DNA of 64,000 nucleotides from Oleiharenicola lentus. Its GTDB lineage: Bacteria; Verrucomicrobiota; Verrucomicrobiia; Opitutales; Opitutaceae. The translations under genes were made by a program, and so were the position numbers. This document shows, piece after piece, positions 1-64,000 of the stretch. The stretch spans positions 2,297,693 through 2,361,692 of the forward strand of contig NZ_SDHX01000001.1 of assembly GCF_004118375.1 (NCBI RefSeq), given 5' to 3'. The notes beneath the pieces were generated by a model. The model worked only from the letters and a program-made list of their open reading frames with translations. It did not search any database and was not told the origin of the DNA. Every line of letters begins with the position of its first letter. The stretch's first letter is position 1.

Positions 1-1
1 C

Positions 2-316
2 GACCTCAGCCGCGCCCACATCGCCGCTTTCAGGCTGCTGGAGAAGCCCGGTTCGCAGAATTTCTTCAACCTCGGCACCGGCACGCCGACCTCGGTGCTG
101 AAAGTCATCCGCGCGGTCGAGAAGGTTTCCGGCCTGAAGGTCCCCCACCATTTCGCGCCGCGCCGCGCCGGTGATCCGCCCGCGCTCTATGCCGACGCCG
201 CCAAGGCCCGCGAGCAACTGGGCTGGACGCCGAAGTTCCAGACCATCGAGCCGATCATCGAAACCGCCTGGCGCTGGCACCAGGCCAAGCCGAAGGGGTA
301 TCAGGATCGCAAGTAG
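2..316 (+). CDS. galE: UDP-glucose 4-epimerase, C-terminal part (5' end outside window)
   Basis: Only the last 104 codons are present; the reading frame is open to the left edge, so the start lies upstream of the window. The visible part begins DLSRAHIAAF, the usual 'hvxDLaxAHixAl' segment of GalE-type short-chain dehydrogenases. It continues with a GTGTPTSVLKVI segment and ends with LGWTPKF and an I-x-x-AWRWH tail, all typical of the GalE C-terminal substrate-binding region. GalE interconverts UDP-glucose and UDP-galactose in the cytoplasm for cell-surface sugar synthesis. The catalytic and NAD-binding parts are not visible, so a related sugar epimerase cannot be fully excluded. The TAG stop lies in the first bases of a palindromic repeat. 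Confidence 0.88.
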   Translation, partial: DLSRAHIAAFRLLEKPGSQNFFNLGTGTPTSVLKVIRAVEKVSGLKVPHHFAPRRAGDPPALYADAAKAREQLGWTPKFQTIEPIIETAWRWHQAKPKGYQDRK

Positions 317-394
317 GACCGGTCATCGACCGGTCAATTCCGACCGCGGTCACGCGGCTGACTCAATCATGGCCGGTTGAAAAGCCGGCCCTAC
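314..394. repeat. REP/BIME-like palindromic element between convergent galE and the sigma-54 regulator
   Basis: It contains GACCGGT(5)ACCGGTC at 317-335, a small CCGCG hairpin near 345-356 and GGCCGG(8)CCGGCC at 371-390. The outer ends read GTAGGAC and GCCCTAC. The TAG stop of galE (314-316) and the TAG stop of the minus-strand regulator (391-393) both lie in these ends, so the element fills the whole space between the two genes. Confidence 0.75.
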
Positions 395-1764
395 TTCTTC
401 GGCCGTTTCTTGGCCGCCGGCTTGGCTTCACTCTCCGGCAGGCGTGATTCCATCGCTTCCTGCAGCTTGGCCAGCTCTTCACCCGGGTGCTGGGCGCGGA
501 GGGCCTTGGCCAACTTGTCGTATAGGCTTTCGAGCGACTCGCCGCTGCTGACGACCGAGGCCGCGCCCTTGGGATCGCGCACCTCGTCGGGTAGATCCTT
601 GGGCAAAATCGCGTCACCGGTCGCGGCCACGGCGCTGCGATAAACGACGTTCTCCAGTTCGCGCACGTTGCCCGGCCACGGGTAGGCGGTGAGCAGGGCC
701 ATGGCTTCCGGCGCCACCTTGCGCGCCTTCACCTTCTTGGCCTTGGCGAGGTTCTGCACGAAGAAATCCACGATCTGGACCACGTCCTCGGTGCGCTCGC
801 GCAATGGCGGCAGCTTAACGCGCACGACGTTGAGCCGGTAATAGAGGTCCTCGCGGAACTTCTTTTCGCGCACCAGCGCCTCGAGGTCCTTGTTGGTCGC
901 GGCGACGACGCGTACGTTGACCTTGATCGTGTCCACGCCGCCGACGCGCTGGATGTCGCCCTCCTGCAGCACGCGCAGGATCTTGGTCTGCGTGGTCGGC
1001 GTCATGTCGCCGATCTCGTCGAGGAAAATGGTGCCACCGTCGCACTGCTCGAACTTGCCCAGCCGCTGCGCCGTCGCGCCTGTGAACGAGCCGCGCTCGT
1101 GGCCGAACAGCTCGCTTTCGATCAGATTCTCGGGAATGGCCGCGCAATTGACCGCGACATAGGGCTTCGACGCGCGGTGGCTGTGGCGGTGAAGGCTGCG
1201 GGCGACGAGTTCCTTGCCGGTGCCGCTCTCGCCGGTGATCATCACCGACGCGTCGCTGGCGGCGAACTGGCCTATGATCTTGAACACCTGCTGCATGGCC
1301 GGTGAGGCGCCGACAATGCCTTCCTTGTGCTCCTCGGTGTTGATGACGGGTTTGTAACCCGCGGCGGACTTGTTGTCGGCCTGAGTGCGCAGGGCGCTCT
1401 CCACCAGCGCCAGCAGCTTGGGCGGATCGAAGGGCTTCACCACGTAGTCGAATGCGCCAAACTTCATCGCCTCGATCGCGGTCTGGGCCGTGCCGTAGGC
1501 GGTCATGAAAATCACCAGCTGCTTCGGATTGGCTGCGCGGATGTGCTGAAGGGTCTCCAGGCCCGACATGCCGGTCATGCGGTTGTCGAGCAGCACCACG
1601 TCGGGCGCCTGCTTCTTGACGGCCGCCACGCCTTCCTCGCCGCTCGGGGCCTCCTGCACCTCGTAACGCTGGGAGGAAAGCACCCGGTTGAGCGAGTAAC
1701 GGACCTCGGTGTCATCATCGATGACGAGAATGCGCGGGACAGGAGCGGAGACGGCTTCGGACAT
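391..1764 (-). CDS. NtrC-family sigma-54 response regulator lacking the C-terminal HTH
   Basis: 457 residues. The receiver domain covers about 10-125, with the acidic pocket IDDD, phosphoacceptor D60, T88 and K110. An AAA+ domain follows, with Walker A GESGTGKE at 178-185 and the sigma-54-contacting loop GSFTGA at 225-230 (GAFTGA is the usual form). When phosphorylated such proteins remodel sigma-54 RNA polymerase. The C-terminus has the amphipathic stretch [12 protein letters not shown] that normally leads into a Fis-type HTH. The protein then ends in a lysine-rich AAKKRPKK tail, and no HTH is seen in any nearby frame. No histidine kinase is adjacent. It may act without specific DNA binding, as reported for chlamydial CtcC, or be a truncated gene. 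Confidence 0.9.
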
Positions 1765-1819
1765 CAGTGGTGCGGAAAATAATTAGCCCTTTCGGGACAG
1801 ACGGTTCTACTTAGCGCCC

Positions 1820-2599
1820 ATGTTTGGGTGGTCAATTAACTTGTTTCGCCTCTTCGGCATCCAACTCGCGGTGCATGTGAGTTTTCTCCTGCTTCTGGGC
1901 TATTACGCCTGGAGCGGCTGGCAGGAAGGCGGCCGCAGCGGGATGGTTTGGAGCATTTGTTTCATTCTGCTGTTTTTCGCCTGCGTGGTGCTGCACGAAC
2001 TGGGCCACTCGCTCACGGCCCGGCGCTTCGGCGTGCGCGTGCCGCGCATCCTGCTCCTGCCCATTGGCGGCATGGCGGAGATGGACCAGATCCCCCGCCG
2101 GCCTTCAGCCGAGTTGTTCATCACCGTCGCGGGTCCGGCGGTTAACTTCGTGATCGCCGGCCTGTTGATTCCGTTCTTCTGGCGCGAGATGCTGGGGCTC
2201 GCCTCCTTTGATATCTACTCGGCCACCGACACCTTTGCGCATTTGGCCTGGGCCAACCTCGTCATGGGCACCTTCAACCTGCTGCCGGTCTTCCCGATGG
2301 ACGGCGGGCGAATATTCCGGGCGGTGCTGGCGGTCTACCTGCCCTACCTGCGGGCCACTTGGTGGGCTGTCTTGGTGGGACGCACCCTGGCGCTGATTTT
2401 CGCGGGATTGGCATTTTTCTACTTCGATAACCCGATGGCCGGCGTGCTCTTCGCCTTTATCTTCCTGGCCGCGGGAGCGGAATACCGCATCCTGCTTCGC
2501 CGTGAACAGGAGGCGGCCTACTGGGCGGAGTTGGCCCGGCGGGTGGCCGCAAATGAGTCGGCGGCGCAAAACTCCGAACCTCCCTTGCTCAAGAACTGA
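1820..2599 (+). CDS. Site-2 protease family (M50) intramembrane zinc metalloprotease
   Basis: 259 residues with four to six hydrophobic segments. The zinc-binding HELGH is at 59-63 and the second metal-ligand motif NLLPVFPMDGGRI at about 153-165 (D161). These are the two hallmarks of S2P enzymes, which cleave transmembrane substrates inside the bilayer. There is no PDZ or CBS domain, so this is the compact SpoIVFB/Rip-like form. The ATG start is supported by the short hydrophobic N-terminus typical of the family. It is divergent from the sigma-54 regulator and followed by a strong terminator. The substrate cannot be predicted. Confidence 0.9.
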   Translation: MFGWSINLFRLFGIQLAVHVSFLLLLGYYAWSGWQEGGRSGMVWSICFILLFFACVVLHELGHSLTARRFGVRVPRILLLPIGGMAEMDQIPRRPSAELFITVAGPAVNFVIAGLLIPFFWREMLGLASFDIYSATDTFAHLAWANLVMGTFNLLPVFPMDGGRIFRAVLAVYLPYLRATWWAVLVGRTLALIFAGLAFFYFDNPMAGVLFAFIFLAAGAEYRILLRREQEAAYWAELARRVAANESAAQNSEPPLLKN

Positions 2600-2620
2600 G
2601 CCTCCTGGCCCGAAAAACAG

Positions 2621-2648
2621 AAAGCCACCCCGGTGGGTGGCTTTCTTA
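2621..2648. terminator. Bidirectional intrinsic terminator between the site-2 protease and tRNA-Ala
   Basis: A perfect 10-bp stem AAAGCCACCC/GGGTGGCTTT (2621-2630 and 2635-2644) with loop CGGT is followed by CTTT and CTT. On the other strand the stem is followed by CTGTTTTT, so it can end transcripts from both the protease gene and the tRNA gene. Confidence 0.85.
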
Positions 2649-2651
2649 AAT

Positions 2652-2727
2652 TGGTGGACCCTAGCGGGTTCGAACCGCTGACCTCCTCAATGCCATTGAG
2701 GCGCTCTACCAACTGAGCTAAGAGCCC
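2652..2727 (-). tRNA. tRNA-Ala (anticodon GGC), CCA encoded
   Basis: 76 nt on the minus strand. The acceptor stem GGGCTCT/AGGGTCC contains the G3:U70 wobble pair that identifies alanine tRNAs. The D-stem is GCTC/GAGC. The anticodon stem CCTCA/TGAGG encloses loop ATGGCAT, giving anticodon GGC. The T-arm is AGCGG-TTCGAAC-CCGCT. The discriminator base is A and the 3' CCA is encoded. It decodes GCC and GCU alanine codons, which suits a GC-rich genome. Confidence 0.97.
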
Positions 2728-2802
2728 GTGCGAAGGGCCAAAAAGCAAGCATTGGGGAATGAATGCAAGGACTTTTTCGCATCCATCTTCGCCGCGATTT
2801 CC

Positions 2803-3645
2803 TCAGACTTCGTCCTTCATCTTGAAGGTCACCGTGACGGTGTCGGGCCGCCGGGTGGGCATCGGACCGATCGAGCGCACCCGCAGGAAGGCCTCAATCA
2901 CCGAGCGGTCGAACTCCTTGTTTCCGGAGGATTTCTTGATGCGCGGGTTCATGATCGCGCCGCTGGCCGTGATGTCGAAGGTGACCTGGGTCTGGAGATC
3001 GTCGCTCACGCCCGCGGGCGGTTCGTGCGCGCGCTTCAGTTCCTGGATGAGCATGGAAAAATAGGTATCGAGGGCGTCCGCCTGCTCGCGGGTCAGCGCC
3101 TTGCCGCCCCCGCCCCCTTTGGTGTTGGCCTTCGATCCACCTTGCACGCCTTGGGCGATACCGGTGGCGTCGATCCGGGGGCCCTTGGCCGTGGACTTTC
3201 CGGTCTGCTTGCTTGCGGGAGTCTGCTTCGGCGTGGGATGCTTCTTCAAGTACTCGTTGTAGGACATCCGCTGTGCCTTCTTCACCTCCTTGGCGATCGA
3301 AGTGTCAGGCTTGGGCTTATCCGGGGCCTTGGGTTTGGTTTTCTCGACCGGCGCAGGCTTGGGCGCAGGCGGTTCGGGCACGGTCTCCACCACCGGCTCG
3401 GGTTCCGGCATGGTTGGCACCTGCTCCACCTGGGGAAGCTCAAGCTTCACGGGCTTGGTCGTGTTGCCCAAGGCCGGAGCCTCCAGCGCCTCGGGATTGG
3501 TCGGCGGTCCGGCCACCAGCTCGAAAATGACCGGCGCTTTCGCCTGCTGCATCGCCGAATACCACGTCAGCAGCACCAACACCGCCACCACGAACGCATG
3601 CAGCGTCAGCGAGACGATGACGGAACTGGACGACGTGGCGCGCAT
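2803..3645 (-). CDS. tonB: TonB-family energy transducer
   Basis: 280 residues. One N-terminal transmembrane helix (about 9-27, VIVSLTLHAFVVAVLVLLTW) anchors the protein in the inner membrane. A long proline/lysine/glutamate-rich linker (about 50-130) spans the periplasm. The C-terminal domain contains the TonB-like segment VTFDITASGAI..PRIKKSSGN..FDRSVIEAF, which contacts outer-membrane receptors. It is the last gene of an exbB-exbD-tonB operon, 4 bp after exbD. No TonB-dependent receptor is in the window. It could equally be a TolA-like partner of a Tol system, but no tolB or pal is adjacent. Confidence 0.9.
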   Translation of the reverse strand: MRATSSSSVIVSLTLHAFVVAVLVLLTWYSAMQQAKAPVIFELVAGPPTNPEALEAPALGNTTKPVKLELPQVEQVPTMPEPEPVVETVPEPPAPKPAPVEKTKPKAPDKPKPDTSIAKEVKKAQRMSYNEYLKKHPTPKQTPASKQTGKSTAKGPRIDATGIAQGVQGGSKANTKGGGGGKALTREQADALDTYFSMLIQELKRAHEPPAGVSDDLQTQVTFDITASGAIMNPRIKKSSGNKEFDRSVIEAFLRVRSIGPMPTRRPDTVTVTFKMKDEV

Positions 3646-3649
3646 CGGC

Positions 3650-4075
3650 TCAACGGGCTTCGGTGTCGAAGGTGATCTTGGTGAGATTATGCCGCTTCAC
3701 CTCGTCCATCACGCGCACCACCTGCTGCCACTGGAGCGTGAGGTCGGCGCGGATGCGGATGACGGGCTGCTTGGCCTTGGCCGCCTCGGCCATGAGCTGG
3801 CGCGAGATCTCGGGCAGCGACATGCGCTCGCTGCCGAAATAATAGTTGCCCGACCGGTCGATGGAGATCGCGACGTATTCCGTGTCGGGCGGAGCCTTTT
3901 GCTGGTCGCGCTTGGACTCGCCGGGCAGGTTGACCGGGATGGTCTGCTCCTGCTGGATGAGGGGCGTGGCGATCATGAAGATGATCAGCAGCGTGAAACC
4001 CAGGTCCACCAGGTTGGTGACGTTGAGCTCCGCGACGGGATGGAGCTGGCGTTGACGGCGGAAGATACGGGCCAT
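3650..4075 (-). CDS. exbD: ExbD/TolR-family biopolymer transport protein
   Basis: 141 residues with one transmembrane helix near the N-terminus. The segment VTNLVDLGFTLLIIFMIATP contains the conserved membrane aspartate that carries protons. The periplasmic domain includes the ExbD-type 'PVNLP' and 'pVxIRAD' segments. It forms the stator/channel with ExbB and passes proton-motive force to TonB. It lies 3 bp downstream of exbB and 4 bp upstream of tonB, indicating a single transcript. Confidence 0.94.
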   Translation of the reverse strand: MARIFRRQRQLHPVAELNVTNLVDLGFTLLIIFMIATPLIQQEQTIPVNLPGESKRDQQKAPPDTEYVAISIDRSGNYYFGSERMSLPEISRQLMAEAAKAKQPVIRIRADLTLQWQQVVRVMDEVKRHNLTKITFDTEAR

Positions 4076-4078
4076 GGC

Positions 4079-4789
4079 TCAGTCCAGTTTGGCCTCCAGC
4101 TCGATGCGATCCGCCAGGCTGCTGGCGTAGTTTTCGAGTTCGGTGATCATCGTCTTCACATTGCCGAGAAGGTAATTGTAGCCGAAGACCGACGGAATCG
4201 CCACCACGAGGCCGGCGATGGTGGTGAGCAACGCCGCCGAGACACCGGGGGCCAGCGTCTGGATGCTCGCGGTTTGCATCACCGACACCGCCACGAAGGC
4301 CTCCATCACGCCCCACACCGTGCCGAACAGGCCCATGAACGGCGCGCCTGACACCACGGAGGCGAGGAAGATCATGCTCGCCTCGTAACGCAGCGACTGG
4401 CGGGCGAGCGCGCGCTGGATGGCGTTCTCGGCGTGCTCCAGGCGGCCGCGCAGCGTGTCCTCGCCCTTCTCCTTGCCGATGGCGGCGGCGCGCCAGTAGG
4501 CCTCGAGCGCGTCGGCCAGCAGGTCGGCGTAGGGAATGTCGCGCCGGTTGCGCATGTTCTCCGGCAGGCTGAGCACGTGCTTTTCCTGCGCGAGCAGGCG
4601 CTCAAAGCGCAGGTTCAGCTCGCGCAACTTCTGGAGCTCGGATCGCTTGCCGAGCATCACGGCCCAGGCGATGATGCTAAACACCGCGAGCAGCAGGATG
4701 ACGGACTGGCCCACCCGGTCGGTGGTGAGGAAAACCTGCCAGACATTGACGACGGAGACGAGGGCGGGAGGCGCGAGGAGGCTGAACAT
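4079..4789 (-). CDS. exbB: MotA/TolQ/ExbB-family proton channel
   Basis: 236 residues from the ATG at 4789. An in-frame start at 4855 would add 22 unconserved residues, and the family usually begins just before the first helix. Three transmembrane segments are visible: ILLLAVFSIIAWAVML near the N-terminus, ASMIFLASVVSGAPFMGLFG, and ALLTTIAGLVVAIPSVFGYNY. The motifs PFMGLFGTVWGVM and TTIAGLVVAIP are diagnostic for TolQ/ExbB. Five ExbB subunits surround an ExbD dimer to form the proton-driven motor. It is the first gene of the operon and divergent from tmk. Confidence 0.93.
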   Translation of the reverse strand: MFSLLAPPALVSVVNVWQVFLTTDRVGQSVILLLAVFSIIAWAVMLGKRSELQKLRELNLRFERLLAQEKHVLSLPENMRNRRDIPYADLLADALEAYWRAAAIGKEKGEDTLRGRLEHAENAIQRALARQSLRYEASMIFLASVVSGAPFMGLFGTVWGVMEAFVAVSVMQTASIQTLAPGVSAALLTTIAGLVVAIPSVFGYNYLLGNVKTMITELENYASSLADRIELEAKLD

Positions 4790-4911
4790 GTAAGTGGGCG
4801 CGAGTGTTGGCGCGATTGGCCGGCACGAGCAATTAAAATGCCGGAGACGCGCCATTGAAATCTGTTGCGCGGCCTTCCGGCGCTTGGTTCGCTGGCGGCC
4901 TCACCTTTCCC

Positions 4912-5559
4912 ATGCCCCCCAAGACCAAATCCGCCGGCAAACTCATCTCCTTCGAGGGCTCCGAAGGCAGCGGCAAATCCACCCAGATCGCCCGCTTGGC
5001 CGACCGTCTGCAAAAGTCCGGCCGCGAGGTCGTCGCCACCCGCGAGCCCGGCGGCACTGAGATCGGCGAGCAGATCCGGAACATCATCGTCCATAATTCC
5101 AAGGGCGACGAAATGACGCCCGAGACCGAGCTGCTCCTCTTCACCGCCGCCCGTGCCCAGGTCGTCCGCGAGGTCATTGCCCCCGCCCTCAAACGCGGCG
5201 CCGTCGTCCTGAGCGACCGGTTCCTCGACTCCTCGACCGTCTATCAGGGCATCGCCCGCAACCTCGCCCCCGGCCCGGTGGCCGAGATCAACCGTTTCGC
5301 CGTCGGCAATGTGATGCCCGACCTCACCATCGTCATCGACGTGCCCACCGAGGTCAGCCTCCAACGCGTGCGCCAGCGCGCCTCTGACCTGCCCGACCGC
5401 ATGGAGCGCGAGAACATCACGTTCTACAAGAAGGTCCGCGAAGGCTACCTGCTGCTCGCGAAGGAGTGGCCCGATCGCGTCGTCGTGCTCGACGGCACGC
5501 TGACGCCCGCCGCCATCGAGAAGAAAATCTGGGCCATCGTCCAAAAACGCCTCGGCTAA
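4912..5559 (+). CDS. tmk: Thymidylate kinase
   Basis: 215 residues from the ATG at 4912, which gives the normal family length; the upstream in-frame ATG at 4855 would add 19 unconserved residues. The P-loop is FEGSEGSGKST at 14-24. The DR(Y/F) motif appears as SDRFLDSSTVYQG, and the TMP-binding region contains TREPGGTEIGE. The lid region has RQRASDLPDRME. It phosphorylates dTMP to dTDP. It sits 58 bp upstream of the DNA polymerase III delta' gene, a very common tmk-holB pairing. Confidence 0.96.
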   Translation: MPPKTKSAGKLISFEGSEGSGKSTQIARLADRLQKSGREVVATREPGGTEIGEQIRNIIVHNSKGDEMTPETELLLFTAARAQVVREVIAPALKRGAVVLSDRFLDSSTVYQGIARNLAPGPVAEINRFAVGNVMPDLTIVIDVPTEVSLQRVRQRASDLPDRMERENITFYKKVREGYLLLAKEWPDRVVVLDGTLTPAAIEKKIWAIVQKRLG

Positions 5560-5569
5560 ATTCTTCTGT

Positions 5570-5598
5570 TGTAGGGCGGGGTCACCGAACCCCGCCTT
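5570..5598. repeat. Single REP-like hairpin between tmk and holB
   Basis: TGTAGG leads into an 8-bp stem GGCGGGGT/ACCCCGCC (5575-5582 and 5589-5596) with loop CACCGA. The same TGTAGGGCGGGGT sequence recurs at 56199-56211, where the two stem arms are separated by a longer insert. Confidence 0.7.
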
Positions 5599-5617
5599 CA
5601 CTCGATATCCGCAACCC

Positions 5618-6613
5618 ATGTCCGCCCCCACCGTCACGCCCTGGCCCCCTGCCCTCGCCGGCACGCCGACGGTCTCCGTCTTGGAGCGCGCCATCGAACG
5701 CCAGCGGCTCGCGCACAGCCTGCTGCTGCACGGCGAGAACCTCAGCACCCTCGCCAGCGTGGCCCACGCCATCGCCGACCGCCTGCTCAACGACCCGCGG
5801 CAGCCGACGCAGTATTTTCCGCCCAAGCAGCACCCCGACTTCCTCGCCCTGCGTCCGGCCGGCAAGTCCCGCCAGATCGGCGTCGAGCCCATGCGCGAGA
5901 TCATCGGCCGCATCCAGGTTTCCCCGCAGGTCTCCCTGCGCAAGGTCCTCGTCGTCTATGAGGCCGACCGGATGAACATTCCCACGGCCAATGTCTTCCT
6001 CAAGACCCTTGAGGAGCCGACCGCCAGCACGACCATCCTGCTGCTGACCACCCGCCCCTACTCGCTCCTGCCCACGATCCGCAGCCGCTGCCTGCACTTC
6101 CGTTTCACCGACGACGGCCACGAGGCGCTGGTCGATGCAGACGCGGCCATCCGCGATCTCTGGAAATCGACGCTCGCCGACTACGCCGCCTGGCTCGGCC
6201 ACGCCTCCGCAGGCCAGGCCGACAAGCGCGCCATCGCCGATCAGGTCATGGCCGTTTACGGCCTCATCACGCGCTTCAACGCCGTCCTCGCCGCCGCCAC
6301 CGACCAGATCTGGAAGCAGCAGAAGGAGAAGCTGCCCGAGGACCTCGGCGACGACGAGCAGGCCGCCATCGAGACCGGCATCGCCAACGGCGTCCGCACC
6401 AAACTCTTTGCCGAGATCGAGCGCACCACGCGGGACTTCGCCATGCAGCGCCTGGCCGCCGAGGCCAGCAGTCCCGAGACCGTCAGGCGGGCCGCCGTCG
6501 GCGCCATCGCCCAGCTCGAACACGACACCGGCCTCCTCCGCCTGAACCTCAACGAGTCCGCCGCGCTGGAGAATTTCCTGCTGTCGTCGCTGCGGATTTG
6601 GGCAAGGCGCTAA
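5618..6613 (+). CDS. holB: DNA polymerase III delta' subunit
   Basis: 331 residues. The N-terminal region LAHSLLLHGENLSTLASVA matches the degenerate P-loop of delta', which does not bind ATP. The segment PDFLALRP is followed by IGVEPMREII, then VLVVYEADRMN..ANVFLKTLEEP. The TIRSRC motif (SRC arginine finger for the neighbouring clamp-loader ATPase) is present. Delta' is the rigid stator of the clamp loader that opens the sliding clamp. Linkage to tmk supports the call. The C-terminal third is less conserved, as is normal for the family. Confidence 0.9.
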   Translation: MSAPTVTPWPPALAGTPTVSVLERAIERQRLAHSLLLHGENLSTLASVAHAIADRLLNDPRQPTQYFPPKQHPDFLALRPAGKSRQIGVEPMREIIGRIQVSPQVSLRKVLVVYEADRMNIPTANVFLKTLEEPTASTTILLLTTRPYSLLPTIRSRCLHFRFTDDGHEALVDADAAIRDLWKSTLADYAAWLGHASAGQADKRAIADQVMAVYGLITRFNAVLAAATDQIWKQQKEKLPEDLGDDEQAAIETGIANGVRTKLFAEIERTTRDFAMQRLAAEASSPETVRRAAVGAIAQLEHDTGLLRLNLNESAALENFLLSSLRIWARR

Positions 6614-6654
6614 GTTTTCAGTTCATCGTCCGTTGTTTCTGCATGAGGCTTCCT

Positions 6655-7179
6655 ATGCACAATCGCCTGCAAGTCGGGCTAATGCTTGTGGCGCTGATAC
6701 TGACGATGTGGTTGGCGTATCGCAGTGCTTCGCAGAACTATTCGGAATTAACGTTCACATGCAGAATCTGCGGAGGCAAGAGGGGCGAAATACGGCACAA
6801 ACTAAACGACTTCACCATCTGGACCATCAAGAAGCCGTATTTTCCAAACAGCATCTACGAAAGAATCTTCGGCAAACCGCATCAGCACGAGTGGGCTGGT
6901 GGTCCGGCTTATCATTTCCATGCTTTGGGGCATGGTGATGGGCACCATGGTGGTGATGGATATTCGCTCGATCAGAATATCTATACCCAGCAATCACTTC
7001 TCTGGCTTAACGAAATCCCATTTGCCGATACAGAGGAGGCATGGCGTTTTCACATGCTGGTAGTTGAATGTGAAAAGCACGGAGGATTTCAGCAGTTCAT
7101 CAACGCCGCCTATAAACGCCCTCAATCGATATCCGAGTTTCTGGCGCTGATTGAGCAGGGCCGAATGGACAAACAATAG
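6655..7179 (+). CDS. Hypothetical membrane-anchored protein with a CxxC motif
   Basis: 174 residues from ATG 6655, chosen because a GAGG ribosome-binding sequence lies six bases upstream; ATG 6643 is the alternative. One transmembrane helix (VGLMLVALILTMWLAY) is followed by a short spacer and CRICGGKRGE, a possible metal- or heme-binding CxxC. A histidine-rich stretch (HQHEW, HFHALGHGDGHHGG) lies mid-protein. The C-terminal part is soluble and alpha-helical. Base composition is visibly less GC-rich than its neighbours, which suggests a recent or fast-evolving gene. No family is recognised. Confidence 0.6.
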   Translation: MHNRLQVGLMLVALILTMWLAYRSASQNYSELTFTCRICGGKRGEIRHKLNDFTIWTIKKPYFPNSIYERIFGKPHQHEWAGGPAYHFHALGHGDGHHGGDGYSLDQNIYTQQSLLWLNEIPFADTEEAWRFHMLVVECEKHGGFQQFINAAYKRPQSISEFLALIEQGRMDKQ

Positions 7180-7236
7180 CCCGGAAATCAGCTTTACTCG
7201 CCTTGGCACAGTCTGTGTTAGGTCGGATTGCGGGAA

Positions 7237-8640
7237 ATGAATCATCAGCCGACCAACAGCACCAAGACACCGACCCTCCTCTCGATCGCCTGGCCGATCT
7301 TTGTCGAGCAGAGCCTGCGCATCCTCATCGGCACGGTGGACACGTTCATGGTGGCGCACGTCTCCGACGGCGCGGTGGCGGCGCTGGGTGTGTCGCACCG
7401 GCTGATCATGCTGGCGATCATCTGCTTCAACTTCATCGGCATCGGCACGAGCGTGGTCATCACCCACCACCTCGGCGCGGGCGACCAGAAGGGCGCCGAG
7501 AAGATAGCCTCCACCGCCCTCGGCGTGAATCTCTGGATGGGCCTGCTGGCCAGCGCGGTCATCTTCGCCTTCAACGAGCAACTGCTGCGACTGATGCAGC
7601 TGCCGGAGGAACTCATGGCCTACGCCCTGCCTTTCATGGCGCTGATGGGCGGCACCCTGTTCCTGGAATCGATCAACATCTCCATCGGCGCCATTCTCCG
7701 GGCGCACGGCAACACGCGAGACGTGATGTTCGTCACCGTTGGCCAAAATATCATCAACGTTGTTGGCGTGTCGCTCGTGCTCTTCGGCTGGTTCGGTTTG
7801 CCCAAGCTCGGGGTCGAGGGCGTGGCCGCGGCCAGTGTCTTCAGCCGTCTCGTGGCGACCGCCGCGCTGCTCATTCTGCTCAGCCGGCGCCTGGGCATCC
7901 GGATGCACTGGCGCACGCCGTTTGATCTGCCGATGGACCGTATCCGACGCATCCTGCACATCGGGTTGCCGGCGGCAGGCGAGCACATGACCTACTGGCT
8001 GGCCCTGCTCACGGTCACGGGCTTCATCGGCCACATGGGGGCCAAGAGTCTCTCGATCATGGCCTACACCCAGACGGTGCAGTCTCTGGTGATTTTGTTC
8101 AGTCTCTCACTCGGCCTCGGCACGGAGATCGTTGTGGGCCGCCTCATCGGGGCCGGCGACTTCGAGGGCGCCTACCGGCAGCTGCTCTCCAGCGTGAAAC
8201 TCAGCCTGATGCTGGCCGCCGGCGGCATGGTGATCATCGCGCTGGTGGCCCCGCACCTGATCGGATTGTTCTCGTCCGACCCGGAGATCGTCGCGGGAGG
8301 AACGCTGCTCCTCCGTATCGCCTTCGCCCTCGAGATCGGGCGGGTCTTCAACATCGTCGTCATCAACTCGCTTCGTGCGACCGGCGACGCCCGTTTCCCC
8401 GTCCAGATCGGCGCCGCCTGCATGTGGCTGCTGTGGGTGCCGAATTCCTGGCTGCTTGGCGTTTATCTCGGCTGGGGGCTGGTCGGCATCTGGATCGCCA
8501 TGACCCTCGATGAGTGGCTGCGTGGCGTCATCATGTATCGTCGCTGGAAGACCCGGAAATGGCTGCCCTTCGCCGAGCGCAGCCGCGCCGCCGTCCTCGC
8601 CCACAAGGACACCAACGTGCCGATGGTGCATGAGACTTGA
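7237..8640 (+). CDS. MATE-family multidrug/cation efflux transporter
   Basis: 467 residues with about 12 hydrophobic helices in two related halves. The opening PTLLSIAWPIFVEQSLRILIGTVDTFMV is the typical MATE N-terminus, and the matching second-half segment GLPAAGEHMTYWLALL..FIGHMG supports this. MATE proteins export drugs or metabolites in exchange for Na+ or H+. The start was placed at ATG 7237; a TTG nine bases upstream is possible. It appears monocistronic and converges with the alpha/beta hydrolase across a palindromic repeat pair. Confidence 0.93.
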   Translation: MNHQPTNSTKTPTLLSIAWPIFVEQSLRILIGTVDTFMVAHVSDGAVAALGVSHRLIMLAIICFNFIGIGTSVVITHHLGAGDQKGAEKIASTALGVNLWMGLLASAVIFAFNEQLLRLMQLPEELMAYALPFMALMGGTLFLESINISIGAILRAHGNTRDVMFVTVGQNIINVVGVSLVLFGWFGLPKLGVEGVAAASVFSRLVATAALLILLSRRLGIRMHWRTPFDLPMDRIRRILHIGLPAAGEHMTYWLALLTVTGFIGHMGAKSLSIMAYTQTVQSLVILFSLSLGLGTEIVVGRLIGAGDFEGAYRQLLSSVKLSLMLAAGGMVIIALVAPHLIGLFSSDPEIVAGGTLLLRIAFALEIGRVFNIVVINSLRATGDARFPVQIGAACMWLLWVPNSWLLGVYLGWGLVGIWIAMTLDEWLRGVIMYRRWKTRKWLPFAERSRAAVLAHKDTNVPMVHET

Positions 8641-8651
8641 GCGGGCTTGTT

Positions 8652-8731
8652 TGTAGGGTCGTGGTTTGCGACGACCTCGCTCCCGAGCACCCCACTTGCA
8701 CATGAGGTCGGCGCAAGCGCCGACCCTACAA
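8652..8731. repeat. BIME-like palindromic pair between two convergent genes
   Basis: The left hairpin is GGTCGT(8)ACGACC at 8657-8676. The right hairpin is GGTCGGCGC-AA-GCGCCGACC at 8706-8725. The outer ends TTGTAGGG and CCCTACAA are inverted. The right hairpin has the same stem sequence as the element inside the Rsm22-like gene at 51751-51770. It may also act as a transcriptional barrier between convergent genes. Confidence 0.8.
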
Positions 8732-8732
8732 G

Positions 8733-9506
8733 TCAGGGGCTCCTCACCAGTGCCACGAATCGTTCCCGCGCCTCCATGTGCGGGTTGTGCCCGGACTCGG
8801 GAATCACCTCGATGCGCGCCGAAGGGAAATGCCGGCGGATTGTCTCGTGATCGCCCGGCTGGACGTATTGGGACTTGCCGCCGGCGATGAACAGCGTCGG
8901 TCCCTCGTAGCGATCACCCGCGCCGAGACTGTTGCGCTCCAGCCCCGGTAGCGCCTCGGTCAGCACCGGCAGATTCACCGTCCACTTCCAACGGCCGGCC
9001 TCGTCGCGGTCGAGGTTGGTGGTGAGGAATTTTCGCATCCCCAGATTCGGCACCCGCGCCTCGAAGCGCATCTCGGCTTCGCCGCGTGACTGGATGCTGC
9101 TCAGGTCCAGCTCGTTCATGGCGGCAAACTCGCCGCGGTGTGCGACCCAGAAATAGTCCTTGGGCGCGATGTCCACGACTACCAACCTCTCGACCAGTTC
9201 CGGACGGCGGCAGGCCAGCAGCATAGCCGTCTTCCCGCCCATGCTGTGCCCGACTAGCGTCGCTCGCCCCATGCCCCGTGCCTGCATCCACGCCGCGACA
9301 TCGTCCGCCAGCACCTCATAGTTCATGGCCGCGTCGTGTGGCGATCGCCCGTGGTTGCGGGCGTCGAGGGCCATCACCTGCCAGTCTAAAGTAAGATCCT
9401 TGCCGGCCGTCTGCCAGTTGCGCGAAGACCCCAGCAGCCCGTGCAGCAGAAGCAGCGGGGGATTCCCCTGCCCACCCAGATCAACGTGATGAATGGTTAC
9501 GCCCAT
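8733..9506 (-). CDS. Alpha/beta-fold hydrolase (YbfF-like esterase)
   Basis: 257 residues, the normal size of single-domain alpha/beta hydrolases. The oxyanion-hole motif LLHGLLGS is near residue 21, followed by DARNHGRSPH. The nucleophile elbow is GHSMGG with S88, the acid lies in the DLSS/ERLVVVDIAP region, and the catalytic histidine is in ESGHNPHMEA near the C-terminus. The DARNHGRS motif resembles acyl-CoA esterase YbfF. The substrate is not determined. It is divergent from mutS. Confidence 0.88.
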   Translation of the reverse strand: MGVTIHHVDLGGQGNPPLLLLHGLLGSSRNWQTAGKDLTLDWQVMALDARNHGRSPHDAAMNYEVLADDVAAWMQARGMGRATLVGHSMGGKTAMLLACRRPELVERLVVVDIAPKDYFWVAHRGEFAAMNELDLSSIQSRGEAEMRFEARVPNLGMRKFLTTNLDRDEAGRWKWTVNLPVLTEALPGLERNSLGAGDRYEGPTLFIAGGKSQYVQPGDHETIRRHFPSARIEVIPESGHNPHMEARERFVALVRSP

Positions 9507-9562
9507 CCGCTGTCAGATGCCAGAATTCGCAACAGCAAGGCCAGCCCATTCATGCGGAAATT

Positions 9563-9598
9563 GCCTTGCTGACCTCTGACCTCTGTTCTCTGACTTCT
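9563..9598 (+). repeat. Seven-base-period array just upstream of mutS
   Basis: The sequence is a run of near-copies of CTGACCT: CTGACCT, CTGACCT, CTGTTCT, CTGACTT, CTG. It ends 5 bp before the mutS ATG. The same style of short-period array precedes several other genes here. No function is known. Confidence 0.6.
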
Positions 9599-9603
9599 GC
9601 CCC

Positions 9604-12174
9604 ATGTCTGAGAAGCTCACGCCGATGATGCAGCAGTATTTCGAGGTCAAGCGCGGCCTCCCGGCGAACACGCTCCTGCTCTTCCGGCTCGGCGATTTCT
9701 ACGAGATGTTCTTCGCCGACGCCGAGGTGGCCTCACGGATTCTCGGCATCACCCTGACCAAGCGCGGCGACACCCCGATGTGCGGCATACCGCACCACGC
9801 CGCGGACAACTACATTTCCAAGCTCCTCACCGCCGGCAAGAAGGTCGCGGTCTGCGACCAGGCCGAGCCCGCCAAGGCCGGCAAGCTCGTGAAGCGCCAG
9901 CTCACGCGCATCCTCTCCCCCGGCACCACGCTCTCCGCCAGCCAGCTCGACGCGGCCAAGAACCACTACCTCTGCGCGCTCACGCTCAACGACGCCGGCC
10001 TGCACGCCGCGTGGCTCGATCTCTCCACCGGCGAGTTCCGCCTGGCGTCCGATCCGAAGCCCGAAAACCTCCTGCCCGTGCTCACGGCCCTCGACCCGGC
10101 CGAACTCGTGCTGATCGAGGGCCAGTTGGAGAAATGGCAGGCCGCCCCGCACGAACAGCACGCCGTCCATGCGCTGCACCACTTCTGCTCGCCGCGCCTC
10201 TGCTCCGAACTGCCCGGCTACCATTTCGAGGTCACCGGCGGCGCGCGTACCGTGATGGAGGCGCTGGGCGTGCTGAACCTGCAGGGCTTCGGCCTCGCCA
10301 ACTCGCACCCCGCCCTCGGCGCCGCGGGCGCGGTGGTCCACTACGCCACCGAAAACCTCTGCGCCAAACCCGAGAACCTCCGCTCGCTCCAGGAATACCG
10401 CAGCACGCGCACCCTGCTCCTCGACCCGGCCACGCTGCGCAACCTCGAGATTTTCCAGGCCACGCGCGGCACGCGTGAAGCCTCGTTGCTCGGGGCCATC
10501 GAGCGCACGACGACCGCGGCCGGTTCCCGTCTGCTCGAACGCTGGCTCGCTGCGCCCGGCCTCGACCTGCTCGAAATCCAACGCCGTCAGGCCGCCGTCG
10601 GCGAGTTTGTCGCTCAACCCGGCGATCTCGCCGCGCTGCGCGAACTGCTCAACAAGGTCCGCGACATCCCGCGCATCCTCAGCCGGCTGCAGAACCGCCT
10701 GCGCAACCCGCGCGAGCTCGGCGGCGTGCGCGACACCCTCGCGCAGATCCCGCCCATTCTCGCCTGCCTCGACCTGCTCGACTCGCACCTCGTGGGGCAC
10801 CACGGCGGCGTGGTCTCGCACATTCGCGCCCGCATCACCGACCTGCCGGCCCTGCGCGACCTGTTGGCTCGAGGGCTGGCCGACGAACTCCCGAACGACC
10901 TACAGGACGGCAACTACATCCGCGCCGGTTACGACGCCGAGCTGGACCGCCTGCGCGGGCTCACCACCGACAACAAGTCGTGGCTCGCCGAGCTGGAGCG
11001 CAAGGAGCAGGAGCGCTCGGGCATCAAGAGCCTCAAGGTTCGCTACACCTCCGTCTTCGGTTACTACATCGAGGTCACCAAGGCCAACCTCGCCAGTGTG
11101 CCCGCCGACTACGTGCGCAAGCAGACCACCGCGAGCGGCGAACGCTTCGTCACCGAGGAACTCAAGCTGAAGGAGAAGGAGATTTTCTCCGCCGAGGAAA
11201 AGTCCCTCGCGCGCGAACTGGAGCTGTTCACCGCCCTGGTCGCCGCCGTGCTCGACGAATCCGTGTCCCTCGCCGCCACGGCAGACGCGCTCGCCGAGCT
11301 CGACGTGCTGGCCGGCTGGGCCGTGCTCGCGCGCGAATGGGATTACTGCCGCCCCGAACTCGACGAAGGGGATGTGCTCAGCATCACCGACGGCCGTCAC
11401 CCTGTCGTCGAGCAGATGATGAAGACCGAGCGCCTCGGTCTCGCCGGCAGCTACACTTTCGTCCCGAACGACACCGGTCTCTCCGCGACCGACTCGCAGA
11501 TCCAGCTCATCACCGGTCCCAACATGGCCGGCAAGTCCACCTACATCCGCCAGGTCGCGCTCATCACGCTGATGGCGCAGGTCGGCTGCTGGGTGCCGGC
11601 CAAGGCCTGCCGCGTCGGCCTCGTGGACCGCATCTTCTCCCGCGTCGGTGCGAGCGACGACCTCGCGCGCGGCAACTCGACCTTCATGGTCGAGATGAAC
11701 GAGACCGCCAACATCCTCAACAACACCACGGACCGCTCGCTGATCATCCTCGACGAGATCGGCCGCGGGACCTCGACCTACGACGGCCTCAGCATCGCCT
11801 GGGCGGTGGTCGAGCACCTGCACCGCGGGGCCGACCGCGGCCCGCGCACGCTCTTCGCCACGCATTACCAGGAGCTGACCCAGCTCGAGAAACACCTGCC
11901 CCGGCTCAAGAACTGGTCCGTCGCCGTGAAGGAGTGGAACGACGACATCGTCTTCGTGCGCCGCGTCGTCCCCGGCGCCGCCGACCGCAGCTACGGCATC
12001 CAGGTCGCCCGTCTTGCCGGCCTGCCGCTGCCCGTGATCGACCGCGCGAAGACCATCCTCGCCCAGCTCGAGTCCGACGACGTCACCGTCACCCTCCCCG
12101 CCGCCCCGCAATCAAAGCCGAAAAAGAAGATCAGCGTCGCCGCCGCGGATGACGCGCAGATGGATTTGTTGTGA
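9604..12174 (+). CDS. mutS: DNA mismatch repair protein MutS
   Basis: 856 residues, full length. The mismatch-recognition motif FYEMF is at 32-36, with the phenylalanine wedge and glutamate. Connector, core and clamp domains follow. The ATPase has Walker A GPNMAGKST at about 638-646, the ABC-like LARGNSTFMVEM segment and Walker B ILDEIGRGTSTYDG. The FATHYQELT histidine switch is also present. It recognises base mismatches and recruits MutL. The gene stands alone; no mutL is in the window. Confidence 0.98.
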   Translation: MSEKLTPMMQQYFEVKRGLPANTLLLFRLGDFYEMFFADAEVASRILGITLTKRGDTPMCGIPHHAADNYISKLLTAGKKVAVCDQAEPAKAGKLVKRQLTRILSPGTTLSASQLDAAKNHYLCALTLNDAGLHAAWLDLSTGEFRLASDPKPENLLPVLTALDPAELVLIEGQLEKWQAAPHEQHAVHALHHFCSPRLCSELPGYHFEVTGGARTVMEALGVLNLQGFGLANSHPALGAAGAVVHYATENLCAKPENLRSLQEYRSTRTLLLDPATLRNLEIFQATRGTREASLLGAIERTTTAAGSRLLERWLAAPGLDLLEIQRRQAAVGEFVAQPGDLAALRELLNKVRDIPRILSRLQNRLRNPRELGGVRDTLAQIPPILACLDLLDSHLVGHHGGVVSHIRARITDLPALRDLLARGLADELPNDLQDGNYIRAGYDAELDRLRGLTTDNKSWLAELERKEQERSGIKSLKVRYTSVFGYYIEVTKANLASVPADYVRKQTTASGERFVTEELKLKEKEIFSAEEKSLARELELFTALVAAVLDESVSLAATADALAELDVLAGWAVLAREWDYCRPELDEGDVLSITDGRHPVVEQMMKTERLGLAGSYTFVPNDTGLSATDSQIQLITGPNMAGKSTYIRQVALITLMAQVGCWVPAKACRVGLVDRIFSRVGASDDLARGNSTFMVEMNETANILNNTTDRSLIILDEIGRGTSTYDGLSIAWAVVEHLHRGADRGPRTLFATHYQELTQLEKHLPRLKNWSVAVKEWNDDIVFVRRVVPGAADRSYGIQVARLAGLPLPVIDRAKTILAQLESDDVTVTLPAAPQSKPKKKISVAAADDAQMDLL

Positions 12175-12182
12175 GGGGAAAC

Positions 12183-12257
12183 GGCTGGTACGGAGACCAG
12201 CCCTCCTTCATTGGGTTCGATGATCGACAATGGAGGGTCGGTCTCCGCACCGACCGC
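12183..12257. repeat. REP pair (BIME) upstream of the RAYT gene
   Basis: Hairpin one is GGCTGGT-ACGGAG-ACCAGCC followed by CTCC (12183-12206). Hairpin two is GGAGG followed by GTCGGT-CTCCGC-ACCGAC (12232-12255). The loops ACGGAG and CTCCGC are near reverse complements, so the two REPs are inverted copies. A near-identical pair lies downstream of the gene at 12758-12830. Confidence 0.88.
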
Positions 12258-12261
12258 ATCA

Positions 12262-12753
12262 ATGCACGAACCGAACGATAGCTTCGTCCAGCCCAGTCGG
12301 CAACACCCTGCGCATTTACCCCCGAGGATTCAGGGCAATCGGTCCACCATCATCTTCCTGACCGTCTGCACCAAAGGGCGGCGGCCTTGTCTGGCAAATC
12401 CAGAACTGCATCAGTGCCTCGTGACTGCCTGGTCCGATGCGACGCACTGGCAGGTCGGCCGCTACGTGATCATGCCCGATCACATACATCTATTCTGTGC
12501 CCCCGGTCAGTTTTCGCCCACGCCCTTGGGCAGTTGGATACGGTTCTGGAAAACGGCGGTCAGCAAATCAATCAAGGCGTCCGCAGGAACCCTTTGGCAG
12601 GCTGATCACTGGGACACCCAACTCCGTCAGCATGAAAGCAACGACGCCAAATGGGAATATGTGCGGCAGAATCCCGTGCGGGCTGGATTGGCCAATCACC
12701 CTGATGAGTGGCCATTTCAGGGTGAACTTAATCTGCTACGCTGGCATGATTGA
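12262..12753 (+). CDS. REP-associated tyrosine transposase (RAYT, Y1/IS200-like)
   Basis: 163 residues from ATG 12262; an earlier in-frame ATG at 12211 lies in the REP element itself and is unlikely. The metal-binding histidines are in VIMPDHIHLF (HUH-type motif). The catalytic tyrosine is expected in WEYVRQNPVRAGL, the RAYT signature near the C-terminus. These single-strand nucleases bind and cleave REP hairpins. REP pairs on both sides with the same sequence show this is a RAYT-REP unit (a REPtron). The gene looks intact. Confidence 0.93.
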   Translation: MHEPNDSFVQPSRQHPAHLPPRIQGNRSTIIFLTVCTKGRRPCLANPELHQCLVTAWSDATHWQVGRYVIMPDHIHLFCAPGQFSPTPLGSWIRFWKTAVSKSIKASAGTLWQADHWDTQLRQHESNDAKWEYVRQNPVRAGLANHPDEWPFQGELNLLRWHD

Positions 12754-12757
12754 AGAC

Positions 12758-12850
12758 GGCTGGTGCGGAGACCAGCCCTCCAGATTCGGAAACGCCTGCC
12801 ACTTGGAGGGTCGGTCTCCGCACCGACCGCGGCCCAGCTGGAGCTGGGCC
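12758..12850. repeat. REP pair downstream of the RAYT gene plus adjoining palindrome
   Basis: It repeats the upstream pair: GGCTGGT-GCGGAG-ACCAGCC with CTCC (12758-12781), then GGAGG and GTCGGT-CTCCGC-ACCGAC (12805-12828). A perfect palindromic hairpin GGCCCAGCT-GG-AGCTGGGCC follows at 12831-12850. The same 9-bp stem is found at 59501-59520, and a shortened GGCCCA/TGGGCC version at 32544-32563. Confidence 0.88.
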
Positions 12851-12875
12851 CTCCATCTCGCGATCAACGCCCCTC

Positions 12876-13637
12876 TCAATACCCGCTCAAAAACTCCTTC
12901 GGCAGCGGCGCACTCGCCTTGAAGGCGTGGCTGCGGCCGGCGAACTCATACGTGAACGCGGTCTCAAGCGAGTGCAGGAACAGCCGGTCGCTGCCGGTGG
13001 CCTTCTTGAAGGCGCGGTTCAGGCTGAAGTCGCCGTAGGTCTGGTCGCCGATGATCGGCAGCTCGCGCTTGGCGCACTGCACGCGCAACTGGTGGCTGCG
13101 GCCGGTCTTCGGTTCGAGGCGGACGAGCGAGGTCGAGAAACTGCGCTGCAGATGCCGCAGCAGCTCGAAATGCGTCTCGGCGGGAATGTTGCCGCGCGCA
13201 GCCGTGCGAATCTGGCCGCCCTGTTTGCTGACGGCCAGCTGGTCGCGCCAGAGCTCGCGCTCCTTGTGCGGACGACCGAACACGAGCGCATTGTAGATTT
13301 TCCGTACCTGCTTCTTTGCGAAGTGTTCGCGCACCGCCGTGGCCAGCTTCTCGGTCGCGGCGACGAGGATCACGCCCGAGGTCGCGGAATCGAGGCGGTT
13401 GAGCAGCCAGAGCCGGCGCATCGTGCCGTCGTCGGCCTTCCATTGAAAACACTGGGCCTCCTTATCGTAGCGGCAGGAGAGCAGCGAACGGGCTTCGTCT
13501 TCCGAGCCGTTGGGATGCGAGAGCACGCCGGAGGGTTTGTCGAAGGCCGTGAGTCCGTTCGCGTCGGTGCGTAGCGCCTGTACTCCTTCGCCCAGCGGCA
13601 GCGTTTCCCAAAAATCAGCGGACACACTCACGGTCAC
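12876..13637 (-). CDS. RluA-family RNA pseudouridine synthase
   Basis: 253 residues. The catalytic motif reads LLNRLDSATSGV, equivalent to the HRLDxxTSG loop whose aspartate attacks the uridine. Other family segments are DKPSGVLSHPN near the N-terminus and TGRSHQLRVQCA near the C-terminus. It converts uridine to pseudouridine in rRNA or tRNA; which target cannot be told, although the absence of an S4 domain suggests a TruC/RluA-like form. It starts with GTG, and this GTGA overlaps the stop of the preceding TonB-like gene, so the two are translationally coupled. Confidence 0.88.
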   Translation of the reverse strand: MTVSVSADFWETLPLGEGVQALRTDANGLTAFDKPSGVLSHPNGSEDEARSLLSCRYDKEAQCFQWKADDGTMRRLWLLNRLDSATSGVILVAATEKLATAVREHFAKKQVRKIYNALVFGRPHKERELWRDQLAVSKQGGQIRTAARGNIPAETHFELLRHLQRSFSTSLVRLEPKTGRSHQLRVQCAKRELPIIGDQTYGDFSLNRAFKKATGSDRLFLHSLETAFTYEFAGRSHAFKASAPLPKEFLSGY

Positions 13638-14740
13638 CGGTGATAAAAACGGAAAGTCAGGGTCTGCTCCTCACCCATCATCGCGATCATCTGCTCCGTC
13701 CACTTGCGGTAGGGCTGACGCGCCTGGATGGCGTTTTGACAGGAGAACACGCCCTGCTTACCCGCGCCCTCGTCCTCAACCTTCACGATGTCGGTCTCGC
13801 CTTGGGCATTTATCTTGAACGTGACCGCCACCATGGAGCCACGCGGAGGCGAGACCCGGCTCTCATCGAGGATGCGATACCACGAGGCCTGGATGATCTC
13901 GATCAGCTCCTGCAGGTATTCGCCGTATTCGCTCCAGCGGGCGTCGATCCCCGTTATGCCGATGTTGGCCACCCCCGCCGCCCGGTTGGTCAGAATCGTG
14001 GTGCGCGGCGCCGTCAGCCGCGGCCTGGCCTTGGGTTGGGCCTTGCTGGCGGCTGTCACCGCTACCAGACCGCCGTCCGGATTTTGTGAATCCGCCGCGC
14101 CCGCCGCTTCGTGATCGGCGTGCGTGGAGGCGGCCTTGCTGTTGGAAATGTTGCTGGCGATGCCATTGGGATCGTCGCCTTGGATTTTCTCCACGCCGGC
14201 GTCAGGGGTCTGGAGCATGCGCACGAGCTGCTCCTGCTGGTCCGCCTCGGCGGTCGCCTCGCGCTCGGGGCGCGCGGCGTTCCCGTCCTGCGGCTCGGCC
14301 ATGTCCCCGGTCACGATGGACATATCGTTCTTGATCTCGTCCTGCCCGTTGGTGATCGACGGGCGGCGCTCGGGATCGAGTTCCTTGGCCGCCTCCATCT
14401 GGGCGGACTGCTGGTTGCGGTTGCTGAAATTGATCGTCTTGTCGGGTTCGTTTTCCGGTGCGTCGGGATTGGTTTCGACGAAGCGAAACGGATCGCGCTC
14501 CTGCTCGCGAGTGTCCTGCGCCAGTTCAAAATCGAAGGTCTGCCCGCGGTTGACCGTGTTCAGGTGGATGCCGGTGTGAACGCCCGAAAAATCCTCGAAG
14601 GCGAAATTCGGCGCAAGCACCGCCAGCAGGATGTGGAACAGCACGGTTCCAACGATGCCGAAGAGGATCGAGCGGTCGGAACCTTCTTTTTCAGGTGCCT
14701 CGGGACGGTCCCCAAAGGCGGCGTAACGGGAGGTGCTCAC
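13634..14740 (-). CDS. TonB/TolA-like membrane-anchored periplasmic protein
   Basis: 368 residues starting at GTG. One transmembrane helix (about 25-42, ILFGIVGTVLFHILLAVLAP) is followed by a long charged, Q/A/E-rich linker. The C-terminal domain (about 270-368) contains EYLQELIEIIQASWYRIL and VAVTFKINAQGETDIVKVEDEGAG. This is the TonB-C layout of 'one periplasmic domain on a stalk'. No ExbB or ExbD is adjacent. It overlaps the pseudouridine synthase by 4 bp and lies 15 bp after maf. It may borrow the ExbBD motor encoded at 3650-4789. Confidence 0.72.
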   Translation of the reverse strand: MSTSRYAAFGDRPEAPEKEGSDRSILFGIVGTVLFHILLAVLAPNFAFEDFSGVHTGIHLNTVNRGQTFDFELAQDTREQERDPFRFVETNPDAPENEPDKTINFSNRNQQSAQMEAAKELDPERRPSITNGQDEIKNDMSIVTGDMAEPQDGNAARPEREATAEADQQEQLVRMLQTPDAGVEKIQGDDPNGIASNISNSKAASTHADHEAAGAADSQNPDGGLVAVTAASKAQPKARPRLTAPRTTILTNRAAGVANIGITGIDARWSEYGEYLQELIEIIQASWYRILDESRVSPPRGSMVAVTFKINAQGETDIVKVEDEGAGKQGVFSCQNAIQARQPYRKWTEQMIAMMGEEQTLTFRFYHR

Positions 14741-14755
14741 GGATTGGTTGTAAAA

Positions 14756-15346
14756 TCAACGCCCTAGACCCGCCTGAGTCAAAAGTTGTTTCATTTCATC
14801 CACCGGCAACCCCACAATATTTGTCAGCGACCCGGTGAACCCGGCTACGATGAGGTCGCCGTGCTCTTGGATTCCATAGCCGCCGGCCTTGTCGAGAGTG
14901 TGGACGCGGCTCAGGTAGAGCTCGATGGTCGCCTCGTCCAGGGCCTTGAAAGTCACGTCGCTGGCTACGCCCCGGTCGAGCTTCAGCCCGTCGCGCAGAC
15001 GTCGCACGGCCAGCCCGGTAAAAACCGTGTGCGTGCGTCCGCTGAGCATCCTCAGCATGGCGCGGGCTTCGGCGGCGTCGCGGGGCTTGTTGAGCACGGT
15101 GCGCTCGATGAACACCGTCGTGTCGGCGCCGATGACCGTGGCGTCGGGATGCCGCGCGGCGACCCAGTCGGCCTTGAGCGCGGCGTTGTGCGCGACCATC
15201 GCCCGCGGATCGGCGTCCGGCGCCTCGTGCTCGGTCACCTCGGCCGGGACGATGCTGAATTCATACCCGAGTCCGGCCAGCAGTTCGCGCCGCCGCGGCG
15301 AGGCGGAGGCGAGGATGAGACGAGGGCCTTTGGGGTCTGAAGTCAT
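14756..15346 (-). CDS. maf: Maf-family nucleotide pyrophosphatase
   Basis: 196 residues from ATG 15346, placing the conserved [12 protein letters not shown] motif near the N-terminus. Upstream in-frame starts would add unconserved residues. Other Maf landmarks are [31 protein letters not shown] and [12 protein letters not shown]. Maf proteins hydrolyse non-canonical or modified nucleoside triphosphates such as dTTP/UTP or m7GTP and can affect division. It is the first gene of a maf-tonB-like-rluA-like operon and is divergent from nadE. Confidence 0.93.
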
Positions 15347-15436
15347 GCGGGCTATGCCTGTCACCCAGAGCGCTTTGGCGGAGGATGCGGTGTTGCAGTC
15401 CGGCGGCTTGGGCCCCAGTTGTCTAATCCAATTTCC

Positions 15437-17119
15437 ATGCGCATCGGCCTGGCCCAAATCAACACCCTCGTCGGCGACCTCGCCGGAAACCGTCGGCTCA
15501 TCGAGGCCGCCTACAAGACCCTCGTCGCCCAGGGCGCTGAACTGGTCGTCTTCCCCGAACTAGTCGTCAGCGGCTACCCCCCGCGCGACCTGCTCTTCAA
15601 GCGCCGCTTCGTGGCCGACGTCGAGGTTATGACCCGCGAAATCGCCGCCAGCATCGGCGCGGTACCGGCCGTGATCGGCTACACCGAGACCAACACCACG
15701 CGCCAGGGTCGCCCTTATTTCAATTCCGCGGCGTTCTGCCAGGCCGGCAAGATCCTCACCTCCGGCCGGAAATGCCTGCTGCCGACCTACGACGTATTCG
15801 ACGAGGACCGCTACTTCGAGCCCGCCGCCAGCCCCACGGTCGTGGAGTTCGGCGGACGCCGCATCGGCCTCACCATCTGCGAGGACATCTGGACGCACAG
15901 CATGATCTCCACCCGCCACCTCTACAACGGCGTGGACCCCGTCGCCCAGCTCGTCGGCAAGTGCGACCTGATGGTGAACCTCTCCGCCAGCCCCTGGTAT
16001 CACGGCAAGGGTCACGTCCGCCACACCCTCGTCGCCGACACCGCACGCCGCCTCGGTTGCCCGGTCGCCTACGTCAACGCCATCGGCGGCAACGACGAAC
16101 TCATCTTCGACGGCCGCAGCCTCGCGACCGACGCCAACGGCCGGATGCTGGCCGGACTCGCGGCCTTTCGCGACGACCTGCAGGTCATCGAGCTTGGCAA
16201 GGTCACCCCGCACAGCCGTCCGCCGGTCGTGCCCAATCCCGCCGACGCCCCCTACCTCCACGCCAGCTTCAGCCAGGAGGAGCTCGCCGACATCTACGAG
16301 GCGCTCGTGCTCGGCGTGCGCGACTACGCCCGCAAGACCGGTTTCAAGAAGGCGCTCCTCGGCCTCTCCGGCGGCATCGATTCCGCCCTCACCGCCGTCA
16401 TCGCCGCCGAGGCGCTCGGCCCGCAAAACGTCATCGGCGTCAGCCTGCCATCGGTCATCTCCAGCCAGCATTCGCGCGACGATGCCGCCGCCGTCGCCAA
16501 GAATCTCGGCATCGCCTACCACACGCTGTCCATCGCCGATGTGGTCGCCGCCGGGGAAAAGACCCTCGAACCGCTTTTCGCCGGCCGCCCGCGCGACATC
16601 GCCGAGGAAAACATCCAGGCCCGCGCCCGCGGCCTCTTGCTCATGGCCATCTCCAACAAGTTCGGCGCTCTGCTGCTCACCACCGGCAACAAGAGCGAAC
16701 TGGCCGTTGGCTACTGCACGCTCTACGGCGACATGTGCGGAGGCCTCGCGGTCATCAGCGACGTGTTCAAGACGCAAGTCTATGCCCTCTCCCGCTGGAT
16801 CAACCGCCACAAGCCGATCATCCCGGTCAACTCCATCGACAAAGCCCCCAGCGCCGAGCTGCGCCCCGACCAGACCGACCAGGACAGCCTACCGCCCTAC
16901 GACATGCTCGACGCGATTCTCAAGGGCTACGTCGAGGAAGGCCTCTCCCGCGCGGACCTCATTGCGCAGGGCTTCGATCAGGCCATCGTCAACGACATCG
17001 TCCGCAAAGTGGACCTCAACGAATACAAGCGAAAGCAAGCCGCCCCCGGCCTGAAGATCACCCCCCTCGCCTTCGGCGTTGGCCGCCGCATCCCGATCGT
17101 GCAAAAATATGTGAGCTGA
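15437..17119 (+). CDS. nadE: Glutamine-dependent NAD+ synthetase
   Basis: 560 residues, two domains. The N-terminal carbon-nitrogen hydrolase (about 1-260) has the catalytic triad: E41 in [10 protein letters not shown], the lysine in GRKCLLP and the cysteine in GLTICEDIW. It releases ammonia from glutamine. The C-terminal synthetase (about 290-560) has the ATP pyrophosphatase loop [10 protein letters not shown] near residue 310. It converts deamido-NAD+ to NAD+. ATG 15437 is preferred over an in-frame TTG at 15419 because it begins the MRIGLAQ strand directly. Confidence 0.96.
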
Positions 17120-17146
17120 GGCGAGTCAGCTCCGCAGCCATCATCC

Positions 17147-17182
17147 CATAAGCCCTGTAGGCCCTATAAGTCCTATAAGCCC
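17147..17182 (+). repeat. Nine-base-period array just upstream of hemL
   Basis: Four imperfect units follow one another: CATAAGCCC, TGTAGGCCC, TATAAGTCC, TATAAGCCC. The array ends 1 bp before the hemL ATG. It leaves no room for a normal Shine-Dalgarno sequence, so the array itself is the untranslated leader. Confidence 0.6.
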
Positions 17183-17183
17183 C

Positions 17184-18464
<1,281 letters not shown>

Positions 18465-18497
18465 GGAACTTCCACCACCAGCCGTTATCTTCTCGGC

Positions 18498-20282
<1,785 letters not shown>

Positions 20283-20302
20283 TGCGTTCTCTTTAATTTC
20301 AG

Positions 20303-20372
20303 TCATTCTGAGCGAAGCGAAGAATCCAGTCTGTTCGATGACTCTGGATCCTTCGCTTCGCTCAAGATGACA
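20303..20372. repeat. Inverted repeat (GTCATTCTGAGC / GCTCAAGATGAC family)
   Basis: Arms of about 28 bp at 20303-20330 and 20343-20372 match with only a few differences. The right arm contains the ATG at 20367. The same family occurs as a perfect 29-bp pair at 50822-50903 and as a single arm at 56154-56188. Confidence 0.8.
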
Positions 20373-20390
20373 CGCCGGCAAACCCACTTC

Positions 20391-22646
20391 ATGTTCCTCC
20401 GCCCTAATCCCCCTTTCGTGTATTTCGTGTGTTTTGTGGTGACCTGCCTCGGCCTCCGCGCCGATCCCCTCACCAAGCAGCTGGACATCGACTTCGGGCG
20501 CGACGTCGCCAGCCGCAACCTCAAGGGCCTTGCCGCCCGATCCGACGGACGCCTCCTGCCCGGACCGGTTTTCACCGACCTCACCGGCCCGAAGATCGGC
20601 GACATCCTCTGGAACCTCGAGGCCCTCGGTAACAACCGCTTCCTCGTCGGCACCGGCCCCGACGGTAAGGTCCAGGAAATCACCTACAATCCCAAGGACT
20701 CCACTTACACCGTCCGCGAAGTCGCCGATGTGGACGAGACCCACGCCATCTCCCTGCTGCCCCTGCCCGACGGCGCGCTGCTCGTCGGCACCTCGCCAAC
20801 CGCTGCGCTCTATGTCGTGAAAGACGGCAAGACCACCGCTCGCGTTCCGCTGCCCGCCGACTCGGTCTTCGACCTGCTCGCTCTGCCCGACGGCACCGTG
20901 CTCGCCGCCACCGGCAATCCCGGCAAAATCTACAAGCTCGACCTCAAGAAACTCGCCGCCGCTGGCGTGATCGAGGGCAAGGTCGAGAACGACACGTTGC
21001 TCTCCGACCGCGGCATCACGCTCTTTGGCGAGATCCGCGACCGCAACGTCCGCCGCCTCGCCCGCCTGAGCGACGGCCGCATCGTTGCCGGCTCCTCGCC
21101 CAAGGGAAATCTCTACAGCTTCGCCGCGGCCGGCGGCGCCCCGCTCTTTCTCCAGGAAAACCGCGACGCCGAGGTCGTGGACCTGCTGCCCGACGCTGAA
21201 GGCGGTTTCCACGCCGCCCTCGTGTTCACGCCGGGCGACGCCCTGCGCCTCGCGGCCAAGCCGCCCGCCGAGACCAAGGACGACAGCCGTGCCCCCGATC
21301 GTGATACCACCAAGCCCGCCTTCGCCGGTCGCAGCACCGTGGTGCGTTTCCCGGCCGACGGGTTCCCCGAGAGCGTCATGGGCAAGCCCAACGTCTCGTT
21401 CTACCGGCTCGCCCGCCATGGCGATTGGCTGCTGCTGACCGCCGGCGAACAGGGCGACACCTTCGGCTACGATCCGGCGGCCCGCCGCTCATTGACGTTC
21501 GCCGGCAGCGCTTCGGCCCAGCTCAACGACCTGGCGGTTCTCGACGACGGCCGCTACCTGCTCCTGCGCAACAACGCCCCCGGCCTCGCGCTCATGGCCT
21601 TCAACGGCGCCGCCGAGCGCAGCCTCGAGACCAAGCGCCTCGACCTCGGCCAGGCCGGCGACCTCGGTGCCGTGCGTTTCCCGCGCCTGCGCGGACTCGA
21701 CGAATCGGCGCTCCAACTCGAGATCAGCACCAACTACGGCAACGACGAACTCGAGGGCTGGTCCCCGTGGACCAAGCTCACCCTGCGCGACGGCGGCTTC
21801 ACCGCCGACAGCCTGCGCGGCCGTTACGTGCGTTACCGGCTGACCCTGCCGGGCAAGGCGGCCGACTTCCAGCTGGACAAGGCCGTGCAGTATCACCGCC
21901 CGCAGAATCGCCGTCCCTCGCTGAGTGACTTCCGCATCTTCCCGCCAAATCAGGGCATCGTGCCCGCGCCCGAGCCTGCTCCGACCGTCGTCGCCACGCT
22001 CGGCCAGCTGCTGTTCCCGAGCCAGCGGGACAACAAGGACGAGCCTTCGCCCGGCCAGCGTCGCGGCGCCCTGCTCAACAGCCAGGTCATCCCGCAAACC
22101 GGCGTGCAGGTCGTCTATTGGAGCGTGAACGACCCCGACGGGGACGCCCTCGCCTACACCTTCTCGATCCGCCCGGACACCGCACAGGGCGACTGGACCG
22201 ACCTGACGGTCGGCACAACCGACAGCTTCGTGCAATTCGAGACTGGCGGCCTCGCCGAGGGACTTTACCTCACTCGCCTCAACGTCGCCGAACAAGCCCC
22301 GCGCCCCGCCGGTCAGCGCATCACCTATACCTTCGAGACCGACAGCCTGCTGGTGGATCGCACGCCCCCCGTCATCACCGGCACCCAGATCAGTCGTGCC
22401 GACGGCAAACTTTTGGTCACGATCACCGGCCGCGACGCGCTCGCCCTGCTCGAAGGCGCCGAGTTCGTGCTGAACAACGGCGTGCGCGACGTCGTCATGC
22501 ACCCCGTGGACGGCCTGCTCGACGCCCGCGAGGAATCCTTCCGCCTCGAACTCCCCGAAGCCCGCGCCGCCGGCGCCACCTCCGTCGAAATCATCCTCTA
22601 CGACCAGACCGGCAACGCGTCCTCTGCCCGCGTGCCGCTTAAATAG
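20391..22646 (+). CDS. Exported beta-propeller-like protein
   Basis: 751 residues from ATG 20391; an in-frame ATG at 20367 lies inside an inverted repeat and is less likely. The signal peptide is MFLRPNPPFVYFVCFVVTCLGLRA in two parts: a repeat-derived hydrophobic core (FVYFVCFVV) and a cleavage site before DPLT. The first 400 residues contain blade-like repeats such as NRFLVGTGPDGKVQEI, GALLVGTSPTAALYVV, GTVLAATGNPGKIYKL and GRIVAGSSPKGNLYSF. The C-terminal half has immunoglobulin-like features. The function is unknown, likely periplasmic or extracellular. Confidence 0.72.
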   Translation: MFLRPNPPFVYFVCFVVTCLGLRADPLTKQLDIDFGRDVASRNLKGLAARSDGRLLPGPVFTDLTGPKIGDILWNLEALGNNRFLVGTGPDGKVQEITYNPKDSTYTVREVADVDETHAISLLPLPDGALLVGTSPTAALYVVKDGKTTARVPLPADSVFDLLALPDGTVLAATGNPGKIYKLDLKKLAAAGVIEGKVENDTLLSDRGITLFGEIRDRNVRRLARLSDGRIVAGSSPKGNLYSFAAAGGAPLFLQENRDAEVVDLLPDAEGGFHAALVFTPGDALRLAAKPPAETKDDSRAPDRDTTKPAFAGRSTVVRFPADGFPESVMGKPNVSFYRLARHGDWLLLTAGEQGDTFGYDPAARRSLTFAGSASAQLNDLAVLDDGRYLLLRNNAPGLALMAFNGAAERSLETKRLDLGQAGDLGAVRFPRLRGLDESALQLEISTNYGNDELEGWSPWTKLTLRDGGFTADSLRGRYVRYRLTLPGKAADFQLDKAVQYHRPQNRRPSLSDFRIFPPNQGIVPAPEPAPTVVATLGQLLFPSQRDNKDEPSPGQRRGALLNSQVIPQTGVQVVYWSVNDPDGDALAYTFSIRPDTAQGDWTDLTVGTTDSFVQFETGGLAEGLYLTRLNVAEQAPRPAGQRITYTFETDSLLVDRTPPVITGTQISRADGKLLVTITGRDALALLEGAEFVLNNGVRDVVMHPVDGLLDAREESFRLELPEARAAGATSVEIILYDQTGNASSARVPLK
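20414..20442 (+). repeat. TTTCGTGT-type short-period arm inside the signal-peptide coding region
   Basis: The sequence consists of degenerate copies of TTTCGTGTG ending in TTTTGTGGT. It is the same arm found upstream of trpC and mazG (25503-25580) and around 52965-53041. Here it encodes the hydrophobic core of the beta-propeller protein's signal peptide. Confidence 0.7.
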
Positions 22647-22776
22647 AGCCCGATCAGGAGGCTTCTTTCAGAAACTCTTGCGTTTGGGCAGCAGACAACT
22701 GGCCTTCCGATCCGGCTTTTTGTTTTGCCGCTGCCGCTAGCACGCGCCATTGAGTCGCCATCAGGCCTTTTATCCG

Positions 22777-23826
22777 ATGGATCAGATTCCAGGGTCGCTT
22801 CCTTTCTCACCCGATGCCCGGCCACAACGAGGGTTCGGGCGTGTGGGCATCATGCTTGTCGTCACGACCGCCGCGCTGCTGGTGTTCGGTTTATTTACCG
22901 CCTTCACCAAGGTTCGTGAGTCCAACCGGCTCAAGGGAATGCTTCCGCGCCAGCCCAGTGCCGCTCTCGACCAATTCTACATCGAGAATCCGGACCGCAT
23001 CATGATCCATTACGACGACATCGTCGGCCCGGATCGCTACGTAAAGGCTTTCCCCCATGTCGAGGGCGCGGACATCGCCTTTCAGTTTCCCATCCGGCGC
23101 CACTGGGGCTCTCCGCTGACCGTCCGCCTGCCCGATGGAACCACCGTCCGGCGCCATGAAGTGCTCGCCGTGGTTGACTCTGGCGGACTGATTGTCACCG
23201 AACCGCGGCCGCAGCAGGAGACTGGCGGCTACGACGACGCCCGCGTTTATCAGTTGGAAACTGGACTCCGCTATCGTGGCAGGCGCGTCACCACTCGCCC
23301 GCCCGATTCCGCGGGCCGGGAGGGGCGTGACCAGGACGGCATCCACACCTACCAGCTTCCCGAAGGTCGGCGCTTCGAGATCGCTTTTCGCGGCGGCGTG
23401 CCTGACGGACTATTCAAGGCCTACTATGAAAACGGCAGTCTCTGGGGCGAAGGCACCTATCGCCAGGGACGCATCGCCGAAGCCTGGGTCGTCACCCGAT
23501 CCGGTCGCCGCTTTGACGAACTCCGGGACAGTGCTGCTGCCACCAGAGCCATGGAAGCGGATGCCAAAGTTGAAGCGGAGAAGTTCAGGCAGAGTGGTGC
23601 GCGGAAACTCGTCACTCGCGATTACACAGGTGCGGCCGCGGAATTCGGTTTCGCAATCGACCGGTTTGGCAGCATTGCAGCCTACTTGGGCCGCGCCGAA
23701 GCCCGGCTTGCACTGGGTGACCGCGACGGCGCGATCCAGGATTGCAAGGCCGGGCAACAATCAGAGGGAACCGACGCCGAGCGTGCCCGCGCCGAGCTGA
23801 TGCTCGCGGATTTGCTGTCCAGGTGA
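22777..23826 (+). CDS. Membrane-anchored protein with MORN-like and TPR-like segments
   Basis: 349 residues from ATG 22777; a TTG at 22750 is a possible earlier start. A single transmembrane helix ([21 protein letters not shown]) near residues 23-43 leaves most of the protein outside the cytoplasm. A MORN-like unit [23 protein letters not shown] lies at about 215-240 in two parts. The C-terminal 70 residues ([28 protein letters not shown]) look like one or two TPR helices. No family or partner is clear. It is convergent with xerD. Confidence 0.6.
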
Positions 23827-23897
23827 CTTCTGCCCCCGTGCAGTCCGGAATTTCCGGCCTCGGGCACACTTCTGCGCACCAGCTGTCCGACTCCAGC

Positions 23898-24854
23898 CTA
23901 CGCCCGCGGATGCGCCTTGGCATGGATCTCCTTCAGGCGCGCCACGCTCGTGTGGGTGTAGATCTGCGTGGTGGTGAGGCTGGCATGGCCGAGCAGCTCC
24001 TGCACCGAGCGCAGGTCGGCGCCGGCGTTGAGCAGGTGCGTGGCGTAGGAATGCCGCAGCTTGTGCGGCGTGATGTCCATCGGCAGGTCGGCCAGGGCGA
24101 GATACTTCTTCACCAGCTTCTGCACCTCGACAGGGCTCATCCGGCCATGACGCTCGGACACGAGCACCGGGTCGGTCGGACCGGGGCGTCGCGCGTGGGT
24201 GTCACGGAATTTCCGGATCAGCGCCATGGCCGTGTCGCCGAGCGGACAAATCCGCTCCTTGCGGCCTTTGCCGAGCACGCGGGCACTGCCGGTGCCGAAG
24301 TCCACGGCGCCATAGTTTAGCCCCACGGCCTCGCTCACGCGCAGGCCGCCGCCGTAGATGACTTCCAGCACCAGCCGGTCGCGCAAGGCGGTGAACTCGC
24401 CGATCTGTTCCTGCGCCCGCAAGGTATCCGGTCCGGCCAGCAGTTTCAGCATCTGTGACTCGGTCAGGAATTTCGGCAGCGGTTTCTCCAGCTTGGGCAG
24501 CGGCACGCCCGTGAAGGGGTTCTTCTTCAGCCGGCCCTCGCGCATCCAGTAGCGGTAGAACGTCCGCAAGCCCGACACATGGTTGTGCAGCGTGCGCCGG
24601 CCGAAGCGTCGTTGTGCCTCGATGACGAAGTCGCGCACGTCCCGCGCGCCCAGCATCGCAAACGCGTCCGGCGCCCGGCCGCTCTGCTTCAGCCACGCGG
24701 CGAAATCCTCCACCGCCTGCCGGTAATTTCGGACGGTGTAGGCGGAATAACGCCGCTCCTTGGCGAGGAAATCGAGAAACGGCAGCAGCCACTCCGCCGC
24801 AGCGGCGGGGGGCAGCGCGGGCTCAGGCTCGGGACTGGACACGGCTTTCGACAT
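23898..24854 (-). CDS. xerD: Tyrosine recombinase XerC/XerD
   Basis: 318 residues. The SAM-like N-terminal core-binding domain (about 20-110) is followed by the catalytic domain. The catalytic residues are visible: R in [12 protein letters not shown] in [11 protein letters not shown]-x-x-R in [11 protein letters not shown] in [11 protein letters not shown] and the tyrosine in IYTH. Xer recombinases resolve chromosome dimers at dif. The gene overlaps mazG by 32 bp. It has no integron-integrase-specific insert, so it is not an IntI. XerC versus XerD cannot be settled here. Confidence 0.92.
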
Positions 24855-25491
24855 CGCGCATCACGCGGTCACATTCCTTGCGCAGGGCCATCTCGGGATC
24901 GATGCCTGCCTGGCGGCAGGCGGCGGCGAGTTCAAACAGCCGTCGGCCCGCCTCGGACTCGGTGAGTCCGTTCGCGGTCCGGGCGATGGCTGCCTGATCC
25001 ACGATGCCGTCGGCGGGCAGGGATTTCTTCTCGATCTGCTTCACCACGGCCTCGGCAAACATCAGGGCCGGCAGGCGCGGCGGCTGGTCCTTGAACACGC
25101 CGATCTGCGCGGGGCCGTTCTTCTTCTCGGTCGCCTTGATCTGTTCCCACTTGGTGATGACCTCGCCGGCGGTGCCGAGCTTGCCGTGGTCGCCGAAGAC
25201 ATGCGGGTGGCGGCGCACGAGCTTGTCGTTGATCTCACGGGCCACGTCGTCGAAGTTGAAATCACCGCGTTCGGCGGCCAGCTGCGCGTGGAAAACCACC
25301 TGGATGAGCACGTCGCCCAGTTCCTCGCGCATGTGCGGGATGTCGTTCCGGTCAATCGTGTCGAGCAGTTCGCTGCACTCGTCGATCAGGCAGCGCGCCA
25401 GGGTCTGGTGCGTCTGCTCCCGGTCCCACGGACACCCGTCCGGCGCCCGCAACCGGGCCATCGTCTGGCGAAGTTCGTCTATCGGCGTCAT
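24823..25491 (-). CDS. mazG: Nucleoside triphosphate pyrophosphohydrolase MazG
   Basis: 222 residues from ATG 25491; a longer frame runs into a repeat and is not credible. The N-terminus LRAPDGCPWDREQTH is the conserved MazG opening. The metal-binding residues sit in DECSELLDTI and MREELGDVLIQVVFHAQLA. MazG hydrolyses NTPs, including aberrant ones, to NMP and pyrophosphate. It overlaps xerD at its 3' end and is divergent from trpC. Its leader contains the same TTTCGTGT-type arm as trpC, in mirror image. Confidence 0.93.
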   Translation of the reverse strand: MTPIDELRQTMARLRAPDGCPWDREQTHQTLARCLIDECSELLDTIDRNDIPHMREELGDVLIQVVFHAQLAAERGDFNFDDVAREINDKLVRRHPHVFGDHGKLGTAGEVITKWEQIKATEKKNGPAQIGVFKDQPPRLPALMFAEAVVKQIEKKSLPADGIVDQAAIARTANGLTESEAGRRLFELAAACRQAGIDPEMALRKECDRVMRDVESRVQSRA

Positions 25492-25502
25492 GTCCTTGGG
25501 GT

Positions 25503-25580
25503 AACCACGAAACACACGAAATACACCAAAAAAGCCCGGCATTTTCCTATTCCTTTCGTGTGTTTCGTGTGTTTCGTGGT
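25503..25580. repeat. Mirror-image TTTCGTGT short-period arms in the mazG/trpC divergent leader
   Basis: The left arm (25503-25527) is the reverse complement type AACCACGAAACACACGAAAT. The right arm (25552-25580) is TTTCGTG, TGTTTCGTG, TGTTTCGTGG. Each arm ends 10-12 bp before the start codon of the gene it faces, so both divergent genes receive the same leader sequence. Confidence 0.75.
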
Positions 25581-25589
25581 GGCTTCCTC

Positions 25590-26387
25590 ATGGACAAGTT
25601 AACGGAAATCATGGCCCACAAGCGCCGCGAAATCGCCCCGCTGGTGCGGCCGGTCTATGCCGCCGAACTGGCCGAGCTGAACCACCGGCTGCCGCGTCCG
25701 CCCTCCTTCGCCGCGGCCCTGCGCCGGTCCGACCGGAAGCTGGCCATCATTTCCGAGATCAAGCGCCGCTCGCCCTCCGCCGGCGACATCAAGGCCGGCG
25801 CCTCCGCCCTCGCCCAAGCCCGTGCCTACCGCGCCGCCGGGGCCAGCGCCTTGTCCATCCTCACCGACACTGAGTTCTTCGGCGGCACCCTCGCCGACCT
25901 GATCGAGGTGGCGGCCGATTTCAGTCAAAACCCGCCGGCCATACCCGCGCTGCGCAAGGATTTCATGGTTCACCCGATCCAGGTCGTGCAGGCGCGCGAG
26001 GCCGGCGCCAGCGCGATCCTGATCATCGTCCGCGCGCTCGACGACGGTGAGATCACCGCCCTGCACACCGCCGCCCAGGCCGCGGGACTCGACGCGCTGT
26101 TTGAAATCCACAACGAGGATGAACTCGACCGGGCCGTGATGCATCGCGCGAAAATCATCGGCGTGAACAACCGCGACCTCGCCATTTTCAAGACCGACAT
26201 CGGTCTCTCCGAGCGCCTCATCCCGCTTTTCCCGAAGGATGTGATCGCCGTCAGCGAAAGCGGTTTCACCTCCGGCGCCGACGCCGCCCGCGCCCGCGCC
26301 TGCGGCGCCCACGCCCTGCTCGTGGGCGAGTCGCTCATGCGGGCGCCCGATCCCGCCGCACTGATTTCCGCGTTTCAAACCGCCTGA
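25590..26387 (+). CDS. trpC: Indole-3-glycerol-phosphate synthase
   Basis: 265 residues from ATG 25590, the normal length. The barrel motifs are clear: IISEIKRRSPSAGDI (strand 1 with the catalytic lysine), SILTDTEFFGG, PALRKDFMVHPIQV (KDF motif), IIGVNNRDL and VSESGFTSG. It closes the indole ring in tryptophan synthesis, in the cytoplasm. It begins a tightly spaced operon with a GNAT gene 2 bp and ksgA 2 bp further on; no other trp gene is present. Confidence 0.97.
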   Translation: MDKLTEIMAHKRREIAPLVRPVYAAELAELNHRLPRPPSFAAALRRSDRKLAIISEIKRRSPSAGDIKAGASALAQARAYRAAGASALSILTDTEFFGGTLADLIEVAADFSQNPPAIPALRKDFMVHPIQVVQAREAGASAILIIVRALDDGEITALHTAAQAAGLDALFEIHNEDELDRAVMHRAKIIGVNNRDLAIFKTDIGLSERLIPLFPKDVIAVSESGFTSGADAARARACGAHALLVGESLMRAPDPAALISAFQTA

Positions 26388-26389
26388 GC

Positions 26390-26863
26390 ATGGCCCTCAC
26401 CCTTCAGCCGATGACCGCGACCGACTTCGCCGAGTGGCGCCGGCGAACGGTTCCGGATTACGCTGCTGCCAAGGTGGCCAACGGCGACTGGCAGGAAAAC
26501 ATCGCGCCCGCCCAAGCCGAAGAAAGTCTCAATCGCCTGCTGCCGGAAGGTTTGGCGTCACCCGGACATTATCTTTACCTGGTGGTCGATGCCGCTGATG
26601 CCCGTGTCGTCGGCAGCCTCTGGTTTGCCCGGCAGGGCGACGATGCCTACCTCTACGATTTCCATATCCGCGACGAATTCCGTGGTCGAGGCCATGGTCG
26701 TGAAGCGATGCTTCTGCTCGAGACTGCGGTCACCGCACTCGGCTTGCGTCGCATCGGCCTCCATGTCTTCGCCCAAAACCGGATCGCTCGTTCGCTCTAC
26801 GAGTCACTCGGGTATGAGGCGACCGACCTGACCATGCGCAAGCGGCTCCCGCAACCAGTCTGA
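26390..26863 (+). CDS. GNAT-family N-acetyltransferase
   Basis: 157 residues. The acetyl-CoA-binding motif A is RDEFRGRGHGREAMLLLE (R/Q-x-x-G-x-G/A pattern). Motif B follows as HVFAQNRIARSLYESLGYE, with N-x-x-A-x-x-L-Y-x-x-x-G-Y. The substrate is unknown. It lies 2 bp after trpC and 2 bp before ksgA, so the three genes are surely cotranscribed. It could acetylate a protein, a drug or a small amine. Confidence 0.88.
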   Translation: MALTLQPMTATDFAEWRRRTVPDYAAAKVANGDWQENIAPAQAEESLNRLLPEGLASPGHYLYLVVDAADARVVGSLWFARQGDDAYLYDFHIRDEFRGRGHGREAMLLLETAVTALGLRRIGLHVFAQNRIARSLYESLGYEATDLTMRKRLPQPV

Positions 26864-26865
26864 CC

Positions 26866-27747
26866 ATGCCGCTGACTCCGACAGGCACCCGCGAACTGCT
26901 CGCCAAGCTCGGGCACCAGCCGAAGCGGTTTCTCGGGCAGAATTTCCTCGTGGACGGCAACATCGTCCGCAAATCCCTCGACCTCGCCGGTATCAAGGCC
27001 GGCGACACCGTGGTCGAGGTTGGCCCCGGACTCGGCACGCTGACGTCTGCATTGCTTGAAGCGGGCGCCGAGGTCTGGGCGGTGGAGAAAGACCGCCAGC
27101 TCCACGCGCATCTCACCGAGACGTTGGTGCCCTCCCACCCGAGGCTGCACTTGATGGAAGGCGACGCCATGGATTTTCCGCTGGCGGGGTTTGATCCTGT
27201 CGCGGCGGTCAGTGACCGCCTTCCCGCGGATACGGCCGGCGGTCACAGAACGGCGCTACCAACCAAGCCATTCAAAATCGTCGCCAACCTGCCCTACGCG
27301 ATCTCCACGCCGTGGATGGATGCCGTGCTCTCGGGGCCGCTGCCGGACCGCATGGTGCTGATGCTCCAGCTCGAGGCCGCCGAGCGTTATGTGGCCAAGC
27401 CCGGCACCAAGCTGTTCGGGGCCATCTCGATTTTCCTGCAATCCGCCTTCGCCCTCGAGCCCGGCCACCGGGTGCCGGCCGCGTGTTTCCACCCGCGGCC
27501 CGACATCGAATCGGTGCTGCTGAACCTTGCGCGGCTGCCGGAACCGTTCATCTTCCCGGCCGAAACCAAGGCGCTCATCCGCGCCTGCTTCCAGCAGCGC
27601 CGCAAGCAGCTCGGCTCCATCCTGCGCGGCAAGCTCGCGCCCGAGGCCGCCGCCCGCTGGTTCGCCCGGCTGGAGGCCGCCGGCTTCAGCGCTCAATCCC
27701 GCGCCGAGCAGGTGCCCGTGGCACTCTGGCGCGACTTCGCGGTCTGA
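26866..27747 (+). CDS. rsmA: 16S rRNA adenine-N6,N6-dimethyltransferase with an in-frame palindromic insertion
   Basis: 293 residues, longer than the usual 260-275. The SAM-binding region begins LGQNFLVDGNIV and VVEVGPGLGTLT. The target-base motif is IVANLPYAISTPW. The C-terminal domain ends with RKQLGSILRG and related segments. It dimethylates two adjacent adenines near the 3' end of 16S rRNA. Between GDAMDFPLAGF and TKPFKIVANLP there is an extra stretch (DPVAAVSDRLPADTAGGHR) encoded by a palindromic element at 27198-27259. All catalytic motifs are intact, so the enzyme is probably active. Confidence 0.95.
   Translation: MPLTPTGTRELLAKLGHQPKRFLGQNFLVDGNIVRKSLDLAGIKAGDTVVEVGPGLGTLTSALLEAGAEVWAVEKDRQLHAHLTETLVPSHPRLHLMEGDAMDFPLAGFDPVAAVSDRLPADTAGGHRTALPTKPFKIVANLPYAISTPWMDAVLSGPLPDRMVLMLQLEAAERYVAKPGTKLFGAISIFLQSAFALEPGHRVPAACFHPRPDIESVLLNLARLPEPFIFPAETKALIRACFQQRRKQLGSILRGKLAPEAAARWFARLEAAGFSAQSRAEQVPVALWRDFAV
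27198..27259. repeat. Palindromic element inserted in frame in ksgA
   Basis: A hairpin GGCGGTCA-G-TGACCGCC occupies 27204-27220. The left arm from 27199 (GTCGCGGCGGTC) and the reverse complement of the right part (to 27259) agree at about 18 of 22 positions over a stretch ending GTGACCGCC. The element is therefore two inverted REP units, here translated as about 20 residues. Confidence 0.78.
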
Positions 27748-27791
27748 GGCTCTCTTGCCAATTCGTCCGCTTGCCTTCATCCTGCCCGTTC

Positions 27792-28457
27792 ATGTTCCGG
27801 TCCGTTCTGTTCCTCAGCTGCGCCTTCGGGCTCTCGGCCATCGCCGTGATGGCGGCCCCGTTGATCGGGCGCATGGACGGCGACAACTACGTCTCGCCCA
27901 CCGCACAGTTTCGGATCCGCGCTCCCGTCCTGACCGAACTGGGCGGCACGATCAGTGACACGGAGAACGTGGTCACCTTCCAGGACAACTACGGCACGCA
28001 CATCAGCGTGGCCTGCTTCCCGATGGATGCCTCCCAGCGCTGGGAATACGACACGCGCGGCCTGCGCGACTACCTGCTGTTCTTCTTCACGGATGTCGTG
28101 ATGGCCAACTTCGCGTCCCGATTCCGCGGGGCCTCGGTCGAGAGCGCCCGCTTCCTGCCGGATTTGCAGGGGGGCGCCCTGATCGGCTACTCGCTGCTGC
28201 CCGGTGGATCTCACTTTGAGCACCTCAGCCGCGTGCTCGACGGTCCGCCGGCTGATCCCGCCGTGGCCAAGCGCGGCACGCTGATTTTTGTGCGCGACCG
28301 CCATGTCTATGCCATCAGCATCGAGCTGGCCGAGCGCGTGACCCAGCGCAGCACCTACCGGCTCACGAAGGAGGAGGAAGACAACCAGCTCTCCACGCGC
28401 CTCACCGCCATCCTTGAACGCGTGAGTTTCACCAACGACCGCCCCCGCACGCCCTGA
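27792..28457 (+). CDS. Exported hypothetical protein
   Basis: 221 residues from ATG 27792. A signal peptide (MFRSVLFLSCAFGLSAIAVM) ends at an AAP site. The mature part contains YVSPTAQFRIRAPV and a regular alternation of polar and hydrophobic residues suggesting a compact beta-sheet domain. The Y-x-S/P-x-x-x-F-x-I pattern resembles the start of PsbP-like or 'DUF1795-like' folds, but this is only a likeness. It lies 44 bp after ksgA and 2 bp before the GreA-like gene. No function is assigned. Confidence 0.7.
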   Translation: MFRSVLFLSCAFGLSAIAVMAAPLIGRMDGDNYVSPTAQFRIRAPVLTELGGTISDTENVVTFQDNYGTHISVACFPMDASQRWEYDTRGLRDYLLFFFTDVVMANFASRFRGASVESARFLPDLQGGALIGYSLLPGGSHFEHLSRVLDGPPADPAVAKRGTLIFVRDRHVYAISIELAERVTQRSTYRLTKEEEDNQLSTRLTAILERVSFTNDRPRTP

Positions 28458-28459
28458 TC

Positions 28460-28930
28460 ATGCCCAAGACCGAACTGCACGCGCGCATCCTCGCCCATCT
28501 CCGGGCCGAACTCGAAGCCATGACCAAGGCGGCCCTCGCCACCCATGAGGAGGCGACGCACGAGGAGAACAAGGCCGAGGACAAATACGACACCCGCGGC
28601 CTCGAGGCCTCCTACCTCGCCCACGGCCAGTCCCGGGCCGCCGAGGAGGCCGCCGAGGCCGTCGCCCAGTTCACCGCACTGAAACCCCGCGATTTCGGCC
28701 CGGGCGAGGCCATCGCCCTCGGCGCGCTGGTGCGACTCGACGACAACAGCCGCTACTTCATCGGTCCCCGCGCCGGGGGCACCGAGGTCGAGACCGACGG
28801 CGCGATGGTGATGGTAACCACGCCTTCCTCGCCGCTGGGCCGGCAGCTGGTCGGCCGCCGGCAGGGCGACCGCATCACGCTCACCCTCGGCGCCCGGCGC
28901 AGCGAGCGGACCATCACGTCCGTGGCCTGA
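28460..28930 (+). CDS. GreA/GreB-family transcription elongation factor-like protein
   Basis: 156 residues. The N-terminal half is alpha-helical with the segment [20 protein letters not shown], reminiscent of the Gre coiled coil. The C-terminal half resembles the Gre FKBP-like domain: [35 protein letters not shown]. The 'P-x-S-P-L-G-x-x-L-x-G-x-x-x-G-D' stretch is characteristic. True Gre factors rescue stalled RNA polymerase through acidic residues at the coiled-coil tip; whether they are kept here is unclear. It sits in the trpC-to-FKBP gene string. Confidence 0.8.
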
Positions 28931-28980
28931 GCCCCGGTTTGCCCGTTGACGGCTCCGTCGCGCGGGCTTGTCTTTGCCCC

Positions 28981-29313
28981 ATGGCCTCCGACCAACTCCT
29001 CATTGAAAAACTCAAGGCCGGCACCGGCGCGTCCCCCAAGAAGGGCGATCTCGTGACCGTGCACTACACCGGCTGGCTGACCGACGGCAGCAAGTTCGAC
29101 AGTTCCGTGGACCGCGACGAGCCGTTTCATTTCGGCCTCGGTCTGGGCCAGGTCATCGGCGGCTGGGATTTGGGCGTGGCCCGAATGCAGATTGGCGACA
29201 AGGTGCGCCTGACTATCCCGCCGCACCTCGGCTACGGCGCGGGCGGCTATCCGGGAGCCATTCCGCCCAACGCGACGCTCATTTTCGAGGTCGAGCTGCT
29301 CGCCATCGGCTGA
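28981..29313 (+). CDS. FKBP-type peptidyl-prolyl cis-trans isomerase
   Basis: 110 residues from ATG 28981; an in-frame upstream ATG at 28939 would add 14 unconserved residues. The classical FKBP core is nearly complete: [51 protein letters not shown] and [14 protein letters not shown]. Active-site tyrosine, phenylalanine and tryptophan are present. With no signal peptide it should be a cytoplasmic folding catalyst. Confidence 0.96.
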
Positions 29314-29422
29314 TGACCGGCCGCTCCACGGCCCGGCGTGTTTCCCGCCGGTTGGTGGGCAGCCCGCTGGCGGCCGCGCTTAGTGCGCGCGAGCTTGCGG
29401 CCCACCACCCCCTTGCCTTCGG

Positions 29423-31999
29423 ATGACTGTTCCGGCTCTGCCTCCGCTTGCGCCGCTGCCCGGTCGCCCTGATTCGGGTGTCGTGCTCGATCGTTTCCTC
29501 GCGGCCATGGCGGCGAAGGGCATCACCCTCTACCCGGAACAGGAGGAAGCCATTCTCGCCCTCTTCGACGGCCAGAACGTTGTCCTCAACACGCCGACCG
29601 GCTCCGGCAAATCCCTCGTCGCGGCCGCGCTGCACTTCAAGGAACTCTGCGCCGGCCGCCAGTCGGTCTATACCTGCCCGATCAAGGCGCTGGTGAACGA
29701 AAAGTTCCTCAGCCTCTGCCGCGACTTCGGCCCCGAGAACGTTGGCATGATGACGGGCGACGCGTCGGTCAACCCGCAGGCGCCCGTCCTCTGCTGCACG
29801 GCCGAGATCCTCGCCAACATCGCCCTCGCCCGCGGCGACACCGCGCCCCTCGGCGCGGTCATCATGGACGAGTTTCACTACTACTCCGACGCCGAGCGGG
29901 GCTACGCCTGGCAGGTGCCGCTGCTCACGCTCCCGCAGGCCCGCTTCCTCCTCATGTCGGCCACGCTGGGCTCGACCGAGTTTTTCGAGCGGGAAATGAC
30001 GAAGCTCACCGGCGCGCCGTCGCTCACCGTCCGCAGCGACCGCCGGCCGGTGCCCCTCAGTTTTGACTACTCCGAGACGCCGCTGCCGGAAAAACTCTCC
30101 GACCTGCTCCTGCTCAAGCGCGCGCCGATCTACCTCGTTCATTTCACCCAGCGCGCTGCCTCCGAGGCCGCGCAGGCGCTGATGAGCCTCAACGTCTGCA
30201 CCAAGGAGGAAAAGGCCGCCCTCGCCACCGAGCTCGAGCGCGTGAAGTTCAACAGCCCCTACGGCCGCGACATGAAACGCTGGCTGCGCCACGGCATCGG
30301 CGTCCACCACGCCGGCCTGCTCCCGAAATACCGCATCCTGGTCGAGCAGCTCGCGCAGAAGGGTCTGCTCAAGCTCATCTGCGGCACCGACACGCTCGGC
30401 GTCGGCATCAATGTGCCGATCCGCACCGTCGTGTTCACGCAGCTGTGGAAATACGACGGCCAGAAGGCCGCCATCCTCAGCGTGCGGGATTTCCGTCAGG
30501 TCGCCGGGCGCGCCGGCCGGGCCGGTTACGACGACCAGGGCTACGTTGTCGTGCAGGCGCCGGAACACATCATCGCCAACAAGCAGGCGGAGGCCAAGGC
30601 CGCCGCCGACCCGGCGAAGAAAAAGAAACTCGTGAAACAGGCCGCCCCTGAGGGCACCGTCGGCTGGGACGCCAAAACCTTTGAGAAACTCATGACCGCG
30701 CCCGCCGAGGAACTGGTCTCCCGCTTCTCCGTCACCCACGGCATGTTGCTGCTCATGCTTGGCCGCGACACCGACGGCTGCCGCGCGATGCAGCGGCTCG
30801 TGCGCGACTGCCATGAGAAGCCCGCGAAGAAGGCCGCCCTGCGCAAGCGCGCCTGGCAGCTGTTCCGCGCCCTCGTGGATCGCGGCATCGTTGAAATCCT
30901 GCCGCGGGCCGACCGTCCGCCCGCTGGGCGCAAGGTCCGGGTGAACGTCGCGTTGCAGGACGATTTCTCGCTTCACCAGGCGCTCTCCCTCTACCTGATC
31001 GACACACTGCCCAAGCTGGACCGCGAGAGCGCGGACTACCCGTTCAGTGTGCTGACACTCAGTGAAGCCATCGTGGAAGACCCCGAGCAGATCCTGCGCA
31101 AACAGGTGGACCGGCTGAAGACGGAGAAACTCAACGAGCTCAAGGCCGCCGGCGTGCCCTACGACGAGCGCATGGCGCAGCTGGAGGAAATCACCGAGCA
31201 CCCGAAACCGCAGCGGGAGTTCCTCTACGACACCTTCAACGCCTTCGCCGCCGCCCACCCGTGGGTCGAGGGGGAAAACATCCGGCCCAAGTCCATCGCG
31301 CGCGAGATGTTTGAGCGGTATATGTCCTTCGCCGACTACATCCGCTTCTACGGTCTCGAACGCAGCGAGGGCCTGCTGCTCCGGCACCTCATGCAGACCT
31401 TCAAGGTCCTTTCCCAGACCGTGCCCGAGTCGTTCAAGACGGAATCCGTCGTGGAAATGGAGGACTACTTCCGCGAGCTCATCCGGGCGATCGATTCGAG
31501 CTTGCTTGAGGAATGGGAGCGCCTGCGCAACCCGGAGTTCGTCGCCGCGGAAGCCGCCGACAAACCGGCGCGGCCCTCGAGCTACGACGTCACGCGCGAC
31601 CTCGCGGCCTTCCGGCGGGCCGTGCGCATCGACATTCTGGGCTTCCTCCAGGACGCCGCCGCCCGGGACTGGGACGCCGCCGCTGCTCGCCTTGCCGAGC
31701 CTGAGCCGGCCGCCGGGGCCACCCCGGAGAGCGCGCAGCTGGCCGAAGCCCGCCGTCTCGAAAAATCCTTTGCCGCCTACTTTGAAGCCCGCGGTCGTTA
31801 CCGACTCGATCCGGAAGGCCGTTCCGCCCTGAACACGCATCTCTCCGAGGAAGTCGGCCAGTGGCAGATCGCCCAGGTGCTGGTGGATCCCGAGGGACAA
31901 AACGACTGGGAAGTCCGCTTTACGCTTTCGCTCGCCGAATCCCGCGCCGCCGCCGCGCCGGTGCTGCGCTTTCTGACTGTCGCCCCGGTGGGCTCCTGA
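29423..31999 (+). CDS. Ski2/MTR4-like DEAD/DEAH-box RNA helicase
   Basis: 858 residues. RecA-like domain 1 has Walker [13 protein letters not shown], motif Ia [13 protein letters not shown] box MDEFHYYSD and motif III LMSATLG. Domain 2 has [31 protein letters not shown] and the [12 protein letters not shown] motif VI. The long C-terminal region resembles the DUF3516-type extension of bacterial Ski2-like helicases. It probably unwinds structured RNA during decay or ribosome work. The start at 29423 gives a short lead-in to the Q-type motif YPEQEEAI. Confidence 0.92.
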
Positions 32000-32056
32000 G
32001 CCGCTCTTGACCCGGTTGCCGTGACGCACTGGACTCGCCCCGTATCCTATTCCGCC

Positions 32057-32509
32057 ATGTCCTCTCCCACCTACGACCAGCTCCGCGCCGACATCGTCAC
32101 CGCCATGAAAGCCCGCGACGCGGCCACGACCACCGCGCTCCGCACCATGGACGCCGCCATCAAGCGCGCCGCGATGGACGCCAACAAGGACATCGACGAG
32201 GCGCTGACTTTTGCGACCCTGCGCAAGGCCGTGAAGAACCTGTCTGACGCCCGCGCCGAGTTCGAGAAAGGCGGGCGCGCCGACCTGGTCGCCGCCAATT
32301 CGGCCGAAATTTCCATCCTGGAGAAGTATCTGCCCAAGGGGCTCGACCAGGCCAAGCTCGAGGCCCTCGTGGCCGAGGTCATCGCCGCTACCGGTGCCAC
32401 GACCAAGAAGGAAATGGGCAAGGTCATCGGTGCGCTCAAGCAGCGTCCCGAGGCTGCGCTCATCGACTTTGGCGCCGTCAGCAAGCTGGTGCAGTCGAAG
32501 CTGGTGTGA
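32057..32509 (+). CDS. GatB/YqeY domain protein
   Basis: 150 residues from ATG 32057. The family segments are present: LRADIVTAMKARD, TLRTMDAAIKRA-like region, EISILEKYLPKGL, and KKEMGKVIGALKQRP near the C-terminus. YqeY-type proteins share a helical domain with the tRNA-binding tail of GatB, the amidotransferase that makes Gln-tRNA or Asn-tRNA; their exact role is not established. It follows the helicase by 57 bp and may be cotranscribed. Confidence 0.92.
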   Translation: MSSPTYDQLRADIVTAMKARDAATTTALRTMDAAIKRAAMDANKDIDEALTFATLRKAVKNLSDARAEFEKGGRADLVAANSAEISILEKYLPKGLDQAKLEALVAEVIAATGATTKKEMGKVIGALKQRPEAALIDFGAVSKLVQSKLV

Positions 32510-32517
32510 GGATTTTT

Positions 32518-32567
32518 GGAGGACTCAGCTCCCGCTGAGTCGCGGCCCAGCGGGAGATGGGCCCTCC
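32518..32567. repeat. REP pair between yqeY and the convergent DTW gene
   Basis: GGAG precedes hairpin GACTCAGC-TCCC-GCTGAGTC (32522-32541), then GGCCCA(8)TGGGCC (32544-32563) and CTCC. The GGAGG/CCTCC ends and the GGCCCA stem are shared with the pair next to the RAYT gene. Confidence 0.8.
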
Positions 32568-32570
32568 ACG

Positions 32571-33287
32571 TCACACCCCCGGCAACTTCAGGAAATTATC
32601 CCGGCGGCGTCCGCTTTCACCCCGTGCCTTGTCGCGCGTTTGGGGATCGCTGTAGCGGTTGCGCCGGTAGCCGGGGCGATCCGGGTCGGAGGCGCAGGCG
32701 ATCTGGAATTTCTGCATGCGGTCGAAGACGTCCAGCAGCTGGTTCGGGCGTTCGTAGCGGTCGAGCCCGCTCTTTTCCAGCACGAGCAGGAGCTCGTGCA
32801 CGGCCTCCAGCGTGGACAGGCAGCCCTCCTGCGGCTGCTGCTTGATGATGTAGCGGCTCGGCGCCGTCGGCGTGAACATGATGCGCGGCAACCGTTGCAG
32901 GCCCGGGCTGAGCCGGAGCATTTTGCGCGCGAGCGGCCAGGTGGCATCCAGCAGGAAAACCACCAGCCGACGGCCGCCGAGGTCCGCCGGGGCCAGCTCG
33001 CCCTGCGAGAGATTTCGCGCCTCGCGGCCGGGATAGAGCAGCACGCAGTGGTTCGCCGGATCGGAGATCAGCGCCTGCACCTCGTCGTGCCGGTCAAACC
33101 CCACGCCCATGTGCAGTTCGCTGTTGGGCAGGCAGAGGTGCGTGAGGCGGCCGGTGCCCGCCTTCTCCTCCTTGAATTCCTTCGGGTGCATGAGGAACAC
33201 GAACCGCGTGCGGGTCGGCATGGCATGCAGCGACCCGCACCAGCAGTGCGCCTGCGGCCAGAAACAACGGTAGCACATGACCCTCAT
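32571..33287 (-). CDS. DTW-domain protein (tRNA-uridine aminocarboxypropyltransferase family)
   Basis: 238 residues. The N-terminus has paired cysteines MCYRCFWPQAHCWC, a zinc-binding set seen in this family. The signature D-x-T-W appears as FLLDATWPLARKM, followed by RIMFTPTAPSRY and the C-terminal STLEAVHELL. DTW enzymes transfer the aminocarboxypropyl group of SAM to uridines in tRNA (acp3U). Here the motif reads DATW. Convergent with yqeY. Confidence 0.87.
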   Translation of the reverse strand: MRVMCYRCFWPQAHCWCGSLHAMPTRTRFVFLMHPKEFKEEKAGTGRLTHLCLPNSELHMGVGFDRHDEVQALISDPANHCVLLYPGREARNLSQGELAPADLGGRRLVVFLLDATWPLARKMLRLSPGLQRLPRIMFTPTAPSRYIIKQQPQEGCLSTLEAVHELLLVLEKSGLDRYERPNQLLDVFDRMQKFQIACASDPDRPGYRRNRYSDPQTRDKARGESGRRRDNFLKLPGV

Positions 33288-33428
33288 GCCCGGAGCCTGG
33301 GCCGGCCCCGGCCGGTGTCAGGCCTGCATTTCAATCCACCCGGCTCACCACGACTGCGCATCGGGGCAACTTTCGGCTTCATTCAGGAACGGCTTCTGCC
33401 AGATTATTCCCGTCACCCCCAACCCGAC

Positions 33429-34004
33429 ATGACACCCCCTCGTCTGATCCCCCTCATTCGATCCCTCAGTCTCGGTGCCGTTCTCCTTCTGCCGGTGGCG
33501 GCCTTCGCCGCCAAGGAAGAGGTTCTGCTCGACTTCAAGCGCATCTCGCGCGACGGGCCGGAAGGTCCGGTTTACCGCTGCTATGAATATGCGTGGAATG
33601 ACTGGAACAAGAAGATCATCGACCTGCCCGGCAAAGGCGCGCTGATCCAGGCTTCGAGCGGCAAGGGCAATCTCGGCGAAAGCAAGACGATGCTCAAGCT
33701 GCACAAAACGCCGATCATCGAGATCGACTATGTCATCGGCAACGCCAACCAGGCCGGCAGCCTCAACTTCAAGCTCATCGACAAGGACGGCACCGAATGG
33801 TCCTGGCCCATCCCCCTGAGCGGACTGGCCCGCGGCGCGGACCAGCGCCTGCGGATCGATCTCACCAAGCCCGGCACCGAGGCGAAGGCCGGCAAAACCC
33901 CGGGCATGGATCTCGCCAAGCTTCACACCTGGGAAATCATCGGTGACTGGGGTGCGGCCAAGGTCGAGGTCCTGCTGGTGCGGGTGGTCGGCTTTAAATC
34001 CTGA
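33429..34004 (+). CDS. Exported hypothetical protein (carbohydrate-binding-like)
   Basis: 191 residues from ATG 33429. The signal peptide (SLSLGAVLLLPVAAFA) is cleaved before AKEEV. The mature domain has repeated beta strands such as LIQASSGKGNLGESK, IIEIDYVIGNANQAGSLNF and LHTWEIIGDWGAAKVEVLL. The pattern 'long-loop, W, then K-V-E-V-x-L-V' resembles small beta-sandwich domains of the kind that bind sugars, but this is only a resemblance. It ends at a strong terminator. Confidence 0.65.
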   Translation: MTPPRLIPLIRSLSLGAVLLLPVAAFAAKEEVLLDFKRISRDGPEGPVYRCYEYAWNDWNKKIIDLPGKGALIQASSGKGNLGESKTMLKLHKTPIIEIDYVIGNANQAGSLNFKLIDKDGTEWSWPIPLSGLARGADQRLRIDLTKPGTEAKAGKTPGMDLAKLHTWEIIGDWGAAKVEVLLVRVVGFKS

Positions 34005-34041
34005 CCGGATCCAGTCTGCGCCGGCTATTCCAATAACAAAA

Positions 34042-34066
34042 AAGGCCGCCGGTATCCGGCGGCCTT
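34042..34066. terminator. Intrinsic terminator between convergent genes
   Basis: An 11-bp stem AAGGCCGCCGG/CCGGCGGCCTT (34042-34052 and 34056-34066) closes over TAT. It is followed by CGTGTTTT on the plus strand and TTTTTTGTTATT on the minus strand, so it can stop transcription from both sides. Confidence 0.88.
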
Positions 34067-34091
34067 CGTGTTTTGGCAGGGGGACCTGCGC

Positions 34092-35492
34092 TCACCCGCA
34101 GAACGAGTAGTCGTAGGGGGCGCGCATCTCGCGCTTCAGGTAGGTGTTGGCCTCCTTGGCGTGGGCGCCGACGAAAAGTTCCTTTTCATAGTCCCACTTG
34201 AGCTTGCGCTTCGTGCGGAGCGAGATCGCCCCGAGGTGGCACATGTTGGCCGAGCGGTGGCCGGTCTCGACGTCACAGATCGGCAGCTCGCGCGACTTCA
34301 CGCAGTCGAAGAAGTTCAGCATGTGGTCCTTGCTGGCATAGAGACGCGTGGCGTCGGCCGGCAGCGGCTTGCGCAGCAGCTCCGGATCGCTGGCCTTGAT
34401 CTCGTCGCGGTTGACCCAGATCCAGCCCTCGGGGCCCTCGAAGCGGATGCCGTTGCGCTGGCCCTCGGGGTTGTTCTTGGCGCCGTAGATCGAGTCATCC
34501 TTGGTCGAGAAGATGTGCAGGCCGGTGCCGTCGGCGTAAGTGTAGCGCACTTCGTAGTCGGCGATCGTGGTGTAGCCGCCGGGGATGGGCTCGGAGAGGC
34601 GCGTGGACTCGACGCTCTGGGGGGCGATCTGGCCGACCGCCCAGTAGGCGATGTCGTTGTGGTGTGCGCCCCAGTCGGTCATCGTGCCGCCGGAATATTC
34701 ATACCAGAAACGGAACGTGCCATGGCAGCGCTCCTTGGTATAGCTGATGGCCGGGGCCGGCCCGAGCCAGTAGTCCCAGTTGAGCCCATCGGGTGCGGGC
34801 GACGGCTTGAACGGCCCCTCGCGCAGCCCCGCGGGCAGCCAGACCTTGGCGACCTTCAGCTTGCCGAGGCGGCCGTTGCGCACGAGCTCGCAGGCGAGAC
34901 GGAAACGCTGCATGCTGCGCTGCTGCGTGCCGGTCTGGAGAATGACCTTGTTGTCGCGCACCGCCTTGATGACGTGCCGGCCCTCGTCCACGGTCAGTGT
35001 GAGGGGTTTTTCCCCGTAAATATCCTTCCCGGCCTTGGCGGCGGCGATGTTGATCAGCGTATGCCAGTGGTCGGGCGTGGCATTGACGATCACGTCGATG
35101 TCCTTGCGCTCAAGCACGCGGCGGAAATCGGAATAAACCTCGGGATTGTGCCCGAGTTCGCGGTATTTTGCGGCCGCCGCGGCCGTGCGGCTGGTATCCA
35201 CGTCGCATACGGCGAGCAGGTTGCCGTGGTTGCCGGCGTTCTGGCCGTCCCAGGTGCCCATGCCGCCGCAACCGATCAGCGCGATGCCGGGTTTGCCGTT
35301 GGCGGATTTGGCCTTGGCGATCGCCGCGTCGGTCTCGGCCGCCTGCAGCTGCTGGCGCTCGACAAACCAGGCCGGCAGGCCGGTCACCGCGGCCAACGCA
35401 CTGCAGCGTTGGAGAAACTTCCGCCGTGAAATAGAGAAGGAGTGCACCGACGACGCCGTCTCCGGCGCCTTGCTGGGAGTGGGTTCTTTCAT
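34092..35492 (-). CDS. Tat-exported Gfo/Idh/MocA-family oxidoreductase
   Basis: 466 residues from ATG 35492; the open frame extends further upstream but without conserved sequence. A twin-arginine signal (SRRKFLQRCSALAAVTGLPA) shows folded export. The Rossmann fold starts IALIGCGGMGTWDG, and the substrate/cofactor motif is YGEKPLTLTVDEGRH. TMTDWGAHHNDIAYWA and PICDVETGHRSANMCHLG are typical of the secreted subfamily abundant in Verrucomicrobia and Planctomycetes. It probably oxidises or reduces a sugar derivative in the periplasm; the substrate is unknown. Confidence 0.92.
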   Translation of the reverse strand: MKEPTPSKAPETASSVHSFSISRRKFLQRCSALAAVTGLPAWFVERQQLQAAETDAAIAKAKSANGKPGIALIGCGGMGTWDGQNAGNHGNLLAVCDVDTSRTAAAAAKYRELGHNPEVYSDFRRVLERKDIDVIVNATPDHWHTLINIAAAKAGKDIYGEKPLTLTVDEGRHVIKAVRDNKVILQTGTQQRSMQRFRLACELVRNGRLGKLKVAKVWLPAGLREGPFKPSPAPDGLNWDYWLGPAPAISYTKERCHGTFRFWYEYSGGTMTDWGAHHNDIAYWAVGQIAPQSVESTRLSEPIPGGYTTIADYEVRYTYADGTGLHIFSTKDDSIYGAKNNPEGQRNGIRFEGPEGWIWVNRDEIKASDPELLRKPLPADATRLYASKDHMLNFFDCVKSRELPICDVETGHRSANMCHLGAISLRTKRKLKWDYEKELFVGAHAKEANTYLKREMRAPYDYSFCG

Positions 35493-35680
35493 GGGGTTGA
35501 TGGGCAACAGCCCGGCAAAGATTTCCAGCGCGGGCCGCTTCGGGCAACTCCTAAGCCCCGGGTTTTTGTGTGAATCTTTGCAGCCGGCCCAAGTTTCTTT
35601 GCCAGAGGTCGGACAGTCTGCCTCCGGGCGCGTTGACGTGGCGCCGGGGATGAGTCCATTACCCGCCAACCCTTCCGTCC

Positions 35681-36586
35681 GTGCCCTCTCCACGCCTGCC
35701 CGTTGTCCCACTTGCCTGTGCGCTGCTCGGTTGCGGCCTGCCCGGGCTGCTGCCGGCCGACGATCATGTGATGGTCATCGCCCTCGCCGACCAGAACTAC
35801 ACCCGGGAAAAATTCGCCGACGGCAAGGCGAAGCCCGAGACCTATGTCGTGATGCCCGGCAATTTTTTCGGCGGCAACACCGTGGACCGCACGCTGGAAA
35901 AGATGCCCTTCCGCAAGATCGCCGGCCACCTAGCCTTCGAACTCGCCAAGCGCGAATACTGGCCCGCCGCCTCCGCCCACCAGGCCGACCTGCTCATGGT
36001 CGTGCACTGGGGCGTGACCGCGCCCCGCGCCTCGATGCAGGAGATGACCGGCCGCACCAGCCTCTCCACCGATACCACCAACACCCAGGATGGCATTGCC
36101 GCCGCCCTGGGCGGCCAGGCCGGTGATGTCGGCTGGGAGGTGGCCGAGCGCAGCAACCTCAATGCGATCTACGCCGACGACTTCATGAACCAGCAGGTGG
36201 ACGCCAATTCCGCCGAGGCCGACCGCCAGAACATCGCCCGCCTGCTCGGCTTGGCCACCTCGCTCAAGCGTTCGCAGGAGGCCTTCGTGCCGTCGGTGAA
36301 CGACATCGCCGTCCAGCACAGCCTCAAGGAGGAACGCTACTTCGTCATCGTGAAGGTCTATGACCTGCGCAAGTGGGAGAAGGGCAAGGTCAACCAGTCC
36401 ATCTGGACCATCCGCCTGAACATCGGCGCTCCGGGCAAGAATTTTGAGCAGGCGCTTGTCCGCATGTCGCGGGTCGGCGTGGACTGGTTCGGCCGCACGA
36501 CGGACGATGTCGTCGTGGTGCGCCAGAAGCAGTTCAAGGGCACGGTTGAGATGCCGCCGGTCATTATTCTGGGCGAGGAAAAGTGA
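35681..36586 (+). CDS. Exported hypothetical protein
   Basis: 301 residues starting at GTG. The signal peptide VVPLACALLGCGLPGLLPA either ends after LPA or is a lipoprotein signal with the cysteine at about residue 18. The mature part has HVMVIALADQNYTREKF and later LMVVHWGVTAPRA, RYFVIVKVYDLRKW and SIWTIRLNIGAPG, suggesting an alternating alpha/beta structure. No family is recognised. It is divergent from the oxidoreductase across 188 bp, where a TTGACG element at about 35632 could be a -35 box without a convincing -10. Confidence 0.62.
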   Translation: MPSPRLPVVPLACALLGCGLPGLLPADDHVMVIALADQNYTREKFADGKAKPETYVVMPGNFFGGNTVDRTLEKMPFRKIAGHLAFELAKREYWPAASAHQADLLMVVHWGVTAPRASMQEMTGRTSLSTDTTNTQDGIAAALGGQAGDVGWEVAERSNLNAIYADDFMNQQVDANSAEADRQNIARLLGLATSLKRSQEAFVPSVNDIAVQHSLKEERYFVIVKVYDLRKWEKGKVNQSIWTIRLNIGAPGKNFEQALVRMSRVGVDWFGRTTDDVVVVRQKQFKGTVEMPPVIILGEEK

Positions 36587-36657
36587 GCCCGTTGCTCCGG
36601 CCGGCCCCAAGCGCCTCGACAAGCCGGCGGTAATGCCCTTACAAGGGTCGGACCAAC

Positions 36658-37698
36658 GTGAGAATTCTCATTGTCGATGACCTGCCCCTTGGCCGCCAGC
36701 TGATCTCGGATGTGATCACCCTGATGGGTCACGAGCCGATCGAGGCTCCCGACGGCAATGCCGGACTGGCCCGCGCCCGTCAGGAACCGCGACCCGACCT
36801 CATCGTGCTCGACGTGAACATGCCCGGCATGGACGGCTTCGAGGTGTGCAAGACGCTCAAGGCCGATCCGTCGACCCAGGGCATTCCCATCATCTTCCTC
36901 ACCTCGCACAGTGAGCCCGAGGACCGCATCCACGGCCTCAACATCGGCGCCGACGACTACCTCGCCAAGCCCTTCGCCATCCGCGAACTCTCCGCCCGCA
37001 TCGACAAGCGGCTCCAGGCGCGCCAGGAAACCGAGATGCTGCGCCGGCAGCAGGACGAGATCCGTGCGACCTTCGCCCGTTTCGTTGCCCCGCAGGTCGT
37101 GGAAATCCTGCTCCGCGACCCGTCCCACCTCAAGCTCGGCGGCGATCTCCAGCCGGTGACGGTCATGTTCACGGACCTCGAGGGCTTCACCAGCCTCTCG
37201 GAGGAAACCTCGCCCGATCTGCTGCTCAGCGTGCTCAACCGCTACCACGAGCTCGTTTCCGGGCTCGTGCAGAAGCACGGCGGCATCGTCAACAAGTTCA
37301 TCGGCGACGGTGTGATGGCGCTCTTTAACACGCCCATTCTGCACGAGGACCATGCCCGCAGCGCGGTTCTGGCCGCCCTCGCCATCCGCGACGAACTGCC
37401 CTCGCTGCATGCCGAGTTTGATCCGCGTTTCCGCCTGCCCATCAAATACGGCATCAGCACCGGCCCGGCCATCGTCGGCAACGTCGGTGCCACGCATTGC
37501 ATGGATTTCACGGCGCTGGGCGACACGGTGAACCTCGCCTTCCGTCTCCAAAGTCTCGCCGTCGGCGGCCAGATAATCATCAGCGAAACCACCCGCGAGG
37601 GCCTGGGCCCCGACATCCTGGTCAGCACCTTGGGCGAACTCACGGTCAAGAACCGCTCCAAGGCGGTGGCCGCGTTCACCGTCACCGGCCGCACCTAA
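36658..37698 (+). CDS. Response regulator fused to class III adenylate cyclase
   Basis: 346 residues starting at GTG. The receiver domain (about 1-122) has IVDD, the phosphoacceptor D in LIVLDVNMPGMDGFE, and the KPF lysine. A short helical linker (RQQDEIRATFARFVAPQVVE) leads to the cyclase domain. Catalytic features are FTDLEGFTSL and GDGVMALFN (metal aspartates), VNKFIGD (adenine-specifying lysine) and ALGDTVNLAFRL (transition-state N/R). Phosphorylation likely controls cAMP output. No sensor kinase is adjacent. It precedes a PilZ gene by about 640 bp. Confidence 0.93.
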   Translation: MRILIVDDLPLGRQLISDVITLMGHEPIEAPDGNAGLARARQEPRPDLIVLDVNMPGMDGFEVCKTLKADPSTQGIPIIFLTSHSEPEDRIHGLNIGADDYLAKPFAIRELSARIDKRLQARQETEMLRRQQDEIRATFARFVAPQVVEILLRDPSHLKLGGDLQPVTVMFTDLEGFTSLSEETSPDLLLSVLNRYHELVSGLVQKHGGIVNKFIGDGVMALFNTPILHEDHARSAVLAALAIRDELPSLHAEFDPRFRLPIKYGISTGPAIVGNVGATHCMDFTALGDTVNLAFRLQSLAVGGQIIISETTREGLGPDILVSTLGELTVKNRSKAVAAFTVTGRT

Positions 37699-37817
37699 GG
37701 CAGCAAAGTCGAGCCCGGCGCGGGCAGCGCGCTCGTGCGCGCTTTGGCCGGCGGATCCACTCGTTTTGGCCCGCTGGTTCGCACTCACGTTCCGCCTGAA
37801 TGTGCCGATAAGCTGCC

Positions 37818-38213
37818 ATGCGCCGGCTTTCCGTCATCGCCGCCCTCGGGCTTGGCATCTGCTTGGGTGCTCCTGAAGGGAGCGCTGCCGACTGGTCACG
37901 CCTGAAAGCCGGACTCTCCGTTGAGGAAACCGAGGCGGCGCTCGGGCGCCCCCTCATCCGCACCTACGGTCGCGGTTATCAGGTTTGGATTTATGACGGA
38001 CGCGGCGAGGTGATCTTTTCCGAAGGTCCCGGTGCGATGGGTTGGTCCCTTCCCGCCCCCACCCCGGAATCCCTGTCCCGGCCGGTTGAGCGCGATGTCT
38101 TGCTCAAACCCCGGGTGCGTCTGCCCGCCCTGCGCAGCGCCGCCGCCACGGAGGTGATCCCCGTTGTGGCGCCGGAAAACGACATCCGCTTCCGCTATCT
38201 GCCCCGGCGCTGA
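37818..38213 (+). CDS. Small exported protein with a BamE/SmpA-like segment
   Basis: 131 residues. A signal peptide (LSVIAALGLGICLGAPEGSA) is followed by DWSRLKAGLSVEETEAALGRPL, which resembles the 'l-x-x-G-m-s-x-x-e-v-x-x-l-l-G-x-P' motif of BamE/SmpA-like domains, and YGRGYQVWIYDGRGEVIF. The C-terminal half is proline- and arginine-rich. No lipobox cysteine is apparent. It could help outer-membrane assembly or simply bind peptidoglycan or proteins; the function is open. Confidence 0.65.
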   Translation: MRRLSVIAALGLGICLGAPEGSAADWSRLKAGLSVEETEAALGRPLIRTYGRGYQVWIYDGRGEVIFSEGPGAMGWSLPAPTPESLSRPVERDVLLKPRVRLPALRSAAATEVIPVVAPENDIRFRYLPRR

Positions 38214-38339
38214 CCGGCCTCCGGCGTGTGCTTTCCAGGTAAGGCCATCCGGCCCGGATTCTTCAAGCACCTGTGAATTCGATGGCCCGGTGCCCGGAGC
38301 AGGCTTGAACTGTGGAGCGCCCTCCCTAGCCTGCCCGGC

Positions 38340-39149
38340 GTGGCTCTCTTTACGCGCATCCTTGATTTCAAGAAGGCCTTCCTCTCGCGTCTGCGCGACA
38401 AGCGTTCCAGTCCGCGCTACAACGTCGGCGCCGCTTTTCCGCTGAAGGCCAGTCTCCTGCTCACCGGCGATGTGCGGCCGGCCAAGAAGGGCGCCGCTGC
38501 CGCCCGCTCCGCCGGACTCAGCTGGAGCGGTCGCATCGGCAACATCTCCACCAACGGCCTGAACGTGCTGCTGCCGCCCGCGGCGCACACCGCCCGGGGT
38601 GAGGAGACGACGGTGCGCCTCACCATCGAGGGCCACGAGATCGAGATTCCCTGCGAGATCGCCCACTTCCGCGTGCTCAGCACGCACTCGGTCTGCGGCG
38701 TGAAGCTCAATTTCTCGGACTACGCCGTGCAAAAGGATTTTCATCAGCTGCTCGAGGCTGTGCGCGTCGGCACCTCGTTCGAGACCGCCCGGCCGGCGAA
38801 GACCTCCGGCAACCTGATCAGCCAGCAGTGGCGCTCGCTCAACCGCTCGCTCCTCACCGAGTGGCGCCATGCGGACACCCGCAAGATCCAGCGCTTCGAA
38901 CTCGCGGTCGGCGAACACCGGTTTTCCGGCCAGGCCTCCCCGCGCGGCGTCAGCATCACCCAACGCTCAACCGCTTCGCGCGCGCCGATTCCGACCTCCA
39001 CCGCGGTGGAGGTGCGTGATTTCATGCGCTGGGTGGCCGGCAATTTCCCCAAGGGTGTGCCGGCCGACCTGCGTGACATGGTGGGCAATCTCACCGCCGC
39101 CGACCAGCCGGCCCAGGGCTCCTGGGCTCCCCCGCCCCTGGCTCGCTGA
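38340..39149 (+). CDS. PilZ-domain protein
   Basis: 269 residues from GTG 38340. The c-di-GMP-binding motif R-x-x-x-R appears as KRSSPRYN near residue 22 and the second motif N-x-S-x-x-G as GNISTNGLNV near residue 62. The remainder of the barrel includes VRLTIEGHEIEIPCEIAHF and VCGVKLNFSDY. The C-terminal third is not recognised. It may be a c-di-GMP receptor that controls motility or surface polymers. The REC-adenylate cyclase gene lies upstream, suggesting a small signalling cluster. Confidence 0.82.
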   Translation: MALFTRILDFKKAFLSRLRDKRSSPRYNVGAAFPLKASLLLTGDVRPAKKGAAAARSAGLSWSGRIGNISTNGLNVLLPPAAHTARGEETTVRLTIEGHEIEIPCEIAHFRVLSTHSVCGVKLNFSDYAVQKDFHQLLEAVRVGTSFETARPAKTSGNLISQQWRSLNRSLLTEWRHADTRKIQRFELAVGEHRFSGQASPRGVSITQRSTASRAPIPTSTAVEVRDFMRWVAGNFPKGVPADLRDMVGNLTAADQPAQGSWAPPPLAR

Positions 39150-39263
39150 GGCATAGTGCACCAGCAATCCGGGTGGCTGAATGCGCTGGCGGCAGCTTGC
39201 GGAAATCTGCCCCTCCGCAACCCAGATCCTCATCTGGCTTCAAGCGATGATTAGGCGCTCTGA

Positions 39264-41600
<2,337 letters not shown>

Positions 41601-41615
41601 GCCTATCCGACTCAC

Positions 41616-41655
41616 AAGCCCACAAAGTCCGTCTGCTCTGCAGCCGGGCTTTTTT
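41616..41655 (+). terminator. Possible terminator after icd
   Basis: AAGCCC (41616-41621) can pair with GGGCTT (41646-41651), the latter running into a T-tract (41650-41655). The 24-base loop is long, so the call is tentative. Confidence 0.4.
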
Positions 41656-41671
41656 CATGCACGGGCCCGGC

Positions 41672-43366
41672 CTACCGCGCCCGCAAATACCCCCGGCTCA
41701 ACCCGAGTCCCGCCACCCACAACCCCAGCCCGATCCACGCCGGCACCAAGTGACGCCAGTCAGTGTAGCCGACATGGTAATGGATGCCGATCGCTGCGAC
41801 ATAGGCGGGCAGCCCAAGACCGGCCATCGCACGCCACAGCCACGCCTCCCCGCGCCGGAAACACCACAGCACAGGCAGCAGCATCGCCGTGCCGGTCGCG
41901 AGCAGCATGCCGCCAAGCGTGGCGCGGTCGTGCGCCACGACGCCCATCAGTCGTTCGCCGAGCGCCTGCACCTGCTCCGCCGTCATGCACAGGAAACCGA
42001 GATCCTCGGCCACAAAGACCGACGTCATGCCGATGCCCAGGATCAGGCCGCCGGCAAACAGCAGTCCAACCGCGTGCACCACCCAAAGCAACTGACCCCA
42101 CTGGGCCCGCCGCCACGCAGCGTCTTCCTCGTCCGCCGGGACCGGCGGATGTTCGCCGCCCCCCGGCACCGACACCATGATCTGCACGGTGAATTGCAGC
42201 AACACCACCGCCACGAACGCGTGCAGCGTGTCGAAATAGCCGAACCCGAAAAACGCAAAGAAGCTCGCGAACCCCACGAGCGCCGACGCTGTCACCGCCG
42301 TCTGCGCCCCGTGCCGCCCCGCGCGAATGCCGCCCCGCCCGAGGCACCAATAAAGCCAGCCCAGCCCGAGCATCACCCCGGCCAGTGTCGCACGGTCATG
42401 GGCCATGAAGGCGAACAAAGTAGGCATGGTCCGTTCCAACACCGGCGCGGTCAGCCCGAGATAATGCTCGTCGTAGGGCAGCAGCACGCGCGTCAGCGAC
42501 AATGCCAGCGTCGCCGCGCCCCCCACGCCCATCGCCGCGCCCAGGATCGCCGTCCAGAACCATGCACGTCGGAACAGGCCGACCGCTGCCTCCGGGGGTG
42601 CCGGCAACCGCGCGAGCAGTGCCTCGTTGCAACGCTTCACCAGTCCCGGCCCGCGGTAAACCATGCCCGCATCGACCAGCAGCAGGTCGGCTCCTGCCTG
42701 GACCAGCGCGACCGCATCGCCGGGACTCCCGATTCCGCCTGCCACGATGAGCGGTGCACCCTCCGGTAGCGCGGTTCGCCATGCGCGGACCTTTTCCGGC
42801 AGTGTCGCCGGCATCTTCGCCGGCACCGACCAGCCGCCATCCGCGTTGTGCATGCCAACTTGAAGCACGACGCCCGGCCGTTCCGTCTCCGTTGCGTGGT
42901 CCCACGCCAGCACGGGCAAATTCGTTCCGTCCGGCAACCGCAACCACTCGTGCCCGTTCAGATCCCAATGCCGTTTCAGCACCGGCAACCTGATCGTGCC
43001 GACCTGCGGTGGTTCGGGATGCACCAGCCCGTCTTCCAGGGTTTCCCCGGCCTCCCGGCGCACCTGGCGACGGTTGGCGTCGGTCGCTTCGAGGCAGCCC
43101 ACGCCAAAGCACGCCAGCCCCGCCGACGCCCGGCATTCCGGATCCACGCGCCAGCCCAGGCCGATGGGCGACGCGTAACGCGTGCCCGCCACCGTCACCG
43201 CCAGCCGTGGCTCCGGCGCCATGTGCCCCATGAACTCGATCACCGCGCGCCCCGGCGCACTTTTGCCGAGCGTCCCGATCACGCCCAACGCCACCGCCCG
43301 CCCCGCCTCATCCGGCAGACAAAACAGCGCTCGCTGCGCGACCGTGCGATAAAACCAATCCGGCAT
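41672..43366 (-). CDS. Degenerate dihydroorotate dehydrogenase domain fused to a polytopic membrane domain
   Basis: 564 residues from ATG 43366 (TTG 43372 is also possible). The N-terminal ~275 residues look like class 2 DHODH: RYASPIGLGWRVDPEC resembles the 'nPvGLAaGfDK' region, and IVAGGIGSPGDAVALVQAGA plus VYRGPGLVKRCNEAL match the FMN-phosphate site. The central catalytic section with the SPN motif is missing, so it is probably inactive. The C-terminal ~290 residues hold about eight transmembrane helices. These are arranged as two copies, each starting with an AHDRATLxGxML motif. Function unknown. Confidence 0.75.
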   Translation of the reverse strand: MPDWFYRTVAQRALFCLPDEAGRAVALGVIGTLGKSAPGRAVIEFMGHMAPEPRLAVTVAGTRYASPIGLGWRVDPECRASAGLACFGVGCLEATDANRRQVRREAGETLEDGLVHPEPPQVGTIRLPVLKRHWDLNGHEWLRLPDGTNLPVLAWDHATETERPGVVLQVGMHNADGGWSVPAKMPATLPEKVRAWRTALPEGAPLIVAGGIGSPGDAVALVQAGADLLLVDAGMVYRGPGLVKRCNEALLARLPAPPEAAVGLFRRAWFWTAILGAAMGVGGAATLALSLTRVLLPYDEHYLGLTAPVLERTMPTLFAFMAHDRATLAGVMLGLGWLYWCLGRGGIRAGRHGAQTAVTASALVGFASFFAFFGFGYFDTLHAFVAVVLLQFTVQIMVSVPGGGEHPPVPADEEDAAWRRAQWGQLLWVVHAVGLLFAGGLILGIGMTSVFVAEDLGFLCMTAEQVQALGERLMGVVAHDRATLGGMLLATGTAMLLPVLWCFRRGEAWLWRAMAGLGLPAYVAAIGIHYHVGYTDWRHLVPAWIGLGLWVAGLGLSRGYLRAR

Positions 43367-43538
43367 CCCCAAGGCCTACTGCTTCAATCTACCTTCGCCA
43401 AGCCGATGTTGCCGATCGCACATGCACGGCATTCGGCCTGGATGGTCGCCACGACACTTTTAGGCACGTCTGTGTCGTAGGGAAGTTCCTGCTCTCAGGC
43501 TGCGTGGTGACTGCCAGGTCGCTGTGCGAAGGCATCCC

Positions 43539-44264
43539 TCACCGTAACTCGCTGAAAAATCGCCCCGGGCGCGGCAGGTAGCTGTCGTTGATGTCGAGGG
43601 AGACGAGGACGCCCTCGGCCTTGCCGAGGATGGCTTCGCGGGTGGCGAAGCCAAATTCGCGGGAGTCGCGGCTGTTGTCGCGCGCATCGCCCATCAGGAA
43701 ATAGCCGCCTGGCGGCACGGTCACGGTGGCGTAGTTGCGCGCGGTCGCGCCTGCGCCGCGCAGGCCCATGACCGGATGCGCTAAGCCAGCCAGGTTCTCT
43801 TCGGCGAAGAACGCATGGGGCTGAAGGCGGCGCGCGATCCTTTCGCCGTAATTCTCCGCCGCCGGTTCATAGTCCACCGCCCGTCCGTTCAGCACGAGGC
43901 GATTGTCCCGCAGCTCCACCGTGTCGCCGGGCACGCCGATCACCCGCTTGACGAGCCGCGTGCCGTCCAGCGGGGAGAGCACCACGACGATGTCCCCGCG
44001 CTGCGGCTCCGACCAGCGGCTCAGGTAGAGCTGGGTCAGCGGCACGCGCAGCCCGTAAGCGAGCTTGTTCACCCACACGACGTCACCTTCAAGAATGGTG
44101 GGATTCATCGAGCCGGTCGGCACCGGGCTGTAATCAATCACCGCCGAGCGCAGTGGCATCCAGACGAAACAGAGGAAAAACGCATACCAGCGCCACTCCC
44201 GCCATTGTTGGCCCATCCAGGCCTTCACCCGTGCGCGATGATTTTCAGGAAGCGGAATTTTCAT
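43539..44264 (-). CDS. lepB: Signal peptidase I
   Basis: 241 residues from ATG 44264; a GTG at 44300 is in frame but gives an unconserved lead. One membrane segment (WYAFFLCFVWMPLRSAVI) precedes the catalytic serine S52 in VPTGSMNPTI. The general-base lysine is K106 in TRLVKRVIGVPGD. The C-terminal box has FLMGDARDNSRDSREFG. It removes signal peptides in the periplasm; many exported proteins in this window are likely substrates. The genes on either side show no functional link. Confidence 0.95.
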   Translation of the reverse strand: MKIPLPENHRARVKAWMGQQWREWRWYAFFLCFVWMPLRSAVIDYSPVPTGSMNPTILEGDVVWVNKLAYGLRVPLTQLYLSRWSEPQRGDIVVVLSPLDGTRLVKRVIGVPGDTVELRDNRLVLNGRAVDYEPAAENYGERIARRLQPHAFFAEENLAGLAHPVMGLRGAGATARNYATVTVPPGGYFLMGDARDNSRDSREFGFATREAILGKAEGVLVSLDINDSYLPRPGRFFSELR

Positions 44265-44498
44265 GCGCTTCCTTGTGTTCCGTTTTAGCCGGACGGTCAC
44301 GTCGGTCGGGTCGAGCGGCAGAATTCAATCCACAGGCGGCATCCCACCCACTCAGCGCTGGGGGATGCGAGCGTGTCGTTGTAGCGCCCAGGCTCGCCCA
44401 GAATCAGTTCGACGTAGGGGTGTTCGACCCGGTGCTCGATATGGTGGACCAGACAGATGACGCCAAAGGACAGAATCGATGCTCGAGCCCCATCTTCC

Positions 44499-45410
44499 TC
44501 ACGCGTCCCGAATCGTCCCATCCCACGCTCGGTGCGCCCGGGCGGCGCCGCAGTCGGGGCAGGCCGTGAGGTCAAGCGGAGCCGCGCAATGCGGACACAC
44601 CGCGTGCGTGGCGAAAGGGTCGTAGGCTTGGCGGCACGACGGACACAGCCAGAAGTTGCCCATCGGGGGCGAGGCGTGGCACTCCGGACACTTGAATTCC
44701 GACCGACGGGGCAACTGCTCCACGCGCCGCAACTCGCGGGCGTGTTTGAAGCTGCCCCAGCTGTTCGACAGGAGAAAAAACGCCATGATGCCGGTCCACC
44801 ACGACTCCCACCAGACGGCGAGCGCCACGATACCGACGCCACCGACCAGGCCGATGCCCGTGGCGACGAGCAGGCTGCGTCCGCGGCCGAGCGGATACCA
44901 CAGCAGCGAGCGCAGGATCTGCCCGCCATCAAGCGGGTAAACCGGCAGGAGGTTGAAGACCAGCAGGCTGACGTTCATGAGGTTCACCGCCCGGATGAAG
45001 GGATAAAGATCGGGATGTTCATCAAACTGCCCGGTGGTCGCCAGCGCCCAGCCCAGCACGTAGAACACCGGCACGAGCACCACGTTGACCAGCGGTCCGG
45101 CGGCGATGGCCCAAAGTGTGGCGCCCGGGCGTTGCGGCGGCGCGACGTAAGCCACGCCACCGAGCGGCCACAGAACGATTTGGCTCGCCTGCCCTCCGAC
45201 CTTCCGCGTGGCCAGCGCATGGCCAAACTCATGCATGGTCACCACCACGAACAGCATCAGGTACTCTGCCAGCGCCCAGACCGGCGCCTCATACTTGGGG
45301 ACGCGCGTGGAAACCGAATACATGGCCACGATCAGCCAGGTCCAATGGACATGCACGTCGATGCCCCACAGGCGAAACAGGCGAAGCGAACCCTGATTGG
45401 TCGGAAACAT
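44499..45410 (-). CDS. Site-2 protease (M50) with a C-terminal double zinc ribbon
   Basis: 303 residues from ATG 45410 (GTG 45413 is immediately upstream). The zinc-binding motif MHEFGHALATRK and the second motif NLLPVYPLDGGQIL identify an intramembrane S2P-type protease with about six helices. The C-terminal 65 residues are unusual for the family: CPECHASPP, CPSCRQAY, CPHCAAP and CPDCGAA form four CxxC knuckles, consistent with two zinc ribbons on the cytosolic side. These may recruit a substrate or nucleic acid. It is a second S2P in the window and not close in sequence to the first. Confidence 0.88.
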   Translation of the reverse strand: MFPTNQGSLRLFRLWGIDVHVHWTWLIVAMYSVSTRVPKYEAPVWALAEYLMLFVVVTMHEFGHALATRKVGGQASQIVLWPLGGVAYVAPPQRPGATLWAIAAGPLVNVVLVPVFYVLGWALATTGQFDEHPDLYPFIRAVNLMNVSLLVFNLLPVYPLDGGQILRSLLWYPLGRGRSLLVATGIGLVGGVGIVALAVWWESWWTGIMAFFLLSNSWGSFKHARELRRVEQLPRRSEFKCPECHASPPMGNFWLCPSCRQAYDPFATHAVCPHCAAPLDLTACPDCGAARAHRAWDGTIRDA

Positions 45411-45476
45411 CACCGAGACCTACGACCCCTCGCCCCGGGCGCAACCATGGCTTTGCCGTAAACGTCCAGAACCGCG

Positions 45477-46184
45477 TCAGCACCGCACCGTCTTGCGCTT
45501 GGGTGCAATGGGCGCGCCACGCCGGCTCTTGAGTATGTAGCTCTCGGCGTCGGGCACCTTGCACTCCGTGTCGCCCATGTCCACCTGTACCCGACCAATG
45601 GCGCGTGCTGTCGCAATCGCCTGTTCGGCGAGTGGGGCGAGATATGTGCCGCAGGCGATGATGAAGTTGTTCATCGTGTAGCGCACACCGTCGGATGCCT
45701 TGGGCAGGTCGCGCGGCAGACTTTTCAGCAGGCGGGCATATTCCTTCAGCGGCAATTCCGCGTCGGACCGCGTGGCGGCAAGCGCACCGAGTGTGTTCCA
45801 GCCGGCGCGCGCAATTTGCTCGTTCTTCGCGCCGATCCACTTCAGCGCGAGCGCCGCGCCGTCCGGATGCTCCGACGCCACCCACGGCACCGTCGTGCCG
45901 GAGATCATGTCCCAAGCCGCCGTCTTCACCCAGTGGTCGAGCTGGGCGGTCGTCATGAGTCGGCCGTCGGCGATCATGCCGGCGAGATACTGGGCGTCGC
46001 CGTTGCCGGTGTCGTAGAGTTGCAGCGCCAGCTCCTGCCGGCCCTTGAGCTGTTTCGCGAGCGGCTTCATGTCGCCGATACGGACGCCGAAGAACGGCTC
46101 CTTCGCCCCGTGCTTCAGAAGCACCTTCTTGATCGACTCGCGGCCCAGCGCCCGGAGCGCGGCCATCACTTCGGGGAGTTTCAT
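45477..46184 (-). CDS. DNA alkylation repair (AlkD-like HEAT-repeat) protein
   Basis: 235 residues, all helical. Family landmarks are FFGVRIGDMKPLAKQLK near the N-terminus, LALQLYDTGNGDAQYLAG, the W-rich HWVKTAAWDMISGTTVPW, and SESADIRRAGWN-like helices (KNEQIARAGWNTLGAL). AlkD-type glycosylases excise alkylated bases using HEAT repeats, but many relatives are uncharacterised. The C-terminal tail is basic. It overlaps the DUF4375 gene by 4 bp. Confidence 0.85.
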   Translation of the reverse strand: MKLPEVMAALRALGRESIKKVLLKHGAKEPFFGVRIGDMKPLAKQLKGRQELALQLYDTGNGDAQYLAGMIADGRLMTTAQLDHWVKTAAWDMISGTTVPWVASEHPDGAALALKWIGAKNEQIARAGWNTLGALAATRSDAELPLKEYARLLKSLPRDLPKASDGVRYTMNNFIIACGTYLAPLAEQAIATARAIGRVQVDMGDTECKVPDAESYILKSRRGAPIAPKRKTVRC

Positions 46185-46597
46185 GCTGTGCTGCCCCGGT
46201 TCACGGCTTGTTCAACCAGTTCGTCCACATCCACGGGGTCCTGGTAGTAGCGGTTTTCCAGTTCATCGAAGCGGCTGCGTGCCCCGGCAGCGAGCGCCTG
46301 AAGCGCGGCGCGTCGTTTCTCCCGGTCGCGCGGAGGGCCGCTGGGGCCGAAGACGGCGTTGGCTGCGGTGAGGATGGCGGACTTCTCCGCTGCGCCCATC
46401 CGGGCGAGGGCCTCGGGCGCGTGAAAGGCCAGATCCGCCCCGGGACGGGAGTAATAGTGGAGAAAGCCACCGTTGGTCACATCGGCCTCGACATGCCACA
46501 GCGTGGCCAGGTCGAGCTCCAATTCACTCAGGCCGGCCAGCCCAGCGGCAGCCCAGCGGTCGAGCGCTTGTTGGTAAGCAAGGTCGGCAATGGCCAT
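46181..46597 (-). CDS. DUF4375-type hypothetical protein
   Basis: 138 residues. The pattern LATLWHVEADVTNGGFLHYYSRPGADL followed by a helical region ending FDELENRYYQDPVD resembles DUF4375, a small domain of unknown function that often has the 'N-G-G-F-x-x-Y/F' core seen here. It is the first gene of a two-gene operon: its stop overlaps the start of the AlkD-like gene (ATGA). The linkage hints at a shared response to DNA damage, but there is no direct evidence. Confidence 0.78.
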   Translation of the reverse strand: MAIADLAYQQALDRWAAAGLAGLSELELDLATLWHVEADVTNGGFLHYYSRPGADLAFHAPEALARMGAAEKSAILTAANAVFGPSGPPRDREKRRAALQALAAGARSRFDELENRYYQDPVDVDELVEQAVNRGSTA

Positions 46598-46709
46598 GGG
46601 GCGCGTGGGATTGCTGCATAATTACGCCGGTCCCGCTAAATCTCAAGCCAGACTACGCGTTCAACCAACCCGCCATTGCCAATCGGGCGGCAAATGCTGA
46701 AGTCGCCCC

Positions 46710-47453
46710 ATGACCATACGCGAACCCGAGACCGTCGATCTGCCCACCGCGCGCGGCGCCATGCGCACGCTCGTCTTTCGTCCGACCGGCGAGGGCCGCC
46801 ACCCGGGGCTTGTGCTGTGGTCGGAGATTTTCCAGATCACCGCGCCCATCCGCCGGACGGCGGCATTTTTGGCGGGGCATGGCTTCATCGTCGCGGTGCC
46901 GGAGGTTTATCACGAGTTCCTCCCGGCCGGCATCGTGCTCGCCTACGACCAGGCCGGGGCCGACAAGGGCAACGAACTCAAATACGCCAAGGAACTGGCC
47001 TCCTACGATGACGACGCCCGCGCCGCCGTGGACTTCCTGAAAACCCACGCGAGCGCCAACGGCCGCGTCGGCACCTTGGGCATTTGTCTCGGCGGCCACC
47101 TGGCCTTCCGCACCGCCTTTTTACCCGACGTCGCGGCGACGGTGTGCTTCTACGCGACCGATATTCATCAGGGCAGCCTCGGCCGGGGCAAGTCCGACAA
47201 CTCTCTCGCCCGCATTCCTGACATTCGCGGCGAACTCATGCTGATCTGGGGCCGGCAGGACCCGCATGTGCCCGGCGAAGGTCGGGCAAAAATCTACGCA
47301 GCACTCGCCGCCGCCAACCCCCGTTTCACCTGGCACGAATTCAACGGCGCCCACGCTTTCCTCCGCGACGAGGGCCACCGCTACGACCCCGCACTCGCCC
47401 ACCTCACGCTCGGCATGGCGGTCGACCTCTTCCGCCGGCAGTTGGGCGGCTGA
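46710..47453 (+). CDS. Dienelactone hydrolase-family protein
   Basis: 247 residues. The nucleophile elbow is LGICLGGHLAF, with cysteine in place of serine, as in true dienelactone hydrolases. The acid and histidine fall in ELMLIWGRQDPHV and EFNGAHAFLRDEGHRYD. The family hydrolyses dienelactone during aromatic degradation, but many members act on other lactones or esters. It lies between two minus-strand genes and has no catabolic neighbours, so the substrate is unknown. Confidence 0.86.
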   Translation: MTIREPETVDLPTARGAMRTLVFRPTGEGRHPGLVLWSEIFQITAPIRRTAAFLAGHGFIVAVPEVYHEFLPAGIVLAYDQAGADKGNELKYAKELASYDDDARAAVDFLKTHASANGRVGTLGICLGGHLAFRTAFLPDVAATVCFYATDIHQGSLGRGKSDNSLARIPDIRGELMLIWGRQDPHVPGEGRAKIYAALAAANPRFTWHEFNGAHAFLRDEGHRYDPALAHLTLGMAVDLFRRQLGG

Positions 47454-47471
47454 AGACCTTGTCGGTTGGCC

Positions 47472-48776
47472 CTACCCGGCCGGAATCTTCAGCCGATGCG
47501 CCCGCGCAATCGCGGCGGCGGTCTCGGGCGAAACCTTGGCCTCGGCGGCAAATTCCGGCCAGCGGGCGACGACGGCGCTGACCTCGTCGGTGATCGCGTC
47601 CACGCGGCTTTTCTTGAGCACGCCGACCTTCGCGCAGGCGGCAAAGTCGGCCCGGGTGAACTGGTCGCGCTTGCCGTTGATCGTCATCTGGTGCGTGGCG
47701 GTCCACTGACCGGAGGGGTTGTAGCTGTAACACACGTCGAAGGCCGGCGAGAGCGACCAGGTGCCGGCGCGGTCCATGAGGAAGGCGATGTTCTTCACGT
47801 GGTCGTCCTGGTCGCGCGCGACGACGTTGAACACCATGCGCCGGAACTGCTGCTCGATCTGGTCGGGCGGTAGGTTGAGCTGGCGCATGAGCAGCAGCGC
47901 CTGTTCGTAGGAGTAGGCGCCGGCCGCGTTGAAGTCGTAATGCCCGAGCGCGCAGAGCGACTGCATGTGGAGCTTCTCCCCGTCCGGCAGGCGGTCGAAG
48001 CGCTTCGTCATGAAGTGGCGCCGGCCGTTTTCCTCGAGCAGCCGGCACTCGCTCATCGTGATGCCGGCGGCCTTGGCCATCAGGTGGTAGGCATACTCGA
48101 TGGCCCCGAAGCCGCGCGGGTCGTCGAGTTCCTTGTCCTTGTTGCCCTTCACGCCGTCGAACTTGAGCAGCCAGTATTCGAAGCCGGCGCCCGCGTGCAC
48201 CTGCCCCGAGCGGACTTCCTGCGTCTGCGGGTTCCACGCGATGACGGCCTTCGCCCGCGCGCCGCCGGCGGAGGTGCCCACGCGCAGGATGTCGTTGAGC
48301 GCCTTCTCGCGGGACTTCGGCTGGAAATTGCCGGTCAGCGCATCGCGGTTGGCGAGCACTGCGGAGGCGAGACCGACCAGGGCGTCGAGGTCGATCTTCG
48401 AGGCCTTTTGCGGACGCGGTCCGATGGTGGGCGCAAACTCCAGCGCGCCCATGCCCCGCGTGCCGGTGTAGCACAACCGCTCGATCGCGCTGAAGCTCGC
48501 GGGCGCCCGGCCCTGCCGCGCCAGCCATGCGTCGATCAGTGCGTTGCCGAACTTGTCCGGCAGCGAGTCGGCCAGCAGTCCGGGCAGCCCGTGAAACGTC
48601 GCGCGTGGGAGCGCAGGAAATTGCCAGACCTGCGGCCCGAGCGGCATCGTGATCGGCGAGACCTGGATGCCGCTCCGCGCGAAGGCGGGATCATACTGAA
48701 ACGCTGCCACCTCGCCGCCGTCGTCCAACGACACGGCGCCGATGTCGCGGCCCCAGAGCCTGACCCGCGCGATCAT
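47472..48776 (-). CDS. hipA: HipA-family serine/threonine kinase toxin
   Basis: 434 residues, full length. The N-terminal HipA_N domain ends with LPDKFGNAL. The ATP-binding loop is VGTSAGGARAKAVIAW. The catalytic loop VARDQDDHVKNIAFLMD contains the essential aspartate, and the metal-binding equivalent of DFG is in LSPAFDVCY. In E. coli HipA phosphorylates glutamyl-tRNA synthetase and stops growth. Its start overlaps the hipB-like gene by 4 bp. This is a complete toxin-antitoxin pair. Confidence 0.93.
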   Translation of the reverse strand: MIARVRLWGRDIGAVSLDDGGEVAAFQYDPAFARSGIQVSPITMPLGPQVWQFPALPRATFHGLPGLLADSLPDKFGNALIDAWLARQGRAPASFSAIERLCYTGTRGMGALEFAPTIGPRPQKASKIDLDALVGLASAVLANRDALTGNFQPKSREKALNDILRVGTSAGGARAKAVIAWNPQTQEVRSGQVHAGAGFEYWLLKFDGVKGNKDKELDDPRGFGAIEYAYHLMAKAAGITMSECRLLEENGRRHFMTKRFDRLPDGEKLHMQSLCALGHYDFNAAGAYSYEQALLLMRQLNLPPDQIEQQFRRMVFNVVARDQDDHVKNIAFLMDRAGTWSLSPAFDVCYSYNPSGQWTATHQMTINGKRDQFTRADFAACAKVGVLKKSRVDAITDEVSAVVARWPEFAAEAKVSPETAAAIARAHRLKIPAG

Positions 48777-49126
48777 GACGACTTACCCCAGGTCCACTTT
48801 TCGGCCGGAGGTTCCGACACCCGGCTGCCCGAGGCCCGCCGGCGCTTCCGCTCGTAGAGCTTCAACTGGTCGAGCGGACTGGGCGGCGGCTCCGCCATGA
48901 GCCGATCGATCCGGTCAATCAGCCCCAAGGCGCGGCAGACCCGCACGAAACCCGACAGCTGCGTGGCCGCCGCCCCGAGTTCCAGCCGCTGGATGGTCCG
49001 CAACCCAAGTCCCGCGCGCTCTGCCAGCTGTCGCTGCGACAGATTTTGCGCCAAGCGAATCGCACTCAGCCTTCGGCCCAGCTCTTTCATAACGACCTCA
49101 TCGATCGTGTTGGCGTCTATTTTCAT
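48773..49126 (-). CDS. hipB: HipB-like HTH antitoxin
   Basis: 117 residues from ATG 49126; an earlier frame start at 49174 falls in an inverted-repeat operator and is less likely. The Cro/C1-type helix-turn-helix is LAQNLSQRQLAERAGLGLRTIQRLELG. The tail after about residue 80 is basic and likely contacts HipA. HipB neutralises HipA and represses its own promoter. The stop-start overlap (ATGA) with hipA allows coupled translation. It is much like E. coli HipB but with a longer tail. Confidence 0.9.
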   Translation of the reverse strand: MKIDANTIDEVVMKELGRRLSAIRLAQNLSQRQLAERAGLGLRTIQRLELGAAATQLSGFVRVCRALGLIDRIDRLMAEPPPSPLDQLKLYERKRRRASGSRVSEPPAEKWTWGKSS

Positions 49127-49136
49127 GACGTCAGAT

Positions 49137-49174
49137 ATGGCGTATAAACCGTTTAAATCAAGATAATACGCCAT
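49137..49174. promoter_or_regulatory. Putative HipB operator (inverted repeat)
   Basis: ATGGCGTAT (49137-49145) and ATACGCCAT (49166-49174) form a perfect 9-bp inverted repeat 20 bp apart, centred about 29 bp from each other. The spacer contains TTTAAA and is AT-rich, unlike the surroundings. It lies immediately upstream of hipB, a typical place for an autorepressor site. The expected partner is the HTH protein itself. Confidence 0.65.
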
Positions 49175-49591
49175 AAGAGGCTTCTTCTGTAGTTATCTAT
49201 CCGCAAGCGACCAGCCCGCACCGCTTTGCACCTTCGGGGTGGTCCCAGCGGATTGCCCGTCCGCCGACACCTGCGATTGCACGCAGTGGGTTTGATGCCT
49301 CGTAGCTGGCTGGGCCTTGGCGGTGCTGGGCGAAAGTCAGCGGGCTGAAGTCCTGTGCCTCGTTGGCTTTTTCCGCTACGACGAATGAACTGGATCGAGC
49401 CAACCCGGGAGAGTTTAGCGCCGATCTCTTGAAGCGCACGCCGTTCGGGCTGGGTGGGTTGAGTGCGCCAGCACGGGGCCCGACTGGTCTCCGCCAATAT
49501 TCCTGGCAGCGAAAGTCGCCGATCCGCCCGGCTCCTTCCGTCACCGTCGCCCCGGTTGACTAATATTTCCCGGCACTGGATGATTGGATTG
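49175..49591. other. 417-bp region with no recognised gene
   Basis: No plus-strand gene is supported. On the minus strand two overlapping open frames (within 49197-49544 and 49153-49728) are unusually long for noncoding DNA, with stretches such as EAQDFSPLTFAQHRQGPASY and ERRALQEIGAKLSRVGSIQF. Neither has a plausible ribosome-binding site or a recognised domain. It may be a decayed or mobile sequence. Confidence 0.4.
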
Positions 49592-50782
49592 ATGACCGTC
49601 ACGCCCCAGGAAGATTTTGCCACGCGGCTCGATGCGAGTGTCCGGGATGGCACGCTCGCGCGGCTGACGCTCGGCAAGCCCCGTGGCGGCGACCCGACGC
49701 TGCAGAAGATCATCATCCGCCCCGTCACGCTGAAGGCCGGGCCGCACCTGTCGTTTGTCTATCGCCACGACACGCGCGACATCACCAAGAACCTGCCGCC
49801 CGCTGAGGCGGTGCGCGAAATCACGCGCCTGGTCGGCACCGAGTTTCACAGCGCGCACCTCGACACCACGCAGCAGGGCGTGCAGCTCGAGTTCAACAAG
49901 AAGGGCGAGCCTCGCCTGCACCTCGGGCGCGCCGCCGCGCCCTTCCCCACCGACACCGCCCACGACCGCGCGAAGCCCCGCCTGCTCACCGCGGAAGCGC
50001 AATCGTGGCTGCACGCTCTCGGCGTGACCAACGCCGCCGGGGTCGTGCGCGACGGCCTCGCCGACAAACACCGCCAGATCCACAAGTTCACGGAAATCCT
50101 GAGCCATCTCGTGGCCGAGGCTCCACTCACAGAGGATCGCCCGATCGAGATCACCGACATGGGCTGCGGCAAGGGCTACCTGACCTTTGCCACGCACGAT
50201 TATTTCGACCTCGTGCTGAAACGCTCCGCCCGCGTCTGCGGCGTCGAGGCCCGGCCCGAGCTCGTGACGCTGTGCAACAAAATCGCCCACGACACCGGCC
50301 GCCCGAAACTGTCCTTCGTCGGCGGCACGATCCAAAACGCCGAGCTCCCCGACCCTGACGTGCTCATCGCGCTCCACGCCTGCGACACCGCCACGGACGA
50401 CGCCCTCACTCGCGGCATCAAGGCGGGTGCGACGCTCATCGTCGTCTCTCCCTGCTGCCAGAAGGAGCTGCGTCCGCAGCTCAAGGCCGCGCCGGTGCTC
50501 GCGCCTGCGCTGCGTCACGGTATCTGGCAGGAGCGCCACGCCGAGTTCGTGACCGACGCCCTGCGCGCGCTGCTGCTCGAGTGGGCCGGTTACGACACCA
50601 AGGTCTTCGAGTTCATTTCCACCGAGCACACCGCCAAAAACCTGATGATCGCCGCCACCAAGCGCCCCGGCCTCGCCCGCGACGACGCAGCCGCCACGAA
50701 GATCCGCGAACTCGCCGCCTTTTACGGCATCACGAGCCAGTCCCTGGCGCGGCAGCTGGGTTTCAGTCTTAACCACGGATGA
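49592..50782 (+). CDS. Class I SAM-dependent methyltransferase (METTL25/RRNAD1-like)
   Basis: 396 residues from ATG 49592 (ATG 49580 also possible). The SAM-binding motif is ITDMGCGKGYLTFATHDYF at about 187-205. The post-I acidic residue lies in VCGVEARPELV, and motif IV is LIALHACDTATDD. This HACD-type motif IV and the following VVSPCCQKEL are typical of the family related to human METTL25/RRNAD1, which has unknown targets. Its C-terminus (LNHG) and stop codon are encoded by the start of a repeat. Confidence 0.8.
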   Translation: MTVTPQEDFATRLDASVRDGTLARLTLGKPRGGDPTLQKIIIRPVTLKAGPHLSFVYRHDTRDITKNLPPAEAVREITRLVGTEFHSAHLDTTQQGVQLEFNKKGEPRLHLGRAAAPFPTDTAHDRAKPRLLTAEAQSWLHALGVTNAAGVVRDGLADKHRQIHKFTEILSHLVAEAPLTEDRPIEITDMGCGKGYLTFATHDYFDLVLKRSARVCGVEARPELVTLCNKIAHDTGRPKLSFVGGTIQNAELPDPDVLIALHACDTATDDALTRGIKAGATLIVVSPCCQKELRPQLKAAPVLAPALRHGIWQERHAEFVTDALRALLLEWAGYDTKVFEFISTEHTAKNLMIAATKRPGLARDDAAATKIRELAAFYGITSQSLARQLGFSLNHG

Positions 50783-50957
50783 CACGGATGCTCACGGATA
50801 AAACCCGACCTCTCGCAATCAGTCATCCTGAGCCGTGCGAAGGATCCAAGGGAAAGGACGACCACCAAAACCCGCTTGGATCCTTCGCACGGCTCAGGAT
50901 GACGGCAGCGTGGGTTTGGCATCTCCATCCGTTTTCGTCCGTGAAATCCGTGGTGAA
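50770..50957. repeat. Nested inverted repeats (outer CACGGAT arms, inner perfect 29-bp arms)
   Basis: Outer arms with CACGGAT-type short-period sequence lie at about 50770-50800 and 50925-50957. Inside them is a perfect 29-bp inverted repeat (50822-50850 and 50875-50903) starting GTCATCCTGAGCC and containing GAAGGATCC. It looks like one element inserted into another. The outer left arm supplies the end of the upstream gene. Confidence 0.85.
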
Positions 50958-50978
50958 CCTGCCTTGTCTCGTTTGCTG

Positions 50979-52061
50979 ATGACCTGGGAAACCCTCGACT
51001 GGGAGGTGCTGGACCGCCTCCGCGAAACCTTTCTGACCGGCGACAAGACCGCCGGGCCCTACTGGCACACGATCACCGACCTCGAGTGCTACGACTTCAC
51101 CTACGGCGAGCGCATCGGCTGGAAATGGGACGCCGTGCTGCGGGAGCTGAAGGCCAGCGGCTGGACTCCTCCGGCGGGCGCCACCGTCCTCGACTGGGGC
51201 TGCGGCAGCGGCATCGCGGGGCGGCGGGTGGTTGAAGCCTTTGGCGCGGGCCATTTCTCCCGCTTGTTGCTGCACGACCACTCCCAACTGGCGCTGGACT
51301 ACACGGAGCATCACGGGCGCAAGGCCTTCCCTGGCCTCACCGTCGAGCGCGCGACCACCCGCGATTTGCGCGGCAGCGACCCGATCGGCCTGCTCGTGGT
51401 CAGCCATGTCGTGAACGAACTCAACGACATCGCCCGCGCCGAGCTCGCCGAACTCTGCACGCGCGCCGAAGCCATTCTCTGGGTCGAACCCGGCACGCAC
51501 GAAGCCAGCCGGCTGCTCGGCGGCTGGCGCGAGCAGTTGAAATCGCGCTTCCGCATCCTCGCGCCTTGTCCGCACCAGGCCGCCTGCGGCGTGCTCGCCG
51601 CCGGCAACGAGCGGCACTGGTGCCACTTCTTCGCCCCGCCACCGATGGGCGTCTATGCCGATTCCGGCTGGGTGAAGTTCGGCCAGCGCGCCGGCATCGA
51701 CCTGCGTTCGCTGCCGTATTCGTATCTGGTGCTGGACACCCGGCCTGTAGGGTCGGCGCTTGCGCCGACCTTGCTCCCCCCAGCCAAGGTCGTCGCAAGC
51801 GACGACCCTACAAGGGAAGGAGACTCTAGACCGTCGCTACAACTCTCCCGTCTCGTCGGCGACGCGAAGGTCTTCAAGGGCTACGCCAAGGTCTTCGCCT
51901 GCGACGAAACCGGCGTGCACGACCTCATGCTCCAAAAGCGGGACGCGCCCGTCCTGTTCAAGCAACTCAAGCAGGGCGAGGCGCCGTCGCTCCACCGCTG
52001 GACCCACGAAAACGGCCGGATAACCCGGATTGAGCAGCCAACCACCACCGAACCGGAATAG
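50979..52061 (+). CDS. Rsm22-like methyltransferase-fold protein with an in-frame palindromic insertion
   Basis: 360 residues from ATG 50979. The fold starts ATVLDWGCGSGIAGRRV (SAM motif). The family's cysteine/histidine signature is PCPHQAACGVLAAG..WCHFF, which in mitochondrial and bacterial Rsm22 relatives binds a metal cluster. A YSYLVL motif follows. Between LDTRP and SRLVGDAKVFKGYAKV there are about 34 extra residues encoded by a REP-type palindrome (51746-51812) and adjoining bases. Rsm22 relatives help assemble the small ribosomal subunit. Confidence 0.82.
   Translation: MTWETLDWEVLDRLRETFLTGDKTAGPYWHTITDLECYDFTYGERIGWKWDAVLRELKASGWTPPAGATVLDWGCGSGIAGRRVVEAFGAGHFSRLLLHDHSQLALDYTEHHGRKAFPGLTVERATTRDLRGSDPIGLLVVSHVVNELNDIARAELAELCTRAEAILWVEPGTHEASRLLGGWREQLKSRFRILAPCPHQAACGVLAAGNERHWCHFFAPPPMGVYADSGWVKFGQRAGIDLRSLPYSYLVLDTRPVGSALAPTLLPPAKVVASDDPTREGDSRPSLQLSRLVGDAKVFKGYAKVFACDETGVHDLMLQKRDAPVLFKQLKQGEAPSLHRWTHENGRITRIEQPTTTEPE
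51746..51812. repeat. BIME-like palindromic pair inside the Rsm22-like gene
   Basis: Two hairpins: GGTCGGCGC-TT-GCGCCGACC (51751-51770) and GGTCGTCGC-AA-GCGACGACC (51788-51807), flanked by TGTAG and CTACA. The stem sequences match the pair at 8657-8725, but in the opposite order. It is translated in frame as VGSALAPTL..VVASDDPT. Confidence 0.88.
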
Positions 52062-52294
52062 ACCCAAATATCTTAAACCACAGCCACCCGATTAGTGTTC
52101 ATGAGTGACCATTACAGCACATTCTTAAATCGTGTAGCCGCGCTTAAGCCGCAGGCGAAAGCGTGGTCAGGAGACAACCACTTTGTCGCTGCGCTCCAAA
52201 GCGGCTACACTTCAATTTAAACTGCCCTGGTGGTTTCACTCCCTCCAGTCCCTAGCCCTTGGTCCTTAGTCTCTGGTCCTTCCTCCCGAATCCC
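52062..52294. other. Intergenic region with one long palindrome and a short-period array
   Basis: No gene is supported. It holds the palindrome at 52129-52213 and, near 52247-52285, a run of short units (AGTCCCT, AGCCCTT, GGTCCTT, AGTCTCT, GGTCCTT) that ends 9 bp before the ABC ATPase start. Confidence 0.6.
52129..52213. repeat. GTGTAGC...GCTACAC palindromic element, copy 1
   Basis: About 80 bp with ends GTGTAGCCGC and GCGGCTACAC and an inner hairpin built on GCGTGGT/ACCAC. The same sequence recurs inverted at 53814-53888, as a shorter form at 54408-54479 and as a right half at 57079-57114. All four copies lie within 5 kb. Confidence 0.82.
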
Positions 52295-52957
<663 letters not shown>

Positions 52958-52964
52958 CGCTGAA

Positions 52965-53041
52965 TTAACCACGAAACACACGGAACACACGAAAATGAAC
53001 GCCTACAAACCTTTCGTGTATTCCGTGTGTTTCGTGGTTAC
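52965..53041. repeat. TTTCGTGT-type inverted repeat across a start codon
   Basis: The left arm (52965-52993) ends one base before the ATG of the next gene. The right arm (53012-53041) lies inside its coding region and encodes part of its signal peptide. Sequence units are ACCACGAAACACAC on the left and TTTCGTGTATTCCGTGTG on the right. Confidence 0.78.
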
Positions 53042-53795
53042 CCATGCCTCTCGACTGCTGTTGGCGGTTCTCTCATTGGGCCTCATCTCCTCGGCTATCG
53101 CCCAAACCGCCCCGCCTCCGCCGAAGATGTTCGCCGTGCGCCTCAGCAAGGGGCCGGCCTGGGACGAAGCGAAGTCACCCAACGAGCAAACCGGCATGCG
53201 CGAACACTCGGCCAACATCGCACGGATGCGCCGCGACGGCCTGCTCGTGCTCGGCGCGCGCTTCGGCGAACTCGGCCTGCTGGTGTTGCGGCTGCCCGAC
53301 GAGTCCGCCGTGTCGGCCCAGCTCGCTCCCGACCCCGCCATCGCGGGCGGCGTTTTCAAGGTGCAGACGGACGTGTTCATGCCCTTCGCTCATGGCACCA
53401 CTGCCTGGCTCACCACGCCCGAGGCCGTCGTGCTGCGCAGCTATCTCGACGCCGGCAACCGGCTCGACGCCACTGCGGTCGCCGCTTTGTGCGCGGAAAA
53501 CTTCGTCTGGCTCAACGTCGAGGGCGACAAACTCATCCCCGAAGTCCAGGGCCGCGCCGCGCTGCATGAGTGGCTTGTGGGCTACTACAAGAAACTGCCT
53601 TCCGCGCGCTCCGAGTTTCTCAGCATCGAGCAAGCCGGCCCGTTCCTCACCGTTCGCGAGCGCGCCTCGTGGGACAACCAGGAGGGCAAACGCCTCTCCC
53701 AGCAGGCCCTCGGCATCTACGAGATTCGCGACGGCCTCATCCAGCGTGTGTGGTATTTTCCTTCGGCGAAGGATCCGGCGGCGTCCGCTCGATAG
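52995..53795 (+). CDS. Exported YCII-like plus SnoaL-like protein
   Basis: 266 residues from ATG 52995. The signal peptide has two hydrophobic parts: a repeat-derived PFVYSVCFVVT and LLLAVLSLGLISSAIA, with cleavage before QTAPP. The mature N-terminal domain (about 44-130) resembles YCII: MREHSANIARMRRDGLLVLGARF then VFKVQTDVFMPFA. The C-terminal domain (about 145-266) is SnoaL/NTF2-like, with FVWLNVEGDKLIPEVQGRAAL and an IYEIRDGLIQRVWYFP strand. YCII domains in enzymes use a conserved Asp-His dyad; it is not clear here. No function is assigned. Confidence 0.7.
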   Translation: MNAYKPFVYSVCFVVTHASRLLLAVLSLGLISSAIAQTAPPPPKMFAVRLSKGPAWDEAKSPNEQTGMREHSANIARMRRDGLLVLGARFGELGLLVLRLPDESAVSAQLAPDPAIAGGVFKVQTDVFMPFAHGTTAWLTTPEAVVLRSYLDAGNRLDATAVAALCAENFVWLNVEGDKLIPEVQGRAALHEWLVGYYKKLPSARSEFLSIEQAGPFLTVRERASWDNQEGKRLSQQALGIYEIRDGLIQRVWYFPSAKDPAASAR

Positions 53796-53813
53796 AGCGG
53801 TGAATTGAACCGA

Positions 53814-53888
53814 TACGCGTTGGAGCGCAGCGACAACGTGGTCGCCCCCTGACCACGCTTTCGCCTCCGGCTCAAGCGCTGCTACACC
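53814..53888. repeat. GTGTAGC...GCTACAC palindromic element, copy 2 (inverted)
   Basis: The reverse complement aligns with copy 1 (52129-52213) along most of its length, including GGCGAAAGCGTGGTCAGG and TTGTCGCTGCGCTCCAA. It fills the space between two YCII-protein genes. Confidence 0.82.
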
Positions 53889-53987
53889 GTTGTTGCAGCG
53901 GCTGCAGGGCGTTCCTTGCGCAGACACCCGGCCAACCGCCGCAGAATTGCGATTGAGCTGCGCACGCTCGCGGGCTTGGCTCGGCCC

Positions 53988-54398
53988 ATGCCCCTCACCC
54001 TGCCCCGCCTGGCTTTTCTGGTTCTGCTTTTGCTCGGTCTCGCCACCCTGTCCGCCCGCGCCGCTGACGCGGATGAACCCGCGGCAGAACAAAAGCCCCG
54101 CTTCATCTACCTGCTGAAGCTCGTCGAGCGCCTGCACACCGACGCCGGCTGGACCAAGGATGACGAGGAGACTATCGGCCGCCACTTCCGCCACCTCAAG
54201 GCCGCCACCGAGGCCGGCCACGCCATCGTCGTCGGCCGCACGCTCGAACCTGGGGACAAGACCTTCGGCCTCGTGATCTTCGAGGCCGACAACGCAGAGC
54301 AGGCGAAAAAATTTGCCGAGAGTGATCCGGCCGTCGTCGGCGGCATCATGACCGTCGAGGTGCGTCCTTTCGCGCTGGTGCTGATGAAGAAGATGTAG
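53988..54398 (+). CDS. Exported YCII-domain protein
   Basis: 136 residues from ATG 53988; earlier in-frame ATGs give unconserved lead. The signal peptide (LAFLVLLLLGLATLSARA) is cleaved before ADADEP. The mature domain is YCII-like: FIYLLKLVERL, TIGRHFRHLKAATEAGHAIV and the end VVGGIMTVEVRPFALVLMKK. This is related to the N-terminal domain of the protein encoded just upstream, so the two exported YCII proteins probably arose by duplication and act together. Confidence 0.75.
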   Translation: MPLTLPRLAFLVLLLLGLATLSARAADADEPAAEQKPRFIYLLKLVERLHTDAGWTKDDEETIGRHFRHLKAATEAGHAIVVGRTLEPGDKTFGLVIFEADNAEQAKKFAESDPAVVGGIMTVEVRPFALVLMKKM

Positions 54399-54407
54399 GC
54401 AGCCGAT

Positions 54408-54479
54408 TCCGTAGCTGCGCTTGAGTCGTAGACGAAAGCGTGGCCCCACGCAGTCGCTTCGCTCCAGCTGCTACTCAGG
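54408..54479. repeat. GTGTAGC...GCTACAC palindromic element, copy 3 (diverged)
   Basis: GTAGCTGCGCTTGAG and GACGAAAGCGTGGC match copy 1. The inner part has shrunk, and the right end GCTCCAGCTGCTACT matches in diverged form. Confidence 0.7.
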
Positions 54480-54609
54480 CAACCAACAACGCCTACTTTC
54501 CCATTCCCGGGATTCCTTAATCCCGACGCCGAAGAACACGCCGTCGCCTGCGTGAGTTCAGTATTGCGCAAATGCTTGTTCCGTAAGCTTCTGCATTTCG
54601 CCCGAACAC

Positions 54610-54625
54610 TGGCATGGCGGTTGCA
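54610..54625 (+). promoter_or_regulatory. Sigma-54 (-24/-12) promoter of the tolC-like gene
   Basis: TGGCATGGCGGTTGCA matches the consensus TGGCACGN4TTGCA except for one base. GG (54611-54612) and GC (54623-54624) are exactly 10 bp apart. The expected start is about 54636, 12 bp before the ATG. A palindrome TTGCGCAA (54564-54571) lies about 40 bp upstream and could be part of an activator site. Confidence 0.8.
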
Positions 54626-54647
54626 AAGTGTGGGTATCTCATCCCCG

Positions 54648-56135
54648 ATGTCCAAACTCCGGAGTCTCCTTTCCGTCCTCGTTTTCGCCCCTGCCGCGTT
54701 CGCGGCGGACCCCACTGGCGAGCCGCTCTCGCTCAGCCAGGCCATTGAGCAGGCCCTGGCGAAGAACTTCGCGATCAAGGTCGAGGGCTACGATGCCGCC
54801 ATCGCCGCCGCCCGTGTGACCGAGTCGCTCGGGAAGTTCGATCCGGTGCTCAGCGGCAGCTACACCAACGCCGCGAACCGCAACCCGCTGCTCACCTTCG
54901 ACACCACCACCGGCCTGCGCAACACGACCAGCGACGAGTCCGACAGTTACGACGTGGGCGTGGGCGGCCTGCTCCCCTGGGGTATGACCTACCGTCTCGG
55001 CGCCAGCACCACCAACGCCCGCGGCACCTTCAACGCCTACACCGACAACTTTGACTCCTTCGCCGGTGTCTCCGGCACCCAACCGCTGCTGCGGGATTTC
55101 GGTTTCGGACCAACCATGGCCTCCATCCGCATCGCCCGCACCAACCGCGCCATCAGCGACTGGCAGTTTAAGCAGGCGGTGATCGACACCATCACGCGAG
55201 TGACCTTCGCCTACCACGACCTCAACTTCGCCCACGCCTACCTGCGCAGCGCCACGCGCTCCCGCGACCTCGCCGCCGGCCTGCTCGACGAAAACGAAAA
55301 GCGCTTCAAGGTCGGCTCGATGTCCGAATACGACGTCACCTCCGCCAAGGCCCGCGTCGCCAGCCGCGAGGAAAACGTGCTCTCCGCCGAGCGACAGGTG
55401 CGCGACGCCGAGAACTTCCTCAAGCAGCTCATCACCGACGACAAGACCCCCGCCCTGCTCGACCGGCGCCTTGCCATCGATCCGCCGCCGCCCGCTCCGA
55501 TCGTGCTGGTCGATCCCGCCACCGACTTCCGCACCGCACTGGAGAAGCGCCCCGACTACCAGCAGGCGAAGCTCGCGCTCCAGCGCAGCGACCTCAACGC
55601 CCGCCTCCAGCGCAACCAGCTCCTGCCGCGCCTCGACCTCGTCGGCAGCTACGGCCACAACGGCCTCGACGAGGACCGCGGCGCCAGCCGCCGCCAGGTG
55701 CAGGACAAGGATTACCGCAGCTACAGCTGGGGCGTGGTGATGTCCGTGCCGCTCACCTTCACCACCGAGCGCGGCCGTTACCGCGCCGCCAAGCTCGCGC
55801 AGCGCCAGTCCGCCACGCAGCTGGAGCAGGTCGAGCAGGCCATCGTCGTCTCCGTCGGCAACGCCGCCGGCCAGATCGAGACCGCGCAGAAGCGCATCCA
55901 GGCCAACCGTCGCGCCCGCGAGCACGCCCAGGCCACGCTCGACGCCGAGGTGAAGCGCCTGCGCGTCGGCCAGAGCAGCACGTTCTTCGTCGCCCAGCAG
56001 CAGGAACTCCTCTCCATCGCCGAAGTCCGTGAAGCCGCTGCGATGTCCGACTACCACAAAGCCCTCGCCGAATACGACCGCCAGCTCGGCCTGACGCTCG
56101 AGAAGCTGAACGTCACCGTCGAGCCGCCCAAGTGA
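54648..56135 (+). CDS. TolC-family outer-membrane efflux protein
   Basis: 495 residues from ATG 54648, which places the signal peptide (LRSLLSVLVFAPAAFA) at the N-terminus with cleavage before ADPTG. The start LSLSQAIEQALAKNFAIKV is the classic TolC-family opening. Two long helical hairpin halves follow, with AEVKRLRVGQSSTFFVAQQQ in the second. TolC proteins form a trimeric channel across the outer membrane for ABC, RND or MFS pumps. A sigma-54 promoter is directly upstream. An HlyD-like adaptor with the same promoter type starts about 7 kb on. Confidence 0.92.
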   Translation: MSKLRSLLSVLVFAPAAFAADPTGEPLSLSQAIEQALAKNFAIKVEGYDAAIAAARVTESLGKFDPVLSGSYTNAANRNPLLTFDTTTGLRNTTSDESDSYDVGVGGLLPWGMTYRLGASTTNARGTFNAYTDNFDSFAGVSGTQPLLRDFGFGPTMASIRIARTNRAISDWQFKQAVIDTITRVTFAYHDLNFAHAYLRSATRSRDLAAGLLDENEKRFKVGSMSEYDVTSAKARVASREENVLSAERQVRDAENFLKQLITDDKTPALLDRRLAIDPPPPAPIVLVDPATDFRTALEKRPDYQQAKLALQRSDLNARLQRNQLLPRLDLVGSYGHNGLDEDRGASRRQVQDKDYRSYSWGVVMSVPLTFTTERGRYRAAKLAQRQSATQLEQVEQAIVVSVGNAAGQIETAQKRIQANRRAREHAQATLDAEVKRLRVGQSSTFFVAQQQELLSIAEVREAAAMSDYHKALAEYDRQLGLTLEKLNVTVEPPK

Positions 56136-56440
56136 CCACCCGCTCGTCGGGTGGTCATCCTGAGCCGCAACGCGGCGAAGGATCCAAGGGTGGTTTGTTG
56201 TAGGGCGGGGTCTCCGACGTAGGCTTGGCAGAGATGGCGAAGCAACCCCGCCTTGAATTGCCCGCTATCGTTCCCAGGTGGAGCGCACTGACCCCAGTGC
56301 GCTGTTCTGAGGACAACGGCTCACCCACTCCGACTCCATCGTTGATGGCCAACCGCTTTTCTGCATTTCTCCCTCAGCGGGCCTGTAAATACTCAAGTTA
56401 TCTCCTGAATCTGAATCATACTGTTGGACGAAACCCTGAA
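56136..56440. other. Repeat-filled 305-bp intergenic region
   Basis: No gene is supported. It starts with hairpin CCACCCG(5)CGGGTGG (56136-56154). A single arm of the GTCATCCTGAGCC family (56154-56188) follows, then a REP-like pair of arms at 56198-56256. A small hairpin AGCGCACTG-ACCC-CAGTGCGCT (about 56282-56303) is also present. The last 100 bp are AT-rich. Confidence 0.65.
56154..56256. repeat. Tandem remnants of two palindromic families
   Basis: GTCATCCTGAGCCGC (from 56154) and GAAGGATCCAAG form one arm of the family whose perfect pair is at 50822-50903. TGTAGGGCGGGGT (56199-56211) and ACCCCGCC (56245-56252) are the arms of the REP hairpin seen compactly at 5570-5598, here separated by 33 bp. 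Confidence 0.72.
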
Positions 56441-56893
56441 ATGAACAGAGCCCTGCCAGACATCGCTATCCTTTGCTGGGATCGTAAAGTATTGCTGGCC
56501 GATGAACCTTTCCTCCGCGCATGGGGATTCACCTTGAGTGATTGTGGCCCTGACGGGTTTTCAATGACAGAGCCGTGGCGAGCAGACAGAAGAGTCCTGC
56601 GATGGATCCTTAAGAATGATGCGTCCTTCGTTGAGTTGAAGGAGGTCAAGAGGGGACCGTTCACTCCCCGACTGCTAAAGCGAATCGTGAATTTTACCCG
56701 CATACATTATTGCGCCGCCACTGAGAGGAAAATTACCTTACGAGAGTTCGATCAGCTTTGTTCTCGTTCATCTGCTGGCCTGAAAAAGCCACTCGCAAAG
56801 GCGATCGAAAAGCACGGAGGCGACGCGGTTCTTTCAGCTTCAGTCCTGAGGGATGAGTTGATCGGTTCACTTATTACTTACGTAGAAGCATGA
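56441..56893 (+). CDS. Orphan hypothetical protein, possibly cassette-borne
   Basis: 150 residues from ATG 56441. The sequence begins MNRALPDIAILCWDRK and contains AFLRAWGF-like and RRVLRWILKND helices; the C-terminal half is helical (SAGLKKPLAKAIEKHGGDAV). No family is recognised. Its base composition is clearly lower in GC and its codon use differs from neighbours, indicating transfer. One base after the stop a long hairpin begins, followed by TGAGCGTTAG, which resembles the end of an integron attC site. A more distant ATG would add residues encoded by repeats. Confidence 0.6.
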   Translation: MNRALPDIAILCWDRKVLLADEPFLRAWGFTLSDCGPDGFSMTEPWRADRRVLRWILKNDASFVELKEVKRGPFTPRLLKRIVNFTRIHYCAATERKITLREFDQLCSRSSAGLKKPLAKAIEKHGGDAVLSASVLRDELIGSLITYVEA

Positions 56894-56965
56894 AATGTTC
56901 ATCAAGCGGCCAGAGCCAATGGCGGGGCTGCGCCCCGCCATTGGCTCATCACTGAGCGTTAGCCG
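56887..56965 (+). other. attC-like recombination site (candidate)
   Basis: A 15-bp perfect stem GAGCCAATGGCGGGG/CCCCGCCATTGGCTC (56913-56927 and 56933-56947) with loop CTGCG is followed by ATCACTGAGCGTTAGCC. GCGTTAG is a common right-end core of attC. The left-end core expected just after the gene is poorly conserved (GCATGAAATG in place of a YAAC box), so the site may be degenerate or the resemblance accidental. Confidence 0.4.
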
Positions 56966-57199
56966 AAAACGCGCATGCCATGCCCCAACGGGTGCAGGCC
57001 GCTATATGCTACAAAGAGTTGAGGAGGGCTTACCACGCTTGATATCCGCCATGGAGGAAGGAAACACCGTCAGAAAGACACCACCTTGTCGCTCCGCTCC
57101 AACGCGGCTACGAGGCAACGCTCGCCCGGCCCACGTCGGGCAGACTTCAACTTAAACTTCCCACTTCAACTGCGGCGCCGGCCGCGCGCCGTCGCCGCC
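56894..57199. other. 306-bp intergenic region
   Basis: No gene is supported. It holds the attC-like hairpin (to 56965) and then about 110 bp of unassigned sequence. The right half of the GTGTAGC-family palindrome (57079-57114) comes next, followed by about 80 bp before the end of glgB. Confidence 0.6.
57079..57114. repeat. GTGTAGC...GCTACAC palindromic element, copy 4 (right half)
   Basis: ACCACCTTGTCGCTCCGCTC and the end GCGGCTAC match the right half of copy 1 at 52129-52213. The left half is absent. Confidence 0.65.
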
Positions 57200-59422
57200 T
57201 CAAACCGGCGCATCCGCCGACCACTTGAAGACCAGCACAGACAGGCCCGGCAGCGTGAGGCTGAGGGATTGTTCGAAGCCGTCGGACGGGATCGTCGAGG
57301 CGGGGCGGCCGCCATGATTGCCGAAGCCGGCACCGCCGTAGTAGCTGGAATTCGTGTTCAGCACCTCGCGCCAGTAGCCCTTGTGCGGCACGCCGACGTG
57401 AAAACGCGTGCGCGTGACGGGCGTGAAGTTGCCCACGACGAGCCAGGCGGTGCGGCCCTCGGCGTCGAAGCGCAGGAAACTGATCGTGCTGTGGTCGCCG
57501 TCGTTGCCGTTGACCCAGCGGAAGCTCTCGGGCCGGAAATCGGTCGTGCTGAGCGCGGGCTCGCTGAGGTAAAGCCGGTTGAGGTCGCGCACGAGCAGGC
57601 GCAGGCCCTCGTGCTCGGGGTGCTGGAGCAGCTGCCACTCGAGGCCGATGTCGTAGTTCCACTCGGTGCGCTGGCCGAACTCGCTGCCCATGAAGAGCAG
57701 CTTCTTGCCCGGGTAGGTCCACACGAAGCCGTAGAGCGCGCGCAGGTTGGCCGCCTTGTCGGCGAGCGTGCCGGCGCCCATCTTCGCGAGCATCGAGCCC
57801 TTCAGGTGCACGACCTCGTCGTGCGAATACACCATGATGAACTTCTCGGAATACTGGTAAACCATCCCGAAGGTCAGCTTGTCGTGCGACCACTTGCGGT
57901 GGACGGGGTCCTTCTGGAAATAGAGCAGCGTGTCGTGCATCATGCCCATGTTCCACTTGTAGTCGAAGCCGAGGCCGCCCTCGGACGTCGGGTGGCTGAC
58001 CTTGGCGAAGGCCGTGGATTCCTCGGCGATGGTGAGCACGCCGGGGTAATAGTGGTGCACGAGATCGTTCACCTGCCGCAGGAAGGCGATGGCCTCGATG
58101 TTCTCGCGGCCGCCATAGCGGTTGGGGATCCACTCGCCCTCCTTGCGCGAGTAGTCGAGGTAGAGCATCGAGGCGACGGCGTCCACGCGCAGGCCGTCGA
58201 TGTGGTAGCGGTCGAGCCACGATAGCGCGCTGGCCACGAGAAAGCAGCGCACCTCGTGCCGGCCGTAGTTGAAGATCAGCGTGCCCCAGTCCTGGTGCGC
58301 GCCGAGGCGCGGGTCGGCGTGCTCGTAGAGGTGCGTGCCGTCGAACTCCGCCAGCGCGAACGCGTCGCGCGGGAAATGCGCGGGCACCCAGTCCACGATG
58401 ATGCCGATGCCGCGCTGGTGCAGATGGTCCACGAAGAACTGGAAATCCTCCGGCGTGCCCCAGCGGTGCGTGGGCGCAAAGTAACCCGTGACCTGGTAAC
58501 CCCACGAGCCGGGAAACGGAAATTCCGCCACCGGCATCACCTCGATGTGGGTGAAGCCCATGTCGGTGACGTAGTCGGCGAGCATCGGCGCCAACTCGCG
58601 GTAGGTGAAGCAGCGGCCGGCCTCGGCGAGGTTGCGTTTCCAGGAGCCGATATGGACCTCGTAAACCGACATCGGCCGGTCGGGGTTGCCGGCCTGCGCG
58701 GCGCGGCGCGCCATCCATTCGCCGTCGCCCCAGGTGTGGTGCCGTGGGCTGTGGACGATGGCGGCGTTGTTGGGCGGTCCCTCGAAGCGCGTGCCGTAGG
58801 GATCGGTCTTCAGCCGCATGTGGCCGTGGGCGTCCCAGACGGCGAACTTGTAGAGCTCACCCTCGCCCACGTCGGGCACGAAGAGTTCCCACACGCCGGA
58901 GCCGCCGAGCGGGCGCATCGGGTGGTAGCGGGCGTCCCAGCCGTTGAAATTGCCGACGAGCGACACGCGCGACGCGGCCGGCGCCCAGACGGCGAAGGCC
59001 GTGCCGGGCACGTCGCCGAGCTTGCGCGGGTGCGCCCCGAGCTTGTCGTAGATGCGGTGTTCGTTGCCCTCGTTGAAAAGATAAAGGTCCTGCTCCGACA
59101 GCGTCGGCAGGAACGAGTAGGCGTTATAGACCTGGTGGATATCGCCCCACGACGTCTCGAAGCGAAGCTGGTGGTGGAAGATCTTCTTGCCCGGGATGAA
59201 CACCTCGAAGAAGCCCTCGTCGGCGAGCTTCTCCATCGGCCACGCGGGCTGGCCGGGCGCGTCGAGTTCGACCACCGAGCACTTGGCGGCATCGCGGCGG
59301 AAGGCGCGGACGACGACACCGGATTTGCGCTTCACCTTCGCCGGGTGCATGCCGAGCCACCCGTGCGGGTTGGCCTGATGGTTGTGAAGGAAGGCCTTGA
59401 GCTCTGATTCCGGGATGATCAC
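57200..59422 (-). CDS. glgB: 1,4-alpha-glucan branching enzyme
   Basis: 740 residues from GTG 59422; the open frame extends upstream into repeat-containing sequence, but conserved sequence begins with IIPESELKAFLHNH. An N-terminal beta domain (FNGWDARYHPMRPL and WELFVPDV) is followed by the GH13 barrel. The catalytic aspartate is in GLRVDAVASMLYLDY, the glutamate in IAEESTAFA and the transition-state aspartate in YSHDEVVHLKGS. It adds alpha-1,6 branches to glycogen. No other glg gene is present. Confidence 0.96.
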   Translation of the reverse strand: MIIPESELKAFLHNHQANPHGWLGMHPAKVKRKSGVVVRAFRRDAAKCSVVELDAPGQPAWPMEKLADEGFFEVFIPGKKIFHHQLRFETSWGDIHQVYNAYSFLPTLSEQDLYLFNEGNEHRIYDKLGAHPRKLGDVPGTAFAVWAPAASRVSLVGNFNGWDARYHPMRPLGGSGVWELFVPDVGEGELYKFAVWDAHGHMRLKTDPYGTRFEGPPNNAAIVHSPRHHTWGDGEWMARRAAQAGNPDRPMSVYEVHIGSWKRNLAEAGRCFTYRELAPMLADYVTDMGFTHIEVMPVAEFPFPGSWGYQVTGYFAPTHRWGTPEDFQFFVDHLHQRGIGIIVDWVPAHFPRDAFALAEFDGTHLYEHADPRLGAHQDWGTLIFNYGRHEVRCFLVASALSWLDRYHIDGLRVDAVASMLYLDYSRKEGEWIPNRYGGRENIEAIAFLRQVNDLVHHYYPGVLTIAEESTAFAKVSHPTSEGGLGFDYKWNMGMMHDTLLYFQKDPVHRKWSHDKLTFGMVYQYSEKFIMVYSHDEVVHLKGSMLAKMGAGTLADKAANLRALYGFVWTYPGKKLLFMGSEFGQRTEWNYDIGLEWQLLQHPEHEGLRLLVRDLNRLYLSEPALSTTDFRPESFRWVNGNDGDHSTISFLRFDAEGRTAWLVVGNFTPVTRTRFHVGVPHKGYWREVLNTNSSYYGGAGFGNHGGRPASTIPSDGFEQSLSLTLPGLSVLVFKWSADAPV

Positions 59423-59500
59423 GGGGGGAAGGCCTCTACTCTGTCCCGCCCGGGGCACGCGTCTAGCCGAAAGGAGCGGACCCGCCGAAACAAAATTGAG

Positions 59501-59520
59501 GGCCCAGCTCCAGCTGGGCC
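59501..59520. repeat. GGCCCAGCT palindrome, isolated copy
   Basis: Perfect hairpin GGCCCAGCT-CC-AGCTGGGCC, the same stem as at 12831-12850 next to the RAYT gene. It is followed by scrambled pieces of the GTCATCCTGAGC family up to about 59575. Confidence 0.7.
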
Positions 59521-59597
59521 GCAGCGCGCGATGACGGCACGGCTCAGCGGGAGCTGCGCTCAGAATGACACGCTGCGAGAACTGGCACCCGTCGTCT

Positions 59598-59630
59598 TCA
59601 TCCGTGTCTATCCGTGCCATCCGTGGTTCC
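59598..59630 (+). repeat. CATCCGTG short-period array upstream of lptD
   Basis: Units TTCATCCGTG, TCTATCCGTG, CCATCCGTGG follow each other. The array matches the outer right arm of the nested repeat at 50925-50957 and ends about 65 bp before the lptD ATG. Confidence 0.6.
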
Positions 59631-59694
59631 GATCCCCTCCTCGCTTCCCGCAAATCTCGTTGCGCCGTCCGGCGTCGCCCGCCACTTCACTCCC

Positions 59695-61788
59695 ATGCTT
59701 CCCGTCCGTGCCGTCCGTTCGCTTGCCGCCCTCGGGGCCGCCTTGCTCCTGTCCGTCCTCGCCGCTCAGGCGCAGACGGCCCAACCCGATCTCACGGGGA
59801 AGAACATGACCGCCGACATGGTGACCAAGGAGGCGGTCGTCACCGGCGATGCCCGCCTCGTGGCCGGCCCGCTCGTGCTGACCGCCGACGAGATCCGCTA
59901 CAATGCCACCGCCCGCACCGCCTCGGCCCGCGGCAACCTCGTGATCACCTCCGGCGCGCGCCGCCTCGTGGCCGACGAGGGCTCCTACTCCACCGCCACC
60001 GGGCGCATCACCGCGCGCAACCTCCGCGTCGGCCAGTTCCCGGTCTATGTCTCCGGCGAGACGGTCGAGGGCACCTTCGACGAACTGGTCTTCACCAACG
60101 CCACCGTCTTCTTCCGCGAAGACGCCGCCTACACGCCGTCGGTGACCGCCGCGAAGCTCGTTTACGCGAAGGACCGCATCGTCAGTGCCGACGGTCTCGG
60201 CCTCGGCCTGCACGGCGGCCATTTCCTGCGCCTGCCGAAGTTCGAGCATGCGCTCGACACGGATTTCATCTCCTACATCAGCGCGCACGGCGGCTACCGC
60301 GGCCGCCTCGGTGTGTTCGGCGAGTTTGGTTTCCACCTGCCCGTTGCGCCCGGCGTGAAACTCGGCGCCAACCTCGGCCTCTACTCCTCGCGCGGCGTGA
60401 TGGTCGGGCCCTCCGGCAGCTACCACCGCAGCGGCGACGACGGGCGCATCGACGGCTCGTTCTTCTCGGGCTACATCAATGACAGCGGCGACCGCCGCAC
60501 CGACATTTTCGGCCGGCCCGTGCCGCGCGACCGCTCGCTCTTCACCTGGGAGCACCGCCAGACCCACGGCGAACCCTTCACGCTCGACGGCACCTTCAGC
60601 TACTGGAGCGACTCCGAGGTTTACCGCGACTTCCGCAACAAGGAGTTCAACCGCGTGCAGCAGCCCGACTCGTTCCTCGAGGCCGCCTACACGCAGGACA
60701 ACTACGTGCTGAGCGCCTTCGCGCGCTTCCACCCCAACCGGTATCACCGCGTGCAGGAACGCCTGCCGGAGATCCGCTTCGACCTGCTGCCGGTCGCCCT
60801 GCCCCTCGGTATCTACGAGCGATTCAACGCGAGCGCCGCCGTGCTCCAGAGCGACGCCTTCGGCCCCGACCCGCGCCTGCGCACCAACCGCTTCGACGCC
60901 TACTACGGCCTCGCCCGTCCGTGGGCGCCGACGCCGTGGTTCACGTTCACACCGGTCGCGGGCGGACGTGTCACACACTACACCGACGCCCTCGGCGGCA
61001 AAAACGACTACACGCGCACGATCGGCGAGGTCGGGTTCGATGCCCGCCTGCTCGCGAGCGGAACCTTCGACTACAGGAACGAGATCTGGGAGATCGACGG
61101 CCTGCGCCACCTCGTCGAGCCAAAGCTCTCCTACCGCTACGCGCCGAAGGCCGACCGCGGAAAAACCTACATCCCGCCGATCGACCGCCGTGCCTTCTCC
61201 ACCTATCTCCAGCCGCTCTCCATCGGCGACTCGCGGTTCATCGACGACCTGTCCGCCCTCAACACCGCGCGCCTCTCGCTCGTCAACACGCTCCAGACCC
61301 GCGACGCCAGATACGGTTCACGCAAACTCGCCGCCCTGACTATCGCCGCCGACTACGCCTTTGATCCCGCGCCCGGTCTGAAAAACCTGGGTGATTTCTA
61401 CACCGAGCTCTCGCTCACGCCCGCGCCGTGGCTGCGGTTCGACGTGTTTCACCGCCACGACCTGCACGCGCCGCGGCTGCAGGAGATCAACACCGGCGTG
61501 ACGCTCATTGACCAGGAGTGGTGGTCGCTTCGCCTCTCGACGCACTTCCTGCGCGGCCAATACGACGAATACCTCCTCGAATACCGCCGCCGCCTTAACG
61601 AGTCCTTCGACGTCGCCGCCCTCTGGCGCTACGACGCCCGCAACAGTCGCATGAACGAGCAGAGCTACGCCGTGTGGCAGCGCCTTGGCCAGACCTGGGC
61701 CATGAAATACGAAATCTCCTTTTTCGACGGCCCCCGCCGCGAAAGCGACTTCTCGCTCAACATCGAGGTCGACCTGCTGAAGTTCTAA
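59695..61788 (+). CDS. lptD: LPS-assembly protein LptD-like outer-membrane barrel
   Basis: 697 residues from ATG 59695. The signal peptide (LAALGAALLLSVLAAQAQ) is followed by an OstA/LptA-like domain: VTGDARLVAGPLVLTADEIRYN..GNLVITSGARRLVADEGSY. A beta-barrel of many alternating strands fills about 220-697 and ends in F, as expected for a barrel that uses the BAM machinery. LptD inserts LPS into the outer leaflet with LptE. It has no adjacent lpt gene. The sequence is only distantly like Proteobacterial LptD, so a related OstA-type barrel is the alternative. Confidence 0.82.
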   Translation: MLPVRAVRSLAALGAALLLSVLAAQAQTAQPDLTGKNMTADMVTKEAVVTGDARLVAGPLVLTADEIRYNATARTASARGNLVITSGARRLVADEGSYSTATGRITARNLRVGQFPVYVSGETVEGTFDELVFTNATVFFREDAAYTPSVTAAKLVYAKDRIVSADGLGLGLHGGHFLRLPKFEHALDTDFISYISAHGGYRGRLGVFGEFGFHLPVAPGVKLGANLGLYSSRGVMVGPSGSYHRSGDDGRIDGSFFSGYINDSGDRRTDIFGRPVPRDRSLFTWEHRQTHGEPFTLDGTFSYWSDSEVYRDFRNKEFNRVQQPDSFLEAAYTQDNYVLSAFARFHPNRYHRVQERLPEIRFDLLPVALPLGIYERFNASAAVLQSDAFGPDPRLRTNRFDAYYGLARPWAPTPWFTFTPVAGGRVTHYTDALGGKNDYTRTIGEVGFDARLLASGTFDYRNEIWEIDGLRHLVEPKLSYRYAPKADRGKTYIPPIDRRAFSTYLQPLSIGDSRFIDDLSALNTARLSLVNTLQTRDARYGSRKLAALTIAADYAFDPAPGLKNLGDFYTELSLTPAPWLRFDVFHRHDLHAPRLQEINTGVTLIDQEWWSLRLSTHFLRGQYDEYLLEYRRRLNESFDVAALWRYDARNSRMNEQSYAVWQRLGQTWAMKYEISFFDGPRRESDFSLNIEVDLLKF

Positions 61789-61791
61789 AAC

Positions 61792-61888
61792 GAAACCTGA
61801 AACTTGAGACCTGAAACCTGAGGATAGGAATCGGGCCTCGGCGTCCGCAGTCCATTTTTCAGGTTTCAGGTCTCAAGTTTCAGGTTTC
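61792..61888. repeat. Perfect 30-bp inverted repeat (GAAACCTGAAACTTG arms) before the rsmB-like gene
   Basis: The left arm (61792-61821) and right arm (61859-61888) are perfect reverse complements over 30 bp, each built from 7- to 8-base units such as CCTGAAA. The right arm ends 6 bp before the ATG. A 28/30 copy of the right arm is found inside the same gene at 62344-62373. Confidence 0.9.
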
Positions 61889-61894
61889 TCCCTC

Positions 61895-63220
61895 ATGAAT
61901 CCTTCCATCGCCGCCAACCAGCAGCGCCTCTTCCTCGCCTTTGTGGCCGAGCTGCGGCCGCACGTGCGGCGGGACAGTGCGCTGCCGCGGCGCATCAAGG
62001 AACTCCTCGCCCGCCAGCGCGCCATCGGCTCCCGCGACCGCAAGCTTTACCGCGAACTGATCTACACCTGGCTGCGCTTCCTGCCGTGGACGGACCCGCT
62101 GCTCGACCAAGATCCTGCATTGGCCGGCAAGGTCATCGCCTGGCTCGCCCCCGAGCTGAAAGCCACGTCGCACTACCGCGCCGCCCTCTGCGCCGACTGG
62201 CCGGTCGCGCCGGCTTCGCTGGCCGAAAAGGCCGCGATGCTGACGGCACGGGTAGCTGGAGCGCAGCCTGCGGACGCGCCTTTTGCCGTCCCCAGGGCAG
62301 AGCCAACCCGTCTGGAGGCCGGGTTCCAGCCAGATCCCTCTTCTCAGGTTTCAGGTCTCAGGATTCAGGTTTCCGATCTTCTCCCCGCCTGGTTCGCCGA
62401 GCACTGCCCTGCCGCCTTCCAGCCGCCCCACCTCGACGCCATCAACTCGCGCGCCAACGTCTGGGTGCGCCTCCAGTGCAACGACCGGAACATCGTTCTC
62501 GATGAGTTCCGCGCCAAGCAGTGGACCTGGGAAACCGCCGCTGATTTTCCTGACGCGCTCTGCCTGCCGCCCAATGCCGAGGTGGCCAATACCGACGCCT
62601 ACCGCCGCGGCTTCGTCGAGATCCAGGACCTCGGCTCGCAGCTCGTGCTCGCCACCGCGCCCATCCCGCCCGGCGGGCGCTGGCTCGATGCCTGCGCGGG
62701 CGCTGGCGGCAAGACCCTCCAACTCGCCCGCCTGCTCAGTGACGTCGGCCACGTTGACGCCACCGACATCCGTCCCGAGATCCTCGAGGAGCTCCGCGAC
62801 CGCGCCCAGCGCGCCCGCCTGACCAATGTTCGTATTACGAACATTCCCGAGGCCGCCTACGACGGCATCCTCGTGGACGCTCCGTGCTCCGGCTCGGGCA
62901 CCTGGCGCCGCCAGCCACACCTCAAGTGGTATGTGAAGCCCGAGACGATCTCTTCGTTTGCGAAGACCCAGCTGGCCATCCTCACCGCCCACGCCCCACG
63001 TGTGAAACCCGGCGGCGTCCTGATCTACGCCACCTGTTCGCTGAGCCATCACGAAAACCACGACGTCGTCGCCGCGTTTCTGCAGGCCCACCCGCAGTTC
63101 AAAGCCGTTCCCGCCGCCGATACCCATGGCGGCACCTTCGACGGCCTCGGCACCACCTTGCTCCCCGGCACACGCAACACCGACGGCTTCTACGTGGCAA
63201 CTTTGCGTGCCTCGGCCTGA
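61895..63220 (+). CDS. RsmB/NOP-family RNA cytosine methyltransferase with in-frame repeat insertion
   Basis: 441 residues. The N-terminal NusB-like domain (about 1-100) includes RRIKELLARQRAIGSRDRKLYRELIYTWLR in parts. The methyltransferase domain has SAM motif LDACAGAGGKTLQLA, the catalytic DAPCSGSGTWRR and YATCSLSHHEN cysteine motifs. It likely makes m5C in rRNA. Between the two domains are about 50 residues of unusual composition (VAGAQPADAPFAV..EAGFQPDPSSQVSGLRIQVS). Part of these is encoded by a repeat identical in 28 of 30 bases to the one just upstream of the gene. Confidence 0.88.
   Translation: MNPSIAANQQRLFLAFVAELRPHVRRDSALPRRIKELLARQRAIGSRDRKLYRELIYTWLRFLPWTDPLLDQDPALAGKVIAWLAPELKATSHYRAALCADWPVAPASLAEKAAMLTARVAGAQPADAPFAVPRAEPTRLEAGFQPDPSSQVSGLRIQVSDLLPAWFAEHCPAAFQPPHLDAINSRANVWVRLQCNDRNIVLDEFRAKQWTWETAADFPDALCLPPNAEVANTDAYRRGFVEIQDLGSQLVLATAPIPPGGRWLDACAGAGGKTLQLARLLSDVGHVDATDIRPEILEELRDRAQRARLTNVRITNIPEAAYDGILVDAPCSGSGTWRRQPHLKWYVKPETISSFAKTQLAILTAHAPRVKPGGVLIYATCSLSHHENHDVVAAFLQAHPQFKAVPAADTHGGTFDGLGTTLLPGTRNTDGFYVATLRASA
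62344..62373 (+). repeat. TCAGGTTTCAGG-type repeat inside the rsmB-like gene
   Basis: Thirty bases that match the upstream arm at 61859-61888 except at two positions. It is translated in frame as QVSGLRIQVS. The gene frame is uninterrupted. Confidence 0.85.
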
Positions 63221-63342
63221 CTGTGGTTCATCCCACTTTCGGGACACCTGCTTCCCGGCTTCGCTCTGCTGGCAAAGTCAGGGCTCTTTTCTGAATTTTG
63301 CTTATGGCTAACAGCTAACAGCTTAAACCTCTCCTCTGCACT

Positions 63343-63359
63343 TGGCACGCGCGGTGCAA
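63343..63359 (+). promoter_or_regulatory. Sigma-54 (-24/-12) promoter of the hlyD-like gene
   Basis: TTGGCACGCGCGGTGCAA contains TGGCACG, a perfect -24 box, and GTGCA at -12. GG (63344-63345) and GC (63356-63357) are exactly 10 bp apart. The expected start is near 63369, about 14 bp before the ATG. Confidence 0.8.
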
Positions 63360-63382
63360 TTAGCGGGACAAACAAGCCCTGC

Positions 63383-64000
63383 ATGGACATCGCCCGCCCC
63401 AACGCCGCCAAGGAAAAACGCCGCAAACGCATCATCTACGCCACCATCGCTGGCGTCGTAGTTCTTGGCATCTCCATCTTCCTGTTCACCCTCAAACCCG
63501 CCGCGCCCACGATGGAGCGCAATCTTGTCTGGGTCGGCACCGTCAAGCGCGGCCCGATGCTCCGCCAGGTCCGCGGCCTCGGCACGCTCGTGCCTGAGGA
63601 GATCCGCTGGATCGCCGCCCGCACCCAGGGGCGCGTGGACAAGATCATCATCCGCCCCGGCGCGCCCGTCGAACCCGGCACCCTCATCCTCGAACTGAGC
63701 AACCCCGACGTCGTCTCCAACGCCGCCAACGCCAAGTCCCAGCTGCTCGCCGCCGAGGCCCAGCTCGCCAACCAGCGCGTGCAGCTCGAATCCCAGCTGC
63801 TCGCCGCCGAGGCCGCCGCCGCCCTGGCCCGCGATACCTTCGAACGCGCCAAGCTCCAGGCCGAGGTGGACGACGAACTCCTCAAGGACGGCCTCGTCTC
63901 GCCCGTGCAGCACAAGCTTTCCCAGGTCGCCGCCGAGACCGCCCGCACCCGCAACGACATCGAGCAAAAGCGATTCGCCTTCGCCAAGGAGTCCATCAAG
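63383..64000 (+). CDS. HlyD/MFP-type periplasmic adaptor, 5' part (runs off window)
   Basis: 206 codons are present and the frame is open at the right edge. The N-terminus has a basic stretch (KEKRRKR) and one membrane helix (IIYATIAGVVVLGISIFLFTL). A lipoyl/barrel-hybrid half follows: VWVGTVKRGPMLRQVRGLGTL, GRVDKIIIRPGAPVEPGTLI and LELSNPDVV. A long alpha-helical hairpin (SQLLAAEAQLANQRVQLE) comes next. This is the layout of membrane-fusion proteins that join an inner-membrane pump to TolC. A sigma-54 promoter is directly upstream. The pump gene should lie just past the window. Confidence 0.9.
   Translation, partial: MDIARPNAAKEKRRKRIIYATIAGVVVLGISIFLFTLKPAAPTMERNLVWVGTVKRGPMLRQVRGLGTLVPEEIRWIAARTQGRVDKIIIRPGAPVEPGTLILELSNPDVVSNAANAKSQLLAAEAQLANQRVQLESQLLAAEAAAALARDTFERAKLQAEVDDELLKDGLVSPVQHKLSQVAAETARTRNDIEQKRFAFAKESIK

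Follow-up and report, generated by a model that had tools for sequence, protein, structure and literature searches.

Short-period repeat arrays at gene boundaries of Oleiharenicola lentus as very probable arms of minimal selfish elements encoding S23p or GxxExxY proteins

The window, a stretch of 64,000 nucleotides from Oleiharenicola lentus (contig NZ_SDHX01000001.1, positions 2,297,693 to 2,361,692), carried short-period repeat arrays beside several of its genes, and all features are given here on the + strand. The mutS gene (9604..12174), a neighbouring host gene that was matched in 19 of 21 congeneric genomes, was preceded at 9569..9599 by 4.4 units of CTGACCT (TRF score 41). This array reads CTGACCTCTGACCTCTGTTCTCTGACTTCTG, has five CTG unit starts and is separated from the ATG at 9604 by CCCC. 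A left arm was not found for it. The hemL leader held a single array of the CCTATAAG type with a period of approximately 9 bp (17147..17179). An earlier note on this DNA had described the 7-base-period array just before mutS and further arrays before hemL, trpC, an ABC ATPase gene, an rsmB-like gene and mazG; all were recovered with the exception of the mazG array, which was not located. Standing alone, the mutS and hemL arrays folded no better than shuffled sequences, and assigning such single arrays to a class is impossible by sequence alone.

Paired arrays showed a different behaviour, as the three pairs that were folded gave z values of -8.5 to -12.6. A hairpin of the 9-bp class (CACGAAACA) had its left arm at 25504..25530 and its right arm at 25554..25580 (z -8.5), before a gene identified as trpC (PF00218 IGPS). 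Another 9-bp class hairpin (CACGAAACA/CACGGAACA) was formed by arms at 52966..52994 and 53012..53040 (z -9.6). For the 7-bp class, a left arm of GAAACCT units immediately 3' of a stop codon (61792..61821) formed a stem with a right arm before the rsmB-like gene (61859..61888; z -12.6), and genome G001 had a CACAGAG hairpin at the same site. A CACGGAT-type pair had its left arm at 50771..50801, at the end of gene 49592-50782, and its right arm at 50926..50954, with a second hairpin of the GTCATCCTGAGC type nested inside. Other arrays were found at 20414..20440 (right-arm array TTTCGTGTATTTCGTGTGTTTTGTGGT adjoining a gene start, with a GTCATTCTGAGC-type hairpin just upstream from 20302), at 52250..52281 (7-bp class, before the ABC ATPase gene 52295-52957) and at 59599..59628 (CATCCGTG, class of approximately 9 bp, upstream of gene 59695-61788). 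The rsmB-like coding sequence itself contained a single TTTCAGG array (62344..62373) within a linker. Both the mutS and the rsmB copy were gene-less, and the 9-bp copies of the window consisted of arms only.

A total of 1.6 Mb of the same chromosome was scanned with TRF against 1249 genes from a home-made finder, with predicted gene starts, and produced 111 intergenic arrays. Of these, 42 ended within 20 bp of a start codon compared to 13.4±3.4 for random placement in noncoding DNA, an approximate 3-fold enrichment, and 34 lay within 20 bp of a stop codon compared to 11.6±3.3; each observed count was reached in 0 of 200 placements. The enrichment near start codons that the earlier note had expected from a genome-wide count therefore holds, but its leader-specific placement was not borne out since stop codons were equally enriched, which indicates that the arrays mark gene boundaries in general. 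Within their own intergenic region, 39 of 80 arrays had an inverted partner against one in shuffled sequence, and about half of all arrays had no partner. The single architecture with differing sequences that had been proposed, i.e., degenerate units of 7-9 bp at the start codon and often with an inverted partner, was thus recovered. By eye, the units were mostly A- or purine-rich when read outward from the gene. One near-perfect array, (GACCACA)10, lay between divergent genes at chromosome G000:C1:338087-338159 and was far longer than the others.

The same site was found to carry different arrays in different species. The mutS leader of 18 congeners had arrays of CTGACCT, CACGGAG/CACAGAG, CGCCAAG/GCGCAAAG, CACGAAG or GCGAGTA, mostly as a hairpin ending just 5' of the ATG, and a few species had none. 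At least eight array families were found in the rsmB-like leader. Intergenic regions common to the window genome and G001 numbered 48, some with differing families at the same place, and one of them held a decayed orthologue of the 25504-25580 hairpin with a conserved loop. Between species, unrelated families replaced one another, beyond a mere change in repeat number, which indicates that the sites were reoccupied. The hemL boundary had a GxxExxY element in some congeners and lacked it in others. In sister species, one boundary was occupied by complete yet different GxxExxY elements, where an older arm looks to have left its outer end behind. The search for empty sites with a target-site duplication gave none, as the 48 regions common with G001 were too diverged and the sister genomes gave shared, replaced or missing loci.

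In congeners, arrays of this kind were found inverted at both ends of an insertion of approximately 0.45 kb that carries one small gene. At the hemL boundary of several congeners, an extra ORF was present after the NAD synthase gene, between ACCACTAATCCACACTAATGGGCCACTAAT and its inverted partner, and was identified as a GxxExxY protein (PF13366, PDDEXK_3). The only GxxExxY gene of the window genome was bracketed by GCCCACGGAACACACGGAATACACGGAA, and the same arms recurred in CACGGAA hairpins without a gene at other places of the chromosome. Apart from this one gene, the genome has several 9-bp families that are gene-less and to which no gene corresponds. Inverted arms (score ≥14, flanks taken with exact ORF coordinates) were found at 27 of 28 GxxExxY loci of the genus compared to 9 of 527 control genes. 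A GxxExxY alignment scan of species genomes produced 80 loci from many phyla, selected by similarity to the genus proteins, and 67 of these had arms against 0 of 80 shuffled. The arms had a mode of three units (20/27 in the genus, 38/62 in the many-phylum sample) spaced 9-10 bp apart, while random segments had mostly one or two. The 9-bp class thus consists of a PF13366/TIGR04256 ORF between inverted arms of approximately three units of 9-10 bp. Protein similarity also predicted arm similarity (Mantel r 0.42, host ancestry left in; best of 2000 permutations 0.16).

The GxxExxY protein is predicted to be a PD-(D/E)XK nuclease. It has the invariant residues D70, E80, K82 and Q94 (D..ExK motif), and the confident structural model (pLDDT 92.5) had its best match with the Cas4-family nuclease 4ic1 (Foldseek E 2e-4, Z 9.7, rmsd 4.5 Å over 100 residues) and a weaker match with lambda exonuclease, in a VIA-align listing that does not cover every nuclease family.

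Regulatory leaders were considered as another reading of the arrays, in which 5' UTR control by protein binding, translation control or repeat-number phase variation would have been selected gene by gene. The excess of arrays close to start codons (within 20 bp) and the keeping of some array before mutS and rsmB in many species agree with it, and so do the cyanobacterial STRRs, 7-bp repeats of unknown function for which transcript stability or translational coupling is proposed in PMC2670836. However, the equal enrichment at stop codons led to the rejection of leader-specific regulation as the main cause, and the degenerate units, the change of sequence family at the same gene, the lack of an array in some congeners, the array inside a coding linker and the bracketing of a foreign ORF all argue in the same direction. 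Overall, regulatory leaders are an unlikely explanation, and the arrays should not be taken for them.

Loci of the 23S_rRNA_IVP family (PF05635) showed the same arm-gene-arm layout as GxxExxY. Inverted arms were found at 19 of 24 IVP loci of the genus against the same 9 of 527 control genes, with about a fifth of the loci lacking arms at a score of ≥14. The mode was five units (10/19) and the spacing was 7 bp in 60 of 69 steps. Complete elements of the 7-bp class encode the PF05635/TIGR02436 protein, S23p, which is a four-helix bundle and a pentamer in crystals, with matches to 2gsc and 2rld (five chains each), and was described as a homopentamer (PMC4990558). Nothing in this fold points to catalysis, and elements of this class would therefore depend on a second factor. 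A phylum search counted by genome gave PF05635 matches in 218 of 288 genomes. Heptamer-like arms were also found at S23p genes on plasmids of cyanobacteria, Gemmatimonadota and Azospirillum and on three viral-collection contigs. In Nostoc, Calothrix, Geminocystis and others, the S23p genes had heptamer arms such as (TAGGGAG)n, and in Aulosira laxa (L366) the gene was flanked by CTGACTC/CTGACTT, units much like those of the mutS leader array.

Two further placements of these genes were observed. S23p elements lay between cas genes (cas6-cas4, cas10-cmr3) in loci L354, L356 and L365, on plasmids of Anabaena sp. 90, Pseudanabaena and Picosynechococcus, and the 23S rRNA IVP is named in a legend on CRISPR-linked genes in PMC10910872. 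The element may have inserted beside such genes by chance, and an S23p copy in a cas operon is no ground for calling S23p CRISPR-linked. In addition, IVP and GxxExxY elements occurred together in one sugar-nucleotide operon (L194 1436-1866 and L173, G018 contig C68), where the rfbA-like gene, as read by hand, had its first codons within the arm.

An S23p element with 7-bp arms was found inside a 23S rRNA gene (Rfam RF02541) on an Azospirillum lipoferum plasmid (L364). The empty 23S copy of the same organism reads GCGGAT-GTGATCTTATGATCAC-GTGGTAGC, and in the filled copy the element replaces the hairpin tip exactly and without duplication. This insertion ties the 7-bp elements to the known intervening sequences (IVS) of rRNA. 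The examined copies of the window genome lay between protein genes and outside rRNA genes, the rRNA location being that of Azospirillum L364 only; the 7-bp elements described here are therefore of the same type as S23p/rRNA IVS without being an rRNA IVS. With regard to orientation, the element ORF was co-directional with the upstream gene in 42 of 42 cases in this genus. On annotated cyanobacterial plasmids, 9 of 12 S23p ORFs ran with a neighbour and 3 of 12 ran against both, so the sense orientation has exceptions.

Replication slippage with template switching, by which local tandem units would be mirrored through quasi-palindrome correction with no mobile element, was also considered. The two arms of a single hairpin have unit-specific variants exactly in common, as such a process would produce, and slippage has been proposed for heptamers in PMC4692102. 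Nevertheless, the same unit order recurred at distant loci (window 61859, chromosome 209121 and 216354), two gene families were bracketed, each with its own period, and the same words accompanied related proteins across phyla, which leaves slippage very improbable.

The REP unit is defined by a GTAG head and an imperfect palindrome. REPIN-like elements moved in trans by RAYT or another Y1 transposase would account for intergenic inverted pairs separated by short loops, in a genome that has other REP-like hairpins (TGTAGGGCGGGG and TGTAGGGTCGG), but there is very little chance of this as a REP-type palindrome and a GTAG head were both absent from the arm sequences, and what the arms enclose is a GxxExxY or S23p gene instead of a transposase. 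As a separate observation, REP-like palindromes and inverted pairs of TGTAGGGCGGGG, TGTAGGGTCGG and GTGGGCGGCCAGC were dispersed between genes (G000:C1:1856, 300821, 1107459, 18947 and others; window 5571-5596).

The reading that is preferred here, and held to be very probable, is that the arrays represent the inverted ends (arms) of very small selfish elements, or what remains of such elements. The anatomy of the elements, their association with the two genes, the breadth of their occurrence, the correlation between protein and arms, the reoccupation of sites and the rRNA insertion were shown. A complete element measures approximately 0.4-0.6 kb, with a left arm, one ORF of approximately 110-135 codons and an inverted right arm, and belongs to one of two classes; an S23p ORF with approximately five units of 7 bp per arm or a GxxExxY ORF with approximately three units of 9-10 bp. 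Hairpins without a gene and single arms, mutS included, would be derivatives of gene-bearing elements, and the mutS array is probably the surviving right arm of a 7-bp class element. No remnants of element genes were seen by eye in the loops of gene-less hairpins and the loops were unrelated to each other, hence the origin of gene-less copies by internal deletion is only inferred.

The elements sit almost only between genes. They are presumed to be mobile and would land at gene boundaries, where harm is small. Reoccupied boundaries and the exact replacement of an rRNA hairpin tip suggest a hairpin-for-hairpin exchange, by which an element would replace existing hairpins, older elements included. 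As the ORF always ran with the upstream gene in the genus, transcription of the host gene probably provides for its expression. By analogy with rRNA IVS, the arms would pair on the host transcript into a long stem, a possible substrate of RNase III. The ORF protein may bind its own arms, perhaps with one unit per subunit. The GxxExxY protein could perform the cutting, while S23p has no evident active site and would need another enzyme. A correspondence between the five units and the five subunits of S23p is offered as a suggestion. A wider and much more tentative reading, which is rather doubtful at present, would have two unrelated small proteins building the same minimal mobile element in many phyla, with one unit per ring subunit (five of 7 bp for pentameric S23p and three of 9 bp for a trimeric GxxExxY protein), spreading by hairpin exchange at gene boundaries and rRNA helix tips and leaving most heptamer and many 9-bp intergenic repeats as footprints.

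Comparison with known systems showed that the 7-bp class is of a type known already. The IVS of 23S rRNA encode S23p and were described as selfish elements excised by RNase III, among them the 428 nt IVS of Coxiella (PMC4990558). They share with the present elements PF05635, a length of approximately 0.4-0.5 kb, a terminal complementary stem and, in one case, 7-bp arms in a 23S gene. The present elements differ in lying between protein genes, several per genome, with arms of 7-bp units and common gene-less derivatives. The cyanobacterial STRRs and the GGGAATC repeats of Xanthomonas and GGGGA(C/T)T repeats of Nostoc are likewise intergenic 7-bp units, mostly about four, near ORF ends, with the G-rich strand away from the gene and in inverted pairs. 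Within the available parts of PMC2670836 and PMC4692102, they are described without a known function, discussed as G-quadruplexes or slippage and not linked with S23p. The unexplained heptamer repeats of Nostoc and Xanthomonas probably belong to these elements; the heptamer-S23p link was seen on cyanobacterial plasmids and is extended by inference to Xanthomonas. On this view, the puzzling intergenic repeats of cyanobacteria and Xanthomonas would share one origin, and PF05635 and PF13366, two small proteins that are very common but whose role is unknown, would be placed in a genetic setting.

The statement of the earlier note that no described class fits all arrays is thus not supported. The 7-bp class is covered by S23p/IVP elements and heptamer repeats, and the 9-bp class belongs to GxxExxY elements, which are proposed here and of which no description was found in the open-access literature searched. 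GxxExxY is mentioned in PMC8934634 in no connection with repeats, and the open-access literature gave nothing useful on these repeat words or on short tandem repeats of Verrucomicrobia. MITEs resemble the present elements in that short copies, non-coding and with inverted ends, are scattered over intergenic regions. The present elements differ in having ends of direct-repeat arrays and a gene-bearing partner without a known transposase, and no target-site duplication was found. REP/REPIN sequences with RAYT share the inverted pairs of short units between genes, but their unit structure and associated genes are unlike those found here.

Other repeats were also observed. Hairpins of the GTCATTCTGAGCGAAGCGAAGAATCC type with stems of approximately 28 bp form another dispersed family (window 20302- and 50822-; G000:C1:308467, 868694), and one of these is nested in the CACGGAT-type pair 50771-50954. 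The linker (62261-62373) of the rsmB-like gene (61895-63220) varied strongly in length among congeners and had TTTCAGG arrays or GC-rich repeats that are read as protein. Finally, the palindrome AATGTTCGTATTACGAACATT occurred in pairs approximately 20-60 bp apart, often between divergent genes (G000:C1:800640, 877618, 1357420, 848694, 895836), and these pairs may be operators.
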